A DNA stretch of 64,000 nucleotides from Halothermothrix sp. (GTDB lineage: Bacteria; Bacillota; Halanaerobiia; DY22613), in assembly GCA_016841825.1 (NCBI GenBank), contig JAENYK010000004.1, forward strand, positions 310,001-374,000, in the 5' to 3' direction. Both the position numbers and the translations under genes were made by a program. Shown here piece by piece: positions 1 through 64,000 of the stretch. Positions within the stretch are counted from its first letter, which is position 1; every line of letters starts with the position of its first letter. The notes beneath the pieces were generated by a model, which saw only the letters and a program-made list of their open reading frames with translations, was not told the DNA's origin and ran no database searches.

Positions 1-838
1 TAAGCAGATAATCATCCCGATGAACTACAATCTCACTATCCTCGGGAATAGGAATACTGATAACAGTAGCATACTGAAGCAAGAATTTCTTCATCTCCAA
101 CATGGTGTTAATCAAATACTGCTGATCACCCATATCGTTGGTCGTCAGGTTCTCAGCATACTCCAGGTTGTATTCTTTTTTAAGCTTTTGAGCCAGGGTA
201 TCACCTAAAGATACTGCATCTACAGGGCCATTATCTATCGGAAAACGCACTTCTAAAACCCTGTATTTGTTCAATATTTTATCAACCTCTGCTGATACAT
301 GATTAAACTCTTTAGCATTATTTAACATCAGGTCAATACCTGTGCTCCCGGCCGGATAAGTGAACTTTACTCCATCAATCGTCGCCATATCTTGCTCCAT
401 TTTTTCGACCAATCCAGCAGGAATCCCACGAATCGTTACCCGCGGCTCTGCCATCATAGTTACACCATTTAAACCAGTAACATTGACAAAATAGTTGTCA
501 ACCTGCATAAAATATTCTCGTGTTCGATATTTTTGATCTAGCTGAACAAAAAAATTAGTTTTACCCGCAACGGTCACACCCTGCTCTACCGTTGAACCAG
601 GTAATTTTACCCGTAAAATATCTCTAATTTGAGAAAGAGCTGAACTTCGTACCTCACGATTTACTGTAATTAGGAGATCAAATTCACCGTAGTCTCCGAT
701 CAGCCCAGATACTGTCTTACCGAAGTAATTGTCTGCCAGATAACCCGCAGTCATAGATAACGCTGATCCAACGAGCACTACTACTAGCAAATGGATAATC
801 AAATCTTTGCGAAATTTTGCTCTGAATAGATATAGCAT
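1..838 (-). CDS. Membrane-anchored protein of unknown family, 5' part only
   Basis: An open frame starts at ATG 838 and runs off the left edge (279 codons visible, no stop). The start follows a good ribosome binding site (GGAGGGATTAAAGG). Residues about 12-33 form one hydrophobic segment after a basic N-terminus (MLYLFRAKFRKDL), followed by a long soluble region rich in beta-type sequence. This is the layout of the N-terminus of FtsX/MacB-like permeases, but no diagnostic motif is visible, so the family is a guess. It lies 330 bp downstream of the TPR/peptide pair on the same strand and could be a late member of that transcription unit, though a candidate terminator lies between them. Confidence 0.7.
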   Translation of the reverse strand, partial: MLYLFRAKFRKDLIIHLLVVVLVGSALSMTAGYLADNYFGKTVSGLIGDYGEFDLLITVNREVRSSALSQIRDILRVKLPGSTVEQGVTVAGKTNFFVQLDQKYRTREYFMQVDNYFVNVTGLNGVTMMAEPRVTIRGIPAGLVEKMEQDMATIDGVKFTYPAGSTGIDLMLNNAKEFNHVSAEVDKILNKYRVLEVRFPIDNGPVDAVSLGDTLAQKLKKEYNLEYAENLTTNDMGDQQYLINTMLEMKKFLLQYATVISIPIPEDSEIVVHRDDYLL

Positions 839-1168
839 CCTTTAATCCCTCCGTTTCTCCAATACTTAGTATAACATTTTTTCTATTATCAGTAAATATA
901 ATGCGTTGATGTAAATCATGGCATAATAGATACTAATTTACGCTAGATGTCATAATTAATTGTCATTATATCATGAATCGTTAGCATTTTCGAAGGTAAG
1001 TTTAGCCAGGATAGCAAAATGCATAACTTACTGGCACAATAAAAAAAATAGACCCTACTAAACTGTAGAAGCCTATTACAGAGATTTTACTTATACCTAT
1101 ACGATTTTAGTTCTTATCAAACCCAGGTCAGTTAGATTATACTGGCAAAAAATTTTTTAGGAAAAACA
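839..1168. other. Intergenic, 330 bp
   Basis: AT-rich spacer between the small peptide gene and the membrane protein gene. It holds a weak hairpin followed by a T-run on the minus strand (1041-1073) and a degenerate second copy of the peptide gene's 3' coding motif (about 1117-1137). No further gene is seen. Confidence 0.6.
1041..1073 (-). terminator. Candidate terminator after the peptide gene
   Basis: On the minus strand a short stem (CTAC/GTAG extended by wobble pairs, 6-nt loop) is followed by TATTTTTTTT. The stem is weak, so this is tentative. Confidence 0.4.
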
Positions 1169-1199
1169 TTAATCCTCACTAAACCCGGGCCAGTTAGAT
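1117..1199 (-). repeat. Imperfect 19-nt direct repeat around the peptide 3' end
   Basis: The minus-strand sequence ATCTAACTGGCCCGGGTTT (inside the peptide gene, 1181-1199) recurs as ATCTAACTGACCTGGGTTT at 1119-1137, offset by 62 bp. The second copy is out of frame and would read SN-stop-PGF against SNWPGF in the gene. It looks like a decayed duplicate of the peptide's C-terminal motif. Confidence 0.6.
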
Positions 1200-1318
1200 G
1201 TCGTCACTATAGGGTCAGTATCCGTCTGAACAGAATCAATAGATTCAGCAGCAAAAATAATACCACTACTTAGTAAAAGAATTGATACTACCAAAATACC
1301 CACTAATAATTTTTTCAT
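1169..1318 (-). CDS. Small exported peptide, candidate Phr-like signalling pro-peptide (49 aa)
   Basis: The ATG at 1318 has a strong ribosome binding site (AAAGGAGGGGGA) and lies only 20 nt after the stop of the upstream TPR gene, so the two are almost certainly co-transcribed. The product begins MKKLLVGILVVSILLLSSG, a clear Sec signal peptide with likely cleavage near FAA-ES, leaving a mature tail of about 25 residues ending TTSNWPGFSED. Seen: signal peptide, coupling to a TPR gene, tiny size. Known: Rap-Phr, NprR-NprX and PlcR-PapR pairs (RRNPP family) have exactly this layout, with the exported pro-peptide trimmed to a 5-10 residue pheromone that binds the TPR protein. Inferred: the C-terminal SNWPGFSED region is the signal. 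It could instead be an unrelated small secreted protein. Confidence 0.65.
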   Translation of the reverse strand: MKKLLVGILVVSILLLSSGIIFAAESIDSVQTDTDPIVTTSNWPGFSED

Positions 1319-1338
1319 GAAAGCGCTCCCCCTCCTTT

Positions 1339-2307
1339 TTACATTTTTTCATAAAATAGAGTATTTTTAAAATACCCTTTAATTCCCTTCTGCAATGAAT
1401 TGACACACATATTGTCAAACTGTTTGGATACCTCTAATATCTTGCAGAAACATTTAAAAGCATATGGTAGTGCTTCTGCATCTATAAAGAAATCTAATGC
1501 CATGTACAGTGAATCTACAGCCCTTAAATATTCTTCATTCAATAAATATATTTTTGAAGTAGTATAAAAACCTTTTGCTATTTCTAAATTATTATGATAT
1601 TTTTCTCCTAATAATTCAACTTCCCGTAAATATTCTTCTGCCTTTGATAAACATTCGATCATCACATATAATTCAGCTAAGTTATTATATACTTCCGGTA
1701 ATTCTCCTTCTTGACAATACTGGATAGCCTGTTCTTGCATCTCTATTGCTTTATCAATATTACCGAATAGATAGTAATATTCGCCATAGTTTATACAGAT
1801 CAACTTTTTATTCACGTCTTTCTTAAGTAGTTCAAAATATGTATCAGTTGCCTTTAACCATTTTGAAGCTTCATCTAAATATTTTTTATCTTCTTCATAT
1901 GTACGATACATTGCCAAATAAGTAGCAGATAAATTAATGTATATCTCTGTTTGCAACTCAATATTATCAGTTTCTACTAATACTCTCTCATAAATATTTA
2001 TTGCTTCCTTAAATAATCCACGATAGGTAGCGATTAAACCTCTATATTTCAGAAGGCGAATCCTATCATCACCGTTATTATATCTAAGGGCTTCTTCGAT
2101 AACATTTAGTGCTTTATCATATTCTCTAAGCAAAAATAAACCTTTAGCTTTAAAAAAAATAACCTTTGAATAAAGTTTCGTTTCATTACTAGATAATAAT
2201 GATGCATAACTAATATTTTCCATAAAAGCCATAGAATCCTTCTGTTCTAACATCCTCTCTGCTTCTACAAAGTACTTCTCAGCTGAAACAATAGTAGTCC
2301 CACTCAT
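1339..2307 (-). CDS. TPR-repeat protein, Rap-like candidate (322 aa)
   Basis: The whole length is built of helix-turn-helix pairs of the tetratricopeptide type, with TPR-like positions repeating about every 35-40 residues (for example GLFLLREYDKALNVIEEAL and ELYVMIECLSKAEEYLREV). There is no N-terminal DNA-binding domain and no signal peptide, so it is a cytosolic protein-interaction scaffold. The ATG at 2307 follows AGGAGG with 10-nt spacing. It is immediately followed by a tiny exported peptide gene, as in Rap-Phr quorum-sensing pairs, where the TPR protein inhibits a response-regulator phosphatase target or a transcription factor until the re-imported peptide binds. That role is inference from layout. 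No target gene is adjacent except possibly the membrane protein downstream. Confidence 0.75.
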   Translation of the reverse strand: MSGTTIVSAEKYFVEAERMLEQKDSMAFMENISYASLLSSNETKLYSKVIFFKAKGLFLLREYDKALNVIEEALRYNNGDDRIRLLKYRGLIATYRGLFKEAINIYERVLVETDNIELQTEIYINLSATYLAMYRTYEEDKKYLDEASKWLKATDTYFELLKKDVNKKLICINYGEYYYLFGNIDKAIEMQEQAIQYCQEGELPEVYNNLAELYVMIECLSKAEEYLREVELLGEKYHNNLEIAKGFYTTSKIYLLNEEYLRAVDSLYMALDFFIDAEALPYAFKCFCKILEVSKQFDNMCVNSLQKGIKGYFKNTLFYEKM

Positions 2308-2776
2308 TCCATGCCATCCTCCTGTCTTTTTATAGTACGGACTATCTTCAAACTAATAGTTTTTACCAATTATATCATATAATGATGGGTAAATCAATAA
2401 TAATTTAACGATAATTACATTTATAGTTATTTTTAATTGTACATAGAAAAATATATTCTGTTCTAAAGACAATGCCTATTTTCATAAGATTACTGTAATT
2501 TTTAACCTTCATTTAAATAGATAAGATAAATTGTAAATGATCTAAAGAATATTTTAGATCAATTAATAAAATACTCCTTCCATGTTAACTTTGGTTACTG
2601 CCTGGAATCATACCTATACCAGAAGCACTTTAAATCTGTGACTCCTTTAAAGTATCATCATTATTTATCTATGTCAGTTGCATAACTATGGAGTTATCTC
2701 AAAATGATTTTTCACAAACCATTTTGAGATAACCCTTCTAAAATAGTCAGGAACTATTCTTCAATCGCTTTCCAGG
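2308..2776. other. Intergenic, about 470 bp
   Basis: AT-rich and without a credible gene on either strand. It contains a perfect 14-bp inverted repeat at 2693-2733, presumably the terminator of the decayed genes to its right. The promoter of the TPR gene should lie at its left end but no clear -35/-10 pair stands out. Confidence 0.5.
2693..2733 (-). terminator. 14-bp perfect hairpin
   Basis: GTTATCTCAAAATG (2693-2706) pairs perfectly with CATTTTGAGATAAC (2720-2733) over a 13-nt loop. No clean T-run follows on either side, but its position at the end of a cluster suggests transcription termination. Confidence 0.45.
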
Positions 2777-2894
2777 TTACCAGATATCAACCTTGTCAAT
2801 ACCCAGCACTCTTTGAAATTCCTCCAATTGGTCTCTGTATCTTTAAATACTCAACCAACTTTGATTCATTAAAAAAATTCAACTTTTTTGCCAT
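2777..2894 (-). pseudogene. Frameshifted small gene (about 38 aa originally)
   Basis: An ATG at 2894 behind CAGGAGTG reads MAKKLNFFNESKLVEYLK and then leaves frame, stopping at 2796. Shifting one base at about 2840 continues coherently as RYRDQLEEFQRVLGIDKVDIW to a stop at 2777. The coherent second frame suggests a one-base change in a small acidic protein gene. It starts 7 nt after the stop of the preceding reading frame, so it was probably in an operon with it. No family recognised. Confidence 0.5.
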
Positions 2895-2900
2895 TTAAAA

Positions 2901-3176
2901 TCACTCCTGGTTTAATTTGTTTTTCGCTTCTAGTTGAATTTCTTTGAAAAATGATTCAAGTTTAGGTTTTTCAGCAAGAATACAGGCACCCCGGAATCCC
3001 CATGCAAATTTATTTTCTAATAACCATATTTCATAAATATTCTCATTCAATTCTGGATTTCGAAATGACATAAACCCGATAGTATCCATTTCTGTTGAAA
3101 ACCATCTATCAATATTTTTTCCGTTAATCACACTCTGGAGAAAAACAAAAAGACATTTTATGTCATCCTTATACAT
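2901..3176 (-). CDS. Unknown small protein, start probably lost (91 aa from the first ATG)
   Basis: The only in-frame ATG (3176) has no ribosome binding site, yet protein-like sequence continues upstream in the same frame to 3278 (GYVNWQKDWIEYEAQI and onward), where a TAG closes it inside the 3' end of the neighbouring gene. The real N-terminus is therefore missing or the gene begins at an unusual codon. The content (WLLENKFAWGFRGACILAE) resembles small cytosolic immunity-type proteins but I do not recognise the family. It is likely a truncated immunity gene in the decayed toxin-immunity island. Confidence 0.45.
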   Translation of the reverse strand: MYKDDIKCLFVFLQSVINGKNIDRWFSTEMDTIGFMSFRNPELNENIYEIWLLENKFAWGFRGACILAEKPKLESFFKEIQLEAKNKLNQE

Positions 3177-3262
3177 AGTATATAAACTATGATTAATAGG
3201 AAAAACAACTATGTCATTGACTATTATTTGTGCTTCATATTCTATCCAATCCTTTTGCCAGT

Positions 3263-3700
3263 TTACATAACCTTTGATCTAAATAACAACAAAGCTTCTC
3301 TCAATTCTATTATATCTTTTTCAAATAAAAACTCATAGCTTTCACTTTTTTTAATATCAATATTTTCAAGAATAGTTTTTGCAATATTTGATACTTCCCT
3401 ATTATTTTCCCAAAAATCACTTTCTATCTCAGCTAAATTTATTAGTACTTCACCTTCAAACATTTCCCCAATAAGAGGATCTAATTTGATGCGGTCAAGA
3501 GCTTCACAAACTATGTAATCAAGAAAAATTCTTTGACGTATAAATCGTGCAATATCTCCATCTATTAGTTCAATTAATTTTTTTGTCCGGACTTTATCGT
3601 ACCATACTGTCAATGAAGACTCAAAGTCATAACCGTCATATTCTATACCTTCCAACTTTTCAATATCTCTAATTGTTACGTTTTTACACCATTTTTTCAC
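3263..3700 (-). CDS. CdiI-like contact-dependent inhibition immunity protein (145 aa)
   Basis: The start is GTG at 3700 behind GGAGGTG with 7-nt spacing. The central and C-terminal parts match, from memory, the common CDI immunity pattern: a helical stretch (IARFIRQRIFLDYIVCEAL) followed by DPLIGEMFEGEVLINLAEI and SDFWENN. Proteins of this type bind and neutralise the C-terminal toxin of a CdiA/Rhs-like polymorphic toxin in the cytoplasm. No toxin gene with a compatible C-terminus is present beside it, so it is an orphan immunity gene. An alternative is an uncharacterised protein that shares the motif by chance. Confidence 0.6.
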   Translation of the reverse strand: MKKWCKNVTIRDIEKLEGIEYDGYDFESSLTVWYDKVRTKKLIELIDGDIARFIRQRIFLDYIVCEALDRIKLDPLIGEMFEGEVLINLAEIESDFWENNREVSNIAKTILENIDIKKSESYEFLFEKDIIELREALLLFRSKVM

Positions 3701-3913
3701 TATTTACACCTCCAATACTTAATAAATCAATAATCCTGTTTATATAATCATTAGTTAAATAATATGCATCCTGGTTTTTAGATTTTTAGAGTTTCATAGA
3801 CGGTGGTTAACTATGATGATCCAAAAAAGTTACCTTCCGACAGTCAATAATAGTCGAAGACATACACATTAGTTTCAGAAAACCAACGAACAGAAAACCC
3901 ACAGATAATAACC

Positions 3914-3942
3914 AAAAGGGGTTGCTTCATCTCGAAACAGCC
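3914..3942 (-). terminator. Candidate terminator after the 3962-4108 remnant
   Basis: On the minus strand GGGGCTG pairs with CAACCCC (one mismatch) and is followed by TTTT, about 20 nt past the stop of the remnant. Confidence 0.4.
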
Positions 3943-3961
3943 CCCTAAACATAAAATGCAT

Positions 3962-4108
3962 TTATTTGAATGGGTCAGTTAGATATTCTACTAAATCTTT
4001 TCCGGTAAACAAGATCTTTAGCGTTGTATCATCAATCCAGTCAATCTCCTCAGCGTGCGACTGTAGTTTTTCGTATTTTAGTTTCATATTATCATTTACA
4101 AATACCAC
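3962..4108 (-). pseudogene. C-terminal remnant of an unknown protein (48 codons)
   Basis: From GTG 4108 the frame reads VVFVNDNMKLKYEKLQ and ends LVEYLTDPFK. In-frame protein-like codons (SGGYY) precede the GTG before a stop, and no ribosome binding site is present. This looks like the 3' end of a gene whose 5' part was deleted. Function unknown. Confidence 0.35.
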
Positions 4109-4303
4109 ATAATAACCCCCGCTTTATTTACAAAAATAGGAGCAACTCCGTACGGGTTTTGATTTTTCAGCGTTTAGACTTAATTAATACTTTCACCTGT
4201 TAGGTGAAAAGGAAGACTAGCTATAATCGCTGGTATAGCAATTACGCAAACTGGTTTATTTGTTTTTTCATGAATAAAGCGGGTATAGTATTCTTAAAAA
4301 GAA

Positions 4304-4347
4304 AGAACCCTTTAATGCTAAGTTATATAAAAAATCAAATGGGTTCT
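4304..4347 (-). terminator. Terminator-like hairpin
   Basis: AGAACCC (4314-4320) pairs with GGGTTCT (4341-4347). On the minus strand the stem is followed by TTCTTTTT. It lies about 310 bp downstream of the colicin-E5-type immunity gene. Confidence 0.55.
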
Positions 4348-4656
4348 CTAATCTGCTAAAAGTATCCCCATTAAAAAAGTAATATTTTTGATTGTTTAAA
4401 TCCAGATGCAGTCTTTAGCCATCCATTTTGCAGCATCTCTTTCATTTAAGTTTTCTATATATTCAATTTGGAAATACCCGATTTTAAAATAAATAACTAA
4501 TAATATTTTATCCTATTTGGCAAAATGTTCTTGTGTTTTACTACTTCAGCATAATCCTAACACTTAATTCAGATAGATATAGAGATAGGTGTAGATAACT
4601 TGTTAAAGATAAAAGATATCTGTGTAATGCATATCATAAATAGAATAATAAGTTTT

Positions 4657-4893
4657 TTATATATCGTAATAATCTACTGCAATTAACGCCTTTTTTCCCC
4701 ACCTCATTGATTCTTTGCAAACAACTACAGTTCCAGGCAAGAACTTCCATTCCTCATCTGCCGGGATATAACCATTTATTGGCATAACTCTGTAAATTAG
4801 ATGACCAAGCTTCTCCCCCATCGTAGGACGCCAAACTTGAGTACCTTCATTCATTAATGGCACGTATATTTCCTCTTTAATACCCAAAACCAT
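4657..4893 (-). CDS. Immunity protein for a colicin-E5-like toxin (about 78-82 aa)
   Basis: The protein contains YVPLMNEGTQVWRPT, then YRVMPINGYIP, EEWKFLPGTVVVCKE and a C-terminal ALIAVDYYD. This is a small beta-rich protein type that, as I recall, commonly follows E5-type toxin domains. The longest frame starts at ATG 4905. ATG 4893 is also possible; both overlap the end of the toxin frame, so translation is coupled. Its job would be to sequester the tRNA-cleaving toxin in the cytoplasm. The toxin next to it is broken, yet this gene has no visible defect. That fits selection for immunity against kin or neighbours, or simply recent decay of the toxin. Confidence 0.6.
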   Translation of the reverse strand: MVLGIKEEIYVPLMNEGTQVWRPTMGEKLGHLIYRVMPINGYIPADEEWKFLPGTVVVCKESMRWGKKALIAVDYYDI

Positions 4894-5395
4894 CACCCCC
4901 AACATGTAACAGTTGCTTAGTTATATTATCAATAACTATTGAGCGACCCGTTACGGGGTGCACAAATCTTGTTGCACCATTAAGAGGATTAACAAAATTA
5001 GGTGCTGCAATGCTCTCCCCATAACCAATCGCTTCTGTAATCTGATTTTCTGTCCACCCCCTTTGATTCATTTGATTCTGCCATTTATTTGCAGATTTGT
5101 GGTCTCCATAATTTCATTTTTTCTCTGGACCATTGTTACCATTATTAGTATTATTAATGTTATTCGAAGAATCATTATTCCCGTCACTAACTTTATCTGC
5201 ATTATTTGATATAGCGTCAATGAATCCAGGTATTTTGTCAACATAAGTTATTAAGAACTCTCCTGATCCAATTAAAACGCCTGTTCCAGCATAGACTAAA
5301 TCTCCAATAGGTAAGATTCCATCTACACCACATAACCACCAGGTGCTACTAAACCAAGTGGCAGTCCATGCTCCCGAGAATCCTGTAGGAGCCAC
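4877..5395 (-). pseudogene. Colicin-E5-like ribonuclease toxin module with in-frame stop
   Basis: Two open segments lie in one frame, separated by a single TGA at 5114-5116. The upstream segment (GTG 5395 on) has PTGFSGAWTATWFSSTWW, a hydrophobic glycine-rich stretch and an Asn-rich linker. After the TGA the frame continues NYGDHKSANKWQNQMNQRGW and then TENQITEAI ... NPLNGATRFVHPVTGRS ... HVGGDGFGY. The RGWTE..I..I, NP..A and HP.TG...V.D motifs match the catalytic domain of colicin E5 (RGWTEDDI; a tRNA anticodon nuclease of the BECR fold). There is no secretion domain, repeat region or start region upstream, so this is an orphan toxin cassette cut from a larger polymorphic toxin. A coding-like stretch in another frame just upstream (FIAPFAP) hints at a further frameshift. 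Confidence 0.65.
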
Positions 5396-5444
5396 ATACT
5401 TCGAGGGGCAAATGGCGCAATAAATTTCGGAGATACAGATTAAT

Positions 5445-5488
5445 AAATCAAAATGACTACCTCATTTTTAAGGCAACCATTTTGATTT
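5445..5488. terminator. 11-bp perfect inverted repeat
   Basis: AAATCAAAATG (5445-5455) pairs with CATTTTGATTT (5478-5488). It sits between the paralogue pair (upstream on the minus strand) and the toxin remnant, as expected for a terminator of the pair. Confidence 0.45.
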
Positions 5489-5600
5489 AGAGATTAAATT
5501 TAGTGAAAACTGTTTTGGTTTAATTATAGCTAAATATCCTAAATTAAAGGAAGTATTTTCTATATAACTTACAAAAGCTTATCAAGATCATTTGCAAAAA

Positions 5601-6134
5601 TCACTCTGATATAAGATCATCTGCAAACAAAAATTCATATATGGTCGCATCGTTTTTGGCAGAATCCAATCTCACCCCAGGAAGTCTGCGGATTAAATCA
5701 TCACGGCTTAGAATTTGATGAGAAATTGATTCAGCGAAACCGGACAATTTCTCTAAATATATCTCATCTTCCTGAAACCATGGTGATTCGGCCTTATCGG
5801 ACTGTACTAGATCGTCAATCAAAAAATGTCTTTTGAATGCACAGCAAATATAAGAATCAATCGTAGATATTTGTATTTCCAGGCTATAGACAAATTCCTT
5901 ATTCTTTAGAAGATCTTCAATATTATTGTTTTCTTCATACAAACCACAGCGGGATAAGTCGATAAAAAACTTAAAACATTTTGAATTAGTAAAATCTGTC
6001 CTGTTATATAGCCAATCACCAGAAAAAAATTCATTAATTTTTTCAGTCCAAAAATCCCTGTCGACATAATTAATTAGGAGATCTTTGATATCCCAGCCCT
6101 GATAAAATTTATGGACATACTCAAGAGCTTTCAT
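5601..6134 (-). CDS. Unknown protein, paralogue of the gene upstream (177 aa)
   Basis: I chose ATG 6134 (behind GAGGTG, 7-nt spacing); the frame itself is open to 6218. This start gives 177 aa, the same length as the neighbouring gene, to which it aligns end to end: YV.RDFW..KI.EFF, TDF...KCF.FFIDLS, an I.IS segment, AF.RHF, and a C-terminal PGVRL...N.A..YEFLF.DD. The protein is acidic, cytosolic and lacks signal peptide or transmembrane segment. Family not recognised. Its size, location and tandem duplication fit immunity proteins of polymorphic toxins, which is inference only. Confidence 0.65.
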   Translation of the reverse strand: MKALEYVHKFYQGWDIKDLLINYVDRDFWTEKINEFFSGDWLYNRTDFTNSKCFKFFIDLSRCGLYEENNNIEDLLKNKEFVYSLEIQISTIDSYICCAFKRHFLIDDLVQSDKAESPWFQEDEIYLEKLSGFAESISHQILSRDDLIRRLPGVRLDSAKNDATIYEFLFADDLISE

Positions 6135-6168
6135 CTCCTTACACCTCTTTTCAAACAGATATTTTTGC

Positions 6169-6702
6169 TTATGGAAAATGCCTATCCTGAAAAAGACAGT
6201 TGTAAACACTCGCTTCATTATCAGTCAGCTCTAATACCATCCCCGGAATGATTATATCTAAAGTATCATCATCAAAGACGTTTAAATTCTCATTTTTAAT
6301 TAACTCAGCTAATCTCAGCTGATAGACTTTATGCTCCTCTAAAAATGGCTGATTGCTAATTTCCAGCTTCGTTTCACCATTTTCCCTGTAGTATTTCGCA
6401 AATATAACCATAGCATAGGGACCCAAAACCGAGATCAAGATTTTCAAAATATAGAAGGTCCCATTCAGGTTTAAAAAGTCATCAAATTTTTGTTCAGTCA
6501 GATCAGCATCCGTATCAGAGAGATTTATCCATATTGTAAAACACTTGTCATAATTAAAATCTGTATGGCTATGAACTGTTTTGTCAGGAAAATAAGATTG
6601 GAATTTGGGTATCCAGAAATCTGGATGAACATAGGTAAATAATGTGTGAGTTAAAACCCCGTATTGATATCGATATAAGAGTAATTGAATTAAACTATCC
6701 AT
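6169..6702 (-). CDS. Unknown protein, first of a tandem paralogous pair (177 aa)
   Basis: The start ATG 6702 lies behind AAAGGACG. Conserved blocks shared with the downstream gene are YVHPDFWIPKFQSYF, HTDFNYDKCFTIWINLS, LKILIS, an IFAKYY segment and PGMVLELTDNEASVYNCLF. The two copies differ widely between blocks, so the duplication is old or the two were acquired separately. No known domain recognised and no toxin or enzyme motif seen. Only 34 nt separate the two genes, so they form one operon. Confidence 0.65.
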   Translation of the reverse strand: MDSLIQLLLYRYQYGVLTHTLFTYVHPDFWIPKFQSYFPDKTVHSHTDFNYDKCFTIWINLSDTDADLTEQKFDDFLNLNGTFYILKILISVLGPYAMVIFAKYYRENGETKLEISNQPFLEEHKVYQLRLAELIKNENLNVFDDDTLDIIIPGMVLELTDNEASVYNCLFQDRHFP

Positions 6703-7277
6703 TTCTTCAGCGTCCTTTCATGTTATTTAAAACAAGTATATTAACACTAATCATCTCTCCTCTATCTCACATTTTTCAAAATGCATATGTTAATCCATCC
6801 CTCTCTTTTCTAAACTAACTATCCCTTCCAAAACTATTTGTTAAAACTCAAATTTCCCATCATAAACAATTGCTTTTTCTGAAATAATTAAATTAACATG
6901 ATGTTAATAAAGCAACACCCCCCATGAATTTTGTTTATAAATATATTCACCAGAAAAATAGTTTATCCTGCATTTTGATAATTTTTTTAAATATATTTAT
7001 TTATATTGGATTTATGTATCTAATTTACTTTTATAAAAATAGCAAAACCTATAGTTTAAAAACTTTTCTCTTTAAGCAGGAGACAGTCCTTCCCCATTGA
7101 TCACTAAGCTTCTAGACAGCAAAAAAGCTCATGGTCAACATATCCCGGCTATCACCCGGGGAGAAGAATGTTATCATCCCATCCCGGGTATCTAACCTAT
7201 GTTAACCATGAGCTTTCTAACCACACCCACTCCCAATACATCTCACATACCTGGGTGGTATTAAGCCTGATCGACCT
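6703..7277. other. Intergenic, about 570 bp
   Basis: Very AT-rich and without a credible gene. The right end carries the long terminator hairpin of the lptD-lptC-lptA operon (7121-7217). The promoter of the paralogue pair should be near 6720-6800. Confidence 0.5.
7121..7217 (-). terminator. Long-stem terminator of the lpt operon
   Basis: AAAGCTCATGGTCAACATA (7124-7142) pairs with TATGTTAACCATGAGCTTT (7198-7216), 19 bp with one G-T pair. Two CCCGGG palindromes in the interior can pair as well. On the minus strand the stem runs into TTTTTT. Unusually large for an intrinsic terminator. Confidence 0.65.
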
Positions 7278-8165
7278 TTAATCATCCGCTTCTACAGGAG
7301 CATCAACTGTCTGCTCTGTCTCTTCTATCGGAATACTATCCTGAGAATTAGCTTCAGCTTCCGGTTCAGCCTGAGCACCGTCTTTCTGATCTGCATTTGC
7401 AGCATTCTCCGAATCAGTATCAGGCTCTTCTGCTGCATCAGTATTGCTGGATTCCTCCTCTTCGTCATCGTCAATAGTGAACTCCAAGACTGCATTGTCA
7501 GTGATAATGAAGCCCTCTTCTTCACCTTCTAGTATGGAGACGAACTCTTCACAATTGATCTTCTCATCATCTTTACCGATTACCAGAACATCTCCTCTGG
7601 CAATTACCTTGTCCTCGGCTTCGATATATTCCAGATAATCACCTGTGATGTGATCCTCATCCACATCCATAATTACCTGACCATTAGCTACCAGATGATC
7701 TGTATCCCCACTCTTATAATTAACCTTATCCGCTTTAATGGTGATAATATCATTTTCAGTCTTTTCTTCCGAAGTCTCTTTCTTTTTCCTTACATAATAA
7801 ATGTCTACCTGCTGCTCAAAAAGAAATTCATCCTTCTTAAGATCAGCTTCCATCTCGATAGAGGTTATTTTGGTCTCACCCTGTAATACCACAACATTAC
7901 CGGAAAAATTGGCTCGTTCCTCATCCTCATAATACTCAATAGTATCTGCTGTTATCACATAATCCTTATAAACCATTCGGGCACTATCTTTGAATAGAAA
8001 ATACCCTTCTTTCTTAAAATAACGGCCATTAGTTGTATAAACTGTCCCTTTTTCCGCATATGCCTCACCCACAAAAATTACTCCAATTATTAAGATTAAC
8101 AGACTGATTCCGAGAATTCTAATCATTCTATAGCTGTTCGACTTACTTTTTGCCAGATCTCTCAT
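7278..8165 (-). CDS. lptA: LptA/OstA-like periplasmic LPS-bridge protein (295 aa)
   Basis: Residues about 16-38 form a signal peptide or anchor ending near AYA-EK. The body consists of repeated OstA-type beta segments (YVITADTIEYYEDEERANFSG, ITIKADKVNYKSGD, HITGDYLEYIEAEDKVIARG), the fold that forms the periplasmic LPS bridge between LptC and LptD. The last 70 residues are a very acidic Glu/Asp/Ala/Asn-rich tail not found in typical LptA (about 180 aa), likely disordered. The ATG overlaps the lptC stop by 4 nt, so the two are coupled. It is the last gene of lptD-lptC-lptA. The exact orthology within the OstA superfamily is not certain. Confidence 0.75.
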   Translation of the reverse strand: MRDLAKSKSNSYRMIRILGISLLILIIGVIFVGEAYAEKGTVYTTNGRYFKKEGYFLFKDSARMVYKDYVITADTIEYYEDEERANFSGNVVVLQGETKITSIEMEADLKKDEFLFEQQVDIYYVRKKKETSEEKTENDIITIKADKVNYKSGDTDHLVANGQVIMDVDEDHITGDYLEYIEAEDKVIARGDVLVIGKDDEKINCEEFVSILEGEEEGFIITDNAVLEFTIDDDEEEESSNTDAAEEPDTDSENAANADQKDGAQAEPEAEANSQDSIPIEETEQTVDAPVEADD

Positions 8166-8743
8166 TCCGCAACACCCCCATTTTCTTCCTGATTCTTTTC
8201 GTCTGCATCTTCAATATCAAACTCTACCATCACATCACCTGAGAAATCATAAATCTCTTCATCCACATCTAACTGCATCTCACTGGCATTTAAGATCATA
8301 TCCTTTTTCTTAATCTCAATCGTACCTGTTGTCAAAAATTTGCTGGTCTGATCATATTCCAGCACATCGGTTTTCATAACCTCTCCATCAGTTGTAGTGA
8401 CCAGGATATTATCTTGTAAAGTAAAAAGATCAGTCCTCCGGGAATATTCTCCACTATCAGCTGTCAAAAAATACTTGGCTACTCCTTCTTCATCATAAAT
8501 CTCACCATAGTCTATTTTACACAACTCAGTTCGATCATTACCTTTATCCAACACACTATTCACCTGCATCATCCACTGTTTATCTCCATCCTCATGACCG
8601 GATAAGGTAACCTGTGATAGGGTATAGGTCATCTCGTAGTCTCCACTACCACTCTCTTCTTCATTTTCCTCAAATATTTTCGGAAGGAAAATTAAACTTA
8701 TCAACAAAACAATCAAAAATATTTTTATTATTTTATTTGCCAA
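8162..8743 (-). CDS. lptC: LptC-like inner-membrane LPS transport protein (193 aa)
   Basis: The start is TTG at 8743, inside the 3' end of lptD, behind GGGGGG. Residues about 5-20 are a single hydrophobic anchor (IIKIFLIVLLISLIFLP), followed by a periplasmic OstA/LptC beta-jellyroll: YTLSQVTLSGHEDG, FLTADSGEYSRRTDLFTLQDN and MILNASEMQLDVDEEIYDFSG. The role is to receive LPS from the LptB2FG pump and pass it to LptA. The length matches the family. The C-terminus is acidic, as in the downstream LptA-like protein. Overlaps on both sides indicate one operon. Confidence 0.75.
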   Translation of the reverse strand: MANKIIKIFLIVLLISLIFLPKIFEENEEESGSGDYEMTYTLSQVTLSGHEDGDKQWMMQVNSVLDKGNDRTELCKIDYGEIYDEEGVAKYFLTADSGEYSRRTDLFTLQDNILVTTTDGEVMKTDVLEYDQTSKFLTTGTIEIKKKDMILNASEMQLDVDEEIYDFSGDVMVEFDIEDADEKNQEENGGVAE

Positions 8744-10940
8744 TCCTCATCCCCCCCAGGTTTAAATCTACCTGAATTGGCTCATCGGGACTCGAGCCTA
8801 TTCTTACCTTTTCTTTCGGGAATGCAATAATATTATACTGGAACCAGATCTCTTTTTGCACAAAATCATAGTTGACACTTATTTCCCGACAATGTAGGTT
8901 TCGAACCAATTCTACAGTAGCTTTCGTCTCCGAATCGGTTAGATCAAACCCTTTAGAAGGATCAAAACCAATTTCCGATTGTATATGCCAATCCTCGTTG
9001 ATCTGCCAGTCTAAATCAGATTCTAGCTCTTTAAATTCCATGTTCAGAGGATCAAATCGAGCATTCAAATCTAATTTGAAATCTGTATATTTTAAGTTAG
9101 CCTTTGCAGTAATCTCATTAAATTTATTCGTCTGCAAATTATAGGGCAAAATCAATTCAAAAGTATTATTATCAACTTTATAGACAGCTTTATTGTTTAA
9201 TATAGTGAAATACCTCGACTTTATATTATAGGTAGCACCTGAACTGACAGTAAATCCAGATTTAGTATAACCTACAGAAGCGGTAACATTCTGAGTATCA
9301 GTAACCAGTGGTTTATCAAAAGTAAATGGACTGGTTCCATCACCTTTTTGATACAAGTATTTTATTGTACTAAAAAGACCTTCCCTTTGCGAAATTCTTA
9401 ACTCTATTGATGGGTCATAGTTATAACTATAATCCGATGTCGAATATATATTATACGTAAAAGAACTTCTCGGAGTTATCGAAATAGGTCCCCATAGCTT
9501 GATCTGTTTTTGATAAGTTAACTTATTATATAATTTATATGCATCAGTCTCAGTACTATTTTGAATATAATGCCCTGCTTTCATTATATGGCTCAAAGGA
9601 GATATATAAGGTCTGAGGATCTTATTTGTCAGCCTACTATAATATACCCTGAGTTCCAATTCAGGTAATGTATAAATATATGTTGTCTTATTACTGGACG
9701 TAGCAGCTTTCCTGGCTAAAAGAGTCCAATCTATAATCCCAAATCTAGAATTTAATTTAACATCACCATTCCAGTAATTCCTATCTGGAGAGTCAAGTTG
9801 TTGATCCAGGGTATATTTCCCAGAAAAATTGACTCCGTAAACCTTAAAAGTAGATGATAGAACATTTTTCCAGGAGTAGCTCGGGATGTTACTGGACAAA
9901 TAATCATACCCAGTAAAGTTAGACTCCCAGCTTGCTTTATTTGTTCCATTGGCATAGCTTAATTTTGTTACATTGGTTCCATAATTCCGACTCTTAGATT
10001 GTAAAAGATTGGAACTAGTACTGAAATCCAAGTTTTCCCATTTATAAGTCTGAAAATGTTCTAAATCCAGATATGAGATGGATGTATTATCTCCAGTCTG
10101 CTGCATATATATAGAGGCATATCCTTGCTTATCCTTTTCATCCATATAAAAATACTTGGCTCCACCGCCAAATCCTAACTTCTGGTAATAGTCTAGATAT
10201 AATTCACCATGCTTATCATCATTTTCATCTTTACTGTAAAAACTATATAAGGTTTTGATAAACCAACCTGTCGTCGCAGAATAACCTACACTTGGAGTAA
10301 ATTTATTCTTCTCATCTTTCAAAGATTTAGAATAATAAGGCCAATAAAAAAGTGGTATCGTACCATTAAACTCCCAAAATGTTACATGATAGGCCTGAAT
10401 CTTATCCTCTGGATAGATCTTTATCCTTTTTGCTTTAAAGAGATAGTGGGGGTGGTCTAAATCACATGTGGTAAAATGTCCATCTAAAATGTCGATTAAA
10501 TCATCAGTATAAGTTGCTTCCCTTCCGCTAAGGTAAGCTAACTCATCGGTGTCCTCTAGTGATGTCTGAGCTTCGATATCCAGAATTAAACCTTTTTCAT
10601 CTTTTATGTGATATGTTAACTCCTGACCAGAATAAGTATCATCACCTTTTTGAATAGTCACACCACCCATTGCTTTAATTTCAATAACCTCACCTTTTTG
10701 AAAAAGAGCCTGGATCGTCTCTCCAGAAATAATTACATCATCTGTAACTACTTTAGCGTTACCATAAATATTGAGTAAATCGTCAGATTCTAAATACTGC
10801 ATTTTGTCTCCATACACTTTGACAATCTTTTCAGCATTGATAGGTATCGTGATAATTAATATAATCAATAGCGAATATAAGATACCTCTGCATTTATTAG
10901 ACCACATAGCACCACACTTCCTTTGCAATAAATTTTTCAT
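8733..10940 (-). CDS. lptD: LptD outer-membrane LPS translocon (735 aa)
   Basis: A signal-type segment (YSLLIILIITIPINA) is followed by an OstA-like N-terminal domain (about residues 40-190: KMQYLESDDLLNIYGNAKVV, GEVIEIKAMGGVTIQKGDDT) and the LptD signature around 180-215 (CDLDHPHYLFKAKRIKIYPE, IPLFYWPYY). A roughly 500-residue C-terminal barrel of alternating aromatic and polar strands completes it. LptD inserts LPS into the outer leaflet. The cysteine pattern of proteobacterial LptD is not conserved here. Start uncertain: ATG 10940 has a weak binding site; ATG 10907 behind GGAAG is an alternative. The divergent spacer (10941-11116) to the plus-strand protease gene must hold both promoters; I see no clear boxes. 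Confidence 0.85.
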   Translation of the reverse strand: MKNLLQRKCGAMWSNKCRGILYSLLIILIITIPINAEKIVKVYGDKMQYLESDDLLNIYGNAKVVTDDVIISGETIQALFQKGEVIEIKAMGGVTIQKGDDTYSGQELTYHIKDEKGLILDIEAQTSLEDTDELAYLSGREATYTDDLIDILDGHFTTCDLDHPHYLFKAKRIKIYPEDKIQAYHVTFWEFNGTIPLFYWPYYSKSLKDEKNKFTPSVGYSATTGWFIKTLYSFYSKDENDDKHGELYLDYYQKLGFGGGAKYFYMDEKDKQGYASIYMQQTGDNTSISYLDLEHFQTYKWENLDFSTSSNLLQSKSRNYGTNVTKLSYANGTNKASWESNFTGYDYLSSNIPSYSWKNVLSSTFKVYGVNFSGKYTLDQQLDSPDRNYWNGDVKLNSRFGIIDWTLLARKAATSSNKTTYIYTLPELELRVYYSRLTNKILRPYISPLSHIMKAGHYIQNSTETDAYKLYNKLTYQKQIKLWGPISITPRSSFTYNIYSTSDYSYNYDPSIELRISQREGLFSTIKYLYQKGDGTSPFTFDKPLVTDTQNVTASVGYTKSGFTVSSGATYNIKSRYFTILNNKAVYKVDNNTFELILPYNLQTNKFNEITAKANLKYTDFKLDLNARFDPLNMEFKELESDLDWQINEDWHIQSEIGFDPSKGFDLTDSETKATVELVRNLHCREISVNYDFVQKEIWFQYNIIAFPKEKVRIGSSPDEPIQVDLNLGGMRIGK

Positions 10941-11116
10941 TTTAACCTACAAAAATGGAACTTTTTAAGTCCCTAAGCGTCACAAACTATATCAAAACAA
11001 ATTCTCGATATATACCTAAATCTCCTTCACAGATGAATAACCAAATTTTTATTAAAGACTTTTTTTCTAAAAAACACCTTTAGAAAACAAATTTTACGAA
11101 TAAGGAAGTGATCTTA

Positions 11117-12943
11117 ATGAACAAAAAATATATTCTGCCAATAAGTTTTTTGCTCTTAACATTATTACTGACAGCTTGTTTTGGTCCCAGAGTACATATC
11201 ACCGGTCAGATAGTTGACCAGAATGGACGTCTGGTGGAGGGAATTAACGTCATCTGTAAAGGTTCAACAGATAGAACAGATAGTTCTGGTCGTTTTTCTT
11301 TCACAATCGAAAGCGTAGATTACCCAACAGATGTTAATATCACCTTTGAAGGCTCTAAATTAGGATTCGAAACTTCTACCAGATCTATCAGAATCGAACC
11401 TGATGAAGATCGAAATATGGGAAAAGTTACCTTGCAGCGAGTTAAAGCTTTAATTTATGGAGAAGTGACTGGTAACTTTTTTGATCAAAGTATGCAGCCC
11501 ATGAACACTGAACAGGTTGAATTACCAACCAGACCAAATCTGCCTTATCCCGAAGGAGAAATTATTGTTAAGTTTAAAGATAGTGTTCAAACTCAGGGAA
11601 TTAATACTCTTTCTGCTAATATGAACTTGGAGGTAGTAAAAAAATTCTCCAAAATGAACATTTTTACTGTCAGAGCAGCAGGAGATATGGATCAGACTAT
11701 CCAATCTTTAAAAGAAAGACCTGATGTTGAATATGCAGAACCTAATTACTATATCTATCCTTTGAGTGTTGAGACTGATCAAATCACTCCCAGTGGGTAT
11801 GTATCGAACTATACATGGAATCTGGAAGCGATTAATGTCCCCTTAACCTGGACGCATGAAGAGACGGGGAGTCGTAGTGTAACCGTAGCAGTTTTGGATA
11901 CTGGCATTGAGCGCAATCTTTCCGATTTAGAGTATAATATAGACTGGGAGCTGGGTTATGATTTTGTTGATAACGATGACGATCCCAGTGTCTGGTGGGA
12001 GACTCACGGAACTCAGGTAGCTTCAATTATTGGAGCTCGACCCGACAATGGCTATGGAATTGATGGAGTCAACCAACAGGTGAGTATCGTCCCGATTAGA
12101 ATTTTAAATTCGGTCAATAATGATGGTGTTTATGGCAAAACCACTGATCTTCTTCTGGGTATGGAGCATGCGATTAATATGGGTGTGGATATCATCAATC
12201 TAAGTATCGCTATGGATATACCCATCTACTCCGATAGTCAGGCGGTTAATGAGATGATTGATCTTGCTGAACGTAGCGGCGTCTTAATTGTGGCAGCTGC
12301 CGGAAATGATGGGGATTCCACCCCCGTTTACCCGGCTTCCCACTCCAGGGTGCTATCTGTAGGTGCTGTCGGGCCGACACTACAACCAGCATCCTACACT
12401 AACCGGGGTGTTGACATCTACGCTCCAGGGGGAGACTACTACCTCTACCCTGCCAGTCAGTATAACACGATCAAAACCTTAGAAGGGTGGGCTCAGGGTA
12501 CTTCTATAGCCAGTGCCCATGTAGCCGGTGTAGCTGCTCTATTAAAAGCCAGTAGCCCATATCTATCTCCAGCCGAGATGCGGTATCGGTTAACTGATAC
12601 ATCATTACAATTTCCTTACGATGATATAAGTAATCCCGGATTAGTCGATGCCTATAGAGCCATTACCAACATTGAACATGGACGCATTGCGGTCTTCGTA
12701 GGTCATGAGGAGAGCAATTACTTCCGCTATGAAAGTGAAGAATCAACCTATACCTATATTCAATCTGGCAAGAATATGTATCAGATCTCCACAGTGCCGC
12801 CGGGCTGGCATTGGGTTTATGCCTGGGTTGATCGGGATGCTGATGGCAGATTATCATATTACGACTATTATGCTGAAGAACATGTTTATCTGGATGAAGG
12901 GGATCAACAGAGAATAGACTTACAGCTTAGAACATGGTATTAA
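11117..12943 (+). CDS. Lipoprotein subtilisin-like serine protease (S8), about 608 aa
   Basis: ATG 11117 follows AAGGAAG by 8 nt; a GTG 9 nt upstream is in frame but overlaps that site. The signal peptide ends in a lipobox (LLLTAC), so the protein is lipid-anchored outside the cytoplasmic membrane. Next comes a carboxypeptidase-regulatory-like beta domain (about 25-110, GQIVDQNGRLVEGINV), then a propeptide resembling the fervidolysin/I9 type (EGEIIVKFKDSV ... DVEYAEPNYYI). The S8 domain has all three catalytic motifs: Asp in VAVLDTGIE, His in HGTQVASIIGA and Ser in GTSIASAHVAGVAAL. A C-terminal beta domain with Asp-rich DRDADGRLSYYDYY may bind calcium. A BsuPI-type protein gene follows 110 bp downstream on the same strand. 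Confidence 0.85.
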   Translation: MNKKYILPISFLLLTLLLTACFGPRVHITGQIVDQNGRLVEGINVICKGSTDRTDSSGRFSFTIESVDYPTDVNITFEGSKLGFETSTRSIRIEPDEDRNMGKVTLQRVKALIYGEVTGNFFDQSMQPMNTEQVELPTRPNLPYPEGEIIVKFKDSVQTQGINTLSANMNLEVVKKFSKMNIFTVRAAGDMDQTIQSLKERPDVEYAEPNYYIYPLSVETDQITPSGYVSNYTWNLEAINVPLTWTHEETGSRSVTVAVLDTGIERNLSDLEYNIDWELGYDFVDNDDDPSVWWETHGTQVASIIGARPDNGYGIDGVNQQVSIVPIRILNSVNNDGVYGKTTDLLLGMEHAINMGVDIINLSIAMDIPIYSDSQAVNEMIDLAERSGVLIVAAAGNDGDSTPVYPASHSRVLSVGAVGPTLQPASYTNRGVDIYAPGGDYYLYPASQYNTIKTLEGWAQGTSIASAHVAGVAALLKASSPYLSPAEMRYRLTDTSLQFPYDDISNPGLVDAYRAITNIEHGRIAVFVGHEESNYFRYESEESTYTYIQSGKNMYQISTVPPGWHWVYAWVDRDADGRLSYYDYYAEEHVYLDEGDQQRIDLQLRTWY

Positions 12944-13053
12944 AGTGATCGTTGATGCTTAAGAATTATAACACCTGAAGACGATTGACTTTCACCCTGG
13001 ATTATGGTAGTAGATCATAATATAAATAATAAATTTTTGAAAGGAGTGTTGTT

Positions 13054-13839
13054 ATGAAAAAAGCTACTTTATTATTACTCAGTAGTATCTTTATCTGTCT
13101 TTTCACAGGTTTGGTGTTTGCAGCCCATGATCAATATGTAAATCAGTTAGGTGTCGACTTTTCTTTAGCCCCTTCTTCGGAGAGCCAAATGGATTATTTG
13201 CCTTTAGATCCGATAGCTCATTTTTATGGAATCTACTATAATTATGACTCTCACGATAATGAGATCAATGGAAGATGGGATAAAAACAACTTTACTCTGG
13301 TTCTAAATAGTAAGGTCGCTGAACTTAATAAAAAACGGGAAATTTTAAATAACCCAGTGGTTAAGATTAATGGACATATCATGATTCCCATTGAATTCCT
13401 GGAAAAGATGTTGAATATCAACTTTAGATGGAATCCAAGTTCCTCTTCAGCCATCGTGATTAAACCTATTGGCAGCTACTCAGAAGTCATTGATATATTT
13501 ATGATGACCAATAAGAACTATTATAACTTTGGTCAACAGGTTGTTGTCACTATGATCCTGAAGAACACATCGTCATCCAGAATTACTGTTCCTTTCAGAA
13601 CCAGTCAGATCTTTGATGCCCGGTTATCCTATCAGGGTCGGGAAATCTGGCGGTACAGCAAAGGTAAAATGTTCACTACGGCCTTAAGTAATCTGGAATT
13701 TGAACCAAATGAATCCAAGGTATATACCTTTACTTTACCCGATGAGTTAATCCTAACTCCCGCTCAGTATGAATTGATCGGTTATATGGTTTCCGACCAA
13801 CAGGTAACCTCCGATACTTATTACTTTAATGTTCAATAA
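13054..13839 (+). CDS. Secreted BsuPI-type proteinase-inhibitor-domain protein (261 aa)
   Basis: The ATG lies behind AAAGGAGTG. It has a clear Sec signal peptide (ending VFA-AH). Residues about 30-140 resemble a copper-amine-oxidase-like stalk domain (VVKINGHIMIPIEFLEKMLNI). Residues about 148-260 match the intracellular proteinase inhibitor BsuPI beta-sandwich (YYNFGQQVVVTMILKNTSSS, FDARLSYQGREIW, FEPNESKVYTFTLP). BsuPI inhibits a subtilisin-like protease in Bacillus, so its place directly after a subtilase gene suggests an inhibitor or chaperone for that protease. The domain call is fairly sure; the pairing is inference. Confidence 0.75.
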   Translation: MKKATLLLLSSIFICLFTGLVFAAHDQYVNQLGVDFSLAPSSESQMDYLPLDPIAHFYGIYYNYDSHDNEINGRWDKNNFTLVLNSKVAELNKKREILNNPVVKINGHIMIPIEFLEKMLNINFRWNPSSSSAIVIKPIGSYSEVIDIFMMTNKNYYNFGQQVVVTMILKNTSSSRITVPFRTSQIFDARLSYQGREIWRYSKGKMFTTALSNLEFEPNESKVYTFTLPDELILTPAQYELIGYMVSDQQVTSDTYYFNVQ

Positions 13840-13912
13840 TTAGATATCTAAAAATATTAATAGAGACTCTCATTAATTTTAAAGAATTGAACAGTTCATA
13901 ACTAACCAGGGT

Positions 13913-13952
13913 GGTGGTGTCCAGCGTTCTCACTGACAACACCACCTTTCTT
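13913..13952 (+). terminator. Terminator of the protease-inhibitor unit
   Basis: GGTGGTGT (13913-13920) pairs with ACACCACC (13939-13946) and is followed on the plus strand by TTTCTTG. Confidence 0.8.
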
Positions 13953-14043
13953 GTCTTCAAGAATAGACAATTTCTCAGCAAAGCTGATAAAATCCCCTGA
14001 TTAAGTCCATAATACCCCTAAAATCTTTTTGAATACAATTAGA

Positions 14044-14072
14044 CCACTGTAGCATTCTTTGCAGTACAGTGG
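14044..14072 (-). terminator. Hairpin after lptF/G
   Basis: CCACTGTA (14044-14051) pairs perfectly with TACAGTGG (14065-14072). It lies 65 bp past the lptF/G stop on the minus strand. The following T-content is modest (TCTAATTGT). Confidence 0.6.
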
Positions 14073-14137
14073 CCTCATCGTCCATCCTCAAGCTTTGTAT
14101 GATCTTCAATCATTGCAAAACACGCCTTTCACCTCAC

Positions 14138-15250
14138 CTAAAAGAAAAATTCCTCCTTAATGATTAGGATAACTCCCAGTGCTCCGAAAATCCATAAGGG
14201 TAACCAGGCAGCCCAATATGCATCAATGGCTCCCGCACTACCTAAAGACCGAAACAAAGAATCAACAACAAAAAAGGCGAAGGTAATCACTAAAGCGATG
14301 ATAACCCCAATCACCCAACCTCTATGATTTCGAATACTCAAAGGAGCACCTATCAGTACAAAGATAAATGGTACAAAAGAAGAAGACAATTTTCGATGAT
14401 AGTCTACCAGATAGGAGTCCATTTTAATTCCACTTTTTAAAAAGAGCTGGATATCGTCATATAACTCATCTCTGGTCATTTCAGATGTCGTTTTCTGATT
14501 TCGAGATAAAAACTCTAGTCCATCACTAACGGGAACTTCCATCTTAGTAAAAGTCCCTTCCTTAATGATAAATCCCGCTTCGTCAAACTCATGAATAACG
14601 CCATCTTCCAACTCCCAGACCGATTCATCAAACCTACCCTTTTTAGCTACTATCACTCTTGGGAAAGAACTTTTTTTGCCATCATATGCCATCTCATAAA
14701 TGATCACATCATAAAGTAGTTGGTGAGTTCGGTCTACCTGACGAACGTAGAACTGTCGATCATCAGGTCCCGAAAGAAAAGTATTTTCTTTAATCGTCGG
14801 AGTAACATCTTTAACTATCAACTCCCGTAAGATATTTAATGCCCGATGGTTTGCCCATGGTGCTACCTCTTCATTGAGCCAGAACACTGTCAAAGAAATC
14901 AATATTCCCAGGATCAATATCGGTATGAGAATCCGATGAATTCCAAAACCACTAATTCTCATAATAGTTATTTCATTATCTTTTGCCAAACGCCCCAGGG
15001 AATAAAAGGTAGCAAAAAGAGTACCCATTGGTAAAGCCATAACAAAAATCTCAGGCAAACGGTAAACAAGGATCTTGACAACTTCAATCACTGCTACCCG
15101 TTTGGTAACAATTAAGTCTGTCAACTCAAAAAGAGTGTTTCCTAGAAATATTACCGTTATTCCAACTGCACAAAAGATTACAGGATAGAGCAGCTCTCCA
15201 AACAGATATTTTGAAAGTATCGGAAAAATCCCCTTGCTGTTATTCCTCAC
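14138..15250 (-). CDS. LptF/LptG-family LPS export permease (370 aa)
   Basis: The GTG start at 15250 lies behind GGAGGAGATC. It has the YjgP/YjgQ layout: two or three N-terminal transmembrane segments (YPVIFCAVGITVIFLGNTLF, and around 55-120), a periplasmic beta-jellyroll (about 130-265) and three C-terminal transmembrane segments (SSSFVPFIFVLIGAPLSIRN is the family signature, then VIGVIIALVITFAFFVVDSL). It extracts LPS from the inner membrane with LptB. Only one LptF/G-type gene is present here; the partner and lptB must be elsewhere, or the protein acts as a homodimer. Which of F or G it is cannot be told. Confidence 0.85.
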   Translation of the reverse strand: MRNNSKGIFPILSKYLFGELLYPVIFCAVGITVIFLGNTLFELTDLIVTKRVAVIEVVKILVYRLPEIFVMALPMGTLFATFYSLGRLAKDNEITIMRISGFGIHRILIPILILGILISLTVFWLNEEVAPWANHRALNILRELIVKDVTPTIKENTFLSGPDDRQFYVRQVDRTHQLLYDVIIYEMAYDGKKSSFPRVIVAKKGRFDESVWELEDGVIHEFDEAGFIIKEGTFTKMEVPVSDGLEFLSRNQKTTSEMTRDELYDDIQLFLKSGIKMDSYLVDYHRKLSSSFVPFIFVLIGAPLSIRNHRGWVIGVIIALVITFAFFVVDSLFRSLGSAGAIDAYWAAWLPLWIFGALGVILIIKEEFFF

Positions 15251-15275
15251 TTAGATCTCCTCCAACTACTTAAGT

Positions 15276-15298
15276 CAAATGTAATCAAGCTACATTTG
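15276..15298. repeat. 8-bp inverted repeat between the barrel gene and lptF/G
   Basis: CAAATGTA (15276-15283) and TACATTTG (15291-15298) are perfect complements with a 7-nt spacer. There is no T-run. It could be an operator or a weak terminator. Confidence 0.45.
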
Positions 15299-15348
15299 TT
15301 TACAGCATAGATTTATTAAAGGATTATGTTAACAAATGATTCGTTACA

Positions 15349-15984
15349 TTAAAAAGCACTGGAATAACCAATTCCGTAGGTAAACTCCCCAAAATTAATA
15401 ACACCCAGGTTTAGAACAAAATGCTCATTAAACAGAAAATCTGCTCCAAGATTAATTTCATTCTGCAAAAATTCTAATTTACAGTTAGTAACCGGAATTA
15501 AAGCACTGCTACCACTACTGCTAATGGTAACCGGATTAAAAGTTTTGTTAAGTCCAAAATAAAGGCCATCAAAAGCACCGGTGCCAAATCCCAAATGCCC
15601 TCTAAGATTAGATTTATAGTCTATAGTCTTACTGGCAACTACAAACAAATCACGATTTCTTAAACCCAGGGCTATAGAAGGCTGAATTTGCATCTCCCGA
15701 ACTACTCTGGCTTTAACCCCACCATGAACCTCTGATTCAGCAAAATTATTTTGATTATCTAAACTAACAAAAATCTCAAAATTCTCCCAAATACCATAGT
15801 TAAAACTCAAAGTACTTTCATCTCCACCGATAACCTGAAAATTCAAACCATACTTACCTTCAGCCGGAGTATCCGCAATTGGGGTCTTAATCAAACCCTT
15901 CATTCCCTGTAAAGAGGTTGCAGATGCGGGGATAACCATGATAAACACAAGGGCAAATGTAATTATAAAAGTCATTTTTTTCAT
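15349..15984 (-). CDS. Small outer-membrane beta-barrel-like protein (211 aa)
   Basis: The signal peptide (ending ASA-TS) is followed by a GLIKTPIADTPAEGKYGLNF segment. This opening, a leaflet with TPTA-like spacing, is typical of YjbH-like exported proteins. Alternating strands follow, rich in Gly, Asn and aromatic residues (LSFNYGIWENFEIFVSL, GHLGFGTGAFDGLYFGLNK). The sequence ends in a strand (EFTYGIGYSSAF) whose terminal Phe is the usual signal recognised by BamA. No enzymatic motif. It sits between lpxD and lptF/G, consistent with an outer-membrane location. Exact function unknown. Confidence 0.6.
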   Translation of the reverse strand: MKKMTFIITFALVFIMVIPASATSLQGMKGLIKTPIADTPAEGKYGLNFQVIGGDESTLSFNYGIWENFEIFVSLDNQNNFAESEVHGGVKARVVREMQIQPSIALGLRNRDLFVVASKTIDYKSNLRGHLGFGTGAFDGLYFGLNKTFNPVTISSSGSSALIPVTNCKLEFLQNEINLGADFLFNEHFVLNLGVINFGEFTYGIGYSSAF

Positions 15985-16016
15985 TATAAATCGAATACCT
16001 CCCTTTACTTATTCTT

Positions 16017-17048
16017 TTAATCTTTCAATTTTTCCTCTAACTCGACTAATTTTTTTTCCAAATTTCTGATCTGCTTCATTAATTCAGGTAATTTTCTTAC
16101 AGAAGCCTTGATCCGATAATCTTTACGATGCTCCTGAGCAGGAGCTCCCGACAAAAACATTCTGTCTTCTACATCATTAGTGATTAAGCCTCTGGCTGCC
16201 AGGGTCACGTGATCTCCTATCGTCAAATGCCCAAATGCTCCTGACTGACCTGCCAGGGTGACACGTTTACCCAATTTCGTACTTCCGGCAATTCCGCTTT
16301 GAGCAACGATTAAGCACTCCGGGCCAGTAGTGACATTATGTCCCAGATGAACCAGGTTATCCAATTTAGAACCTCTGCCAACTCTGGTTGAATCAATAGC
16401 TCCACGGTCAATAGTGACATTGGCACCAATCTCAACATCATCTTCGATAATTACATCTCCCAGCTGAGGCAGCTTATAATGACCATCATTGGTAGTTACA
16501 AAACCATAACCATCTGATCCGATGACCGCCCCAGCATGAATGATCACCCGATCACCAATCTGTGTCCCATATTCCACCACCACATTAGCATGAATTTCAC
16601 AATTCATGCCAACATGAACACCCTGTCCAATGTACACTCCGGGTCCGATTACTGTTCCTTCACCAATGATAGCACCTTTATCAATCACAACATATGGATG
16701 AATGGACACATCTGAAGCGATTTGAGCTTGCGCGTGAATAACACTGGTCGAATGAATCTCACCTGTCTTAAGTGGTTCTGGCATAAATTCATGGGCAATA
16801 CGGGCATAAGCTAATCGGGGATTGTCTACTTGTAGCAAATTTTTACTCGACTTAGTAATTGATTTTGGGACAATAACCGCTGCTACATCAGTCATTTCAG
16901 CCGCAGTATGTAGCTCTTCTGATTCAGCAAAGGTTATACTACCAGGTTTTGCACCATCCTTGACACTACCCACTCCTATAATCATCATATCATTATTTCC
17001 TATCACAATACCACCAACAATTTCTGCCAATTGACCAAGGGTTTTCAA
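16017..17048 (-). CDS. lpxD: LpxD, UDP-3-O-acyl-glucosamine N-acyltransferase
   Basis: The enzyme adds the N-linked acyl chain in lipid A synthesis. An N-terminal uridine-binding domain ([12 protein letters not shown] ... DAAVIV-type region to about 100) precedes a left-handed beta helix of hexapeptide repeats ([39 protein letters not shown]). The catalytic His is in the [10 protein letters not shown] motif. The C-terminal helix (about 310 to the end) is the ACP-binding type. I chose TTG 17048, giving [13 protein letters not shown], because GGAGGAGG lies at the right distance before it; the open frame extends to 17072. lpxD alone of the lpx genes is here, inside the Skp/Bam cluster. Confidence 0.9.
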
Positions 17049-17102
17049 TATACCTTCCTCCTCCAAATCCAACTCAGTAGATCAACTCATCTTAAGTAAA
17101 GT

Positions 17103-17147
17103 CTATAAGGAGTAGTTTCAACATCAAATGCAAACTACTCCTTATAG
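17103..17147. repeat. 16-bp perfect hairpin between skp and lpxD
   Basis: CTATAAGGAGTAGTTT (17103-17118) pairs without mismatch with AAACTACTCCTTATAG (17132-17147) over a 13-nt loop. There is no T-run on the minus strand (ACTTTACTT follows), so it could be a processing site, an mRNA stabiliser for the skp part, or a weak terminator that lowers lpxD expression. Confidence 0.65.
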
Positions 17148-17181
17148 TATAGAACGCAAATGTTCAAGACTATTTGAAGAT

Positions 17182-17616
17182 TTATTTTAGTTTTTCGATA
17201 ACCTCATCAGTAACATCAACTCCACCATATTGAACACTTTGTTTTTGGAAGATAATATCTAAATCCTTATCTTCGGCTACTTCATCTACTGCCTTTTGAA
17301 TATCTTTATTTAACTTATCTTCCAGATCAGCTTTCAGATCCACAAATTTCTGCAAAACAGTAGACTTCTGTTTTTCTTTTTCCTCATCACTGAGGTCTGC
17401 ATTCTTATCAATAGTCTCATACTCCGCCTGTATCTCGGTTGCTTTTTCATCTAACTGGTTTTGATATTCCTGAGCTTTAGGGCTTTGTTTGATAACTTTA
17501 TTCATATCAATAACACCCATTTTTTTCTCAATACCAGTGGTACAACCAGCAATCAACAGCATTGCCAATGACAAAACAAGCACAGGGGCCAGCAATTTTT
17601 TAAAAGACAATCTCAT
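17182..17616 (-). CDS. Skp/OmpH-like lipoprotein chaperone (144 aa)
   Basis: The signal peptide with lipobox (MLLIAGC) predicts a lipid-anchored protein. The mature part has the OmpH pattern: MGVIDMNKVIKQSPKAQEYQ, a central charged coiled coil, and the C-terminal DLDIIFQKQSVQYGGVDVTD motif. Skp proteins hold unfolded outer-membrane barrels in the periplasm and deliver them to BamA. It is the third of three tandem skp genes. Binding site AAGGAG before ATG 17616. The length is normal for the family. Confidence 0.8.
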   Translation of the reverse strand: MRLSFKKLLAPVLVLSLAMLLIAGCTTGIEKKMGVIDMNKVIKQSPKAQEYQNQLDEKATEIQAEYETIDKNADLSDEEKEKQKSTVLQKFVDLKADLEDKLNKDIQKAVDEVAEDKDLDIIFQKQSVQYGGVDVTDEVIEKLK

Positions 17617-17634
17617 ACAATCAACTCCTTACCT

Positions 17635-18864
17635 TTACTGTTTTAACTTTTGCAAAACTTTTTCTGTCAAATCAATAGCATCAACACTGACTCGTACATT
17701 GGTTAAAACCAGATCAATCTCTTCAGTCTGAGCGATTTCGGAAACAATAGAACGCAGATCTTGATCAATCTCTTCCAGAATAACCTGTTGTTCATCTCTG
17801 GCTCTCTGTAGATTTTCCTGTAAGATCCGTTCTTTCTCCTGAATCTCTTGCTGAATCTCACTTTGCGTTCTTAAAAGACTGGTTTTAGCTTGCTCTTCTA
17901 ATTTAGTCTGTCTTTCCTGAAACTCATTATACATCGCTTGTTCCTTCTCAGCAATAAAATCTTTGAGAACTTTATCCAATTCATTCTGTTTCGCCAACAG
18001 TGCTGCTTCCGCTTCCTGTTGTTTTGTCTTCTGGTATTCCCGCAGTTCATTATCCAATTCTGTCTGTTTATCTTCAATAAACTGATTCAACTCTTCTTCT
18101 AAAACCTGACTCTTTTCTTCAATCTGTTTCTGATGTTCGAGTTGAATTTCGGTCAGCTCATCTTTATATTTCTGCTGTTCTTCTTCATTTAACTGAACCA
18201 ATTGGAGTTTTAATCTTAGATTGAGAATCTTAGAAGTGTCCTGGGTATCTAACTCCTCCTGCAATTTTTGCAACTCTACTGTCTGTTTCTCCCGATAATT
18301 AGCAATCATATCCTGAGCTAAGTCCTGCAGATCATCTCTCTTCCGTTCAATCTCTGCTAAAATTCCCTGCCAGATCTGTTCTTCGTAGGCTGCTAATTGA
18401 TCTTGCAGAGCTTTAGTCTTCAGGTCAATCTCTTTTTGATACTTCTCTTTAATACTCGCTAACTGGGTATTATATTGAGTGTTTAGATCAGAGTTTTGAA
18501 TATCCACTTGCTCCTGAGCCAGCTTATATTCATCACTATGTCTGTCCAATTCCTGGAGATAACCCTGAATCTCTTCCTCCAATTGATAATACGCTTCCAT
18601 CTTTGGATGTGCATTATACAATAATTCAAAATCTACAGTACCAACAGTCACATTTTCCAATAACACATCCTCTGATTCCAGATCTGTTGTAGGTGCATTC
18701 TGCTGAGGAAGGACTTCTGTGGGTTGTTCACCGGGTTTCCCAACCGTTACCTGCTCGTCAACGGCCTCTTCTTTAACTTTCTGAAGATATTTATAACCTA
18801 GAATAAGTCCAACCAGAAGCAGGATCAGAAGAATTGCTACCCAGAATCTGGTTTTCTGCTTCAT
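17635..18864 (-). CDS. Giant Skp/OmpH-like coiled-coil protein (409 aa)
   Basis: An N-terminal membrane segment (FWVAILLILLLVGLILGYKYL) is probably an uncleaved anchor. A linker of about 50 residues is followed by NVTVGTVDFELLYNAHPKME, the usual start of the Skp domain. A Glu/Gln/Lys-rich coiled coil of about 270 residues then precedes the C-terminal OmpH beta motif (IDLVLTNVRVSVDAIDLTEKV). Normal Skp is about 160 aa, so the tentacle is more than twice as long, perhaps to span a wider periplasm or hold larger clients such as LptD and TamB. Flanked within 20 nt by two normal-size skp genes. Confidence 0.75.
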   Translation of the reverse strand: MKQKTRFWVAILLILLLVGLILGYKYLQKVKEEAVDEQVTVGKPGEQPTEVLPQQNAPTTDLESEDVLLENVTVGTVDFELLYNAHPKMEAYYQLEEEIQGYLQELDRHSDEYKLAQEQVDIQNSDLNTQYNTQLASIKEKYQKEIDLKTKALQDQLAAYEEQIWQGILAEIERKRDDLQDLAQDMIANYREKQTVELQKLQEELDTQDTSKILNLRLKLQLVQLNEEEQQKYKDELTEIQLEHQKQIEEKSQVLEEELNQFIEDKQTELDNELREYQKTKQQEAEAALLAKQNELDKVLKDFIAEKEQAMYNEFQERQTKLEEQAKTSLLRTQSEIQQEIQEKERILQENLQRARDEQQVILEEIDQDLRSIVSEIAQTEEIDLVLTNVRVSVDAIDLTEKVLQKLKQ

Positions 18865-18885
18865 GGTCCATCACCTGCTTCCATT

Positions 18886-19359
18886 TTAGTCATTAATGTT
18901 TTTTTCTGCAATTCGAGCTTTTACCTGTTCAGTTAAATCCTGACCGCCGTAAATCACATTTTGCTTATCCAACACAACCTTCACTCCCACTTCATCGGCT
19001 ACTTCCCTAACAGCTTCATCAATAGAAGCAATAACCTGTTCGGTTAGTTCCTGTTCACGTTGAGACAATTGAGCTTCATACTCATCAATGATCTTCTGCC
19101 GCTCATCCTGATCTTTATCTTTAAGCTCAACAGATAATTGCTGTTGCAATTCACTAGCTTTATCCTGTAACTCTGCTTTAGCAGCAGCTGTTTGAGGATG
19201 ATTATCAAAAACTTCCATCACATCCACATAAGCAATTACTGTATCTGCTTGAGATTTGGTCTCTGCCTGAATCGTGCCTAAATCGCCCAGAAAAACTACT
19301 GCCCCAACTATAACTAACATTAATCCGGCCAAAATCACCACTTTAACATATTTATTCAT
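18886..19359 (-). CDS. Skp/OmpH-like periplasmic chaperone (157 aa)
   Basis: I chose ATG 19359 because GAAAGGGGA precedes it; an in-frame ATG at 19389 has no binding site. The signal-type segment is VVILAGLMLVIVGAVVFLG. The OmpH domain begins DTVIAYVDVMEVFDNHPQT, continues as a helical coiled coil (ELQDKASELQQQLSVELKDK) and ends VGVKVVLDKQNVIYGGQDLT, the characteristic C-terminal strand. It is the first of three consecutive skp genes downstream of bamA, a typical bamA-skp-lpxD order with extra copies. Confidence 0.85.
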   Translation of the reverse strand: MNKYVKVVILAGLMLVIVGAVVFLGDLGTIQAETKSQADTVIAYVDVMEVFDNHPQTAAAKAELQDKASELQQQLSVELKDKDQDERQKIIDEYEAQLSQREQELTEQVIASIDEAVREVADEVGVKVVLDKQNVIYGGQDLTEQVKARIAEKNIND

Positions 19360-19416
19360 TGGTTTTCCCCTTTCTGAGATATCATTCAATTAAATACCGA
19401 TCATGCCACATCTATT

Positions 19417-20733
19417 CTATAAAGATTGCTGAATTGATAACCAAATATTTTTATTTTGATGAGTTAGAGAAAGTTTAGTATAGGGTCTGAGATAATAATT
19501 AATAGATATTCTGGAGTCTCTAAAGTCACCCGGATAGGTCTGGTTTAAAGTAGCTCCAAATTTTCCTTTCCGCCAATCCAGTCTGGCATTAATTTTGGAA
19601 TCATTCAGATTATAACCTACATTAGCTACAAAGTTAGCACCAAAATTATGCTCCAGATCTATACTAACGGTTCCTAACAATCTGTCCAGAGTAATCTTAT
19701 TTTGCAATTGTAACACTGTATCTGTACCCAGCCTTTTTCCCAGAGAAAGATATAAAGCAGGGCCAGGTGCGTTAACCCCTACACTAACTTCACCGAGAAA
19801 TTCCATCTTATAATCAATCCAGTCCACATCAATAGTCAAATTAGTTACAGAACCAACATCCATCTGTGGTCTGTCATTAAGATAGACAAATTCATTGCGT
19901 CCATTATTATATATCGCCTGATCAACTATCTCAATAACCTTATCCTGATATTTATCTAAAAGGGCTACTGGTAATCCCTCGAAAATCTTCAACTCTAATT
20001 CTATTCGTTTCTCCAAAGCATTAGAAAATATTCGGGGTAAGGATTGGGTGACAATATCTATCTGTATATCTTTGATTAGTTCACCTGTTGGCACAAGTTT
20101 CAAATCTACTGTTATCTCTTTTCCAATTCCTAAATCAATAGTTGGCTCAAATCCAGGAAGTTGCCATTTAACTAGATGATAAAGAATAGGTTTGATCACA
20201 TCACTGGACCAGTGCAAAGAATCTACCGGAAGTCCTAACATCACCTCTGTAATCTCGTTACTGACCATCTCCAATTCTTCATTAACAACTTCAACTATTT
20301 TATCATTGACTCCCTGGATTTGCAAATCCACCTTAACCTTTTCAATTAAAATACTGGTGGGTGCTAATTCTACCAGAATATAGGTCTTTTCGCCTACTAT
20401 CAGATCTATATCCGTAACCTGATAACCCCAGAGAACTTTATCGAAGACTGCTTTCATTACATGGGTGATCTCATTCCTGTTCTGTTTAATTAGAGAAACC
20501 TTTTGACCGACCAGAATCGTCCTGGCTACTTTTTGAATACTGTTGGCGATTCTTTCTTCAATATCTGAGTAGATCTCTTTCTTCTCAGGAAATTCTAGCC
20601 TGACATCTACTAAACTGACTATTTTATTGCCATCCTCAGCGGAAAGATTTGAACTACCATAAGCCAGGGGGCTTATGGTAGTCAATAAAATGATCACGAC
20701 CACCCATAAGCATCCCTTTAGCTTATTCATCAA
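19417..20733 (-). CDS. Exported protein with POTRA-like part and C-terminal barrel (438 aa)
   Basis: After the signal peptide (ending AYG-SS), residues about 30-270 contain repeated alpha/beta units alternating strands such as VEKVKVDLQIQGVND-like with helices, resembling POTRA modules. Residues about 285-438 are barrel-like strands (LYLSLGKRLGTDTVLQLQNK, FVANVGYNLNDSKINARLDW) ending SIQQSL. I do not recognise a named family. Position directly after bamA (8-nt gap) and before skp suggests a partner in outer-membrane assembly or a reduced BamA/TamA-like protein. Function is inference. Confidence 0.6.
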   Translation of the reverse strand: MMNKLKGCLWVVVIILLTTISPLAYGSSNLSAEDGNKIVSLVDVRLEFPEKKEIYSDIEERIANSIQKVARTILVGQKVSLIKQNRNEITHVMKAVFDKVLWGYQVTDIDLIVGEKTYILVELAPTSILIEKVKVDLQIQGVNDKIVEVVNEELEMVSNEITEVMLGLPVDSLHWSSDVIKPILYHLVKWQLPGFEPTIDLGIGKEITVDLKLVPTGELIKDIQIDIVTQSLPRIFSNALEKRIELELKIFEGLPVALLDKYQDKVIEIVDQAIYNNGRNEFVYLNDRPQMDVGSVTNLTIDVDWIDYKMEFLGEVSVGVNAPGPALYLSLGKRLGTDTVLQLQNKITLDRLLGTVSIDLEHNFGANFVANVGYNLNDSKINARLDWRKGKFGATLNQTYPGDFRDSRISINYYLRPYTKLSLTHQNKNIWLSIQQSL

Positions 20734-20741
20734 AATCCCTC

Positions 20742-22430
20742 CTAGAAGGTTTGACCGATACTAAAGTGTGGTTGACCACCATTTGAACCAAAGGCATAGT
20801 CTAAGCGAATCTGACCAAGAGGTGTATTCATTCTCACACCTGCACCTATAGACATATTGAACTCCTCTAAATTAAGCACTTGATCATTATTCCAGGAGTT
20901 ACCCACATCTGTGAAGACCGCACCCTGCAGGTTTTTCACCACTGGGAAACGATATTCAACATTGAACAGAGCCGTCTTGTCACCATTAAACTCGCCCTGA
21001 TCGTAACCACGAATAGTCTCACTACCTCCTATACGGAACTTTTCATGAGATGGCAAATCACCTAAACTTAGACCACCTTTTAAGCGAAATGCCCAGGTAT
21101 GGTCTTCTTTAAATCCTGGATAATAACGACGCATCTCTAAATTAAGCTTGGTAAAATCATAATCTCCACCCAGAAGATGACCTGCATATTCTACAGATGC
21201 CATGTCTCTGCCACCTGTACCTGGATTATACGGATCATCGGTAGTATCTTTGACTGCAGATAGTGTCAGACTACCCGTATTACCTCTTTCTTCACCATAT
21301 GGTTCCTCTTCAAAGGTATTAAGTGTATTTTCATATTTGAACTTCAAAGAACCAGTAATATCTTCAGCCAGAGGCTTACCAATCTGGATACTTCCACCTT
21401 TGGAATTTCTGGTGTATTTACCTTTTTCAGAGTCTTTCAGATTTCTGGAGGTTGTGTTATACAAACTTACCCCAAAGGAGAATTCCTGACCGAAAGCCCA
21501 TGGATCATAAAAATTAAGTTCATAGTTAGTCATCTGACCAAATTCCCACTTAAATCCAAGCTTCTGACCCCGACCGAAGAGATTCTGTTCAGAAGCATCT
21601 ATATAACCAAACCAGCCATCTGCAGAACTATAGGCACCACCTAATTGGAGCTGACCGGTCTTCTTCTCATCAACTTCAATTATTAGATTAACCTTGTTAG
21701 ATTTTGTCTCCGCATCAGCATCAGCTAATTCAATCTTCTGATTGATAGAATCAAATAAACCAAGATTATAGATGTCTCTTAAATTTTTCTGAACTTTATT
21801 CAAGTCAAATACCTCACCTGGTGTGATGTCCAGTTCTCTTCTAATGACATAATCTCTGGTTTTTTCGTTACCTTTAATCAAAATCTCATTCAAAAAACCT
21901 TCATTAATAGTAATCTGCAAAGTGTTAACGGGGCTTATTGAAACATCAGATACATAAGCTAACACCAATCCCTGATCACGATAATATTCCTCAATGGTTC
22001 GTAAATCCTGATCTAAAATATTGGTATTTAAGAGTTGACCAGGTTTTACATTCATCATCTCTTGTAAGACATCAGCTGAGATAACTTCTGTACCATTAAT
22101 CTCTATCCCATTAATCCGTGGATGTTCGACAACATTAAAGATCAGTTTTACTCCACCCAGATAGTTCTCTGGATCAATTCTCAGATCATAAAAGTACCCC
22201 AGATCATATATCGCCTGTAAATCTGCCTGGAGTTGTTCATTATTAATCTTCTGACCTACTTTAGTCTTGATCACATTCAAAATCTCTTCAGAAGGTACTG
22301 AATTATTCCCCTTAACCTCTATTGCAGTAACCAAATTAATTGATTCCTGAGAGGTGGCAGCAGAAACTATCCCACTAACCAACACACCCAACACACTGAT
22401 AACAAGTAATATTATTAGACCTTTTCTCAA
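20742..22430 (-). CDS. bamA: BamA/Omp85 outer-membrane assembly factor (562 aa)
   Basis: The start is TTG 22430 with a strong binding site (AAAGGAGG, 6-nt spacing). Signal peptide, then three POTRA domains (about 35-265: ITAIEVKGNNSVPSEEIL-type, PRINGIEINGTEVISADVLQ, LNEILIKGNEKTRDYVIRRE), then a 16-strand barrel. The barrel carries the Omp85 signatures (GGAYSSADGWFGYIDASEQN, RIGGSETIRGYDQGEF with the conserved VRG/IRG-Y motif) and ends GGQPHFSIGQTF. Proteobacterial BamA has five POTRAs and about 800 aa; three is usual in diderm Firmicutes. It folds and inserts barrels such as the LptD encoded nearby. Confidence 0.93.
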   Translation of the reverse strand: MRKGLIILLVISVLGVLVSGIVSAATSQESINLVTAIEVKGNNSVPSEEILNVIKTKVGQKINNEQLQADLQAIYDLGYFYDLRIDPENYLGGVKLIFNVVEHPRINGIEINGTEVISADVLQEMMNVKPGQLLNTNILDQDLRTIEEYYRDQGLVLAYVSDVSISPVNTLQITINEGFLNEILIKGNEKTRDYVIRRELDITPGEVFDLNKVQKNLRDIYNLGLFDSINQKIELADADAETKSNKVNLIIEVDEKKTGQLQLGGAYSSADGWFGYIDASEQNLFGRGQKLGFKWEFGQMTNYELNFYDPWAFGQEFSFGVSLYNTTSRNLKDSEKGKYTRNSKGGSIQIGKPLAEDITGSLKFKYENTLNTFEEEPYGEERGNTGSLTLSAVKDTTDDPYNPGTGGRDMASVEYAGHLLGGDYDFTKLNLEMRRYYPGFKEDHTWAFRLKGGLSLGDLPSHEKFRIGGSETIRGYDQGEFNGDKTALFNVEYRFPVVKNLQGAVFTDVGNSWNNDQVLNLEEFNMSIGAGVRMNTPLGQIRLDYAFGSNGGQPHFSIGQTF

Positions 22431-22463
22431 ACTAATTCCTCCTTTTCTTCCTAGTTACAGCAT

Positions 22464-23261
22464 TTATTTTTTAACATATAAAACATCTTCAGCCAATTGA
22501 ATCAGCGTATCCAGATCGTATTGCAGTGAATTGGTAGCAGATCCAGCACTCTGGTTAACGAACAACCCCTCATTAAAAGCCTGCTCCTTCTCCATTGATT
22601 TAGATCTTGTGATCTCGCTGGATACTAACTGTACTGGTTGAGATTTTATTTTAATTGCAGGTAGCTCTATTTCAGATCTTTTTTCTGCTGTCACCTCCTT
22701 AAATGGATTATAAATAGCCTCTTTCTCATCTAAGGAGAAGGATATCTGAGTATAAGCCTCACGATTGATCTGATGTGAGTCATGGGCGACAAACTGAACC
22801 TGATCTGATTGTTCATTCGGGGCAAGCATTGCCATCGATACTTCCTGATCTACTGAATCAGTTTGCATCCCCACATTCTGACCTGCTGCTGTATCAACAA
22901 CCGATCGATTATTCTGGTTCAATCCACCTGAATAAAATGGTGTCAGACTTACCAATATCACAATCAGAATTGCGGCTGCCAAACCAGCCCAGCCTCTGCT
23001 CAACTTGCGATATCTGGCCCATCGTTTCTTCTCAACTAGTCTATAATCGATCTGACGGGCAGGGATTGGAACCAAATTCTCGGTTGAGTTAAGTCTTCGA
23101 CTCTCTTCCCAGGCTTTCCTTAACTCCGCCTGAGCCAGATTCAGATTCAACTCCCCTTGCCAACCAGCTCCATTCTGATAATCCATCTCTGCACGATCCA
23201 GCCAATCACGTACATTGTCGATATGATCTAAAACCTTGTTTTTCAGATTGATCTCCTTCAC
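22464..23261 (-). CDS. Single-pass membrane protein of unknown function (265 aa)
   Basis: The N-terminal 90 residues are helical and charged (HIDNVRDWLDRAEMDYQNG, LAQAELRKAWEESRRL). One transmembrane segment follows at about 93-113 (AGLAAAILIVILVSLTPFYSG), then an extracytoplasmic Gln/Ser-rich tail. This is the topology of anti-sigma factors and of envelope stress sensors, but there is no zinc motif and no adjacent sigma gene, so that is only a suggestion. The GTG start 23261 sits too close to AGGGGG; a CTG at 23246 after AAGGAG is better placed but rare. First gene of the bam-skp operon, preceded by a 23-bp palindrome. Confidence 0.6.
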   Translation of the reverse strand: MKEINLKNKVLDHIDNVRDWLDRAEMDYQNGAGWQGELNLNLAQAELRKAWEESRRLNSTENLVPIPARQIDYRLVEKKRWARYRKLSRGWAGLAAAILIVILVSLTPFYSGGLNQNNRSVVDTAAGQNVGMQTDSVDQEVSMAMLAPNEQSDQVQFVAHDSHQINREAYTQISFSLDEKEAIYNPFKEVTAEKRSEIELPAIKIKSQPVQLVSSEITRSKSMEKEQAFNEGLFVNQSAGSATNSLQYDLDTLIQLAEDVLYVKK

Positions 23262-23308
23262 CCCCTATGAACTCTATATAAATTCACATCCTCACTACTT
23301 ACATTAAT

Positions 23309-23331
23309 AATATCCCCGATTAGGGGATATT
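23309..23331. promoter_or_regulatory. Palindromic operator candidate upstream of the bam operon
   Basis: AATATCCCC and GGGGATATT are perfect 9-bp arms around a 5-bp centre (GATTA). It lies 48 bp before the first gene of the bam-skp operon, where a repressor or activator would act. No second copy was noticed in the window. Confidence 0.5.
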
Positions 23332-23424
23332 TTGACATGCTATTTGGGGTGATTTACGGGTATCTGTGCTAATGGTAATGGTTTATCTCTCTTTTTCGCC
23401 TGCTGTCAACTAATTTTCTCCCTT

Positions 23425-23524
23425 TTTCAGCAAAAGCTGAACTCCGGGTTTTCAGATGGGGATTCAACTCCACCTGAAGTAGAAACAAGGCAGCTCTCAC
23501 TGATAGAAATGGGAGTCATAAAAC
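23425..23524 (+). repeat. Structured intergenic repeat, copy R1
   Basis: First of three related sequences (others at 27335-27448 and 52125-52239), same orientation. Shared blocks: GCTGAAC, TTCAGATGGGGATTCAA, CCACCTGAAGTAG, CAGCTCTCACT, a hairpin and AGTCATAAAA. Three stems are conserved: TTCAGC/GCTGAA, (T)TTCAG/CTGAAG and CTC.CACT/A.TGGGAG. It resembles the right end and omega-RNA region of IS200/IS605-type elements, but no tnpB is present. Confidence 0.7.
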
Positions 23525-23620
23525 CAGATTACCTTACAGCGTATTATTATATCATCTAGTCTGGATAGGTACAAGAAGTAGCAATTGTAAAATGAGGTAA
23601 TTATTATAAAATATATGCAT

Positions 23621-24289
23621 TTAAAAAAATGTAATCATACTCTCAACTAATTTTCGAATATACTTCATAATCCGCTGAACTGCTTCGTCTACAGAACAGG
23701 CAAGGCGCTTATTGATTCGTAAAGACAACATTCCCTGATACATAAGCATAATCATCTCGTCAACCTCTCTTGCTAACTCAGAAGTCAGATAACCTTCCTT
23801 AACTAATGGTTCAATAGCCAGATTAGCACGTTTGGTCAAGTCTGATTCCATAATCATTGGAATCAGTTCAACCGGTGGTTTTCCCAACTCCTCCGGGAAA
23901 AGAGAAAAATATATTTTAAAAATACTCTCAGGTTTTTCACCAATATCTTCAGTGAAAACTGCATAATATATCTCAGGATCATTAAACGAATATTGACAAA
24001 AACACTCCCACATCAACAGGAAACGCTCAACTATATCTTGACTCTTATCCATATAAGCGGGTAGTGCCCGCACATAATCCCCGATAAACTTCATGGATGC
24101 AAAAGAGACAAGTTCGTTGCGGTTCTCAAAGTAATTATAAATTGTCGCACTATTATATCCTGCAATCTCCGCAACCTTTCTAATGGTTACACTATCAATA
24201 CCTTCCTTAATTATAATCTGATGCGCTGCGTCAATAAAATATTTTAGCATGCGAATCTTTTTAATATCTCGACTATCTACAACAATCAT
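23621..24289 (-). CDS. TetR/AcrR-family transcriptional regulator (222 aa)
   Basis: The N-terminal helix-turn-helix reads AAHQIIIKEGIDSVTIRKVA followed by EIAGYNSATIYNYFENRNEL, the canonical TetR DNA-binding domain. The rest is an all-helical ligand and dimer domain with no recognisable ligand signature. The ATG 24289 is weakly supported (GGGTGG upstream). It stands alone between the grdD terminator and the bam operon. It could control either side, or act elsewhere. Target unknown. Confidence 0.85.
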   Translation of the reverse strand: MIVVDSRDIKKIRMLKYFIDAAHQIIIKEGIDSVTIRKVAEIAGYNSATIYNYFENRNELVSFASMKFIGDYVRALPAYMDKSQDIVERFLLMWECFCQYSFNDPEIYYAVFTEDIGEKPESIFKIYFSLFPEELGKPPVELIPMIMESDLTKRANLAIEPLVKEGYLTSELAREVDEMIMLMYQGMLSLRINKRLACSVDEAVQRIMKYIRKLVESMITFF

Positions 24290-24471
24290 CTAATAACCCA
24301 CCCTTCTTTGAAACACTCCTCTAACCACATACTAGTTTGCTGATTTCAAATTTTTGGTCATATTAATATTATCAAAAAATCTAAGACCTGTCCAGATATT
24401 TGACTTAATTTGCCCAACCGCTCACTAATTTATTAACTGTAATTTCTCTTTTAAGCAACTCCCTACAAAAC

Positions 24472-24505
24472 AAAAAAAGAGACAGCTCACCTCCAGTACT
24501 GTCTC
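24472..24505 (-). terminator. Terminator of the grd operon
   Basis: GAGACAG (24479-24485) pairs with CTGTCTC (24499-24505). On the minus strand the stem is followed by TTTTTTTG, 37 bp after the grdD stop. Confidence 0.85.
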
Positions 24506-24542
24506 CCTGCATATACTGATTAACTTTTTTAATATAGCTAAT

Positions 24543-25700
24543 TTAAGCAATAAAACCATTAGTTTCTAATATTTTTAAAGCTGCTTGCCCATCTTCAGGA
24601 GAGATTAGAACAACTGGACCTGCACAACCCATACCACTCTCAGCATATATGTTATTTCTCCACAAACTCTGAACCGCATCTTCCAAAACCAGAATGTCAA
24701 TTCCGACAATCTCTTCGGTTACAGGTTTAGCTGAAGGTGCTGTCACTTTATCCTTTGTATCTTCTCCGCTAATCTCTTCTAATGAAGCGATAACCTCATC
24801 CAACCCAGCTCTCTTGGCAGTTTGGTACTCCTCTTTTGTCACATCGATAAGTTTTCCTCTGGCTGCATCAGCCGCATATCTGATAGCTCCCGCAATTACA
24901 GGAGCTCCTGATGCTCTGGAGATAATATTAATTATTTTATCATAATTTTCTCCCACTCCTGGCCCATAACCGTAACCTAATCCTTCATAACTACCACCTG
25001 TTGTAAAGGAAGAGAAGATCTTGATTAATAGATTACCTGTCAAAGTATCAGTAACTATGACATCCGCCGTAGCCTGGAGTAAGTCATTGCCGCGCATCAG
25101 ACAACCACCATCAGCCCGTACCGATTCAGCAAAGTTAATTCCATATCCCCTCTCTACCAGCTCTTTTAATGCTTTCTCCACCTGGCGAGCTCCATCAACA
25201 TTTAAGATACCAACAGTTGGCGTTTTAATTCCCAATGTCCTGGCAGTAACGACTCCATGGAGGACGTTTCGCAACATGGAACTAACCCGATGAGTGCCCG
25301 AAGTACCTGTAGTGGTAGCAATAATTAGTTCTCTACCCAGACCCGGAGTAAGAACTCTACCCACTGTTGAGACTCCAATTGGAAAGTTGTAATGCATCGT
25401 TACACAGGCATCTAAAACTCCGTTTTCCAATAAATCCTCCATATGCTCATGGGCAGTCTTTTCACAGTCAGTCTTACAGATAATTGGTAGTTCTGTCTTC
25501 ACCTGTGGACCGATTAAGAATACTTCAATATCTTTATTCCGTTTGGCTGCTATCTCTGCACCTCTGATTACCTCGAATACACCATGTTCACTACCGAGAG
25601 TAGTGATTCCGACTTTGATCTTCTCTCCATATTGTCCTGTTTCAATGACATTGGCAATCTGATTAAAGATTCCTGCCAACCGTTCATTAATTCCAGCCAT
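24543..25700 (-). CDS. grdD: GrdD, protein C subunit of glycine/betaine reductase (385 aa)
   Basis: With GrdC it converts the carboxymethyl-selenoether product on protein A to acetyl phosphate by phosphorolysis of a thioester, giving one ATP per substrate. Recognised by overall sequence similar to PlsX/phosphotransacetylase-like GrdD (IKVGITTLGSEHGVFEVIRG, IIATTTGTSGTHRVSSMLRN, ADVIVTDTLTGN). Cys99 (DACVTMHY) and Cys359 (GMGCAGPVV) are present; Cys359 is the known active-site thiol in the Eubacterium acidaminophilum enzyme, and the number is identical here. Last gene of the operon, 26 nt after grdC. Confidence 0.9.
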   Translation of the reverse strand: MAGINERLAGIFNQIANVIETGQYGEKIKVGITTLGSEHGVFEVIRGAEIAAKRNKDIEVFLIGPQVKTELPIICKTDCEKTAHEHMEDLLENGVLDACVTMHYNFPIGVSTVGRVLTPGLGRELIIATTTGTSGTHRVSSMLRNVLHGVVTARTLGIKTPTVGILNVDGARQVEKALKELVERGYGINFAESVRADGGCLMRGNDLLQATADVIVTDTLTGNLLIKIFSSFTTGGSYEGLGYGYGPGVGENYDKIINIISRASGAPVIAGAIRYAADAARGKLIDVTKEEYQTAKRAGLDEVIASLEEISGEDTKDKVTAPSAKPVTEEIVGIDILVLEDAVQSLWRNNIYAESGMGCAGPVVLISPEDGQAALKILETNGFIA

Positions 25701-25726
25701 CTTTGCACCTCCTGACTAAAAATAGT

Positions 25727-27268
25727 CTAAGCTTCCTCTTTTAGCAATGACCGGGCCAGTTCTCTCATTGCCTGACCGACAATCTTTTTCAGCATATCTT
25801 CATTCACACCATTATCAGTCTCAACCTGTCCACTATTCTGTTCTATAATGAAAGATACTCCATCAAAAAGATTGGTCATCCGTCCGAGAAACAGACTGCC
25901 TTTGCCGATAATCATCGAACTTCTGATCTGACCATTCAACATCAACCGGCGCGCATGCCCAATGAAAGGTACTCCGGAAGGAATATGACCCTGGGTTGGT
26001 GCAAAACCTGGCATACCATGAACCTCTACAAATCTCGCAATATCATTTCTCTCCAGATCTCCCCGCTTAACCCCTAAAGCTGCGATCATCTTATAATTCG
26101 CTGTCGGCACATCACCGGCTCCGGCAGGTCTCGTGATCTCCGGATTTTGCATCTCTACAGAATATTTATCAATATCGGTTATCTTTAAACCTAATTTGTC
26201 TAAAGGATTAGTCACCAGCGCAGAGATAACCGCCTGCGGTGAAGATCCAGTACCTACTGTATGTCTACCAATAGCATCAGTCCGGACAATAGGGTTGATT
26301 CCATCATTTTTACTAACCAGAATAGCAAACCCTCCCAGACAATCTTCCAGTAAAGGCATATTTTTAGCCAGATGGTCCTTACCATTCATTCCCAACTTGG
26401 CTGTAGCTCCACCAGCGACTACTACCACATTGTCATAGATACCCGCTTTAACTAAGGCAGTAGCATTAATTAAACCATGGGTAGGTCCTGCACAGAAAGA
26501 ACGGGTATCAGAACCTGTGGCATTGACACAACCTGCAGCTTCCGCAACAGATTTGGCAAAATTACCACCACCACGCTGATTAATATCACCACATGCTTCT
26601 TCCGATACTTCGATAATATAATCAACATCACCCACTGCAATACCTTCCTGTTTGACCAGATGTTTTAATGCCAGAACTCCAGAAGCTTTGGCCATCATAT
26701 TCTCTAACATAACATGCGCATTCAAATTAACATCAGTATCATGAGCCTGCTTAATGCAGCCTACCAACTCCTCGCCCAGATACAAAGGTTCAGCCAGATG
26801 ACCTTTTACCAGACTATTTATATTCTCAACTTCTGTTCCTTTGATCTTCTCCAGTTCACCTGCAGTAATCAATGGATGTACCGTTAATTTTTCCTTAACC
26901 TGCTGTGCAAAATTCTCACTTAATTTGACCAGATCAAAAGCATCCACAATCTGCAAAATTCCATAGAACTCATCTTCAGGCATAATCTCTCCCCAATCAC
27001 TAAATCGGGCTGCATTTTCCGGAGAATTCTCATACCAGGGCTGATCTATTGCCCGTAACTCTTCTACAGAAATATTGCCAATATATGCCTGATTAGCTGG
27101 ATAAGTTAAAGTTTCTGCAAAAGACCTTAAAAATTGAGGCAATTTCTGTAGATATTCACTCTCAGAGTTTTTTTGTCTTTCCATAGTCTGAGTAGCGCCA
27201 TGGTAAATCAAAGTGTTTGGAGTATGCACCAGAATATAACTTGTTGCTTTGATAACAGGTGAAGTCAT
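25727..27268 (-). CDS. grdC: GrdC, protein C beta subunit of glycine/betaine reductase (about 513 aa)
   Basis: A FabH/thiolase-like subunit that works with GrdD to release acetyl phosphate. Visible features: NQRGGGNFAKSVAEAAG, a Cys in SFCAGPTHGLINAT, GRHTVGTGSSPQAVISALVT, and the C-terminal HVIGH-like GVPFIGHARRLMLNG with IIGKGSLFLGRMTNLFDG. I chose ATG 27268 (GGAGGTG, 6-nt spacing) instead of the open frame's TTG at 27283. It is preceded by a strong hairpin and by a structured repeat, so it may be transcribed or processed separately from trxA. Confidence 0.92.
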   Translation of the reverse strand: MTSPVIKATSYILVHTPNTLIYHGATQTMERQKNSESEYLQKLPQFLRSFAETLTYPANQAYIGNISVEELRAIDQPWYENSPENAARFSDWGEIMPEDEFYGILQIVDAFDLVKLSENFAQQVKEKLTVHPLITAGELEKIKGTEVENINSLVKGHLAEPLYLGEELVGCIKQAHDTDVNLNAHVMLENMMAKASGVLALKHLVKQEGIAVGDVDYIIEVSEEACGDINQRGGGNFAKSVAEAAGCVNATGSDTRSFCAGPTHGLINATALVKAGIYDNVVVVAGGATAKLGMNGKDHLAKNMPLLEDCLGGFAILVSKNDGINPIVRTDAIGRHTVGTGSSPQAVISALVTNPLDKLGLKITDIDKYSVEMQNPEITRPAGAGDVPTANYKMIAALGVKRGDLERNDIARFVEVHGMPGFAPTQGHIPSGVPFIGHARRLMLNGQIRSSMIIGKGSLFLGRMTNLFDGVSFIIEQNSGQVETDNGVNEDMLKKIVGQAMRELARSLLKEEA

Positions 27269-27297
27269 TATAAACACCTCCAAAAATTATTTTTGTT

Positions 27298-27333
27298 AGG
27301 GGTTCCGGTAAGAGTATCCCCCCCGAAACCCCT
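27298..27333 (-). promoter_or_regulatory. Strong hairpin in the grdC leader
   Basis: AGGGGTTCCGG (27298-27308) pairs with CCGAAACCCCT (27323-27333) with two mismatches. It ends about 30 nt before the grdC start, with no T-run after it on the minus strand. It may be an mRNA processing or stabilising stem between trxA and grdC. Confidence 0.5.
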
Positions 27334-27334
27334 G

Positions 27335-27448
27335 AGTGAACCCGTTCAACTAAAGCTGAACCTCGAGACTTCAGATGAGGATTCAACCCCACCTGAAGTA
27401 GAACAAGCCAGCTCTCACTTATAGAAGTGGAAGTCATAAAATTTAGAT
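27335..27448 (+). repeat. Structured intergenic repeat, copy R2
   Basis: Same family as 23425-23524 and 52125-52239. Stems: GTTCA/TGAAC, CTTCAG/CTGAAG and CACTT-atag-AAGTG. It lies between trxA and grdC in antisense orientation to the operon, so it probably inserted into it. Confidence 0.75.
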
Positions 27449-27467
27449 ATAATAGGGAATAAGTTAT

Positions 27468-27785
27468 TTAAACTAATTTCTTAACCTCCACTTCAATCTC
27501 TTCTGCTGTCAAGTCATCCCCTGTCAAAGTGACTAATTTTTCGCCATCTTTATAGAGCAGAATAGTTGGTAGACCCATTACCCGCTGACCGATTGCCAGA
27601 CGACGATTTTCACTGATATCCAATTTGCCAAACTTAATCTTATCTCCATACTTTTCCGCCAGAGCCTCTACCTGAGGCAATAATTCCTGACATGGTTCAC
27701 ACTTGGGGCTGTAAAAATCTACTAAGACAACACCTTCTCCCTGTAATACTTCGGCTTCAAAATTCCCCTTATCAAACTTCAACAT
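27468..27785 (-). CDS. trxA: Thioredoxin of the Grd system (105 aa)
   Basis: Thioredoxin fold with the redox pair at Cys29 and Cys32 in SPKCEPCQEL (CEPC instead of the common WCGPC), cis-Pro in GLPTILLYKDG. Grd clusters carry dedicated thioredoxins with unusual active-site sequences; they re-reduce the selenoprotein during betaine turnover. ATG 27785 follows AGGAGG. It starts 15 nt after trxB. Confidence 0.92.
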   Translation of the reverse strand: MLKFDKGNFEAEVLQGEGVVLVDFYSPKCEPCQELLPQVEALAEKYGDKIKFGKLDISENRRLAIGQRVMGLPTILLYKDGEKLVTLTGDDLTAEEIEVEVKKLV

Positions 27786-27799
27786 CGCAATAGCCTCCT

Positions 27800-29017
27800 T
27801 TAATTATTTTTTGAGAAGAGATCTTTGATCTCCACTTCACCCGGCTGATCTATCCGCTGGGTTACTTCACCTCTGATAAACACAGTGACAGTAGGAATCT
27901 CTTTAATTGCATGGCGACTAGAGATTCGATAATTTTTATAAACATCAATACTGACCAACTTCAGATCCTTATCTGCATGATATTTCTCCAATAAAGAAAT
28001 AATCTGCATACTTTCTTCAACAGCAGGACTCCAGAAAGTTACGACAACTGGTTTTTCCATGGATGATTCAACTACATCCCGATGAAAACCCTCTTCTTCT
28101 TCAATATATTTCTCAGCAGCAGTCGCCGCGATCGCCCCATCTGCACAGGCAGTGACAACCTGACGTAAATACTTATCTGTCACATCACCGGCTGCAAAAA
28201 TTCCCGGGAGAGATGTCTCCATGGTTTTGTCAACCTTAATATAGCCGCGATCTGTTGTCTCAACCAAATCTCTGACTAATTCACTTCTGGGAACTGTGCC
28301 TACAAAGATAAATACACCATCTGCACTAACTTCAGTCATTTCTCCTGTTTTGATATTTTTCACTATCACACCAGTTACCAATTCATCACCCTGGATCTCT
28401 TCAATCACTGAGTTCCAGATAAAATTAATTTTTGGATTAGCATAAGCCCGTTCCTGAATTACCTTTGCCGCATCCATCTTACCTTCATCATGAATAACTA
28501 CTATGGTTACTTTATTGACAAATTTTGTCAGATAAATCGCTTCTTCAACAGCGGCATCACCATTACCCAGAACTATTACATCCAGGTCTGTATAAAAATC
28601 AGCATCACAGGTTGCACAATAGGACACACCGCGCCCCCTAAATTGACCTTCACCTTTAAGTCCCAGAGTTCTGGGCTCTGCACCTGTAGCCAGAATAATT
28701 GCTTTGGCTCTATATTCACCATCTTTTGTCTTCACTATCTTTGGAGAATTCTGCAGATCCATTTCTTTAACCGCACCTTTAATAAACTCACAGCCAAATT
28801 TCTCTGCATGCCCAGCGAAAATTCTCATCAATTCAGGGCCAGTCGCTTCCGGATAACCAGGGTAGTTCTCCATCTCCATAGTTGTGGCTGCCTGCCCACC
28901 CGGCTTTCTTCTTTCTTCAATAATCGCTGTCTTTAACTTAGATCGGGAGGCATACAAACCTGCCGCCAATCCCGCCGGACCTCCACCAATAATCAATACA
29001 TCATATTCTTTGTACAT
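27800..29017 (-). CDS. trxB: Thioredoxin reductase with C-terminal degenerate thioredoxin domain (405 aa)
   Basis: A FAD-binding GGGPAGLAAGLYASRS is near the N-terminus, the redox-active CATC at about 134-137 (SYCATCDADFY), and the NAD(P)-binding GNGDAAVEEAI. GIFAAGDVTDKYLRQVVTA closes the FAD domain near 300. Residues about 315-405 are a thioredoxin-like domain in which the redox site is WSPAVEES, with no cysteines (IPTVTVFIRGE has the cis-Pro). Normal TrxB is about 310 aa, so the fusion is an added docking or structural module. The enzyme passes NAD(P)H electrons to TrxA for betaine reductase. It has its own promoter candidate upstream. Confidence 0.9.
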   Translation of the reverse strand: MYKEYDVLIIGGGPAGLAAGLYASRSKLKTAIIEERRKPGGQAATTMEMENYPGYPEATGPELMRIFAGHAEKFGCEFIKGAVKEMDLQNSPKIVKTKDGEYRAKAIILATGAEPRTLGLKGEGQFRGRGVSYCATCDADFYTDLDVIVLGNGDAAVEEAIYLTKFVNKVTIVVIHDEGKMDAAKVIQERAYANPKINFIWNSVIEEIQGDELVTGVIVKNIKTGEMTEVSADGVFIFVGTVPRSELVRDLVETTDRGYIKVDKTMETSLPGIFAAGDVTDKYLRQVVTACADGAIAATAAEKYIEEEEGFHRDVVESSMEKPVVVTFWSPAVEESMQIISLLEKYHADKDLKLVSIDVYKNYRISSRHAIKEIPTVTVFIRGEVTQRIDQPGEVEIKDLFSKNN

Positions 29018-29131
29018 TTTACACCCCTCCTATTATTCTAATTCACAAACTGAAAACCAGATCAGCTCTATGTTAATAATTCATCGGAATTATAATTTGC
29101 AATTTGATAGGGTGAAATAATCATTGTTTAA

Positions 29132-29160
29132 GTTATAATCATGATTATTTTTTGTTCTAA
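29132..29160 (-). promoter_or_regulatory. Promoter with palindromic operator upstream of trxB
   Basis: On the minus strand TTAGAA (-35) and TATAAC (-10) are 17 bp apart. The palindrome ATAATCATGATTAT (29135-29148) lies across the spacer and -10. The same 14-mer occurs in the grdA promoter at 34127-34140, which suggests one regulator controls both. Confidence 0.6.
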
Positions 29161-29238
29161 AGGAAACGAAACCCTTCGTCCAGTAACGAAATGTTCCGCC
29201 CCTTTAATACAGGTAAGATATTTCTAATATTCTAAAAT

Positions 29239-30714
29239 CTAAAAGTTAGTTTTTAAATCCTTTCTTAACGCTTTCACCAACGATATCATAGCAAAAATCA
29301 TGACAAAAGCAAAGGGGAAGGCGGCTGCAATGGATGCTGTCTGCAGCATTTCCAGACCTCCCGCTAACATTAATGCAATAGCTAGACCGGATTGGATAAT
29401 ACCCCAGGTGATCTTTCTTCCAGTAGAAGGATTTAATTTACCATTAGATGACATCATTCCCAGGACAAAAGTCGCTGAATCTGCAGAAGTTACAAAAAAG
29501 GTAGTAAGCAAAATAACTGCTACAAAGGAGATGATACTCCCGATAGGATACTGCTGCATGACCACAAAGAATGCTGTTGAAGTAGTCTTAATAGCTTCAG
29601 TTGCTACATCTAATCCGGTGTTGATACCCATAACCCCAAAAATGGCAAACCAGACAAAAGAAGCTAAAGTTGGCGCCAGAAGTACACCACTAATAAATTC
29701 TTTAATAGTTCTTCCTCTGGAGATCCGGGCGATAAATGTTCCCACAAAAGGAGCCCAGGCAATCCACCATGCCCAGTAGAAGATAGTCCATGAACCATAC
29801 CAGGGCTCAGAAGTAATTCGTAAACTATCACCCACCAGTGAACTTAAATACATTCCCAGACCATTAGTTAAATGATTAATAATCAAAACTGTCGGACCAA
29901 TAATTAGTCCCAAAACCATCAAAATGCCACACAAACTGATATTAACATTGGATAAGAATTTTATTCCTTTATCGAGTCCGGTTACTGCAGAGATCATAAA
30001 TAAAATAGTGATCACCCCAATAATGATAATCCGAATCAGATTTGTCTCGGGAGTACCAAAAAGGAAATTAAATCCACTAGTCATCTGCAATGTAGCCATC
30101 CCCAGAGATGTGGCAACACCGGCAACTGTTGCAAATATAGCCAAAATATCAATAAATTTGCCGATTGGTCCAGCAGCTCTTTCTTCACCCAACAGAGGAA
30201 TGAAGATACTGCTAATCAAACCCGGTTTATCCTTCCTAAACTGCATATAGGCCAATGCCAGAGCCAGGATTGCATAGTTCGCCCACGGATGTAATCCCCA
30301 GTGGAAAAAAGATTTTTTGATCGCAAAATTGGCTGCAGCTGCAGTGCCACCTTCCATAGCCAGAGGGTTGACAAAATGGTTCAAAGGTTCAGCCACACCC
30401 CAGAAAACCAAGCCTACACCCATACCCGCGCTAAATAACATAGCAAACCAGGAGATCGTACTGTATTCAGGTTTTTCATCATCTTTACCCAGCCTAATCT
30501 TCCCAAACTTACTAAAAGCAATCCAGATTGAAAAAACAACAAAAACCGACATGGAGAGCATGTAAAACCAGCCAAAATTCCCTACCAGAAAATCAAAAAG
30601 CCCTTGTGCCTGTTTACCAAAATTACCTGGTGCTGCTAACCCCCAGACAACTATGGCAAACACTACAACCAGTGAGATATAAAATACTTGATTGGAAGTC
30701 TTCCTTTCTTTCAT
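29239..30714 (-). CDS. BCCT-family betaine/choline transporter (491 aa)
   Basis: Twelve hydrophobic segments and the BCCT signatures GMGVGLVFWGVAEPLNHF and WTIFYWAWWIAWAPFVGTFI followed by ARISRGRTIKEF. These transporters take up glycine betaine with a cation or by exchange. Placed between grdH and trxB, it should supply betaine to the reductase, not only serve osmoprotection. The short C-terminus without the long regulatory tail of BetP agrees with constitutive feeding of catabolism. Stop at 29239, then a 220-bp gap holding the trxB promoter. Confidence 0.93.
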   Translation of the reverse strand: MKERKTSNQVFYISLVVVFAIVVWGLAAPGNFGKQAQGLFDFLVGNFGWFYMLSMSVFVVFSIWIAFSKFGKIRLGKDDEKPEYSTISWFAMLFSAGMGVGLVFWGVAEPLNHFVNPLAMEGGTAAAANFAIKKSFFHWGLHPWANYAILALALAYMQFRKDKPGLISSIFIPLLGEERAAGPIGKFIDILAIFATVAGVATSLGMATLQMTSGFNFLFGTPETNLIRIIIIGVITILFMISAVTGLDKGIKFLSNVNISLCGILMVLGLIIGPTVLIINHLTNGLGMYLSSLVGDSLRITSEPWYGSWTIFYWAWWIAWAPFVGTFIARISRGRTIKEFISGVLLAPTLASFVWFAIFGVMGINTGLDVATEAIKTTSTAFFVVMQQYPIGSIISFVAVILLTTFFVTSADSATFVLGMMSSNGKLNPSTGRKITWGIIQSGLAIALMLAGGLEMLQTASIAAAFPFAFVMIFAMISLVKALRKDLKTNF

Positions 30715-30741
30715 TCTATCCCTCCTAGGATTATTATTTGG

Positions 30742-30775
30742 CCTACGCTGCCCGTTAAATTAAGAGCAGCGTAGG
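30742..30775 (-). promoter_or_regulatory. Perfect 10-bp hairpin between grdH and the BCCT gene
   Basis: CCTACGCTGC (30742-30751) pairs with GCAGCGTAGG (30766-30775). There is no T-run on the minus strand. It is probably a partial terminator or processing stem that sets transporter expression relative to grdH. Confidence 0.55.
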
Positions 30776-30844
30776 ATGCTCCTGCATAGTTTACAAAACA
30801 AGATCAGACTATTCTTGACCTGGTAGTGTAATCTGAAAGATCAC

Positions 30845-32164
30845 TTAGATCCTTACCTCAAAAACTGTCTGTTCTTCAATTGGAGTCTCCAGAGCAGTCA
30901 AGGCTACTCCCACTCTGTGGTAACGTAGTTTCCACTGTTCTTTCTCCGGGGTAGATGGGTCGCCTAAAGGATAGGGGATAGAAATCGTTGGAACCATTCT
31001 GTTAGCACCTACAGTTTTGGCTACTGGAATCAGATTAGCCATTTGAACTATTGGCAATCCAGTTTTTTCAATCTCTTTAACTATCGTTGCACCGCAACGA
31101 GTGCAGGTGCCTCAAGTAGATGTCAGGATTACCGCATCTACACCTTCATTGTGCAGATATTCCACCATCTCCTTACCCATTCTAGCCGCTTCAGCTTCAG
31201 TAGTACCAGTGCCCACTGTCGTATAGAAATATTCATGAATCTTACCGATTCTACCCTCTTTTTCATATGCTCTAAGAGCATCTAGAGGTACAACCCGGTT
31301 CGGATTAGTATCAGCTGCTGCCGGATCATAGCCAGCATGAATGGTCTTAAATTGACCTTCTTCCCGGTTTCCCAGCTTATCCACTCCCTCAATATTGTAT
31401 CTGCCCCATCTGGTAGCAGATGCAGATTGAATCCGATCTGGATTATCCACTGGCACAATGCCTCCGGAAGTGACTAAAGCAATGGTAGCTTTACTCAAGT
31501 CTGCAACCGGTGCAGCAACAGGCACCCGATCAATCTTGGGAATCGGTAGTTCAGATACAAACTCTTCACCTTTTAATTTCTTTAATAACATTGCCATTGC
31601 ACGCTCAGATGCAGGTTGTTCATCTTCACGCCAGACCATATGTCTGATACCTCTAACATAATAACCTTCATCAGAAGCAGAACCTAATCTCTCCCCACGG
31701 AGAATCTTATTTGCAAATTCTGCTATCTGTTTCATGTCAGTTCTCATCTTGGCTGCACTTTTACCCCCCGGGAAGATATAGATATCTTTTTTAAACATAT
31801 CTACACCGGGATTTTCGGGATTCATCGAACTGACCACAGGTACATTGAACTTCTCTTTTACAGCTTTACCGATTACACCGCAGGCATTACCATAACGCCC
31901 TGCCTGGAAGGCTGGCCCTGCGATGAAAATATCGAATTCTATATCAGCTAAAAAACCCAGAATAGTTTTGACAGCCTCTTCTTCATTAGAACCCATATAA
32001 TTATCACCACAGATGATGGTATGGGTTACTTCTGCATCCAACAGTTGATTTAGCAGCATTGCAGGGCCAACTAATTCTGCTCTAATCTCTGGCGTATAAT
32101 CGGCTTTATCTTCTCCGCCAATTCCAGCAAAAAACTGATTGATATACAAAATAGCCTTTTTCAT
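30845..32164 (-). CDS. grdH: GrdH, betaine reductase selenoprotein B subunit (439 aa with Sec351)
   Basis: The substrate-specific selenoprotein that binds betaine and releases trimethylamine. The frame runs from ATG 32164 to a TGA at 31112-31114 and continues in frame to TAA at 30845, so TGA is read as selenocysteine (Sec351). The context VILTST-U-GTCTRCGA has the UxxCxxC motif of GrdB/F/H. After the Sec the protein continues for 88 residues with family-typical content (VQMANLIPVAKTVGANRMVP, IPYPLGDPS). Starts 21 nt after grdI. The betaine assignment rests on the adjacent BCCT transporter; glycine (GrdB) and sarcosine (GrdF) homologues are very similar. Confidence 0.9.
31112..31114 (-). other. 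Selenocysteine UGA codon in grdH
   Basis: In-frame TGA at codon 351. Sequence just after it (GGCACCTGCACTCGTTGCGG) has GCAC/GTGC pairing potential for a bacterial SECIS stem. Coding similarity continues past it. Confidence 0.9.
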
Positions 32165-32185
32165 TCTCAGTGCACCTCCTTTTGA

Positions 32186-33517
32186 TTAAAATTCTTTCAT
32201 CATTTTCGGTGACCAACCAATAATCTGGTCTCCGCAAAACATGGAGTTGTTCTCCAGAATAATCGAACCATCTTCTTTTACCGAAGGTCCTAATTTTTCA
32301 TCATCTGCCCAACCACCAGATAGCCCGTCGCGGGCTAAAGCCTGTAATTCACCAATTACTGTCTCCATTGGAGGTAATTTAATCAGTTCAGATACATTAC
32401 CAGTACTAACGATCGCATTTGCTTTCTCATCCAATGTTACCAATGGTTGAGATTGCCCATCTCGACCAGTACATTCATTGGTCAGACCAACAGTCTTAAC
32501 ACCAACATCTTCAAGTGCTACAAAGCACTCGATAAAATCAGCATCCGGGTTACCATAACCCTCTTCAGTTAAGATAGCACCATCAGCACCTAAAGATTTG
32601 GCCATTTGGGCAACAAAAATTGCTGATCTTTTCTTCTGCTCCAACTGAACGTTCAGATTAGACATAATCACACCTAAAAAGTTGATACTCTTACCATGTT
32701 CTTGATATAGTTTTCTAATCATCGGAGCGTTCTGAAAATCATATGTTGACCATTTTGATGAACAGGGCATAAAACTACCAGAGATCAGGGCTCCATCTAA
32801 AATCTCATTGGGATGCATAAAAGTTGGAACGAATTTATTCATATCCCAGCCATAAACCAGGTCATTATAACCTATCTCTTCCATCTGAGACTGGGCTTGC
32901 ATGACATATACCACAGACGGCAGATCATTTACCGCTTTCGAGCGTCTGGTAATCGGTTCTAATTCAAATACTTCCTGATTCTCTTGCTCGGGAGTCAGAT
33001 CTCTGACAATTGAACCAATATAGACAGCTAACCTATGGGCAGCCCATCTGATGGCACGATTCTTCTTTTGCTGCTCATATCTTTCGAATTCTTCATCAGT
33101 ATCAGCCACCAGACAGATGTTAATTAATTTAGAGAAATAGCTATAATTTGCCCCTTCACCACTCATGTCAATCAGACCATCACCGAAGCTACCCCAATGT
33201 TTACCAACTGCTAAAACACTACATCCTTTTAAAGCATAAGTGAGACCTTCGCCCACTCTTTCAACTTTATCAATCACACCAGGAAAGTTAGAACCTCCAT
33301 CTACCTTATATCTAGGCTCAATAGCTTCCTTTACTGGAACAATGCGCTTCTTTTCTCCGGGTCTGGCGATGACAATATCGGCATCGGTAATATGCTCATC
33401 TTCTCTAACCACTGCCAGGGCTTCCTCTTTGTTAATCGTCAAAATGCCATCCTGATAAACAGACTTATCTCCAAAGATAACATCTTTAACTGGGAAATTT
33501 CCCATCTCTAAACGCAT
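32186..33517 (-). CDS. grdI: GrdI, betaine reductase protein B proprotein (443 aa)
   Basis: The proprotein of the substrate-binding component B. It is cleaved at a cysteine to give two subunits, leaving a carbonyl group that holds the substrate amine. Family features: GSNFPGVIDKVERVGEGLT, AVGKHWGSFGDGLIDMSGEG, GWDMNKFVPTFMHPNEILDG. Cys252 in ISGSFMPCSSKW lies near the reported cleavage region of GrdE and is the likely site; NECTGRDGQSQP near 355 is another conserved Cys block. ATG 33517 follows AAAGGGGTG. The betaine assignment (versus GrdE/GrdG) follows the neighbouring BCCT gene. Confidence 0.88.
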   Translation of the reverse strand: MRLEMGNFPVKDVIFGDKSVYQDGILTINKEEALAVVREDEHITDADIVIARPGEKKRIVPVKEAIEPRYKVDGGSNFPGVIDKVERVGEGLTYALKGCSVLAVGKHWGSFGDGLIDMSGEGANYSYFSKLINICLVADTDEEFERYEQQKKNRAIRWAAHRLAVYIGSIVRDLTPEQENQEVFELEPITRRSKAVNDLPSVVYVMQAQSQMEEIGYNDLVYGWDMNKFVPTFMHPNEILDGALISGSFMPCSSKWSTYDFQNAPMIRKLYQEHGKSINFLGVIMSNLNVQLEQKKRSAIFVAQMAKSLGADGAILTEEGYGNPDADFIECFVALEDVGVKTVGLTNECTGRDGQSQPLVTLDEKANAIVSTGNVSELIKLPPMETVIGELQALARDGLSGGWADDEKLGPSVKEDGSIILENNSMFCGDQIIGWSPKMMKEF

Positions 33518-33583
33518 TTTTTACACCCCTTTCTTTATTAACGAAAAGTTAGTGAATTTTTGAACAAGCCATCTTAAATGTAA

Positions 33584-33610
33584 CTGTAAGCCGTTTAAAC
33601 AAACTTACAG
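33584..33610 (-). promoter_or_regulatory. Hairpin spanning the grdA stop codon
   Basis: CTGTAAG (33584-33590) pairs with CTTACAG (33604-33610) around the TAA of grdA. Without a T-run it is more likely an mRNA stability or attenuation element that lets grdA be made in excess of grdI and grdH. Confidence 0.45.
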
Positions 33611-34062
33611 TACTGGTTTCTATATAAACTTACCTCTTTGACGATCTCATCTACATCTAAGACCATCTCCATCATGCCAACCTGTTCTTCATACACATCC
33701 GGGTCGACTTCATCTTTAATCTCAGATTCAAAAATGTGATACACTCTGAGTCCTAACTGGACTCCTGCTAATGGACCTGCAAAAGTAGGATCACCATTTG
33801 TAACAGTCTCTGCAGCCAGACCAGAAGCTTCTGCCTCTGCTCCGCCAAGGATAACTACTACATTGTCAGCGCTAAATCTCTCCGCCATCTCCTTAATCCT
33901 CTTTTGATTTTCCAGATCCATTGCACCTGCGGCAGTTCAGACAAAACACTCAGTAGTACTAAAAACCACTTCTGCTTGAGTTGTCTTAATACACTCTTCA
34001 ATGGCAGGACCTGGAATACCATCGCGATCACCAAGGATTGCGATCTTCTTTCCTTCCAGCAT
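33595..34062 (-). CDS. grdA: GrdA, selenoprotein A of glycine/betaine reductase (155 aa with Sec42)
   Basis: ATG 34062 (GGAGGTGG, 5-nt spacing) begins [20 protein letters not shown] and reaches [16 protein letters not shown], the GrdA signature, with TGA at 33937-33939 read as selenocysteine (codon 42). It continues in frame to TAA 33595; the length matches the family. Protein A carries the carboxymethyl group as a selenoether between protein B and protein C and is re-reduced by thioredoxin. It is shared by glycine, sarcosine and betaine reductases. First gene of the operon, with a strong promoter and two palindromes upstream. Confidence 0.97.
33937..33939 (-). other. Selenocysteine UGA codon in grdA
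   Basis: In-frame TGA inside the invariant [16 protein letters not shown] motif. Without recoding, neither half would be a plausible protein. Confidence 0.97.
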
Positions 34063-34118
34063 TTTTTCCACCTCCATGGTTTTAATTTGATCATTAGTTT
34101 CAGAAAATTCTTAATGAT

Positions 34119-34158
34119 ATAATATCATAATCATGATTATATGTCAATCATGATTATG
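34119..34158 (-). promoter_or_regulatory. grdA promoter with paired palindromic operators
   Basis: On the minus strand TTGACA (34142-34147) and TATTAT (34119-34124) are separated by 17 bp, a near-consensus sigma-A promoter. ATAATCATGATTAT (34127-34140) fills the spacer, and a second AATCATGATT (34146-34155) overlaps the -35 box. The two centres are 17 bp apart. The palindrome recurs before trxB. A likely binder is the MerR-type regulator encoded next to it, which is inference. Confidence 0.75.
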
Positions 34159-34353
34159 ACGAATTCTGCAATTATTTTATAAAAAAAGCTATTTATATAA
34201 ATATTTTTAATATCAAATATTAATATTATTTATATTGGACTTAACAACCCATTTTTCGTTACGGGTCCGCATAGTGGTATAACCACGATTCTTATGGTTT
34301 TAAACTTCAACTTATATATAATAATTTTTCTTAAAATAAGATTGCCTATACAT

Positions 34354-34377
34354 AAAAAAGACTCCCATTCAGGAGTC
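34354..34377 (-). terminator. Terminator of the merR gene
   Basis: GACTCC (34360-34365) pairs with GGAGTC (34372-34377). On the minus strand it is followed by TTTTTTATG, 10 bp beyond the stop. Confidence 0.85.
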
Positions 34378-34387
34378 TCTAACTATA

Positions 34388-35329
34388 TCAAGCAAATTTT
34401 TCAATTTTTATCTCACCAGACATCTCCATCTGACGTAAAATATCAACTAAATTCATCATCGCTACATAAACTTGATCTAAAGATGGTGTGTCAACAGCTT
34501 TCATATTTCTGATAATCTTCTCTGACCGTTCTACAGACATGATGTTCAGTATTCGATTGCGAACATATCTCCCGCATCCACTTAAAGCCACTTCTAATTG
34601 AGCATCATCACACCTGACTAACCATTTTTCAATGGTACTATCGGGTAAGATAATGATATCTTCAAAAGTAAACATCGCTTTTTTGACCTCTGCAGCGAAC
34701 TCTGGATCATCCTTTTCCAGGGATAAAATAATATCTCTTTCAATATTTCGATCAACCTTGTTGAGTAAAACTTTTACTACAATCAGATGTAACTCTCTCA
34801 GTAACTGCGACCCCGACTCTACACCTATCTCGTTCAAAGTCAGTGGAGTCAGACTTCCTGTATGATAAATCTCCTTCAGGACATTTATCTGTAATTCGAG
34901 ATCAAGCCTATTGAAAGTTTTTACAAAAAGATTATTCATTCCAACCAGCTCCTTAATCAAATGATAATTATCCACATATTCCAGGCCGTATGACCTGTAT
35001 ATATTGATAATTCCTTTTAACAACTCTTGATAACGACTAATCTCAGACATCTGCCTTTCGAAATCTTCTAATCTTTTCTCAAAAAGTTCTCCAACCTGTT
35101 GGTTTTCCTCAGTAAACAGAATTGTATAAATATCATCCAGAGAAAAACCCAGGTTTTTAAACAGCAGAATCTTCTCTAATCGACGAACCTCTTCTTCCCC
35201 ATACAGACGATAGTTCGTCTCAGTTTTTGCCGCACATTGTAGCAGACCAATATCTCCATAATGTCGAATTGTCCGGGGTGATACTCCCGAAATCTTCGAA
35301 AGTTTACCAATAGTGATCTGTTTCATCAT
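34388..35329 (-). CDS. MerR-family regulator, candidate regulator of the grd operon (313 aa)
   Basis: I chose ATG 35329 (behind GGAGGGGAGAAG). The product begins MMKQITIGKLSKISGVSPRT, then IRHYGDIGLLQCAAKTETNY, the MerR winged-helix domain with a following coiled coil (RYQELLKGIINIYRSYGL). The C-terminal 180 residues are helical and of no recognised ligand type. MerR proteins bind palindromes between -35 and -10. Such a palindrome occurs in the grdA promoter 230 bp downstream and before trxB. It is encoded directly upstream of grdA on the same strand with its own terminator. Control of betaine reduction is inferred from position. Confidence 0.85.
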   Translation of the reverse strand: MMKQITIGKLSKISGVSPRTIRHYGDIGLLQCAAKTETNYRLYGEEEVRRLEKILLFKNLGFSLDDIYTILFTEENQQVGELFEKRLEDFERQMSEISRYQELLKGIINIYRSYGLEYVDNYHLIKELVGMNNLFVKTFNRLDLELQINVLKEIYHTGSLTPLTLNEIGVESGSQLLRELHLIVVKVLLNKVDRNIERDIILSLEKDDPEFAAEVKKAMFTFEDIIILPDSTIEKWLVRCDDAQLEVALSGCGRYVRNRILNIMSVERSEKIIRNMKAVDTPSLDQVYVAMMNLVDILRQMEMSGEIKIEKFA

Positions 35330-35456
35330 CTTCTCCCCTCCAAAATTACTCATAGCGCTATGGTTTTCTAATCTAATTATAAACCTTGACATTACGTTAA
35401 AGTCAAGCTTCTCTGTCAAATTATTATTAACTTTAGCTAGATTTTTATAGTGCTGG

Positions 35457-36265
35457 TTAACGGGCAATAAATATCCCCGCAGATTTCGAAATGTTAATAT
35501 AACCATCTTCGTCCATTCTGCTCTGAACAAAATTTTTAAACTGCTCTAGTTTTTCACCTTTAATAACTTCCACAACGTTACCAATCCCTGTAAAAGTTAA
35601 AATATAATTTACTAATGGTTCAACTTCCGGAATCTTCAAAGAGTCTTCATAATATCGAATCTCAATATTTTCAAAATATGGTTTGAGTTTTGCTTCTCCA
35701 TTTTCCAGGCCAAATATTTTGGAGGCAGTTCCCAGAGGAAACTCAATAGATGAATCAAATTCATTTACCAATTTTCGGAGTTCTAACATATTTCTGAGTC
35801 CCATGGTTGTCGCAAAAAATACACCATCCGAACGAAGAATTCGCCTGACCTCCAAAAGTACTTTTTCGAGATTTGGCACATGGTAAAGCATGTGATTAGC
35901 TATTACTACATCAAAACTATTTGCTGAAAAAGGTATCATCTGGGCATTTATAATCTCAAATTGAAAACTCGTCTGATTTTCTAAACATTTTTTTAATTTG
36001 CCAAGCATTCCTGGAGAAAAATCAGATAGAGTTACATCCCAACTTTCGTTAATCCGCTGTATATTCTTCATCCATACTGACCATTACCACTTCCCAGCTC
36101 AAGAATTTTACTATTAGGGTCGATTTCCGACAATTGGTCAAACACCCAGTTATGCCAGCCATATTTGTTTGTACTAAAATTTTGATGCAATAATATTCTA
36201 ATATCAAGCATCTCAGTGTTCCTGTATTGAAATTCTAGTAAATTTTCCCGATCACCTATATTCAT
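35457..36265 (-). pseudogene. Class I SAM-dependent methyltransferase, frameshifted
   Basis: The N-terminal part starts at ATG 36265 (GGAGATG upstream) and runs through motif I, SKILELGSGNGQYG, to a TGA at 36068. The rest continues in a second frame from about 36071: RINESWDVTLSDFSPGMLGK (motif II region), ANHMLYHVPNLEKVLLEVRR (motif IV/V). The two parts join as one ordinary methyltransferase if one base is added near 36072. The stop and a downstream ATG overlap as ATGA, so two coupled polypeptides are conceivable but would each be half a Rossmann fold. Substrate unknown. Confidence 0.75.
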
Positions 36266-36456
36266 TTGTACATCTCCTTTCATTCTAAAGCCATAAATTA
36301 CGTCATTCAAATAGCCAATATTATTTTGCTCAATATTCCATTTCGCTTATTTTTATTGAATATCCTTTTAAAAAATCTTATGAATTTTACAGATCAGTTA
36401 ATTAGAACTAAATAATCTCTATACCACCATTACCCAAAATGCTTAATCTCACTAGA

Positions 36457-36491
36457 CAAAAAAAGCGCAGTGATTAAATTACCACTACGCT
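36457..36491 (-). terminator. Terminator of the ABC-2 transporter operon
   Basis: AGCGCAGTG (36464-36472) pairs with CACTACGCT (36483-36491), one wobble. On the minus strand it is followed by TTTTTTT. Confidence 0.85.
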
Positions 36492-36505
36492 GTGCTTGTT
36501 AAGTA

Positions 36506-37588
36506 TTATTCCCACTTCCAGAATCTAATGGCCAGAACCAGTGTCACTACTAACCAGGCAGTTAAAATTCCCAGATCAGTTAATAAATTATAACTGGCAG
36601 TTGCACCTACCATAACATGACGCAAAGCATCTCCCAAATAGGTCAAGGGAATTGCCTTAACCACTGGTTGAATATATTTTGGCATCATTGTAATCGGGAA
36701 AAATGTTCCGGATAAGAACATCATCGGAAATTGTACAACCTGAATAATCCCTCTCCCCGCCTCCGATGTCTTACTAAAGGCAATCAGCATGTATCCTAAA
36801 GCGGTAAAAGTTAAGGCTCCTAAGATGACAATTCCACATAAAACCAGGATATTCCCAACAATAGTGACACCAAAGACTAATTTACCAATGGCAACAATTA
36901 TAAACGTCTGGACAAGGGATACGATTACCCGAAGTAAGATCTCACTACTTAAAATCGTACTCCGGGGTAATGGAGTAACTCCCAGACCGCGGATAATCTT
37001 CTGCTCCCGAAGATTCATAAATTGTAATGATCCAAACAGACCTAATTGCATCAAAGACATTGCCAGAATACCCGGTAAAATATAATCAAAATCAGTCAGT
37101 TCTTTAGTCTGCATTGGTTGTGGTTGAATCTCAAATATTCTAACCTGCCCTGTAATCATATCTTCCATTTGAGAAAAGATCTGTCCAATCACCGGTAGGA
37201 GTACCTGATTAGTAGTACTCTGACTGGCATCATAATAAACAGGAATCTCTATAGGCTGTCCCTGACTGACCTTATTAAAATCTATATCAGGAACCATTAA
37301 TACCAGACTTCGGTCACCTCTTTCCAGAGCCTGCAATTCATCTTCTTCTGTACCCTGGGTAACATTAAAAGTCTGGATGTCACTGATTCCTTCAATCATC
37401 TGTTTAATCATTATGTTCTCTGATTGAGTTACAATTCCAATATTAAAGGTACTCTCATCGGTTCCCGAAAAGACAATTCCAAAGATGAAAATAAAGATAA
37501 CCGGGAAAGCCAACAACCAGAAAAGTCCGTCTCTATCCCGGATTAATTCCTTAACATTAGCAATAAACATTTCTTTGAATATCGTCAT
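36506..37588 (-). CDS. ABC-2 type transporter permease (360 aa)
   Basis: One transmembrane segment near residues 22-42 (GLFWLLAFPVIFIFIFGIVF), a large extracytoplasmic loop (about 45-165), then five segments ending TYLGDALRHVMVGATASYN, the ABC2-membrane signature. It forms the channel for the ATPase encoded directly upstream; the start overlaps its stop by 4 nt. Members export drugs, lipids or polysaccharides; the substrate is not shown by the sequence. Confidence 0.88.
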   Translation of the reverse strand: MTIFKEMFIANVKELIRDRDGLFWLLAFPVIFIFIFGIVFSGTDESTFNIGIVTQSENIMIKQMIEGISDIQTFNVTQGTEEDELQALERGDRSLVLMVPDIDFNKVSQGQPIEIPVYYDASQSTTNQVLLPVIGQIFSQMEDMITGQVRIFEIQPQPMQTKELTDFDYILPGILAMSLMQLGLFGSLQFMNLREQKIIRGLGVTPLPRSTILSSEILLRVIVSLVQTFIIVAIGKLVFGVTIVGNILVLCGIVILGALTFTALGYMLIAFSKTSEAGRGIIQVVQFPMMFLSGTFFPITMMPKYIQPVVKAIPLTYLGDALRHVMVGATASYNLLTDLGILTAWLVVTLVLAIRFWKWE

Positions 37589-38511
37589 TCTCTAATCCCC
37601 CTTCCAGTAAGCTTCAGGAAGACATCTTCCAGGGTAGCCTGACGTACGATAACATCAGCAATTGGTTTACTTAAGCCACCAGCATAATCCATTAGAGACG
37701 TTAAACTTCGGGCTATATCATCGGTATACAGAATGATATGACTCTCTTCATTTTCGAAAATCACCCGGCTGGCAATTTGCAGGTCATTGATTCCATTTCT
37801 TTCTTCCTCAGTAAAACCTGGATCAACAAATTCAATTGCTCTTTCAACAAAATATTGGTTGATTAAATCCTTCGGTGATCCCTGAGCAATAATTTTGCCC
37901 TGATCAATTATTACCAGATCATCACACAATTTCTCAGCTTCATCCATATAGTGAGTGGTCAGAAATACGGTAACCCCCCTGGATTTTAAAAGTAGGATCA
38001 CATCCCATAAGTGACGACGAGCTTGAGGGTCCAATCCTGTAGTCGGTTCATCTAAAAAGATTACACTACCATTGCTAACCATAGCCAATGCTATCGCCAA
38101 TCGATGCCGTTGTCCACCTGATAGTGCTTTTGTCTGTACTTTCTCTTTACTTTCTAAACCAACCAGAGAGATAACCTCTTCTATTGATAGTGGATCTGGA
38201 TATAGACTGGCAAAAAGTCTGACAATCTCTCTAACTGTTAACCTGGGAAAAAGTGATGGATTCTGCAACTGAACACCAATCTGTGGTTTTAATCGATCAA
38301 ACTCTTTACCCGGATCAAGATCCAAAACTCTAATCTCTCCCCCGGTACGCTTATTTAAGCCTACAAGAGTCTCAATAGTCGTACTCTTTCCTGCCCCATT
38401 TGGACCTAACATACCAAAAATATTTCCTACTTTTACCTGAAAACTAATACCATCTACTGCTTTTACCGAACCATAGTATTTTTTCAAACCTGATACTTCT
38501 ATACTATTCAT
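37585..38511 (-). CDS. ABC-2 type transporter ATP-binding protein (308 aa)
   Basis: Walker A GPNGAGKSTT (near residue 37), Q-loop, signature ALSGGQRHRLAIALAMV, Walker B VIFLDEPTTGLD and H-loop TTHYMDEAEKL are all intact. The C-terminal 90 residues are the DUF4162-like extension common in drug or antibiotic resistance ATPases of this class. Works with the permease gene that follows. A self-resistance or lipid export role is possible but not shown. Confidence 0.92.
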   Translation of the reverse strand: MNSIEVSGLKKYYGSVKAVDGISFQVKVGNIFGMLGPNGAGKSTTIETLVGLNKRTGGEIRVLDLDPGKEFDRLKPQIGVQLQNPSLFPRLTVREIVRLFASLYPDPLSIEEVISLVGLESKEKVQTKALSGGQRHRLAIALAMVSNGSVIFLDEPTTGLDPQARRHLWDVILLLKSRGVTVFLTTHYMDEAEKLCDDLVIIDQGKIIAQGSPKDLINQYFVERAIEFVDPGFTEEERNGINDLQIASRVIFENEESHIILYTDDIARSLTSLMDYAGGLSKPIADVIVRQATLEDVFLKLTGRGIRE

Positions 38512-38805
38512 GACTAACCTCCTCTTCTATAAACAGATTCCTACCGATATTTTATTAACTACCTTCCTCTTTTCTGATAAATGATATATGTAAATTTAGT
38601 GTCCCTCCTCTTTAATATACGACTTTTTTAATCATAAGTTTCATCTCACTTTTATTTTTTAATATCTTTTACGAAATATTTACAAGCATATGTAAGGAAA
38701 AGGCCGAAGAACAACTTCTCCGACCTTAAATTATCATCAAGGCAAAACTAACATCCGTCTACATTCCTTCAGCAGATTTTAAGCTTCAGGAACAGATCAC
38801 ACTAA
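38512..38805. other. Intergenic, 294 bp
   Basis: Contains the terminator of the sigma-factor gene (38700-38727) and the probable promoter of the ABC-2 operon. No gene. Confidence 0.55.
38700..38727 (-). terminator. Terminator of the sigma-factor gene
   Basis: AAGGCCGAAGAA (38700-38711) pairs with TTCTCCGACCTT (38716-38727), two wobble or mismatch positions, followed on the minus strand by TTCCTT. Confidence 0.7.
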
Positions 38806-39453
38806 TCATGCCTCTTTAATATCTTTCATCAATCCTGAGAGCATACCCCTGATTCGCTTAACTGCTTTTCTCTGAAGTCGATATAGATGACCTGGTGATA
38901 TTTGCAATTTTTTTGCTACTTCCTTTGCATCCTCACCAGCATATAATAATGCTCTAATTGCTTCCCGTTCCTTTATAGAAAGTCGCTCCATTGCGTTTAA
39001 AACTTCTTGCTTCAAAAACCTTTCCTCTACCTGCCCTTCCAGGCTTAATCCTTCTTCTGCCAACTTCTCCAGTAAGGTAGTCCCATCATCATCCAGAGAA
39101 TAGTCCAATGAGACCAGATCCAGGTCTAGTTTTAAATCACGCTTAAGATAATTCAGAATCCGACCGCGAATTCGATATTTAGCGTAAGTGCTAAATCGAA
39201 CATTTTTCTCAAGGTCATAATTCTCTGCAGATTCGATCAGACCAATAATTCCTTCCTGAATCAGATCCATCATGATCTCTTTACTCACCGCAAGACCAGC
39301 CACCAGTTTATAAACCAGTGGCTGGTAAGCAGTAATTATCTCCTGACGGGCATTACGGTCACCATTATTTTTATATGAGTTCCAAAGTGCCTTTTCCTTA
39401 TCTTCAGAGAGAAGTTGGACTTTATTCAATTCTTGCAAATAACGGTCAAGCAT
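38806..39453 (-). CDS. Sigma-70 family RNA polymerase sigma factor (215 aa)
   Basis: Region 2 is clear (MMDLIQEGIIGLIESAENYD, RFSTYAKYRIRGRILNYL), followed by a region-3-like linker and region 4 helix-turn-helix (ALLYAGEDAKEVAKKLQISP). The size and FSTYAKYRIRGRI motif resemble the WhiG/FliA or sporulation-type group 3 sigmas, not ECF sigmas. It lies 60 bp downstream of tamB on the same strand, so it may be part of the envelope gene unit. Which genes it reads is unknown. Confidence 0.88.
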   Translation of the reverse strand: MLDRYLQELNKVQLLSEDKEKALWNSYKNNGDRNARQEIITAYQPLVYKLVAGLAVSKEIMMDLIQEGIIGLIESAENYDLEKNVRFSTYAKYRIRGRILNYLKRDLKLDLDLVSLDYSLDDDGTTLLEKLAEEGLSLEGQVEERFLKQEVLNAMERLSIKEREAIRALLYAGEDAKEVAKKLQISPGHLYRLQRKAVKRIRGMLSGLMKDIKEA

Positions 39454-39513
39454 TATTTACACCAACTTCCTGGTTGAGTTTCTCCCGATCATGAGCATTG
39501 CATTTAACTTTTA

Positions 39514-42500
39514 TTAAAAAGGAAAATCAGCTTTTAGGCTTATCTGATAATCACCTTCATCTTTGTAAACTCCTTCAAGGCTAATATTAGAGCGAATCTC
39601 ATACTCAAAACCAAAAGATTGTTCTGGATCTTGAGCAAATGTTCTTTTATATACTACATAAAAGTTATCATTTAAATATTTCCCTACCTGAATATTAATC
39701 TTCGCATCTCCAAAAAGTACAGGATCAATATAGAAAGAGTCCAGGTTAAAAGCCTTCTCAACAGATTCTTCCAGTTTATTTAAGAATTCACTTCTCAAGC
39801 CCTGATTAATATATCTCCACATCTCATCAGTAATCAGCGCCGTCACATCTCTACTACCATCCAGAAATCCACCCAGTCCACCTTGTCCTGCCAAAAGAGT
39901 AGTTATCTGTTCTTGACTTAAGGGTGGATCAGATGTCAGATTCCAGTTAAAATTCTCACTATCTGTAGGCAGACCATCTAAGACGACATAAATTCGATAA
40001 TCATTAATAGTGGTATAGGCATTGATATTGAGAATCGGAATATATTTATTGAACTCAACAAAAGATGCTGAAGCCTGAGAAACCCTAAAGTTAGAATTAT
40101 AAATGTTAAAGGTACCACTTCTAGATGCTAAATCACCAGTGATAATTAACTCTTCTCCAGTCGAATCAATAACCAGAGCCTGTTCAGGATTTTTGAGTAA
40201 TGTCAGATTCATATTCAACGGACTTTCACCCGTTACCCGAACATTCTCTCCAGGATATAACTCCAGATAGAAGGTTGGAGCAAATTCACTGGGTTCATCT
40301 GACGCAGGCCAATCAAAAGATGGTAATACTTTGACTGTAGTATCATGAACAGTAAGCTTACCCCGAATTTCTGGCTGCATCAATTTACCCCTTACGCTCA
40401 ACGTTCCATCTCCATTAGCATCAACTGAACCATAGGCAAAGTGAACATTGTGCGTCTTGGCAGTCAATAATAGTTCATCAGGTATTAGTCCATCCAAAAT
40501 AATTCGACCGGTGACTTCAACAGTTCCATCACCATATTTAGCATTGAGATTATTCACCATGATCCGATCTTTACTTAATAATATCTTACCATTAATCTCC
40601 TGCAGCATCTCTAAACCCGTGTAGTCCACAAAACCAGAATTAATGTCAACCTCACCTTCAATCAATGGTTTAGCCAATACACCTGTCAGTTTAAAGTGGG
40701 CTTTACCTTGACCGCCTGCTTTCTCTACACCAGGTAGTAAAACCGGCAAAATAACCAGATTACCCCTGGGCATATCGACATTCAAATCAATGGTCTGTCC
40801 AAAGTCTTTTAGTGGAAGATGCCCATTAACTGTAAGGGTACTACCATCCAGTAATTCTAACTTTTGATCGAGAAGGACTCTAGACCCCTCAGATAGTTGA
40901 ATAGAACCACCAAGATATTTGAGAGGATAATCATTAATAGTACCTTTCTCAATACCTACCCGCAGCGAAGCATTTAGTCTGTCCAGTTGTCCATTAAGCG
41001 TACCATTAATATTAAGTTTACCAGTATAGTCTAATTCAACCGGAATCATTGCTTTTAGTTGAACCATGTCTAACATCTTGCCATCTAAAGTTAGATTCAT
41101 TCCATCCTTCAACCCATAGACCCCTGTAACCAGAAGTTGTCCTCCTTCAGGGTCCTGAAGCTGGATATCCATATCAGCAGTGATCTCTTCAAACTTGCCT
41201 TTGAGAGTTCCACTTCCATTAAGGGTATAATTAAATTTATCTAACCCCAGATATACTTTAGACGATGAAAGATCAAAATTAGTTCCCTCAATTTGAAAAT
41301 TCATTCCTTGATCTAAATCATAAATACCGGTTAGAGCCAGAACACCATCTTTGCCATCTGCTAAAGTGACATCTAAATCAAAGACAGGTCTGTTTAAGTC
41401 ACCTCTAACCCAGATCTCACCTCCCAGAATATAGTCCATCTGTTTAACAGGTAGACCTGTATACCGTAATAAGTCACTAACCTGAGAACCTTTATTTTGA
41501 ATATTCATCTCCATTGTCTTATCATCAAAACAAATCTCACCAATTAAAGTATATTCACTTCCTGCATTCATTACTTTCATCGGTTTAATATTCAAAACTC
41601 CATCTTCGAAATTCAAGAGAGCCGATAACTGTTCCACAGGTATATCATTATAGGTGATCGAATCTGAGGATATAGTTCCCCAGAATGAAGGGGAGGACAA
41701 CTCACCAGTCAATTTACCCCTAAAATTAGCTCTACCTTTAATCTGAGGTAAGTGATCACGCATCTGTTGAATATCATTAAGATCAAAGTTTTGACCAACC
41801 ATCTCAATATCCAGATTTTTATAATCGTCTAACATACCCGATGCTTGTAAAATAGTATTCTGATAACTGACTTTAAAGTTTTCAAAGAAAATATCATTAT
41901 CATCCCAGGTAAAGGACAGTTCAGCACTGTTATATGGTTGTTTTGCTGCAGTACCATTATTAGCCATCAAATCTCCCTTAACCTGTAGGTCTGTCCAGGT
42001 TCCTTCTAAAGCAATCTGACCAGTTATATCACCTGTAATCTCAAACGGAATATCCATAAAGTCCAACATCTCTTTCAAGTCTTCCAGAGATGACTTTGAA
42101 ACATTCAGTTTAAGATCTAAATTTTCTCTGGCAAATCCTACTTTTCCCGTTATCTCAAGGACATTGTCACCTTTGCTTACCAGGGCATCGGTTAAGACAA
42201 GTTCTTCTTTGTCTATCCTGATTCCTCCAGACATCGAATCAAATTGCTGATTCCAGAGATGACCTTGATTCATCGAGACCTGGCCCTGGAAATAAGGATT
42301 TTGAATGGTACCACCGACCTGCCCACTAATCTGACCTTCCCCATTCGCCGGAAGATCAAATAATTCACTAAACCATCCCAGATTAATAAAAGATGGCTCA
42401 ATAGTAAGATACATCTCACCATCAAGGTCTATATTACCAGATAGCTCAGTAGTCAAATAGGGTGTACTCAATTCAACTTTACTCAAGCCCAAATCTCCCG

Positions 42501-44010
42501 CAGATAACCAGAAACTGGTCTTAAATTTATCAAAAGGCATCTGCTGATATTTACCATCCAATACCTCTAAAGAACCAATAGCTGTCACCTGATCATAATC
42601 AAAGCCTTCTCCCGAAAGGTAACATCTACCATTCAACTTACCCTCCGGAACATCTTGTAATCCTAAATCCATCACCGATAAAATTCGCTGTAATTGTAAA
42701 TCTTTTATATCCAAAGTCGTAGAATAACTAATCTTGTCCAAATCTTTTAAATCAAAATAACCGCTATACACCTCAAATTTTCCTTCATCAATTTTGCCTG
42801 TTAATTGTTGTATTGTTATCAGAGAGTCTTGAAACCGCCCATTCAAAGTAAGATTTTGCAGCTGTAAATCTCCATAGGTCAGTTCAGGGAAATTCACATT
42901 AGCTTTAATTGTCAGTTTATCTAACTTACCAACAATCTCGGTTCTACCTTTGATCGAACCAGTCACTTTTTTAAATTGATCTGGATCTATCAGTTCCAAA
43001 TCCTCCAAAAGGGCCTCAATCGGAGCTAACTGCAATCCGTCAGTATTAATGGTCAAAGAAATCCCCGGATTGGCAAAATCAGTCACCTGTCCCTTAAGTG
43101 TAAAATTACCAGCAGAGGTCTCGCCCTCCAGGTTTTGGATGACTGCAAAGTCTTTGTTGAAAGAAACCTGGGTCTGTAAATGCTCAATGACCAATGCTGG
43201 ATCAATTAATCTCACTGTACCATTATCTATAGACACTTGCCCCATATAATCAAGTTCTCCGTCTTTAGATAATTTTACTGCAATTGATCCGTCAGCAATA
43301 CCTGTTAGTTCTGTAACTTCAGGAATCTGTATACCATATTGTTGTAACACAGTTAGCGACACATCTGTATAATCAATCTCCAAATTCATCTCGGGGGTGA
43401 GAGATCCTTTTACATTAAATTGTGCCTGAGATAAGCTTGCCACTTCTGCTTTCAAATTAAGGTTAACACCTGATTCTTTTAATTCAATGCTTCCATTTTG
43501 AATGTGAACTTCTTCATTTAGTTTGTCATCCCGATAAGCTACATTACCATCAATAATACGGATCACAGGGGTTAGTTTAAGACTCTTATTACCCGGACTA
43601 CTCTGACTACTGGATAAAAATTTTTCAAAACCATACCCAGTATCAGTTTTGATCAAATTCACCTGGGGCTTAACAAGTTGAATCTCCCTGATCCCTTCAA
43701 CCAATCCATCAACTCCCTTAACCAGATTATGGAGATAGAAGGAAACAACAACTCGCTCAGCCTGAGCCAACGGCTCTGAACCTGTCCCAACTGTCACCTG
43801 ATGAAGTGTCACTCGATTTAAGGGAAATAGGGTAACACTACCAATCTCAACCTTTTCATCTAATTGCTCCTCCAATACCTGAATAAGGACAGTTTTCGCC
43901 CTCTCAGTAATCTGGTCTGTATTAAAAAAGACCAGTAAACAAACCAGGCCAAAAATCAACAAGAAAAATAGAGGTATTAGCTTTTTTCCCGTCTTTAGAA
44001 TCAATTTCAT
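39514..44010 (-). CDS. tamB: TamB/AsmA-like intermembrane lipid-transfer protein (1498 aa)
   Basis: One N-terminal transmembrane anchor (LIPLFFLLIFGLVCLLVFFN), then more than 1,300 residues of repeated beta units (for example YQQMPFDKFKTSFWLSAGDL, LTLDGKMLDMVQLKAMIPV), which build the long hydrophobic groove. The C-terminal DUF490/TamB domain is visible: ASASFVEFNKYIPILNINAY, PLSQEQITTLLAGQGGLGG and KINIQVGKYLNDNFYVVYKR, ending in an aromatic residue. TamB spans the periplasm and moves phospholipids to the outer membrane or assists barrel assembly. No TamA gene is adjacent; a BamA paralogue or BamA itself may be its partner. Confidence 0.92.
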   Translation of the reverse strand: MKLILKTGKKLIPLFFLLIFGLVCLLVFFNTDQITERAKTVLIQVLEEQLDEKVEIGSVTLFPLNRVTLHQVTVGTGSEPLAQAERVVVSFYLHNLVKGVDGLVEGIREIQLVKPQVNLIKTDTGYGFEKFLSSSQSSPGNKSLKLTPVIRIIDGNVAYRDDKLNEEVHIQNGSIELKESGVNLNLKAEVASLSQAQFNVKGSLTPEMNLEIDYTDVSLTVLQQYGIQIPEVTELTGIADGSIAVKLSKDGELDYMGQVSIDNGTVRLIDPALVIEHLQTQVSFNKDFAVIQNLEGETSAGNFTLKGQVTDFANPGISLTINTDGLQLAPIEALLEDLELIDPDQFKKVTGSIKGRTEIVGKLDKLTIKANVNFPELTYGDLQLQNLTLNGRFQDSLITIQQLTGKIDEGKFEVYSGYFDLKDLDKISYSTTLDIKDLQLQRILSVMDLGLQDVPEGKLNGRCYLSGEGFDYDQVTAIGSLEVLDGKYQQMPFDKFKTSFWLSAGDLGLSKVELSTPYLTTELSGNIDLDGEMYLTIEPSFINLGWFSELFDLPANGEGQISGQVGGTIQNPYFQGQVSMNQGHLWNQQFDSMSGGIRIDKEELVLTDALVSKGDNVLEITGKVGFARENLDLKLNVSKSSLEDLKEMLDFMDIPFEITGDITGQIALEGTWTDLQVKGDLMANNGTAAKQPYNSAELSFTWDDNDIFFENFKVSYQNTILQASGMLDDYKNLDIEMVGQNFDLNDIQQMRDHLPQIKGRANFRGKLTGELSSPSFWGTISSDSITYNDIPVEQLSALLNFEDGVLNIKPMKVMNAGSEYTLIGEICFDDKTMEMNIQNKGSQVSDLLRYTGLPVKQMDYILGGEIWVRGDLNRPVFDLDVTLADGKDGVLALTGIYDLDQGMNFQIEGTNFDLSSSKVYLGLDKFNYTLNGSGTLKGKFEEITADMDIQLQDPEGGQLLVTGVYGLKDGMNLTLDGKMLDMVQLKAMIPVELDYTGKLNINGTLNGQLDRLNASLRVGIEKGTINDYPLKYLGGSIQLSEGSRVLLDQKLELLDGSTLTVNGHLPLKDFGQTIDLNVDMPRGNLVILPVLLPGVEKAGGQGKAHFKLTGVLAKPLIEGEVDINSGFVDYTGLEMLQEINGKILLSKDRIMVNNLNAKYGDGTVEVTGRIILDGLIPDELLLTAKTHNVHFAYGSVDANGDGTLSVRGKLMQPEIRGKLTVHDTTVKVLPSFDWPASDEPSEFAPTFYLELYPGENVRVTGESPLNMNLTLLKNPEQALVIDSTGEELIITGDLASRSGTFNIYNSNFRVSQASASFVEFNKYIPILNINAYTTINDYRIYVVLDGLPTDSENFNWNLTSDPPLSQEQITTLLAGQGGLGGFLDGSRDVTALITDEMWRYINQGLRSEFLNKLEESVEKAFNLDSFYIDPVLFGDAKINIQVGKYLNDNFYVVYKRTFAQDPEQSFGFEYEIRSNISLEGVYKDEGDYQISLKADFPF

Positions 44011-44130
44011 CTCTATTCCCCCATATAATTAACTACTCTTAATAATATTACATTTATTAAATTTATGCAAGAAAAGAGCAGCCAATTTCAGCAAAACTTT
44101 TCAATGCAATTTATGGATATTAGCTAAACA

Positions 44131-44159
44131 AAGAGCACAAGGTAACCCCCTGTGCTCTA
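44131..44159 (-). terminator. Terminator of the S55 gene
   Basis: AGAGCACA (44132-44139) pairs with TGTGCTCT (44151-44158), followed on the minus strand by TTGTTT. Confidence 0.75.
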
Positions 44160-44181
44160 TTATAACAAAGTCAACCCATGA

Positions 44182-46242
44182 TTATATCTGTGCACCCGAC
44201 TCAAGAACTCGTGTATTTCCCAATTTGCGCTCTTCTGTAAAAACTTCTATACCCGGATCACCCTTTTCCAAAATTGTGATCTCCATAGTCAAACTTCCAT
44301 CTAACACGTACTCCGTCGGAAAATATTTTTTGACTGTTTGAGCGACACTATCAGATCCAGCATAGTCATCTTTCACATTACCTTTGGCGTCTTTTTCAGA
44401 ATTCTGGGCTTCATTATTTTTGGTTCCAGTCGAAGTATGAGCTTCATTAGGTTCTGCCATTACCGGTTCCGTCTCCATCCCAGATTCATCATCAACCATA
44501 ACATCAACATAATATGGCATAATTTCGATTACTAGATCATTGTTCTTAGGTTCTACAGAATACATTTTCAGAATCTCTTCTAAACTTTTATAATGCTCAC
44601 CCTCTACATGATTAGTATCCTGAACCCGTTCTTCATCCTGATATTCTTCAGGCATAACATATGAACCATAAATTCCACTGGCTACTGTTAAAGAAGCTGG
44701 GCCAGTCTGAATATTCTCAGGAATCTGCACCTCATAAGTCAGTTTATAAGGGTTAGTTCTATATGGTTGGAGAGTAACCTGGATCTGAGCTGTATCACCC
44801 GGACACAACTGGTCATTTAAAAGTTTTACTTCCTCAATTAAGGCATATTGTCTAATCTGTTCAACCTGTAAACTAATATCAATACTACCTATGTTAACCT
44901 GAACAAATGGATTAGTGATAATATAGGTCAGAATATTATACAGGTCATTTAAAGAATCAGCAGCTATATCTATACTGCTATAATACATGTTCTCATAAGA
45001 AAATAATTGATTAGGCAGCTTATCTCCCACAATCTCCATCCTAAGTTTAGACGTCCCATAGCCCTGCCGATCAATAGCAGTATCTATGGTCTGCAAGATA
45101 GCAGGAATTACCAGTGACATCACCAGCTCTTCATTGCGAATCACTTGAAATTGAAACTCCTGTTGACTTTGAAGGTCAAAGTCTTCAACCAATACATTGA
45201 CAGGAATAATTTTCGGATTCATTCCAACTTTACCTGCAATTCCAGAACTTCGATCCTGAGTAATAGTTCCAACCACTCCTGTAGGAACTCCCAATTTAAA
45301 TGGCATATCCAGATTATCCACAACTGCTAATATCTTAGCTCCAGAAAGAAAATATTCAACTTGACCCTGATTCATAAAAGGATGCCCAAAAGCTAATATC
45401 TCTTCATCCTGAATATAGGTCAAAGTACCAATAGAAGAAACTTCAATATCTCCCTGAACCAATTGAACTGAAATCCCACTCCCGGGTTCTAATACTGGTA
45501 GTTGAACCTCTTTGGAATTATTGCTTGAACCAGTCTGGATTGGAATTACATCAAAATCTGTTAAACCTCGCATCAATCTATCTAAAGCACGCCCTTTTAT
45601 ACCATTAATCAATAACGGTGTTTTCACAGGATATGCTTTCAATACAGAATCATTAGTTGTTAGCTGTACAGCACTCTGATAAGATTCACAAAAATAAATC
45701 TGGTCAACCACCCTATTTTCAAAATTAACTGGTTCAGAAAAGACAATCCGCTCCTCTACTCCCTTAAAGGCAGCTGACGAGTCGGATTGAAAACTGTCAA
45801 AATCTATCTGAAAAGATCTTTTGGCTTTACCTGATTCTCTGTTCAAATCAAGAATCTTCAACATACTCTCGATAGGTGTAATTAGTCCAACTCGATGATC
45901 AGTTAATGACCAACCATAACCTATAGCACCAATTAACATACCATCTATATATACAGGGCTTCCACTCATTCCAGCTGCTATGCCGCCAGTCTGATCAATT
46001 ACAGGTCCGCTAACTTTTACTAGAATCAATTCCTGATTACTATCCTGTAAAATTCCCAGAACTTCTACCGCAAATTCTTCAACTTTTACACCATTTACAA
46101 CTGTTTTGCCAACTCCTTTCATCCCGTTGACAATCTCAGTCGCAGGCATAATTTGAGTATCAGCCAAAACTTTGGGTGTAGTAATTTGCATAAAAGTTAG
46201 AAAGATTAAGGCTATGACCAGTATAGCAGTACTTCTTTTCAC
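44182..46242 (-). CDS. SpoIVB-type S55 peptidase with long C-terminal extension (686 aa)
   Basis: Signal-type N-terminus (AILVIALIFLTFMQITTPKV). The S55 domain starts MPATEIVNGMKGVGKTVVNG and continues to the catalytic serine in GGIAAGMSGSPVYIDG, with IGAIGYGWSLTDHRVGLITP nearby; a His in EEILAFGHPFMNQG is also present. SpoIVB of Bacillus is about 425 aa, has a PDZ domain and activates sigma-K processing. This protein lacks an obvious PDZ and has some 350 extra C-terminal residues of beta and acidic sequence. Placed between mreB and tamB it may be an envelope protease, not the true SpoIVB. Confidence 0.8.
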   Translation of the reverse strand: MKRSTAILVIALIFLTFMQITTPKVLADTQIMPATEIVNGMKGVGKTVVNGVKVEEFAVEVLGILQDSNQELILVKVSGPVIDQTGGIAAGMSGSPVYIDGMLIGAIGYGWSLTDHRVGLITPIESMLKILDLNRESGKAKRSFQIDFDSFQSDSSAAFKGVEERIVFSEPVNFENRVVDQIYFCESYQSAVQLTTNDSVLKAYPVKTPLLINGIKGRALDRLMRGLTDFDVIPIQTGSSNNSKEVQLPVLEPGSGISVQLVQGDIEVSSIGTLTYIQDEEILAFGHPFMNQGQVEYFLSGAKILAVVDNLDMPFKLGVPTGVVGTITQDRSSGIAGKVGMNPKIIPVNVLVEDFDLQSQQEFQFQVIRNEELVMSLVIPAILQTIDTAIDRQGYGTSKLRMEIVGDKLPNQLFSYENMYYSSIDIAADSLNDLYNILTYIITNPFVQVNIGSIDISLQVEQIRQYALIEEVKLLNDQLCPGDTAQIQVTLQPYRTNPYKLTYEVQIPENIQTGPASLTVASGIYGSYVMPEEYQDEERVQDTNHVEGEHYKSLEEILKMYSVEPKNNDLVIEIMPYYVDVMVDDESGMETEPVMAEPNEAHTSTGTKNNEAQNSEKDAKGNVKDDYAGSDSVAQTVKKYFPTEYVLDGSLTMEITILEKGDPGIEVFTEERKLGNTRVLESGAQI

Positions 46243-46287
46243 AAAATCCCATCCTCTCGATCCGCGCCACTAAATGCCGCTTATTCC

Positions 46288-47325
46288 CTAATATCCTCTT
46301 CCTAAAGAACGATGGTTAGAGATCAGACTATCATGTAAATAATCTAGATTTTCAAGAGCCATACCTGTTCCCAGAGCAACACAGGACATGGCATCTTCAG
46401 CCAGTACTACCGGAATCCCGGTCTCCTCACTTAATAGACGATCTAGACCTCTAAGCATAGCTCCACCACCTGTTAAGACTAAACCTTTATCAATAATATC
46501 TGAAGCTAATTCAGGTGGAGTCTGCTCTAAAACCCGTTTTACGGAAGATAAAATCGACCGTACTGGTTCGTATAGAGCCTCATATGTCTCTTCAGGAGTA
46601 ATACTAATATTCTTAGGTAGACCGCTCATAATATCTCTACCACGTACATCATATGTAAAATCTTCTTTAACATCCAAATGAGCTGTACCAATGGCGATCT
46701 TCACTTCTTCTGCTGTTCGCTCACCAATCATCAAGTTATACTTAGATTTTACAAATCGAATAATAGCTTCATCAAATTTGTCACCTGCAATACGCAGGGA
46801 TTCACTCACAACAATACCACCCAGAGAAATAACCGCAATATCACAAGTTCCACCACCAATATCAACTACCATACTACCGCATGGCTCATGAATCGGCAAA
46901 CCTGCTCCAATAGCTGCAGCCAGAGGTTCTTCAATCAAAAATGCCTTTTTAGCTCCAACCTGCATAGCAGCTTCAATAACCGCCCGTTGTTCAACACCAG
47001 TGACATTTACCGGAACACAAACCATAATTAGCGGCTTAGCAAAAGAATACCTACCACATACTTTCGAAATAAAATGCTTGAGCATAATCTCGGTAATTTC
47101 AAAATCGGCAATTACTCCTTCACGTAAAGGACGTATCGCGACTATATTGCCGGGTGTACGTCCTAACATCCTTCTAGCTTCCTCGCCAACAGCCAGAACT
47201 TTCTTTGTTCCTTTTTCGATGGCTACAACAGAAGGTTCTTTTAAAATGATCCCTTTCCCCTTTTCATAAACCAATATTGTTGCTGTTCCCAGGTCTATTC
47301 CTATCTTCTTAGTTAACCCAAACAT
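46288..47325 (-). CDS. mreB: MreB/Mbl-type actin-like cell shape protein (345 aa)
   Basis: Actin-fold ATPase with phosphate-1 GIDLGTATILVYEKGKGI, the connect and phosphate-2 motifs (VVDIGGGTCDIAVISLGG), and the adenosine motif GLVLTGGGAMLRGLDRLL. It forms filaments under the membrane that guide cell-wall synthesis. A short linker-free C-terminus (SLGRGY) is usual for the Mbl-type copy that follows spoIIID in spore formers. The next gene upstream is spoIIID, 130 bp away. Confidence 0.95.
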   Translation of the reverse strand: MFGLTKKIGIDLGTATILVYEKGKGIILKEPSVVAIEKGTKKVLAVGEEARRMLGRTPGNIVAIRPLREGVIADFEITEIMLKHFISKVCGRYSFAKPLIMVCVPVNVTGVEQRAVIEAAMQVGAKKAFLIEEPLAAAIGAGLPIHEPCGSMVVDIGGGTCDIAVISLGGIVVSESLRIAGDKFDEAIIRFVKSKYNLMIGERTAEEVKIAIGTAHLDVKEDFTYDVRGRDIMSGLPKNISITPEETYEALYEPVRSILSSVKRVLEQTPPELASDIIDKGLVLTGGGAMLRGLDRLLSEETGIPVVLAEDAMSCVALGTGMALENLDYLHDSLISNHRSLGRGY

Positions 47326-47452
47326 TTCAGTCCTCCTTCGGCAAGTGCCAATATTTCTATCTTTACAGAACTAAATTTGGTTATAATAGTACAATTACTA
47401 ATTCTAGATTTATTCATATATTTCCTTCTTTTTTTCGCAGGACTAAAGTAAT

Positions 47453-47710
47453 TTATTCATCTTTATCACGTAAATATTTACGTTTCGTAGCCTCACCACC
47501 TCTTATATGTCTTTCTGCTTTATTAAACTCCAATACCCCTTTGACCCTCTGTGACAAACTATCATCAATTTCAGCCAATCGTTCCGTTACATCCTTATGG
47601 ATGGTACTTTTGCTCACCCCGAAAATCTTCGCTGCCTGTCTTACGGTTGCTCGTGTCTGAAATATGTAATTTGCCACCTCCAGTACACGTTTTCGTATAT
47701 ATTCTTTCAC
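47453..47710 (-). CDS. spoIIID: SpoIIID sporulation transcription factor (85 aa)
   Basis: GTG start at 47710 behind GGGGGG. The protein (YIRKRVLEVANYIFQTRATV, then RQAAKIFGVSKSTIHKDVTE) is the characteristic small helix-turn-helix regulator of the mother cell that works with sigma-E. The length fits. Its presence with spoIID, murA and mreB is the canonical clostridial order and indicates the organism can or could form endospores. Confidence 0.95.
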   Translation of the reverse strand: MKEYIRKRVLEVANYIFQTRATVRQAAKIFGVSKSTIHKDVTERLAEIDDSLSQRVKGVLEFNKAERHIRGGEATKRKYLRDKDE

Positions 47711-47809
47711 AAAAATTCCCCCCTACCCGACTTCAAATCTACTCTATATATATGAGTGGGTAGAGGGGAATATTCTATTCATTCTGCATTTCAATAACCT
47801 ATGTATCTT

Positions 47810-48682
47810 TTAAAGTAATTTCTCTGGATTTTCGGTTTCACCATTTTTTCTAATCTCAAAATGCAGATGGGGTTCAATAGCCGTTTCACTCTGACCAATG
47901 GTACCAATCTGCTGTCCTTTAACGACTTTGTCTCCCACATTTACAGATAGTTTATCCAATTGGCCATAGACAGTCGTCCACCCATTACCATGATCCAGAG
48001 TTACCAGGAGAATTTCGTGATAATTTTCAGTAATATCCACTACCTCTCCGGAAGATGCTGCCATAACAATCTCAGCTTTCTGACAACGTAAATCAACTCC
48101 TGGATGATAACGCCATTTCTCCAAAACAGGATGAAAATACCATCCATATTCAGTAATTACTCCTGCCTGTCTGCGCAAAGGATAAATAATCTCCAGATTT
48201 GTTGATATCTCCTCCGGTTTCATTGTTGGCACTTGTGTGCCAGAATTACCGGCGGCGATCTGAGGCTCAGATACGATCTTCACTGCCGTTTGAGATGATT
48301 CTGTTTGCACATCCTCTACTTCAGAATCAGGGTTTGCTGACCTCAAATTCAGGTCACCATTTAAACTAATATCTGTTATCTGCGGAACCTGAACCTGAAG
48401 TTGATTATTTTCATCAATTACCACATCTACCAACCCTGATCTGGGGGACGTATCCAACGAATCACTTAATTTTGAATCAGGGTTGCTGCCAATAAACAAT
48501 GCTACCAAAACAATTACCATTATACTGACAACAATGATCCCCGAAGATAAAATTTTTTTGGGTATCCCATACCGCTTGGTCACCCCATCAATAGTCTCTT
48601 TCAACTTCAATTTTAACAAATTTTGACTATCTTTAACAATATGGTATGGTAAACGATCTTTTTTGTTTGATTTTTTGGCCAA
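47810..48682 (-). CDS. M23-family LytM-like protein, SpoIIQ-like (290 aa)
   Basis: I chose TTG 48682 (GGAGGTGATT upstream, then MAKKSNKKDRLPYHIV); the open frame extends to 48772. A single transmembrane segment near residues 44-64 (ILSSGIIVVSIMVIVLVALF) is followed by an acidic linker and an M23 domain: GWYFHPVLEKWRYHPGVDLR, VTLDHGNGWTTVYGQLDKL, IGTIGQSETAIEPHLHFEIR. The Zn ligands are His in HPGVD (with Asp) and HLHFE, as in active endopeptidases. Position between spoIIID and spoIID points to a SpoIIQ-type forespore or mother-cell channel protein. Confidence 0.85.
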   Translation of the reverse strand: MAKKSNKKDRLPYHIVKDSQNLLKLKLKETIDGVTKRYGIPKKILSSGIIVVSIMVIVLVALFIGSNPDSKLSDSLDTSPRSGLVDVVIDENNQLQVQVPQITDISLNGDLNLRSANPDSEVEDVQTESSQTAVKIVSEPQIAAGNSGTQVPTMKPEEISTNLEIIYPLRRQAGVITEYGWYFHPVLEKWRYHPGVDLRCQKAEIVMAASSGEVVDITENYHEILLVTLDHGNGWTTVYGQLDKLSVNVGDKVVKGQQIGTIGQSETAIEPHLHFEIRKNGETENPEKLL

Positions 48683-48764
48683 AATAATCACCTCCATGAT
48701 TATTCTCACCATTTTCTGGCTATATATACCTAAAGGTTTATATATCATAGTTTTATAATTATAG

Positions 48765-48791
48765 AAAAACACCGAATCTCAATTCGGTGTT
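48765..48791 (-). terminator. Terminator of spoIID
   Basis: AACACCGAAT (48768-48777) pairs with ATTCGGTGTT (48782-48791). On the minus strand it is followed by TTTCT. Confidence 0.8.
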
Positions 48792-48800
48792 CAGCAAAAT

Positions 48801-49808
48801 CTAATTTTGTATTCGCGTTATCCGGCTGACCTTAACTCCAGAATAATAATAAAGCAAGATATCTGAGTAGCTTTTTCCCTGCTGTGCCATTCCATTAGCA
48901 CCATACTGACTCATTCCTACACCATGACCATTACCAAAACTAACAAACTCAACCCCCCCGGTAGTTGCAGTAATCTCTAACTTTGTTGAAGGTAAACCTA
49001 ATCTGGTTCGTAAATCTGTTCCAGCGAAGATACACCCATCTATTCGCAACTGCAGGATTCGCCCGGTAGAGCTAAACTCCAAAATTTCAATTAACCCTTC
49101 ATCAGTTTCCGCCATAGTTATTTCATTATCCGCAGGAGCCTGTTTAATCATATTCTGTAAATTAGTCCCCAATCTCTGATCTAATTCAACCCAGGTAAAT
49201 TTAAACTCCTGACGATATTTCTTATCTTCTGTGTCATACTCGCTTATAACAGATTTCAAATAAGGTACACTGTTCCCCCAAACATTTGCTGCATCTTCTG
49301 TCATACCTCCAGCATTGGCATGGTATAGTGCTTCTATCAACTCATTATTATAGGTAAGAACCTGACCTGCAGTCGCCTCTACTGCTCTGGATATTTTATT
49401 CCAGTTAAATAGATAGTTAACTAACCCCCATTTTTCCTGGAGATCTTCTTTTGATGACCAGGCCTGTGCATTCTGAGGATCTGTACTAATCACCGCCTGG
49501 GGATGGGTATCTAATTTCTGCCCCTTAAGGACACGGCGCAATACATATGTACGGGCCAGTACTGCCTGCGCTTTTAAAGCTTCCATCTCGAAACTAGCCG
49601 GCATCTCTGCTGCTACTACACCTTTTATATATTCTTCCAAATCCATATCTTGAACCTGTTGTGCATGATGGTTAAATACTTTAATCACGGAACCACGTGG
49701 ATTCTTCAACTCAGAATCTCCTATAGTACACCCCCGAACCAATAAAGTGGGGATGACGATTACGATCACTGAGATCACTACTAACATTGTTGCCAGGAAA
49801 GTACGCAC
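48801..49808 (-). CDS. spoIID: SpoIID lytic transglycosylase (335 aa)
   Basis: GTG start 49808 with GGGGAGGGG upstream. A signal anchor (FLATMLVVISVIVIVIPTLL) is followed by the SpoIID domain: DMDLEEYIKGVVAAEMPASF, EALKAQAVLARTYVLRRVLK and the conserved HANAGGMTEDAANVWGNSVP. GHGVGMSQYGANGMAQQGKS near the C-terminus is the family signature. The enzyme cuts peptidoglycan during engulfment together with SpoIIM/P. Co-oriented with murA upstream. Confidence 0.95.
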   Translation of the reverse strand: MRTFLATMLVVISVIVIVIPTLLVRGCTIGDSELKNPRGSVIKVFNHHAQQVQDMDLEEYIKGVVAAEMPASFEMEALKAQAVLARTYVLRRVLKGQKLDTHPQAVISTDPQNAQAWSSKEDLQEKWGLVNYLFNWNKISRAVEATAGQVLTYNNELIEALYHANAGGMTEDAANVWGNSVPYLKSVISEYDTEDKKYRQEFKFTWVELDQRLGTNLQNMIKQAPADNEITMAETDEGLIEILEFSSTGRILQLRIDGCIFAGTDLRTRLGLPSTKLEITATTGGVEFVSFGNGHGVGMSQYGANGMAQQGKSYSDILLYYYSGVKVSRITRIQN

Positions 49809-49960
49809 CTTGACCCCTCCCCAATTTCAATTTGCTATTAATTATCTCTATTCGAAATAGGAAGAGTTTAGACCTTGCAAGGTCAGGTACACACCTCAAG
49901 TATCAATGAAGAATACAATCAACAATTCTGTTGATCAGTCCACACAGATATTTTAATATT

Positions 49961-49997
49961 AAAAAACCACGGTTGGGCAATTTCCATTCCATGGTTT
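49961..49997 (-). terminator. Terminator of murA
   Basis: AAACCACGG (49964-49972) pairs with CCATGGTTT (49989-49997), one mismatch. On the minus strand it is followed by TTTTTTAA. Confidence 0.75.
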
Positions 49998-50020
49998 CTA
50001 TTTTCGCTAATATTTCCTAA

Positions 50021-51271
50021 CTAAGCAGTAATGCGAGCAATTCTGGCCCCGATACCTTTTAGTTTATTCTCTATATTCTCATAACCCCGCTGCACATGAT
50101 AGATATCGCCTACTTCAGTCTCGCCTTGAGCAGCCAGACCTGCCAAAATCAGAGCTGCTCCAGCACGTAAATCGGTGGCAGTAACCTTCGCTCCGGTTAA
50201 ACCAGTAGGCTTAATCAATGCTGTACGGCCATCCAACTTAATATCTGCTCCCATTCTGATCAGTTCATCTACATGCATAAAACGATTTTCCCATACTGTT
50301 TCAATTACCAGGCTGGGTCCGGTTACCTGGGTTAATAGAGCCATTACCTGTGCCTGCAAATCAGTTGGAAATCCCGGATGAGGCAAAGTTTTGATATCTA
50401 CACCTTTTAATGACTGTTTGACAGATACACGAACACCCTCCAGGTCTTCTACAATATCTACACCCATCTCTTTTAACTTTGCAGTCAAAGATTTGAGATG
50501 TTCATTCAATACATTACGGACAAAAATATCTCCTCCACTAATGGCTCCTGCAATCATATAGGTGCCCGCTTCAATACGGTCAGGAATAATTCGGTGTTCA
50601 ACACCATGAAGCCGTTCAACGCCTTCAATCTTGATGACATCTGTACCTACACCCCGAATGTGGGCTCCAGCAAAATTCAAATAATTTGCCAGATCAATTA
50701 TCTCTGGTTCCCGGGCAGCATTCTCAATCACAGTCTGACCTTCAGCCATTGTCGCAGCAAGCAAAATGTTTATCGTTGCTCCGACACTGGGATAATCCAA
50801 ATATATTTTGGTGCCACGCAGTTTTTTAGCCTTCACCTCAACTGTACCATGATCCATAAAGACCTCCGCACCCATTGCCCGAAAACCTTTCAAGTGTAAA
50901 TCAATGGGACGATTGCCAATCTGACATCCACCTGGTAATGCACATCTTGCCTGCCCAAGACGGGGTAATAAAGCACCCAAAACATAATAGGAAGCTCTTA
51001 ATTTACGAACCAGATCATATGGCGCCTCAAAAGTTGTAACTTTAGTCGGATCCACCCTCATCTCATTATTTTTAAAAGTCACTTTAGCACCCAGGGACTC
51101 TAAAATATCTTTCAAATTATATACATCCCTTAATTGGGGAATATCTTTTAAAACGCTCTCCCCGTCAACCATTAATGTGGCACAAATGATTGGTAAAGCA
51201 GCATTTTTGGCCCCATTTACCGCAATCTCTCCTTTTAACTTTTCACCACCAGTAATCAAAAATCTTTCCAT
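50021..51271 (-). CDS. murA: MurA, UDP-GlcNAc 1-carboxyvinyltransferase (416 aa)
   Basis: First committed step of peptidoglycan synthesis (PEP transfer to UDP-GlcNAc). I chose ATG 51271 behind GAGGAGG; the open frame goes to 51358. The product begins MERFLITGGEKLKGEIAVNG. Key parts: GAKNAALPIICATLM near the N-terminus, the catalytic-loop Cys in ARCALPGGCQIGNRPIDLHL (fosfomycin-target Cys), and GFPTDLQAQVMALLTQVTG with ENRFMHVDELIRMGADI. The length is normal. Confidence 0.96.
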   Translation of the reverse strand: MERFLITGGEKLKGEIAVNGAKNAALPIICATLMVDGESVLKDIPQLRDVYNLKDILESLGAKVTFKNNEMRVDPTKVTTFEAPYDLVRKLRASYYVLGALLPRLGQARCALPGGCQIGNRPIDLHLKGFRAMGAEVFMDHGTVEVKAKKLRGTKIYLDYPSVGATINILLAATMAEGQTVIENAAREPEIIDLANYLNFAGAHIRGVGTDVIKIEGVERLHGVEHRIIPDRIEAGTYMIAGAISGGDIFVRNVLNEHLKSLTAKLKEMGVDIVEDLEGVRVSVKQSLKGVDIKTLPHPGFPTDLQAQVMALLTQVTGPSLVIETVWENRFMHVDELIRMGADIKLDGRTALIKPTGLTGAKVTATDLRAGAALILAGLAAQGETEVGDIYHVQRGYENIENKLKGIGARIARITA

Positions 51272-51417
51272 TATCAAGGCCTCCTCAAATAAATCAATCA
51301 TTTTATCAATGGCATATATAGACACGACAACGAAAAATCTCATATTTAATATATGCATCCACTAAAAAATTCGCCACTACCACCATAAATCCTTTGTCAA
51401 TATCGGATATACATAAT

Positions 51418-51978
51418 TTACTTTTTTTTAGAACAGCCAATACATTCAATACCTATAAGTCGATCTACCCATCTTATTCGGCGATAATTAACTAATTCCT
51501 CTGGGTATTTGGACTCTAAATCTTGCCAACAGGCTGAACATAATTTTCCACCTACGCCCTGAATTAGTCTGTCTGAAAATCCTAAATCTTTTAATCTATG
51601 CTTTCTCTCAGGAACTAAAATATTCTCTACATCCACAGCTCTAGAACTAGCAACTACTAAACCAATATCTCCCTTAAGTTTCGGAGAATCAACCCGTTTG
51701 AAGGCTACTTTTTCGTTTTGGGCTAATTCTAGATAATCCCTGGCTCTATCTAAATCTACATCCCGGCGCATAACTAATTTACTGGCCTGCGGATCTCGTA
51801 ATGCTCCCATAATCTCTGAATATACTCCAGGTTCTTCTACCTGGTTTTTGGTCAAAGCTTTTAAAATTCGTTCTCGGAATTCACCCAAATAATTGGATCG
51901 TTCTTCTTGTTTCAATTCTGGGGAGCCATATATTCCTTGCTCAACCCTTTTCTCTAATTCAGTCTTCTTTTGATCCAT
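51418..51978 (-). CDS. yueI: YueI-like (DUF1694) protein (186 aa)
   Basis: The N-terminal region matches the YueI family (RVEQGIYGSPELKQEERSNY, LGEFRERILKALTKNQVEEP), a small cytosolic protein of unknown function in Firmicutes. The C-terminus has two CxxC pairs (LCSACWQDL and IECIGCSKK) that could bind zinc or a cluster; I do not recall them as a general YueI feature. ATG 51978 follows AGGAGTAGG. It stands alone, 147 bp downstream of the next gene on the strand. Confidence 0.7.
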   Translation of the reverse strand: MDQKKTELEKRVEQGIYGSPELKQEERSNYLGEFRERILKALTKNQVEEPGVYSEIMGALRDPQASKLVMRRDVDLDRARDYLELAQNEKVAFKRVDSPKLKGDIGLVVASSRAVDVENILVPERKHRLKDLGFSDRLIQGVGGKLCSACWQDLESKYPEELVNYRRIRWVDRLIGIECIGCSKKK

Positions 51979-52124
51979 ACCCTACTCCTCCTATAAGGAC
52001 ATGCGTACCCAAAGTTTATTAATATTATGCCCACAATATTCCAATTTATTCTAAGTATCCAGGGTTAATATAATATAGTATATTAATTCTTTTGCAAATC
52101 GTTTAACTAAATCCTTCTCGATAA

Positions 52125-52239
52125 AGTGAACTCATTCAGCTAAAACTGAGCCTCGGGGCTTCAGATAGGGATCAATCCCACCTGAATTAGAACAAGACAG
52201 CTCCCACTTATAGAAGTGAGAGTCCTATAACTTAGATAT
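52125..52239 (+). repeat. Structured intergenic repeat, copy R3
   Basis: Third member of the repeat family (R1 23425-23524, R2 27335-27448). Shared with R2: AGTGAAC, CTTCAGAT, CCCACCTGAA, AGAACAAG, CACTTATAGAAGTG. Base changes keep the last stem paired. It is followed 33 bp later by a plus-strand terminator, so a short RNA could be made here. Confidence 0.75.
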
Positions 52240-52271
52240 AAAAATTTCTTCGCATACAAAAATATTTTCTC

Positions 52272-52297
52272 AGAGAGACTTCCATCTCTCTTTATTT
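52272..52297 (+). terminator. Terminator-like hairpin after R3
   Basis: AGAGAG (52272-52277) pairs with CTCTCT (52286-52291) and is followed on the plus strand by TTATTT. No coding gene lies before it on this strand. Confidence 0.55.
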
Positions 52298-52342
52298 CAT
52301 GATATGATTAAGTAAGTATATTATATGGGGAGGGACCAGTAC

Positions 52343-53113
52343 ATGTCAATCGTAAAAATCGTCTTAATCTTAGTAACAGGGACTGCAGCGGGATTTTTGA
52401 ACACTATAGCTGGTGGAGGTTCTCTAATCGCCATGCCAGTATTAATTTTTCTTGGACTTCCTTCCGCTGTAGCTAATGGAACTAACCGAATTGCCCTGAT
52501 GACGCAAAACCTAGTTGCTATTACTAACTTTAAACGTAAAGGTTTCTTTGACCTCCAATTCAGCTTAAAATTAGGTATTCCGGCAGTATTGGGCTCGATT
52601 ATTGGTTCCAGATTCGCCGTTGGGCTACCTGATGAGATTTTTAATAAAATTCTTGCTGTAGTTATGGTCATAGTTCTCGCTTTAATTATCTGGAATCCAG
52701 GGAAATCTAAAAAAAATGAATCCGGGAAAGTACAACTCTCCACTAAGCATCAGCTTGGTGCGATGATTGCGTTTTTCTTTGTTGGCTTCTACGGAGGATT
52801 TATCCAGGCGGGTGTGGGTTTTATCATTATCGCCACCCTTTCAGTAATCACCGGGTTATCTCTGGTCAAAATTAATAGCCTGAAAGTATTCGTCGTCGCA
52901 ATGTATATGTTTTCATCACTAATGGTTTTTATAGTCAGTGGAAAAGTTAATTGGATATTAGGATTGACTCTGGCTGTAGGAAACTCTCTGGGAGCCTATT
53001 TGGGTAGTAACTTCGCAGTTGCTAAAGGAGATAAATGGATACGGATTATTTTAGTAGTGGCAGTACTGACTATGGCGGCTAAATTGTTGGGATTGTTCAG
53101 TTTTTTAGGCTAA
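52343..53113 (+). CDS. TSUP (TauE/SafE)-family permease (256 aa)
   Basis: I chose ATG 52343 (MSIVKIVLILVTG), with GGGGAGGG at correct spacing; the ATG at 52325 contains that site. Eight hydrophobic segments in two repeats. The family signatures GFLNTIAGGGSLIAMPVLIF near the N-terminus and GFYGGFIQAGVGFIIIATLS in the second half are intact. Such carriers export or import small sulfur- or carbon-containing anions (sulfite, sulfonates, sulfoacetate). Substrate not determined here. Single gene with its own terminator. Confidence 0.88.
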   Translation: MSIVKIVLILVTGTAAGFLNTIAGGGSLIAMPVLIFLGLPSAVANGTNRIALMTQNLVAITNFKRKGFFDLQFSLKLGIPAVLGSIIGSRFAVGLPDEIFNKILAVVMVIVLALIIWNPGKSKKNESGKVQLSTKHQLGAMIAFFFVGFYGGFIQAGVGFIIIATLSVITGLSLVKINSLKVFVVAMYMFSSLMVFIVSGKVNWILGLTLAVGNSLGAYLGSNFAVAKGDKWIRIILVVAVLTMAAKLLGLFSFLG

Positions 53114-53122
53114 TGATTACAT

Positions 53123-53158
53123 AAAAGTCCGACTCCTTAGATAGAGTCGGACTTTTTT
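53123..53158. terminator. Bidirectional terminator between the TSUP gene and the RiPP precursor
   Basis: AAAAGTCCGACTC (53123-53135) pairs perfectly with GAGTCGGACTTTT (53144-53156), with T-runs on both strands. It serves the two converging transcripts. Confidence 0.92.
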
Positions 53159-53225
53159 AAAGAATAATTATTAAATTAGTAGATACAATCACTGGGAGAA
53201 ATATTATTATATATTGCAATATGAG

Positions 53226-53405
53226 TTAGAATGTTTGCATACCAATATTTACCGCACAATTCAGAGCACAAGCCATGGTGCAAGTACCCTTGCAACCAAT
53301 TGAACAACTTGCTGTATAACAGCCTGATTCACAGGTTGCAGCCATGCAGATTCCAACTGGCGCAAGTTGTTTATCTTGTTTCACGATTTTCGACTTTAAA
53401 TACAT
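53226..53405 (-). CDS. Cys-rich RiPP precursor peptide with CXXX repeats (59 aa)
   Basis: ATG 53405 lies behind a strong site (AAAGGAGGTG). The peptide has a leader of about 19 residues (MYLKSKIVKQDKQLAPVGI) and a core with eight Cys at positions 20, 25, 29, 34, 38, 42, 46 and 50, mostly spaced every four residues (C-x3-C), with Ala, Gly, Ser and Thr between. This is the layout of the 'Cys-Xaa-Xaa-Xaa repeat radical SAM target' family. Expected modification by the upstream radical-SAM/SPASM enzyme is thioether crosslinking (ranthipeptide or sactipeptide type), which is inferred. It is the last gene of the cassette, 87 nt after the ABC transporter gene. Confidence 0.88.
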   Translation of the reverse strand: MYLKSKIVKQDKQLAPVGICMAATCESGCYTASCSIGCKGTCTMACALNCAVNIGMQTF

Positions 53406-53492
53406 CTTTTAACACCTCCTTTACAATAATTTTTTATTTTCCCCGGAGAAAGCTGATTTCTATAATCAATTCGACTTTCCATTGAAATATGA

Positions 53493-55298
53493 TCAGCTAG
53501 TGAGTGAACCATCCTGTAGTTCATTTGCTTTGTTATAGCTACTCCATTGAGAATGATACAATCTCTGATATGTTGGATTGCCTTTGATTAACTTTTGATG
53601 ACTTCCTCTCCCCACCACCTGCCCTTTATCAATAACGATAATCTGTTGAGCATTAATTATTGTGGATAAGCGATGGGCGATGACGATAATGGAGTGGTCT
53701 GGAATCAGATTATGCAGCATTTTCTGAATATATTCTTCTGATTCTCCATCTAAAGCTGATGTAGCTTCATCTAATAGCAATATCTTTGAACCTTTTAACA
53801 AAGCTCTAGCAATAGCTAATCTCTGTTTTTGACCACCCGATAAACGTGTACCCCGCTCACCTATTATGGTATCATATCCCTCGGGCAGAGTTTCGATAAA
53901 ATGATGGATATATGCTTTTCGCGCCGCTTCCTGAATCTCTGCAAAAGATGCCCCATTCTTCGCCAGAAGAAGATTCTCCTTAATCGAAAGATTAAATAAG
54001 AATGGCTCCTGGGGAACTATAGCGATCTGTCTCCGAAGATAATCTAGATGTAGATCTCTAATGGAATGCCCATCAAACAAAATCTCTCCTTTATCTGGCT
54101 GATAAAATCTTAAAGCCAGATTGAAAAGAGTCGTCTTCCCACTACCGCTGGCTCCTACCAGAGCTGTCATCTGGTTCGGAAGTGCTGTAAAACTAACCTC
54201 TTCCAATACAGATTTATCTTCATCATATCTAAAACTAACCTGATTGAACTCAATCTTACCCACAGTCTGCTCAGGAATTATTCCATCTCTCTTTTCGGGC
54301 GGCAACATAAAATTATCCAGAAGGGTAAAGATCCTTTCTAAAGCTACCATCGCTTGCTGAATACTGGAATTCAAACTGGCTATTCTACCCAGAGCACCAC
54401 TAAACTGACCTGCATAATTATTAAATGCTACATAAGTACCCAAAGTCAAAAAACCACCGATTATTAAATAAGCACCTACTCCCATAATTACTAAACTGGT
54501 AATCCCATTCAACCACATAGTCGATAATCCCGACAATGCACCAATTACATCTATATTAATCCGCAAATGAAATATATTTCTCGTCCAGGTCATAAATTTA
54601 CTTTTAATCATTTTTTCAATGTTTAGAGCTTTAATCTCCCGCACCCCACCGAAGGATTCAGCAAGGAAACTATAATAGTTATCATTCAATACCCGCATAT
54701 CCTTATTTTTTCGCCGTAATATCTTCCCAAACCAACCCATCACCACATACGTTATCGGAAATGCTAATATCACAATCCAGGATAAAGTCGTACTAATCGT
54801 AAAGATCATAAAACCAATTCCTATGATTCGGGCTATGTCCAAAATGATTCTCATTGCCTGAAAAGTAATTATATTACTTAGTGTGCCCACGTCACCTTCC
54901 AATCGAGAGATAATCTCTCCCACCCGAAGTTCATCATAGGCTTTAACCGGTAGATTTAGAATCTGAGCGTATAGATCCCGCTTAATATCAAGAATAATCT
55001 TGTTACCTAATAGATCAGATAGGTATGTCTCCACTAGACTAATTACACCATTACCAACGATCAATCCCAGAATTAAAAATATAGAGTGCCAGACCAATTT
55101 CAAATTCTTGCTAATAATATGGTCAATAACCCCACCATAGACCAATGGTTGAAAAAGCTCTAAGATCATTCCGGCCAATATAGCGACAAAAGTTGCTACA
55201 AAAAGTAGCATATGAGGTTTTACATAACTGAAAGCTCGTTTAAGTAATTTTAGATCGTCTTTTGATAGATAGATAAATCTATTTTTCTTTTCTGTCAT
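53493..55298 (-). CDS. ABC exporter (fused membrane and ATPase domains) of the RiPP cassette (601 aa)
   Basis: Six transmembrane segments (about 20-320) then an ATPase with Walker A ALVGASGSGKTTLFNL, signature RLSGGQKQRLAIARALL, Walker B KILLLDEATSALD and H-loop VIAHRLSTI. It has no N-terminal C39 peptidase, so another protease must remove the leader. Located between the maturase and the precursor, it should export the modified peptide or its core. It begins 100 bp after the maturase stop, behind a hairpin, with a weak binding site (GTAGGTAG). Confidence 0.9.
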   Translation of the reverse strand: MTEKKNRFIYLSKDDLKLLKRAFSYVKPHMLLFVATFVAILAGMILELFQPLVYGGVIDHIISKNLKLVWHSIFLILGLIVGNGVISLVETYLSDLLGNKIILDIKRDLYAQILNLPVKAYDELRVGEIISRLEGDVGTLSNIITFQAMRIILDIARIIGIGFMIFTISTTLSWIVILAFPITYVVMGWFGKILRRKNKDMRVLNDNYYSFLAESFGGVREIKALNIEKMIKSKFMTWTRNIFHLRINIDVIGALSGLSTMWLNGITSLVIMGVGAYLIIGGFLTLGTYVAFNNYAGQFSGALGRIASLNSSIQQAMVALERIFTLLDNFMLPPEKRDGIIPEQTVGKIEFNQVSFRYDEDKSVLEEVSFTALPNQMTALVGASGSGKTTLFNLALRFYQPDKGEILFDGHSIRDLHLDYLRRQIAIVPQEPFLFNLSIKENLLLAKNGASFAEIQEAARKAYIHHFIETLPEGYDTIIGERGTRLSGGQKQRLAIARALLKGSKILLLDEATSALDGESEEYIQKMLHNLIPDHSIIVIAHRLSTIINAQQIIVIDKGQVVGRGSHQKLIKGNPTYQRLYHSQWSSYNKANELQDGSLTS

Positions 55299-55324
55299 CT
55301 TGACTACCTACTTTTTTAAAATTT

Positions 55325-55359
55325 CGAGAGCAGGAGCAGATAAGTTGCTCCCGCTCTCG
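55325..55359 (-). terminator. Strong hairpin between the radical SAM and ABC exporter genes
   Basis: CGAGAGCAGGAGCA (55325-55338) pairs with TGCTCCCGCTCTCG (55346-55359) over 14 positions with one wobble. The following minus-strand sequence (AAATTTT) is only weakly T-rich, so it may be a partial terminator that lowers exporter and precursor transcription from the upstream promoter. Confidence 0.65.
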
Positions 55360-55401
55360 TTTATGAGGTTCATACCTGCTTAGAATACTTTTTGCTTAAA
55401 C

Positions 55402-57540
55402 CTATTTTAAATTAATCACTACCCTTTCAAACGGATCATAATAATCAATTTCCGGGAATATCTGATCAATTGTCCGGGAAGTAATCTGTTTTAAGATATT
55501 CTTTTCATCCAGCATCCCAGCATATTTCCGTCCTACTTTTCGCTCAACATGACTAATGACACATTGAGTTTTACCGGGTATCAAAAATTCTTTAGTCTGC
55601 TTTTTGTTCAGATAAACACAGCGTCGACAATGGTACGCATCACACGCTGTACAGATTGGTGACTTGTCCAACCTTAAGAAATCCTGATAGTCAAAGGTAA
55701 CTCCATCTTCTATTGTCCCTATAGCTTCACTATTATCATAGTAGAATGCAGGGCAGATAAAAAATTCTCCATTTGGAGCCAGAGTATAGCTATCTACTCC
55801 AGCATTACAATTGGCCATCTTATCCAGATTAAACATATCTGACAATACATTTAACTCTAAATATACACCTTCACTCAGTTTATCTGTCAAATACTCAGCC
55901 ATCTTGATTAACTCTTCCTCATAAATCGCTAAATCTTCATTGGTTATTTTGTTCGCTTCCTCAACTACTAAATTGACCCTGGGGTATTTACCAAAAAGTT
56001 TTTGCAAATTTTTAGCCAGACCCTGAAAATTTTTGGGCTTAACCAACATCAATCCAATATCGCCCTCCAAAATCTCTTCAACTCTGTTATCATAGACCAA
56101 AATACTCTCCTTTGTCTGGTCAATATCTCCACCTGAATGAATCTGAAGCACATCTAAATCTTTAATCAATTCTTTTTGTTCAACAGTTAATCCCTCAGCA
56201 GGAACCATTAATACTGGTGTGTAGAAATTATATCTGGCATACTCCAATCCCTTTTTTAAAATATCCAGATCCATCTTAATTTCTTTACTATCATCAGGAG
56301 TATAAGTACAGTGACGGGTAGCTTTATTGGATAACATCAAATACAGGTGATCTTTCCTGATTCCAGAATTCTTCCTTTCAATGCCTGCTACTCGTTTTAG
56401 TTTAGCCCAATAATAATCATTGGCTCTTACTCTTGCTTTGTGCATATCACAAATATATGTAGCTCTTTCATAAATAGTATCAATTCTAGCCTCATCATAA
56501 TTCAAACCTTGACACCATGCACAACCAGTAGCTACCTGACAGTCAATGCACTTCTGAGGGCTCTGTTTTTCCAGATTCAATACCAAAAATGGCCTCAATT
56601 TATCATGATCATAACCATTATCAATATCACCAACAACATATCCTTCACGTTTGTTTAAAGAATAACCTATAAAACGCACACACGGATAAAACTTACCCTG
56701 ATAATCAACAGCTAACATTTTTCCAGCACCACACCAGTTATGCTTCAGATTATCTTCGTTTAAAGGAGATCCAATAGAGTCCGAAAACATAGTACAGTTA
56801 AACTCGTTCCATAGACCATTGTCTATAATGTGATCAGCTAATTCTCTCAGTTGATTTTCTAAAATTAGATCATCACCTTCTTGCCAATCGTCCTCAAAAA
56901 TAACGTTGGCAGGAATATTCTTAATACCTAACCCGTATAAACTTAATACACTATCTTTCAAGTGAATTAAGTCATCATGAGCAAAAGTTGCTTTGGTACC
57001 AGAATTGGGATATTGTTCTAACCAGAGTGGTACATTTTTAACCACATCATCATAAGAACCGGAACCATCAGCTTTGACCCTCTGTAAATCATGTTTAGTC
57101 TTGTTGCCATCGATACTGATACCAATACTCAAATTGTTAAGATTTTTTTTGATGTATTGCTGTACCTTCGGATCAGCATACAGCACACCATTGGTAGCCA
57201 TATTGAAACGATATGAATCAAACCATTTGTGATCTAATCTAAACATCTCTTTTTTGATATAATCTGTGATCTGATCGATTAATTCGATCGCCAGGAAAGG
57301 CTCACCACCAATAAACTCCCAGATTACACTGCTTTGAGGAAACTCTTCCTGGTTATTAAGGATATAATCAACAGCTTTTTTGGCAGTCTCAAAAGTCATC
57401 TTGTGATCTTTGTTTTTACCGGTGATGTAACAGTATTTGCAGAGCAGATTACAGTCTTCTGTAACAACAAAAGTAATGTTTTTAACATCACTTTCCTTCC
57501 AGGTGTCCATTTTACTACCCATCAAGTAATTTTCTGTCAT
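55402..57540 (-). CDS. Radical SAM/SPASM peptide maturase of the CXXX-repeat type, apparent two-module fusion (712 aa)
   Basis: The N-terminal half has the radical SAM 4Fe-4S motif C30-x3-C34-x2-C37 (TEDCNLLCKYCYITGK), GGEPFLAIELIDQI and a SPASM-like Cys set (NWCGAGKMLAVDYQGKFYPC, then CIDCQVATGCAWCQ). The second half (about 395-712) lacks CxxxCxxC but ends in another SPASM-like cluster (ANCNAGVDSYTLAPNGEFFI, CTACDAYHCRRCVYL, TQC). From memory, CXXX-repeat loci usually have these as two proteins: the radical SAM peptide maturase and a separate CXXX-repeat maturase. Here they seem fused. It should act on the Cys-rich precursor encoded downstream. ATG 57540 follows GGGAGGG. Confidence 0.85.
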   Translation of the reverse strand: MTENYLMGSKMDTWKESDVKNITFVVTEDCNLLCKYCYITGKNKDHKMTFETAKKAVDYILNNQEEFPQSSVIWEFIGGEPFLAIELIDQITDYIKKEMFRLDHKWFDSYRFNMATNGVLYADPKVQQYIKKNLNNLSIGISIDGNKTKHDLQRVKADGSGSYDDVVKNVPLWLEQYPNSGTKATFAHDDLIHLKDSVLSLYGLGIKNIPANVIFEDDWQEGDDLILENQLRELADHIIDNGLWNEFNCTMFSDSIGSPLNEDNLKHNWCGAGKMLAVDYQGKFYPCVRFIGYSLNKREGYVVGDIDNGYDHDKLRPFLVLNLEKQSPQKCIDCQVATGCAWCQGLNYDEARIDTIYERATYICDMHKARVRANDYYWAKLKRVAGIERKNSGIRKDHLYLMLSNKATRHCTYTPDDSKEIKMDLDILKKGLEYARYNFYTPVLMVPAEGLTVEQKELIKDLDVLQIHSGGDIDQTKESILVYDNRVEEILEGDIGLMLVKPKNFQGLAKNLQKLFGKYPRVNLVVEEANKITNEDLAIYEEELIKMAEYLTDKLSEGVYLELNVLSDMFNLDKMANCNAGVDSYTLAPNGEFFICPAFYYDNSEAIGTIEDGVTFDYQDFLRLDKSPICTACDAYHCRRCVYLNKKQTKEFLIPGKTQCVISHVERKVGRKYAGMLDEKNILKQITSRTIDQIFPEIDYYDPFERVVINLK

Positions 57541-57557
57541 CAGTTCACCCTCCCCGC

Positions 57558-57857
57558 TTAGTACTCTAAAAATATTTCACAAGTTTGAAAATTAATTCTC
57601 CAACTACCCTGTGAATGACTTTTCCATTGATATTTCTCACCCATCATGTCCCACCAATTCTGAAACTTTGCACCTGTTTCGCCAATATCTTTAATTACCT
57701 TCTCATATAAGAGATCGTCCACCTCACCATTTTGAGTACTATTTTTTAATATCATCACCAATTCATTTAAAGCGTTTTTACGATTAAATAAAGTCTGGAT
57801 CTGATCGCGTTCTTCAAGAGTTACCTGGCCCACTTTTTCCAATCTTTTTTCACTCAT
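57558..57857 (-). CDS. CXXX-repeat peptide modification accessory protein (99 aa)
   Basis: Small acidic helical protein (QVTLEERDQIQTLFNRKNAL, NELVMILKNS) with a C-terminal WWDMMGEKYQW-like segment. The opening V-T-x-E-E-R-D-x-I-x-x-L-F-x-R-K-N-A-L-N-E-L pattern matches my memory of the CXXX-repeat peptide modification system proteins that accompany these maturases. It may act as the leader-binding partner. ATG 57857 follows TGAGGAGGAAATCAG. It stops 17 nt before the maturase, so it is the first gene of the cassette. Confidence 0.8.
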   Translation of the reverse strand: MSEKRLEKVGQVTLEERDQIQTLFNRKNALNELVMILKNSTQNGEVDDLLYEKVIKDIGETGAKFQNWWDMMGEKYQWKSHSQGSWRINFQTCEIFLEY

Positions 57858-58042
57858 CTGATTTCCTCCTCAAAAATTTATTTCCATCCTTGCACAAACC
57901 CTTAATTCCGGCGATAACTCAAGCGGGTTTCTTTTTTGCTGGTAACAAAATCCACTTTGGAACTTTTGACCCCAGTGAGAAATTGAACTAACTCTCCTAA
58001 TATTTATAAGATAAGAACGATAGATTTGCACAAGACTGTATC

Positions 58043-58069
58043 AAAAACAGCGATGGCAGCTTCATCGCT
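58043..58069 (-). terminator. Terminator-like hairpin in the leader of the RiPP cassette
   Basis: AGCGATG (58049-58055) pairs perfectly with CATCGCT (58063-58069); on the minus strand it is followed by GTTTTTG. It could be an attenuator of the RiPP operon or the end of a short untranslated RNA starting near 58150-58300. Confidence 0.55.
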
Positions 58070-58344
58070 TTATCCCTCCACCTCCACTTTAATTTTTAAT
58101 ATTTTGTTTTTATAAAGTATTATTCTTTGTTTTTTCCAATTATCCTCTTTGTTTCTTTTATTAATATTAAAATGTATCTTTTGATACACTTCACAGATAT
58201 TATTTTGCACAAATTCTTTCAATGACCACCTTTACATTCGAGGAAAATGTTTTTCTCCTTTCCAAAAAAGTTAAGACCCATTGTGAAAAACTTTTTTGAA
58301 ACATAAACAAATTGCTTGTATAAACAAATTGCTTTCTTAGACAA

Positions 58345-58380
58345 CAAAAAAGGCAGAGACCTCCAGGGTCCCTACCTTTT
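58345..58380 (-). terminator. Terminator of the atp operon
   Basis: AAAAGGCAGAGACC pairs with GGTCCCTACCTTTT with wobble positions; on the minus strand TTTTTTGTTG follows, about 20 bp past the atpC stop. Confidence 0.88.
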
Positions 58381-58398
58381 CAATATCACAATCTTATC

Positions 58399-58809
58399 TT
58401 AGTCATGAAAATGTCCAGTAACCTTCAAACGAGCAATGGCTCGCTCAAGGGCAGCTCTGGCCCGAGCTTCATCAATATGCTGTGTTTGAGTTGCCAGGCG
58501 TTCCTCAGCCCGTTTCTTAGCATTCTTAGCTCTCTCTACATCAATCTCGTCTGGAAGTTCTGCACTGGTCACCACCAGATTCACCTGATCTGGCCTTACC
58601 TCCATCATTCCACCACTGGTGGAGATGAAAAATTCTTCTCCATCTCTTCTAATCTTTACAACACCAATCTTAATACCAGTGACCAGTGGAGCATGGCCTG
58701 GTAAAACACCCAAATAACCATCTTGTGCAGGAACGATGACGATTTCGACTTCATCACGGAAGACGGTTCGCTCAGGAGTAATTATATCCATGGCAATAGT
58801 CCGTGCCAT
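58399..58809 (-). CDS. atpC: ATP synthase epsilon subunit (136 aa)
   Basis: N-terminal beta sandwich (DIITPERTVFRDEVEIVIVP, GYLGVLPGHAPLVTGIKIGV) and C-terminal helical hairpin (AEERLATQTQHIDEARARAA). It is the rotor-stalk subunit that also inhibits hydrolysis. It starts one base after the atpD stop. Normal length. Confidence 0.96.
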   Translation of the reverse strand: MARTIAMDIITPERTVFRDEVEIVIVPAQDGYLGVLPGHAPLVTGIKIGVVKIRRDGEEFFISTSGGMMEVRPDQVNLVVTSAELPDEIDVERAKNAKKRAEERLATQTQHIDEARARAALERAIARLKVTGHFHD

Positions 58810-58810
58810 C

Positions 58811-61145
<2,335 letters not shown>

Positions 61146-61226
61146 CGCGGACTCACCTCACTTCCATGCATACTCCAGACAATGCGTTCTATATGAATCA
61201 TCTCTATCACCTGCCCAGATTATCCC

Positions 61227-62807
61227 TTATGCCAAATCTTCAACAGCTGCTTCTAAGCCGCCTTCTTCATCTTCCGGGAAAATCTCGACCTGGTTACTAC
61301 TTAATTGGAATTTGCTTTGAAAATCTTTAATCGCCTCAACTAATTTATCTTCAGTAGCTGACTCCAATTTACCACTTTCCTGAATAGTTTTCCCTACATT
61401 TGGATAGTGGTTATGCATAAACTGCAAAAATTCGGTTTCAAAGCGCTGAGTATCCTCAAGAGGAATGTCATCTAAATGACCTCTAACAGCAGTATAGATA
61501 GACATAACCTGATCTTCTACTTCTAACGGAGAATACTGAGGTTGTTTTAACAGTTCAACAAGTCTGTTACCACGAGCCAGTCTTCTCTGAGTAGCTTTAT
61601 CCAGATCAGAACCGAACTGAGCAAACGCTTCCAACTCCCTAAACTGAGATAGATCCATTCTCAGCGAACCAGCTACGGATTTCATAGCTTTGATCTGAGC
61701 GTTACCACCTACACGGGATACAGAGATACCTACATTAATGGCAGGTCGAACGCCGGCAAAGAACAGTTCATTCTCCAAAAAGATCTGTCCATCAGTAATC
61801 GAGATAACATTAGTTGGAATATAAGCAGATAGGTCACCTGCCTGAGTTTCAATAATTGGAAGAGCAGTTAAAGAACCACCACCCAGTTCCTCATTCAATC
61901 GAGCTGCCCTTTCTAACAGACGACTATGTAGATAGAACACGTCACCGGGATAAGCTTCCCGTCCAGGTGGTCGTCTTAAGAGCAATGACATAGCACGATA
62001 GGCTACAGCATGTTTAGACAAATCATCATAGATTACTAATACATCTTTACCTTGATGCATAAAATGTTCACCGATCGCACAACCAGTATATGGAGATATA
62101 TATTGAAGTGGTGCACTCTCACTGGCTGTAGCACTTACAATTATTGAGTAATCCATTGCATCATTCTCTTTTAGTCTTTCAACAATTTGAGCAACTGTAG
62201 AAGCTTTTTGACCGATCGCTACATAAATACAGATTACTCCTTTACCTTTCTGGTTTAAAATAGTATCTATTCCAATCGCAGTCTTACCAGTCTGACGGTC
62301 ACCAATAATTAATTCCCGCTGTCCACGACCGATAGGAGTCAAAGCATCTATAGCTTTGATACCTGTTTGTAATGGTGTATTAACAGGCATCCGATCGATT
62401 ACCCCGGGAGCCGGTGATTCGATTGCCCGATAACCTTCATTTTCGATTGGTCCACGTCCATCAATGGGTTGTCCCAGAGCATTGACAACTCGCCCAATAA
62501 GTGCCTCACCAACTGGCACTTCAACAACCCGTCCGGTACGCTTAACAGTATCTCCTTCTTCAACTTTGGTCTGATCACCTAACAGAACACAACCTACACT
62601 GTTCTCTTCTAAGTTAAACGCCATGCCGAAAACACCGTTAGGAAATTCTAACAACTCTCCAGACATAGCATCCTCAAGACCAAAGACCTGAGCAATTCCA
62701 TCACCAACATTGAGTACCGTACCAACACCTACAGTTTCAAGTTGGGCTTCATAATTTTTTATCTGCTCTTTGATTATGGAACTAATCTCTTCAGGTCTTA
62801 AATTCAC
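61227..62807 (-). CDS. atpA: ATP synthase alpha subunit (526 aa)
   Basis: Walker [21 protein letters not shown], the noncatalytic-site region with [20 protein letters not shown], and [20 protein letters not shown]. It is about 20 residues longer than most alpha subunits (about 505) because of an acidic C-terminus ([19 protein letters not shown]), consistent with the acidic tails seen in other proteins here and a salt-adapted proteome. Confidence 0.97.
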
Positions 62808-62809
62808 TG

Positions 62810-63373
62810 TTAACTCACCTCCACCTGACTAACCTGGATTTGAGCCAGATTTTCTTTTATACGTTCCAGATGCCGCTGAACACTTCCGTCAATCACCTGA
62901 TCTCCAATCCGCAATCTAAGACCGCCAATAAGAGTAGGATCAACAGTTACCTGTAAATCCACTACTTTGCCAGTAAATTCCTGCAATTTGGCACTAAGTT
63001 TTGCTTGATTATCAGAGGTAAGTTCTAAAGCAGTAAGCACCTGGACTTCCAAAATCCCCCTGGCTTCTTTCGCCAGGCGTTGAAAAAATTTGATTATATC
63101 TTTTAGTAATGACTCGCGACCTTTATCAATAAGTAACATGATAAAATTCAATATAAGCGGCGAAACTTGATTATCCAAAATTCTCTTCATCAAATCTTTT
63201 TTATCTCCCTCTTGAATCCGTGGATGATTAAGTAATTTGACCAGGTCAGTATGATTCTCCAGTAACTTATAAATCTCTTTGAGTTCAGCGACAAATCTAT
63301 CTAACTGAGATTCTTCGACAGCTAATTCAAAGAGAGCCTTGCCGTATCTTTCGACGGCTCCACCTTTAATCAT
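62810..63373 (-). CDS. atpH: ATP synthase delta subunit (187 aa)
   Basis: OSCP/delta domain at the N-terminus ([40 protein letters not shown]), C-terminal [20 protein letters not shown] followed by [13 protein letters not shown] is the family signature. Links F1 to the peripheral stalk. It overlaps atpF by 4 nt. Confidence 0.95.
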
Positions 63374-63873
63374 CTGATATCACCTAACTTGTCCTGATCT
63401 AATTGGTCAATAAACTCTTCAACTAAATTCTGATGACGTTTTTTATCCACAGATTCCTGAAGAAATTTCTGAGCAATCAACAAACTAATATTCGAGACTT
63501 CATCTCGAAGTTGGCTTAATGCCTGACGCTTGGCCTGTTTGATCTCTTCTGCAGCTCTCTCTTTAATCTTGCGGGCTTCCTCATGAGCATCGGCGATGAT
63601 CTCTTCACGCCGTTCATTGCCCCGCTTTTCTGCCTGAGCTATAATCCCATTAGCCTCTACCCTGGCCTTCTCGATGCGAGCCTGATACTTATCAGCCAAT
63701 TCTTGAGCTTTCTTTTTATCTTCAGCTGCATTGGCCAGGTCAGTTTCGATTTTTTCTCTCCGCTGATCAATTATTTTGAGCAGTGGCTTATACAGATATC
63801 TTCCCAGAAGATAGATCAATACCAGGAAATTCACAATAGTCCAAAAAATCGTATTTCCCAGAAATGACATCAT
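63370..63873 (-). CDS. atpF: ATP synthase b subunit (167 aa)
   Basis: One N-terminal membrane segment (IFWTIVNFLVLIYLLGRYLY), then KPLLKIIDQRREKIETDLAN and a long charged coiled coil, the peripheral stalk. I chose ATG 63873 (GGGGGAGG, about 10-nt spacing); TTG 63882 is too close to that site. Only about 125 bp remain to the window edge and they encode no c subunit, so atpE, if in the same operon, ends further upstream. Confidence 0.95.
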   Translation of the reverse strand: MMSFLGNTIFWTIVNFLVLIYLLGRYLYKPLLKIIDQRREKIETDLANAAEDKKKAQELADKYQARIEKARVEANGIIAQAEKRGNERREEIIADAHEEARKIKERAAEEIKQAKRQALSQLRDEVSNISLLIAQKFLQESVDKKRHQNLVEEFIDQLDQDKLGDIR

Positions 63874-64000
63874 GGTACCCAAGCCTCCCCCTTTCCTGGT
63901 TGTATCTCAATCGAGTATAAACACAATAATCTACCTACAGCCATTAATGCCATAATGACACCTGGCTTTACCAGAAATAGAAACTTGGAAATCGTTAGGT

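Follow-up and report, generated by a model that had tools for sequence, protein, structure and literature searches.

What does a TPR protein without a DNA-binding domain do beside the gene of a small exported peptide, in a bacterium with two membranes? RRNPP-type intracellular peptide signalling is described as a gram-positive trait, and its layout in a diderm cell raises the question of whether such peptides are signals between cells or run a private periplasmic loop. The window analysed here, a stretch of 64,000 nucleotides (C43:310001-374000) from a 5.08-Mb genome in 43 contigs, carries the pair on its minus strand, with coordinates, lengths and a 20-nt gap between the genes exactly as in the original prediction. 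Judging from sequence, we consider it probable that this pair belongs to a large set of RRNPP-type peptide-signalling cassettes, with cytoplasmic receptors, in a diderm Firmicute. Its parts are:

1339 to 2307, minus strand: gene of the predicted TPR receptor, 322 aa; seven helical hairpins and a C-terminal helix; asparagine ladder N125, N173, N208/N209.
1169 to 1318, minus strand: pro-peptide gene, 49 aa; signal peptide residues 1–23 correspond to 1318-1250.
1249 to 1172, minus strand: mature part of the pro-peptide, AESIDSVQTDTDPIVTTSNWPGFSED; cleavage site by rule only.
1172 to 1204, minus strand: predicted pheromone region TTSNWPGFSED (compare TTNNWPDPDEN in the peptide of the closest paralogue).
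2369 to 2397, minus strand: promoter-like site, TTGATT-17-TATAAT with TG ahead of the second hexamer, 62 nt before the TPR start.

Strong ribosome sites (AGGAGG and AGGAGGGGG) precede both genes, and the promoter-like site is weak, since 22 such sites were found in the AT-rich region where 11.8 are expected. The 49-aa peptide has a basic N-terminus (K-K), a hydrophobic core and an AxA-type site (...IIFA|AES...), followed by the tail TTSNWPGFSED; here and throughout, signal peptides were called without SignalP, by a rule on charge and hydropathy that also required a ribosome site. For the TPR protein, the Pfam matches above cut-off are to TPRs alone, with no HTH recognised by Pfam, and it has no signal peptide, so we take the receptor to be cytoplasmic. 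The published signature used by RRNPP_detector describes a TPR receptor of 250–500 aa, with or without an N-terminal HTH, and a pro-peptide of 10–100 aa with a Sec signal peptide within −60 to +400 bp (PMC10075063). The window receptor fits this in size and fold (322 aa, TPRs), as does the pro-peptide (49 aa at 20 nt, Sec signal peptide by rule).

Does the pairing exceed chance? A protein search of the genome returned 20 clear paralogues of the window TPR protein (26–48% identity), and nearly every intact copy proved to be followed downstream by a small ORF whose product starts with basic residues and has a hydrophobic core. With a broad profile, the receptor family comprises 37 members in the window's genome, fragments and one frameshifted copy counted, and 14 in one genome of a different genus within the same bacterial family. 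An exported pro-peptide adjoins 22 of the 37 and 10 of the 14, or 32/51 overall. Under a fixed rule (charge, hydropathy, ribosome site, ORF at −20 to +60 nt downstream), none of 241 open frames outside the family (≥200 aa, from the regions examined, some of them shadow ORFs and not genes) had a qualifying ORF. Two apparent control positives both turned out to be receptors of the family, namely the window TPR gene and L074:4276-5178, which has GPNWPPDD in its peptide. At L151 and L050 the order is reversed, the pro-peptide gene preceding that of the receptor, and at L059 two peptides follow one another. Pairs of a TPR gene and a signal-peptide ORF, sought in relatives, were thus found, and the RRNPP-type layout claimed for the window pair is supported across the family. 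No full-length family member was detected in 59 other relatives (57 of the same class) or in 297 other genomes of the phylum outside the bacterial family, and scans of genome contig and viral contig collections gave no relatives. A tblastn search against plasmids and phages returned no match, and the family is therefore not seen there.

Might these instead be ordinary TPR paralogues, the downstream peptides being co-duplicating small secreted proteins of other functions? Generic TPR similarity would fit, as would the 15 of 37 receptors without an adjacent peptide. Homologues lacking a small exported ORF had been named at the outset as grounds for abandoning the proposal, and this applies in part, although the 15 include several that are gene fragments, surplus copies in a tandem array or old orthologues whose synteny is fixed. 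Four peptide-less orthologue pairs of the two genera (L051/L063, L083/L061, L054/L193 and L082/L060), at least three of which share the same neighbourhood, also suit the ordinary-paralogue reading; they are possibly ancestral, non-signalling members. In the known RRNPP subfamilies NprR, AimR, Rap and PlcR, a peptide has been identified for just 40–89% of receptors. A tandem arrangement is seen at L070:6718-11854 (minus strand), where five receptor genes are accompanied by a single pro-peptide after the first and XRE-type HTH genes lie just past the last. What tells against ordinary paralogues is the empty control set (0/241), together with the content of the precursors themselves.

The receptor of the closest paralogue is 48% identical, and its adjoining peptide (MKKVFCFLLMTLIFVEGTFMILTDQPSAVPNVSGEIYTTNNWPDPDEN) ends in TTNNWPDPDEN, with TTxNWP common to this tail and the window's. 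As the middle of the precursor diverges between the two while TTxNWP is kept, we take the tail at the C-terminus to be the signalling portion of the window peptide, in line with the original prediction. Other precursors carry repeats: that of L151 (116 aa) of GDPQNGGDEPFRTE, and that of L062 in the other genus (104 aa) of GPIEQP, lengths that compare with 10–100 aa in the RRNPP signature. In L152, the syntenic orthologue of L062 in the window's genome, GPIQKPV immediately follows the signal peptide and GPIQRPV occupies the C-terminus, and GPI(Q/E)xP is the sole part common to the L062 and L152 precursors. The neighbourhood shared by these two loci holds a CsoR-type repressor gene (L062) and its L152 counterpart and, judged from ORF starts, an ArsR-like and a CoA-disulfide-reductase-like gene. 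Predicted cores occur just after the signal-peptide cut (ADPVWDDEPD, ANPNWADEPD, ADPAWDDEPS, ADPNGHPG) or at the C-terminus (GPTWPGDS, GPWPDPDTDG, TTSNWPGFSED). PxxxP, DP and WP are commoner than in shuffled mature parts (z 4.8, 4.4 and 4.1, with crude cut sites). Across 31 pairs, receptor similarity correlates with mature-peptide similarity (Mantel r 0.48, p 2e-4), as expected of cognate pairs; co-duplication contributes to this and alone would give correlated divergence. Small secreted proteins of other functions would hardly be expected to keep short cores, moved between ends and multiplied, in otherwise unalignable precursors, or to co-vary with the receptors, and we hold ordinary paralogy to be very unlikely. 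For RRNPP-type signalling, the repeated and relocated cores form an unusually clear list of predicted pheromones.

An AlphaFold2 model of the receptor (41 family rows) is all-helical with a pLDDT of 95, its seven TPR-like hairpins starting at residue 9 and followed by the C-terminal helix. Foldseek placed LGN/Pins first, a Rap protein with peptide (4gyo) at rank 33 and RapH at rank 35 (TM 0.38–0.49); by sequence and fold the receptor is thus a general TPR protein, the eukaryotic LGN/Pins scoring above Rap. Residues N125, N173 and N208 occupy the equivalent site of three consecutive TPR A-helices and are kept in 28, 33 and 34 of 41 receptors (68–83%). A conserved asparagine touches the peptide backbone in all RRNPP family members (PMC6458997, PMC3601992), and the ladder, on the concave TPR face and predicted to contact the peptide, resembles this anchor. 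An artificial receptor-peptide read-through model (AlphaFold2) left the peptide unplaced, with pLDDT mostly <50. Identity of the receptor with Rap itself was rejected. There is no Rap family match, the N-terminal three-helix bundle of Rap is not evident in the model, and the features of Phr (a C-terminal penta- or hexapeptide with a conserved arginine at position 2) are absent from the cores, which are acidic, rich in proline and tryptophan and found at either end. The pair can therefore not be called Rap-Phr-like in the strict sense, as it originally was. A role in defence was rejected as well, the TPR proteins giving no PADLOC match.

How might such a receptor act? Having no DNA-binding domain, it must do so by binding a protein. 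XRE-type proteins of about 175 aa (HTH_3) recur next to receptor-peptide pairs: the two genomes together contain 32 matches of this HTH family, 16 of them no more than 1 kb from a receptor gene, in zones that make up 1.6–2.5% of the genomes. Six of the matches built the profile, and without them 10 of 26 are still near receptors. The nearby matches involve 13 receptors, at 12 of which the HTH gene is convergent and lies on the same side as the peptide. Such a neighbour is present at about a third of paired loci; none adjoins the window pair. A precedent is RapLS20/Rco, where a TPR protein stays bound to a separate repressor and the peptide breaks this contact (PMC7430634). Rap proteins act on a response regulator (Spo0F or ComA) or on an Rco-like repressor, and the HTH neighbours suggest the second case. 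We lean slightly towards the convergent XRE-type HTH protein being the receptor's target where it is adjacent, and the gene thereby supplies a predicted target. At L052 and L053, a 112–152 aa XRE gene lies directly 5′ of the receptor gene on the same strand, like a split NprR/PlcR, and no exported peptide was found at these two loci. Two receptor-peptide pairs, L067 (C14:125500-139000) and L068 (C22:1-12000), stand beside nonribosomal peptide synthetase genes (AMP-binding and condensation in both, thioesterase in L067) and recall RRNPP control of biosynthetic clusters. Beside another pair, at L071:5342-10905, translated repeats and ORF starts alone indicate a CRISPR-like array with cas-like genes, and a repeated ORF starting with MVNNSSADSYTDYDRMFKQL, possibly a transposase or nuclease, occurs near several receptor loci (L071, L072, L083).

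Short, variable secreted peptides with tandem copies could also be bacteriocin-like effectors, the TPR protein then being a cytoplasmic immunity or chaperone protein, and toxin/immunity debris does lie in the neighbourhood (window 2796-6702, with a CdiI_3 immunity protein at 3263-3700 and orphan ORFs). However, the mature parts are short (mostly 14–30 aa), acidic and proline-rich, not cationic, and a soluble TPR protein with a conserved asparagine ladder is not a known immunity type. As the HTH genes beside about a third of paired receptors moreover speak for regulation, we regard secreted effectors as very improbable. Within the same debris is a sub-threshold fragment of a colicin-E5-like ribonuclease domain (4877-5071), and farther along the window, at 11108-12943, a subtilisin-like S8 protease similar to mycosin-type sequences is encoded.

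An RRNPP-type peptide would here have to operate in a cell with an outer membrane. LpxC, LpxA and LpxB are encoded next to the pair, just past the window edge, and two genes within the window give context on the diderm cell without being part of the system:

7278 to 8165, minus strand: LptA/LptC-type LPS transport gene.
About 20742 to 22430, minus strand: Omp85/BamA gene.

From these genes an LPS outer membrane is predicted, which bears out the two-membrane host assumed originally; such a membrane is known for Halanaerobiales and Negativicutes, according to the accessible text of PMC5007114. Action of the peptide in the periplasm had also been entertained. A periplasmic receptor was rejected, as the receptors have no signal peptide, and action there is not supported; a loop of Sec export and Opp import needs the inner membrane only. 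The genome encodes 11 SBP_bac_5 (Opp-type peptide-binding) proteins, making re-import from the periplasm plausible. As a sub-version of RRNPP-type signalling, with which its probability overlaps, the peptide may stay in the envelope in an autocrine loop and report export or Opp capacity, or time, not population density. This would agree with the outer membrane genes, with signal peptides that lead to the periplasm only and with Opp binding proteins that work there; yet such short peptides could pass porins, and the tens of pairs, diversified in their cores, resemble a cell-to-cell specificity code. We consider a private loop possible, if rather unlikely.

We propose the following sequence of events for the RRNPP-type cassette. 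The 49-aa precursor would leave the cytoplasm through Sec and lose its signal peptide to signal peptidase, and further trimming would yield a short Pro/Trp/Asp-rich peptide, in the window pair within TTSNWPGFSED. The peptide would build up in the periplasm, from which it may exit through porins, and an Opp-type importer would return it to the cytoplasm. There the asparagine ladder would hold it in the concave groove of its cognate TPR receptor. The receptor would in turn bind a protein; at about a dozen loci this is most likely the neighbouring convergent XRE-type HTH regulator, and peptide binding would switch this contact as for RapLS20 with the repressor Rco; the direction of the switch and the output are likewise inferred. 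We give even odds to the wider proposal of a three-gene RRNPP variant, consisting of an HTH-less receptor, a pro-peptide with its core at either end and a convergent XRE regulator, that comprises >30 receptors and works across or within the outer membrane of a diderm Firmicute. If true, intracellular RRNPP-type peptide signalling is not confined to monoderms, and the presence of many diversified pairs in a host with lipid A and BamA would uncouple the mechanism from a monoderm envelope.

How does the family compare with known systems? Like Rap-Phr of Bacillus, it combines an HTH-less TPR effector, an adjacent exported pro-peptide, many paralogues and an asparagine anchor; unlike Rap-Phr, it has no response-regulator link, its cores are rich in Pro, Trp and Asp, and the core may directly follow the signal peptide. 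With RapLS20/RcoLS20/Phr* of plasmid pLS20 it has in common a TPR protein, a separate DNA-binding repressor and an own exported peptide (PMC7430634), whereas the present family is chromosomal, its host is diderm, and its HTH gene is convergent and present at about a third of paired loci, with contact inferred. Paenibacillus likewise has many receptor-peptide pairs per genome, >25 in some species by the accessible part of PMC7425212, in a monoderm host, the likeness being one of description, not sequence. Closest is a candidate already in print: among the 21 new candidate subfamilies of RRNPP_detector (PMC10075063) is the HTH-less 'subfamily 17 of Anoxybacter fermentans' (Halanaerobiales; PMC10075063, PMC12700828, as far as their accessible text goes). 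It shares HTH-less TPR receptors, an adjacent Sec pro-peptide and the order Halanaerobiales with the window family, which probably is this subfamily, as compared by description and not by sequence. The original claim that such a system would be new is therefore too strong as to its kind, already predicted in silico, and stands as to the diderm setting: subfamily 17 was published as an in-silico cluster of 'gram-positive' bacteria, and the accessible text of PMC12700828 does not discuss outer membrane, HTH partner, motif placement or expansion size. In the part of the literature covered, we found no paper on RRNPP systems in diderm Firmicutes. Compared with these systems, the new elements are the diderm host, the scale of the expansion, the HTH partner and predicted pheromone cores that may lie at either precursor end.

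Follow-up and report, generated by a model that had tools for sequence, protein, structure and literature searches.

The window analysed here (64,000 nucleotides of Halothermothrix sp. DNA) carries on its minus strand a run of four genes in the order TIGR04116 helper (57857 to 57558), maturase (57540 to 55402), ABC exporter (55298 to 53493) and, last, the ORF of a short Cys-rich peptide (53405 to 53226). On the other flank a TauE/SafE gene ends convergently towards this last gene. The features of the locus are as follows:

53123..53156, no strand assigned, perfect 13-bp inverted repeat with an 8-base loop and A/T runs on its flanks, read by eye
53226..53405, minus strand, CXXX-repeat precursor peptide of 59 aa, with leader MYLKSKIVKQDKQLAPVGI and a core that starts at Cys20
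53413..53422, minus strand, ribosome-binding site AAAGGAGGTG, 7 nt 5' of the precursor ATG
53493..55298, minus strand, ABC exporter, membrane domain PF00664 plus ATPase PF00005
55402..56385, minus strand, maturase C-half, radical-SAM/SPASM fold without CX3CX2C and with a second SPASM (TIGR04119, 234.6 bits, cut-off 150)
56341..57540, minus strand, maturase N-half, radical SAM core C30-x3-C34-x2-C37 plus SPASM (TIGR04115, 559 bits, cut-off 350)
57558..57857, minus strand, helper, CXXX-repeat modification system protein of 99 aa (TIGR04116, 103.3 bits, cut-off 50)

The precursor ORF runs from an ATG through 59 aa to a stop codon. A 59-codon gene with a strong ribosome binding site and Cys at positions 20, 25, 29, 34, 38, 42, 46 and 50 had been proposed here in an earlier note; the gene is present at those coordinates, on the minus strand (the strand is added here), AAAGGAGGTG lies 7 nt before the ATG, and the Cys positions are exactly as noted. 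They make up five C-x3-C and two C-x4-C steps within the 59-aa peptide, the target repeat of the CXXX system. The longest chain of Cys at 4-5-residue spacing in the open stretches of all six frames of the window is 8, while 150 dinucleotide-preserving shuffles gave chains of 2 (twice), 3 (120 times), 4 (27 times) and 5 (once), so the Cys chain of the window peptide is not due to chance. The residues between the Cys had been described as small ones only, which is overstated: 15 of the 23 are A, G, S or T, and the other eight are M, E, Y, I, K, M, L and N. The core holds one acidic residue for its eight Cys. The same note had suggested a helix with the Cys along one of its faces. In an ideal alpha helix at 100 degrees per residue they fall at 200, 340, 20, 160, 200, 240, 280 and 320 degrees (mean resultant 0.36), and with the eight Cys spread round the helix this model of the core is ruled out by geometry. 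The window precursor has no RR motif. Against TIGR04117 (Syntroph_Cxxx, cut-off 50) it scores 14.2 bits (E 0.034), the best stretch being residues 21-51, and it is absent from the matches to TIGR04118 (AC3_0185, cut-off 35) at E<=10; among its relatives, one paralogue (L098) scores 14.7 and the L075 precursor 33.4 with TIGR04118. The precursor and its paralogues thus stay below every NCBIfam precursor cut-off, which we count against the explanation favoured below. The 13-bp inverted repeat is likely a terminator common to the convergent TauE/SafE gene (plus strand) and the precursor (minus strand); it was not among the results of a consensus scan. A promoter scan of positions 53050-53700 returned 3 sites against 3.1 expected and is uninformative.

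Next to this gene the earlier note had expected a radical-SAM maturase, as for a RiPP-type precursor, and the TIGR04115 score of 559 bits (cut-off 350) bears this out. The N-half of the maturase has seven SPASM Cys (C270, C287, C331, C334, C340, C343 and C364) in invariant alignment columns. Its best PDB relative is CteB (5wgg, E 1.6e-39), with an alignment that begins at CteB residue 92, past the N-terminal RRE that CteB possesses according to the available part of PMC8326336. After TIGR04115 and TIGR04119 the best score of the N-half is 226.9 bits to NF047865 (PapB family), below the cut-off of 340, and the maturase reaches 142.5 bits with TIGR03974 (SCIFF), below the cut-off of 425. The TIGR04119 (CXXX_matur) match covers residues 498-707 of the same protein and is above its cut-off. 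In fragment numbering the SPASM Cys of the C-half are 193, 211, 245, 248, 253, 256 and 275. Profile comparison of the C-half with the N-half by hhalign gave a probability of 93.6 and E 2.1e-7, and a predicted model of the C-half aligned to CteB 5why across 266 residues, the greater part of the model (Z 16.9, rmsd 3.8). This model averages a pLDDT of 69.8, and five of the seven SPASM Cys fall in the parts that score below 50 (183-193 and 242-272), a point counted against our interpretation.

Both halves were present in 12 systems, all found through the maturase or the helper: the window, L052, L053, L054, L070, L071, L074, L075, L076, L077, L130 (plasmid pAPRE01 of Anaerococcus prevotii) and L132 (a faecal contig filed as phage). 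The N-half carries CX3CX2C in all 12 (L054 has two N-half genes, of which one was checked). The C-half lacks this motif in 12 of 12 and keeps the SPASM motif CX2CX4CX2C in 12 of 12. One Cys near the start of the C-half is invariant in the nine sequences aligned and matches the third Cys of the SAM-cluster motif by hhalign. Given the profile and predicted fold match, the loss of the motif, the retained SPASM and the aligned third Cys, the C-half is, as judged by these comparisons, a radical-SAM relative that lost its SAM-cluster site (two of the three Cys) and kept the auxiliary-cluster site.

No C39 leader-peptidase domain was found in the exporter, and no peptidase family is among its Pfam matches; it is 45% identical to the exporter adjoining the fused maturase of L075. 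The helper was modelled with AlphaFold2 (pLDDT 91) as a strand, a helical hairpin and a beta-hairpin. Foldseek found no match of this model to PDB structures at E<=0.001, and a sequence search of the helper against the PDB gave nothing below E 0.25. An RRE domain has three strands and three helices; the predicted topology of the helper is unlike this one, and the helper is a doubtful RRE candidate. By gene content the locus belongs to the CXXX-repeat radical-SAM RiPP system, for which NCBIfam took the name from the target peptides, since the precursor ends a run of TIGR04116 helper, maturase and ABC exporter.

The note had also raised the possibility of precursor paralogues elsewhere in the genome, and three were found. 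A DNA search of the host genome for five Cys codons spaced by three codons detected runs on contigs C16, C24 and C38 besides the window, each inside an ORF containing a MYLK[ST]K start. M1, Y2, L3, K4, K6 and all eight Cys columns are invariant among the four precursors, which are otherwise 29-38% identical to one another. Just before the ATG of the three orphans stands AAAGGAGGTG in two cases and GGGGAGGTG in C16. Three diverged paralogues keep the eight Cys columns and the MYLK-x-K start, which shows the precursor to be a coding gene subject to constraint. Six places match the six-codon MYLK[ST]K start: four are the precursors, and the other two are ORFs of 12 and 34 residues without a ladder. 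The 34-aa ORF (C22:645428-645445, L108) has a MYLKSK start and two Cys (NCEWGC) and is possibly a decayed precursor or a chance match. A profile of the four precursors found no fifth member in the host genome at E<=1 and no match below E 0.0014 in 60 relatives; two weak pattern matches in the host genome, C22:307554 and C38:145291, lie in no qualifying ORF. The genes beside the orphans are ordinary ones: a helicase and a subtilase at C16, a nucleoid-associated protein and a pullulanase at C24, and a GGDEF/HD protein and DegV at C38. The 5.08-Mb host genome has 24 radical-SAM matches, some of them clustered (C18, C30), which suggests many peptide-modifying systems.

The earlier note had taken a lack of conserved Cys spacing beside the maturase in relatives as the result that would speak against it. 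In general the spacing is kept: in 10 of the 12 systems the locus itself includes a peptide with three or more C-x3-C steps. The gap from Cys to Cys is four in 67-95% of cases (16 precursors; the L130 and L132 peptides are not counted), and the ladders of the precursors read range from 4 to 63 Cys. Near the L054 maturase there is no repeat peptide, and its genome has four such peptides elsewhere, which range from 98 to 294 aa in length and from 15 to 63 in Cys number. One relative does show the adverse outcome: L053 has a fused maturase, and its nearest Cys-rich ORF has one C-x3-C step, which is counted against our interpretation. That 54-aa ORF (L053:10305-10469), just 3' of the fused maturase and with other spacing, is a possible off-pattern substrate. 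The L053 genome has no TIGR04116 match.

TIGR04116 is above cut-off in 8 of 295 genomes (nine places) of the order of the Prevotellaceae genome and was found in 1 of 296 genomes of the phylum of the Spirochaetales genome, with no match in 14 control genomes. A loose TIGR04119 search matched 270 of 398 genomes of the host's phylum, the host genome alone passing the cut-off; such loose matches are uninformative on distribution because the profile evidently catches ordinary SPASM enzymes. Among 60 relatives plus the host, TIGR04119 matched in 11 of 61, and again the host alone was above cut-off. L055 to L058, four of the seven loci that the maturase scan detected, and the faecal contig L133 were left out of the 12-system count; their maturases are 32-39% identical to the N-half, with no TIGR04119-like or TIGR04116-like genes in the stretches examined, and the whole precursor-like ORFs of L055, L057 and L133 have a longer leader followed by a mixed CxxC/CxxxC core. 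Also outside the count are L072:9856-10470 and L073:9725-10069, TIGR04116 genes of one genome with no TIGR04115-like maturase nearby; a 92-aa ORF with 10 Cys lies directly 5' of the L072 gene. In the Spirochaetales genome the C-x3-C DNA pattern gave 209 and 236 matches against 104 and 71 in the reversed control, and hence ORFs alone were counted there. Its Tat-signal proteins with Cys ladders (for example L104:2132-3016 and L103:8210-9924) carry a Cys at roughly every fourth residue, to a maximum of 63; several of them stand in tandem, and their contigs are not the one with the maturase.

The maturase is fused in 4 of the 12 systems (the window, L053, L075 and L130) and split in the other eight. 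Three of the four fused systems have a short precursor without RR motif and an ABC transporter alongside. In split systems the RR motif was present in 11 of 11 precursors measured, and the L132 precursor shows SRREFF. Directly after the Spirochaetales maturase cluster come tatA (TIGR01411, 52.5 bits, cut-off 53.9) and tatC (166 bits, cut-off 132.7). In a tree of N-halves a single branch separates fused from split maturases; this division recurs in 96% of bootstrap trees, though the support of the branch is only moderate (77/61). As far as sequence features go, short leaders and, in most cases, an ABC exporter accompany fused maturases, and twin-arginine (Tat) signals accompany split ones. The Tat system transports folded proteins, and Tat signals therefore fit a product that is cross-linked in the cytoplasm. 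A lipobox-like stretch follows the Tat-type signal in L076, L077, L103b and L104, hinting at surface anchoring over a free bacteriocin.

We consider it likely, with good though not full confidence, that a single CXXX-repeat RiPP maturase has four substrates, the window peptide among them, and that the ladder of this peptide is cross-linked and exported. The MYLK[ST]K N-terminal stretch would act as the recognition leader. The N-half would generate a 5'-deoxyadenosyl radical and form thioether (sulphur-to-carbon) links from the core Cys, with the C-half as a non-catalytic partner for substrate grip or electron relay and the TIGR04116 helper aiding leader binding or assembly. A precedent for a helper half is the TrnC/TrnD two-enzyme complex, in which only one radical-SAM activity is strictly essential (available part of PMC12093266). 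The product would exit via the adjoining ABC exporter, the three orphan precursors on other contigs would be modified in trans, and in the split-maturase relatives a similar Cys ladder would be made in the cytoplasm and exported folded via Tat. Most likely the cross-linked product is exported and has a structural, binding or signalling role, not that of a bacteriocin; this role is the weakest step of the proposal.

Ranthipeptides and sactipeptides both have Cys sulphur bonded to a carbon of a non-Cys residue, according to the available part of PMC8326336. It is from enzyme kinship by itself that the core Cys here should carry sulphur-to-carbon links, because the X-X-X positions offer no fixed acceptor residue. 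Among 28, 119 and 140 triplets in three groups, no residue is fixed at X1, X2 or X3; for X1 the commonest is S (19-29%), for X2 either S or G (21-34%) and for X3 either G or S (18-29%). The sulphur may thus be bonded to an alpha carbon, to a variable S/T/G/N neighbour or to another Cys. The four thioether bridges once suggested for the window peptide do not agree with this chemistry: related enzymes bond the Cys sulphur to a non-Cys carbon, which would allow as many as eight links from eight Cys. One bolder scheme, which we regard as a long shot, has each Cys sulphur joined to the next Cys (i to i+4) or to nearby backbone, giving a rigid cross-linked rod, longer or shorter according to the number of repeats. 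It is compatible with the data because Cys is the sole conserved core residue and there is no fixed acceptor. If true, one radical-SAM engine with a "dead" half would turn the products of scattered genes into a family of rods, which cells would export in folded form, some groups through Tat and others through ABC.

Several other readings of the core have to be weighed. A PapB/freyrasin-like ranthipeptide is very improbable; in that scheme every Cys would bond to an Asp or Glu that follows at the fourth position (CX3D/E), through the beta or gamma carbon of that acidic residue. PapB does act on CX3D/E motifs (available part of PMC9413430), and its family (NF047865) is the top scorer of the N-half after TIGR04115 and TIGR04119 at 227 bits, but this is below the PapB cut-off (340), position four after most Cys is another Cys, and the one acidic residue for eight Cys in the window core compares with none in the L075 core. 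With too few acidic residues, CX3D/E chemistry as a general scheme is ruled out. The acceptor residues of sactipeptides vary, and the variable X positions, rich in G, S and T with no fixed residue, would suit a sactipeptide-like product with Cys sulphurs bonded to alpha carbons and any residue as acceptor. This is possible, if on the unlikely side, as the closest families of the maturase are makers of non-alpha thioethers (PapB, SCIFF/CteB, QhpD) and not classical sactisynthases. It is distinctly unlikely that the Cys remain thiols (or are only locally changed) in a ladder that binds metal or iron-sulphur and is loaded or tuned by the maturase. Cys alone is conserved along the core of ladders with 4 to 63 Cys, and Tat signals, some with a lipobox-like stretch, suit folded cofactor-bearing surface proteins; yet a thioether-type radical-SAM/SPASM enzyme is present in 12 of 12 systems (partly by construction of the search), and no metal-transport or redox genes were seen in the window's run of genes.

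The other question is whether one enzyme acts on all four peptides. The three orphans could instead be relics, or be acted on by other radical-SAM enzymes of the host genome, a view we find unlikely. Only one place among the 24 radical-SAM matches is above the TIGR04115 cut-off, no maturase of this kind lies beside the C16, C24 or C38 orphans, and the C24 orphan is about 9 kb from another radical-SAM gene (L099:14508-15878), which is nearest to the PapB family, under its cut-off, and is counted against our reading. The orphans, however, have MYLK[ST]K and eight Cys columns in common with the operon precursor despite the 29-38% identity, contigs C16 and C38 are without any of the 24 matches, and AAAGGAGGTG (two) or GGGGAGGTG (C16) stands just before the ATG. 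The simplest reading is that a single maturase probably serves the four scattered precursor genes; we infer rather than observe this because 23 weaker radical-SAM matches exist, any of which may possibly act on the orphans, and they too are counted against it.

The window peptide is a genuine precursor, and the RiPP system to which it belongs has a name but is, within the literature searched, experimentally unstudied. No experimental paper on a CXXX-repeat system and none on a Tat signal combined with a radical-SAM precursor was found in the open literature, a search that reaches few subscription journals and preprints. The locus provides a compact four-gene version of the CXXX system and four natural substrates with one leader. 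It makes testable how radical SAM acts on a core without fixed acceptor, why a motif-less radical-SAM/SPASM half persists in 12 of 12 systems, and whether cross-linked peptides leave the cell folded, some groups using Tat and others ABC exporters.

The NCBIfam CXXX system (TIGR04114, TIGR04115, TIGR04116, TIGR04117, TIGR04118 and TIGR04119) resembles the locus in having a maturase and helper above cut-offs with a C-x3-C target adjoining. The window differs in a precursor that scores under the precursor cut-offs, carries a leader of its own (MYLK[ST]K) and belongs to a set of four scattered genes, and in the fusion of the two maturase parts in one protein. The plasmid pAPRE01 (NC_013164.1) likewise has a short precursor with Cys at C-x3 spacing, a fused maturase ("CXXX-repeat target family"), a short helper-like ORF and an ABC transporter, but only four Cys, another gene order and maturase halves 49% and 31% identical to those of the window; it supplies a four-Cys minimal substrate. 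This plasmid is conjugative, its CXXX precursor is annotated as a hypothetical protein (L130, 44-2517), and class III lanthipeptide genes lie alongside. SCIFF/CteB (5WGG, 5WHY) shares radical SAM plus SPASM, and the C-half is modelled with the same fold; unlike the window peptide, SCIFF precursors have six Cys in forty-five residues, and CteB is not known to have a second half. PapB (freyrasin) and QhpD are among the top-scoring families to the N-half after its own, but the N-half is under their cut-offs and their Asp/Glu acceptors are nearly absent from the window system. TrnC/TrnD (thuricin CD) are also two radical-SAM proteins in a complex with only one activity strictly essential; both are still active radical-SAM enzymes, whereas the window C-half has no cluster motif. 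What is new here compared with these systems is a probably trans-acting four-precursor family, two export architectures and a motif-less second radical-SAM/SPASM half.
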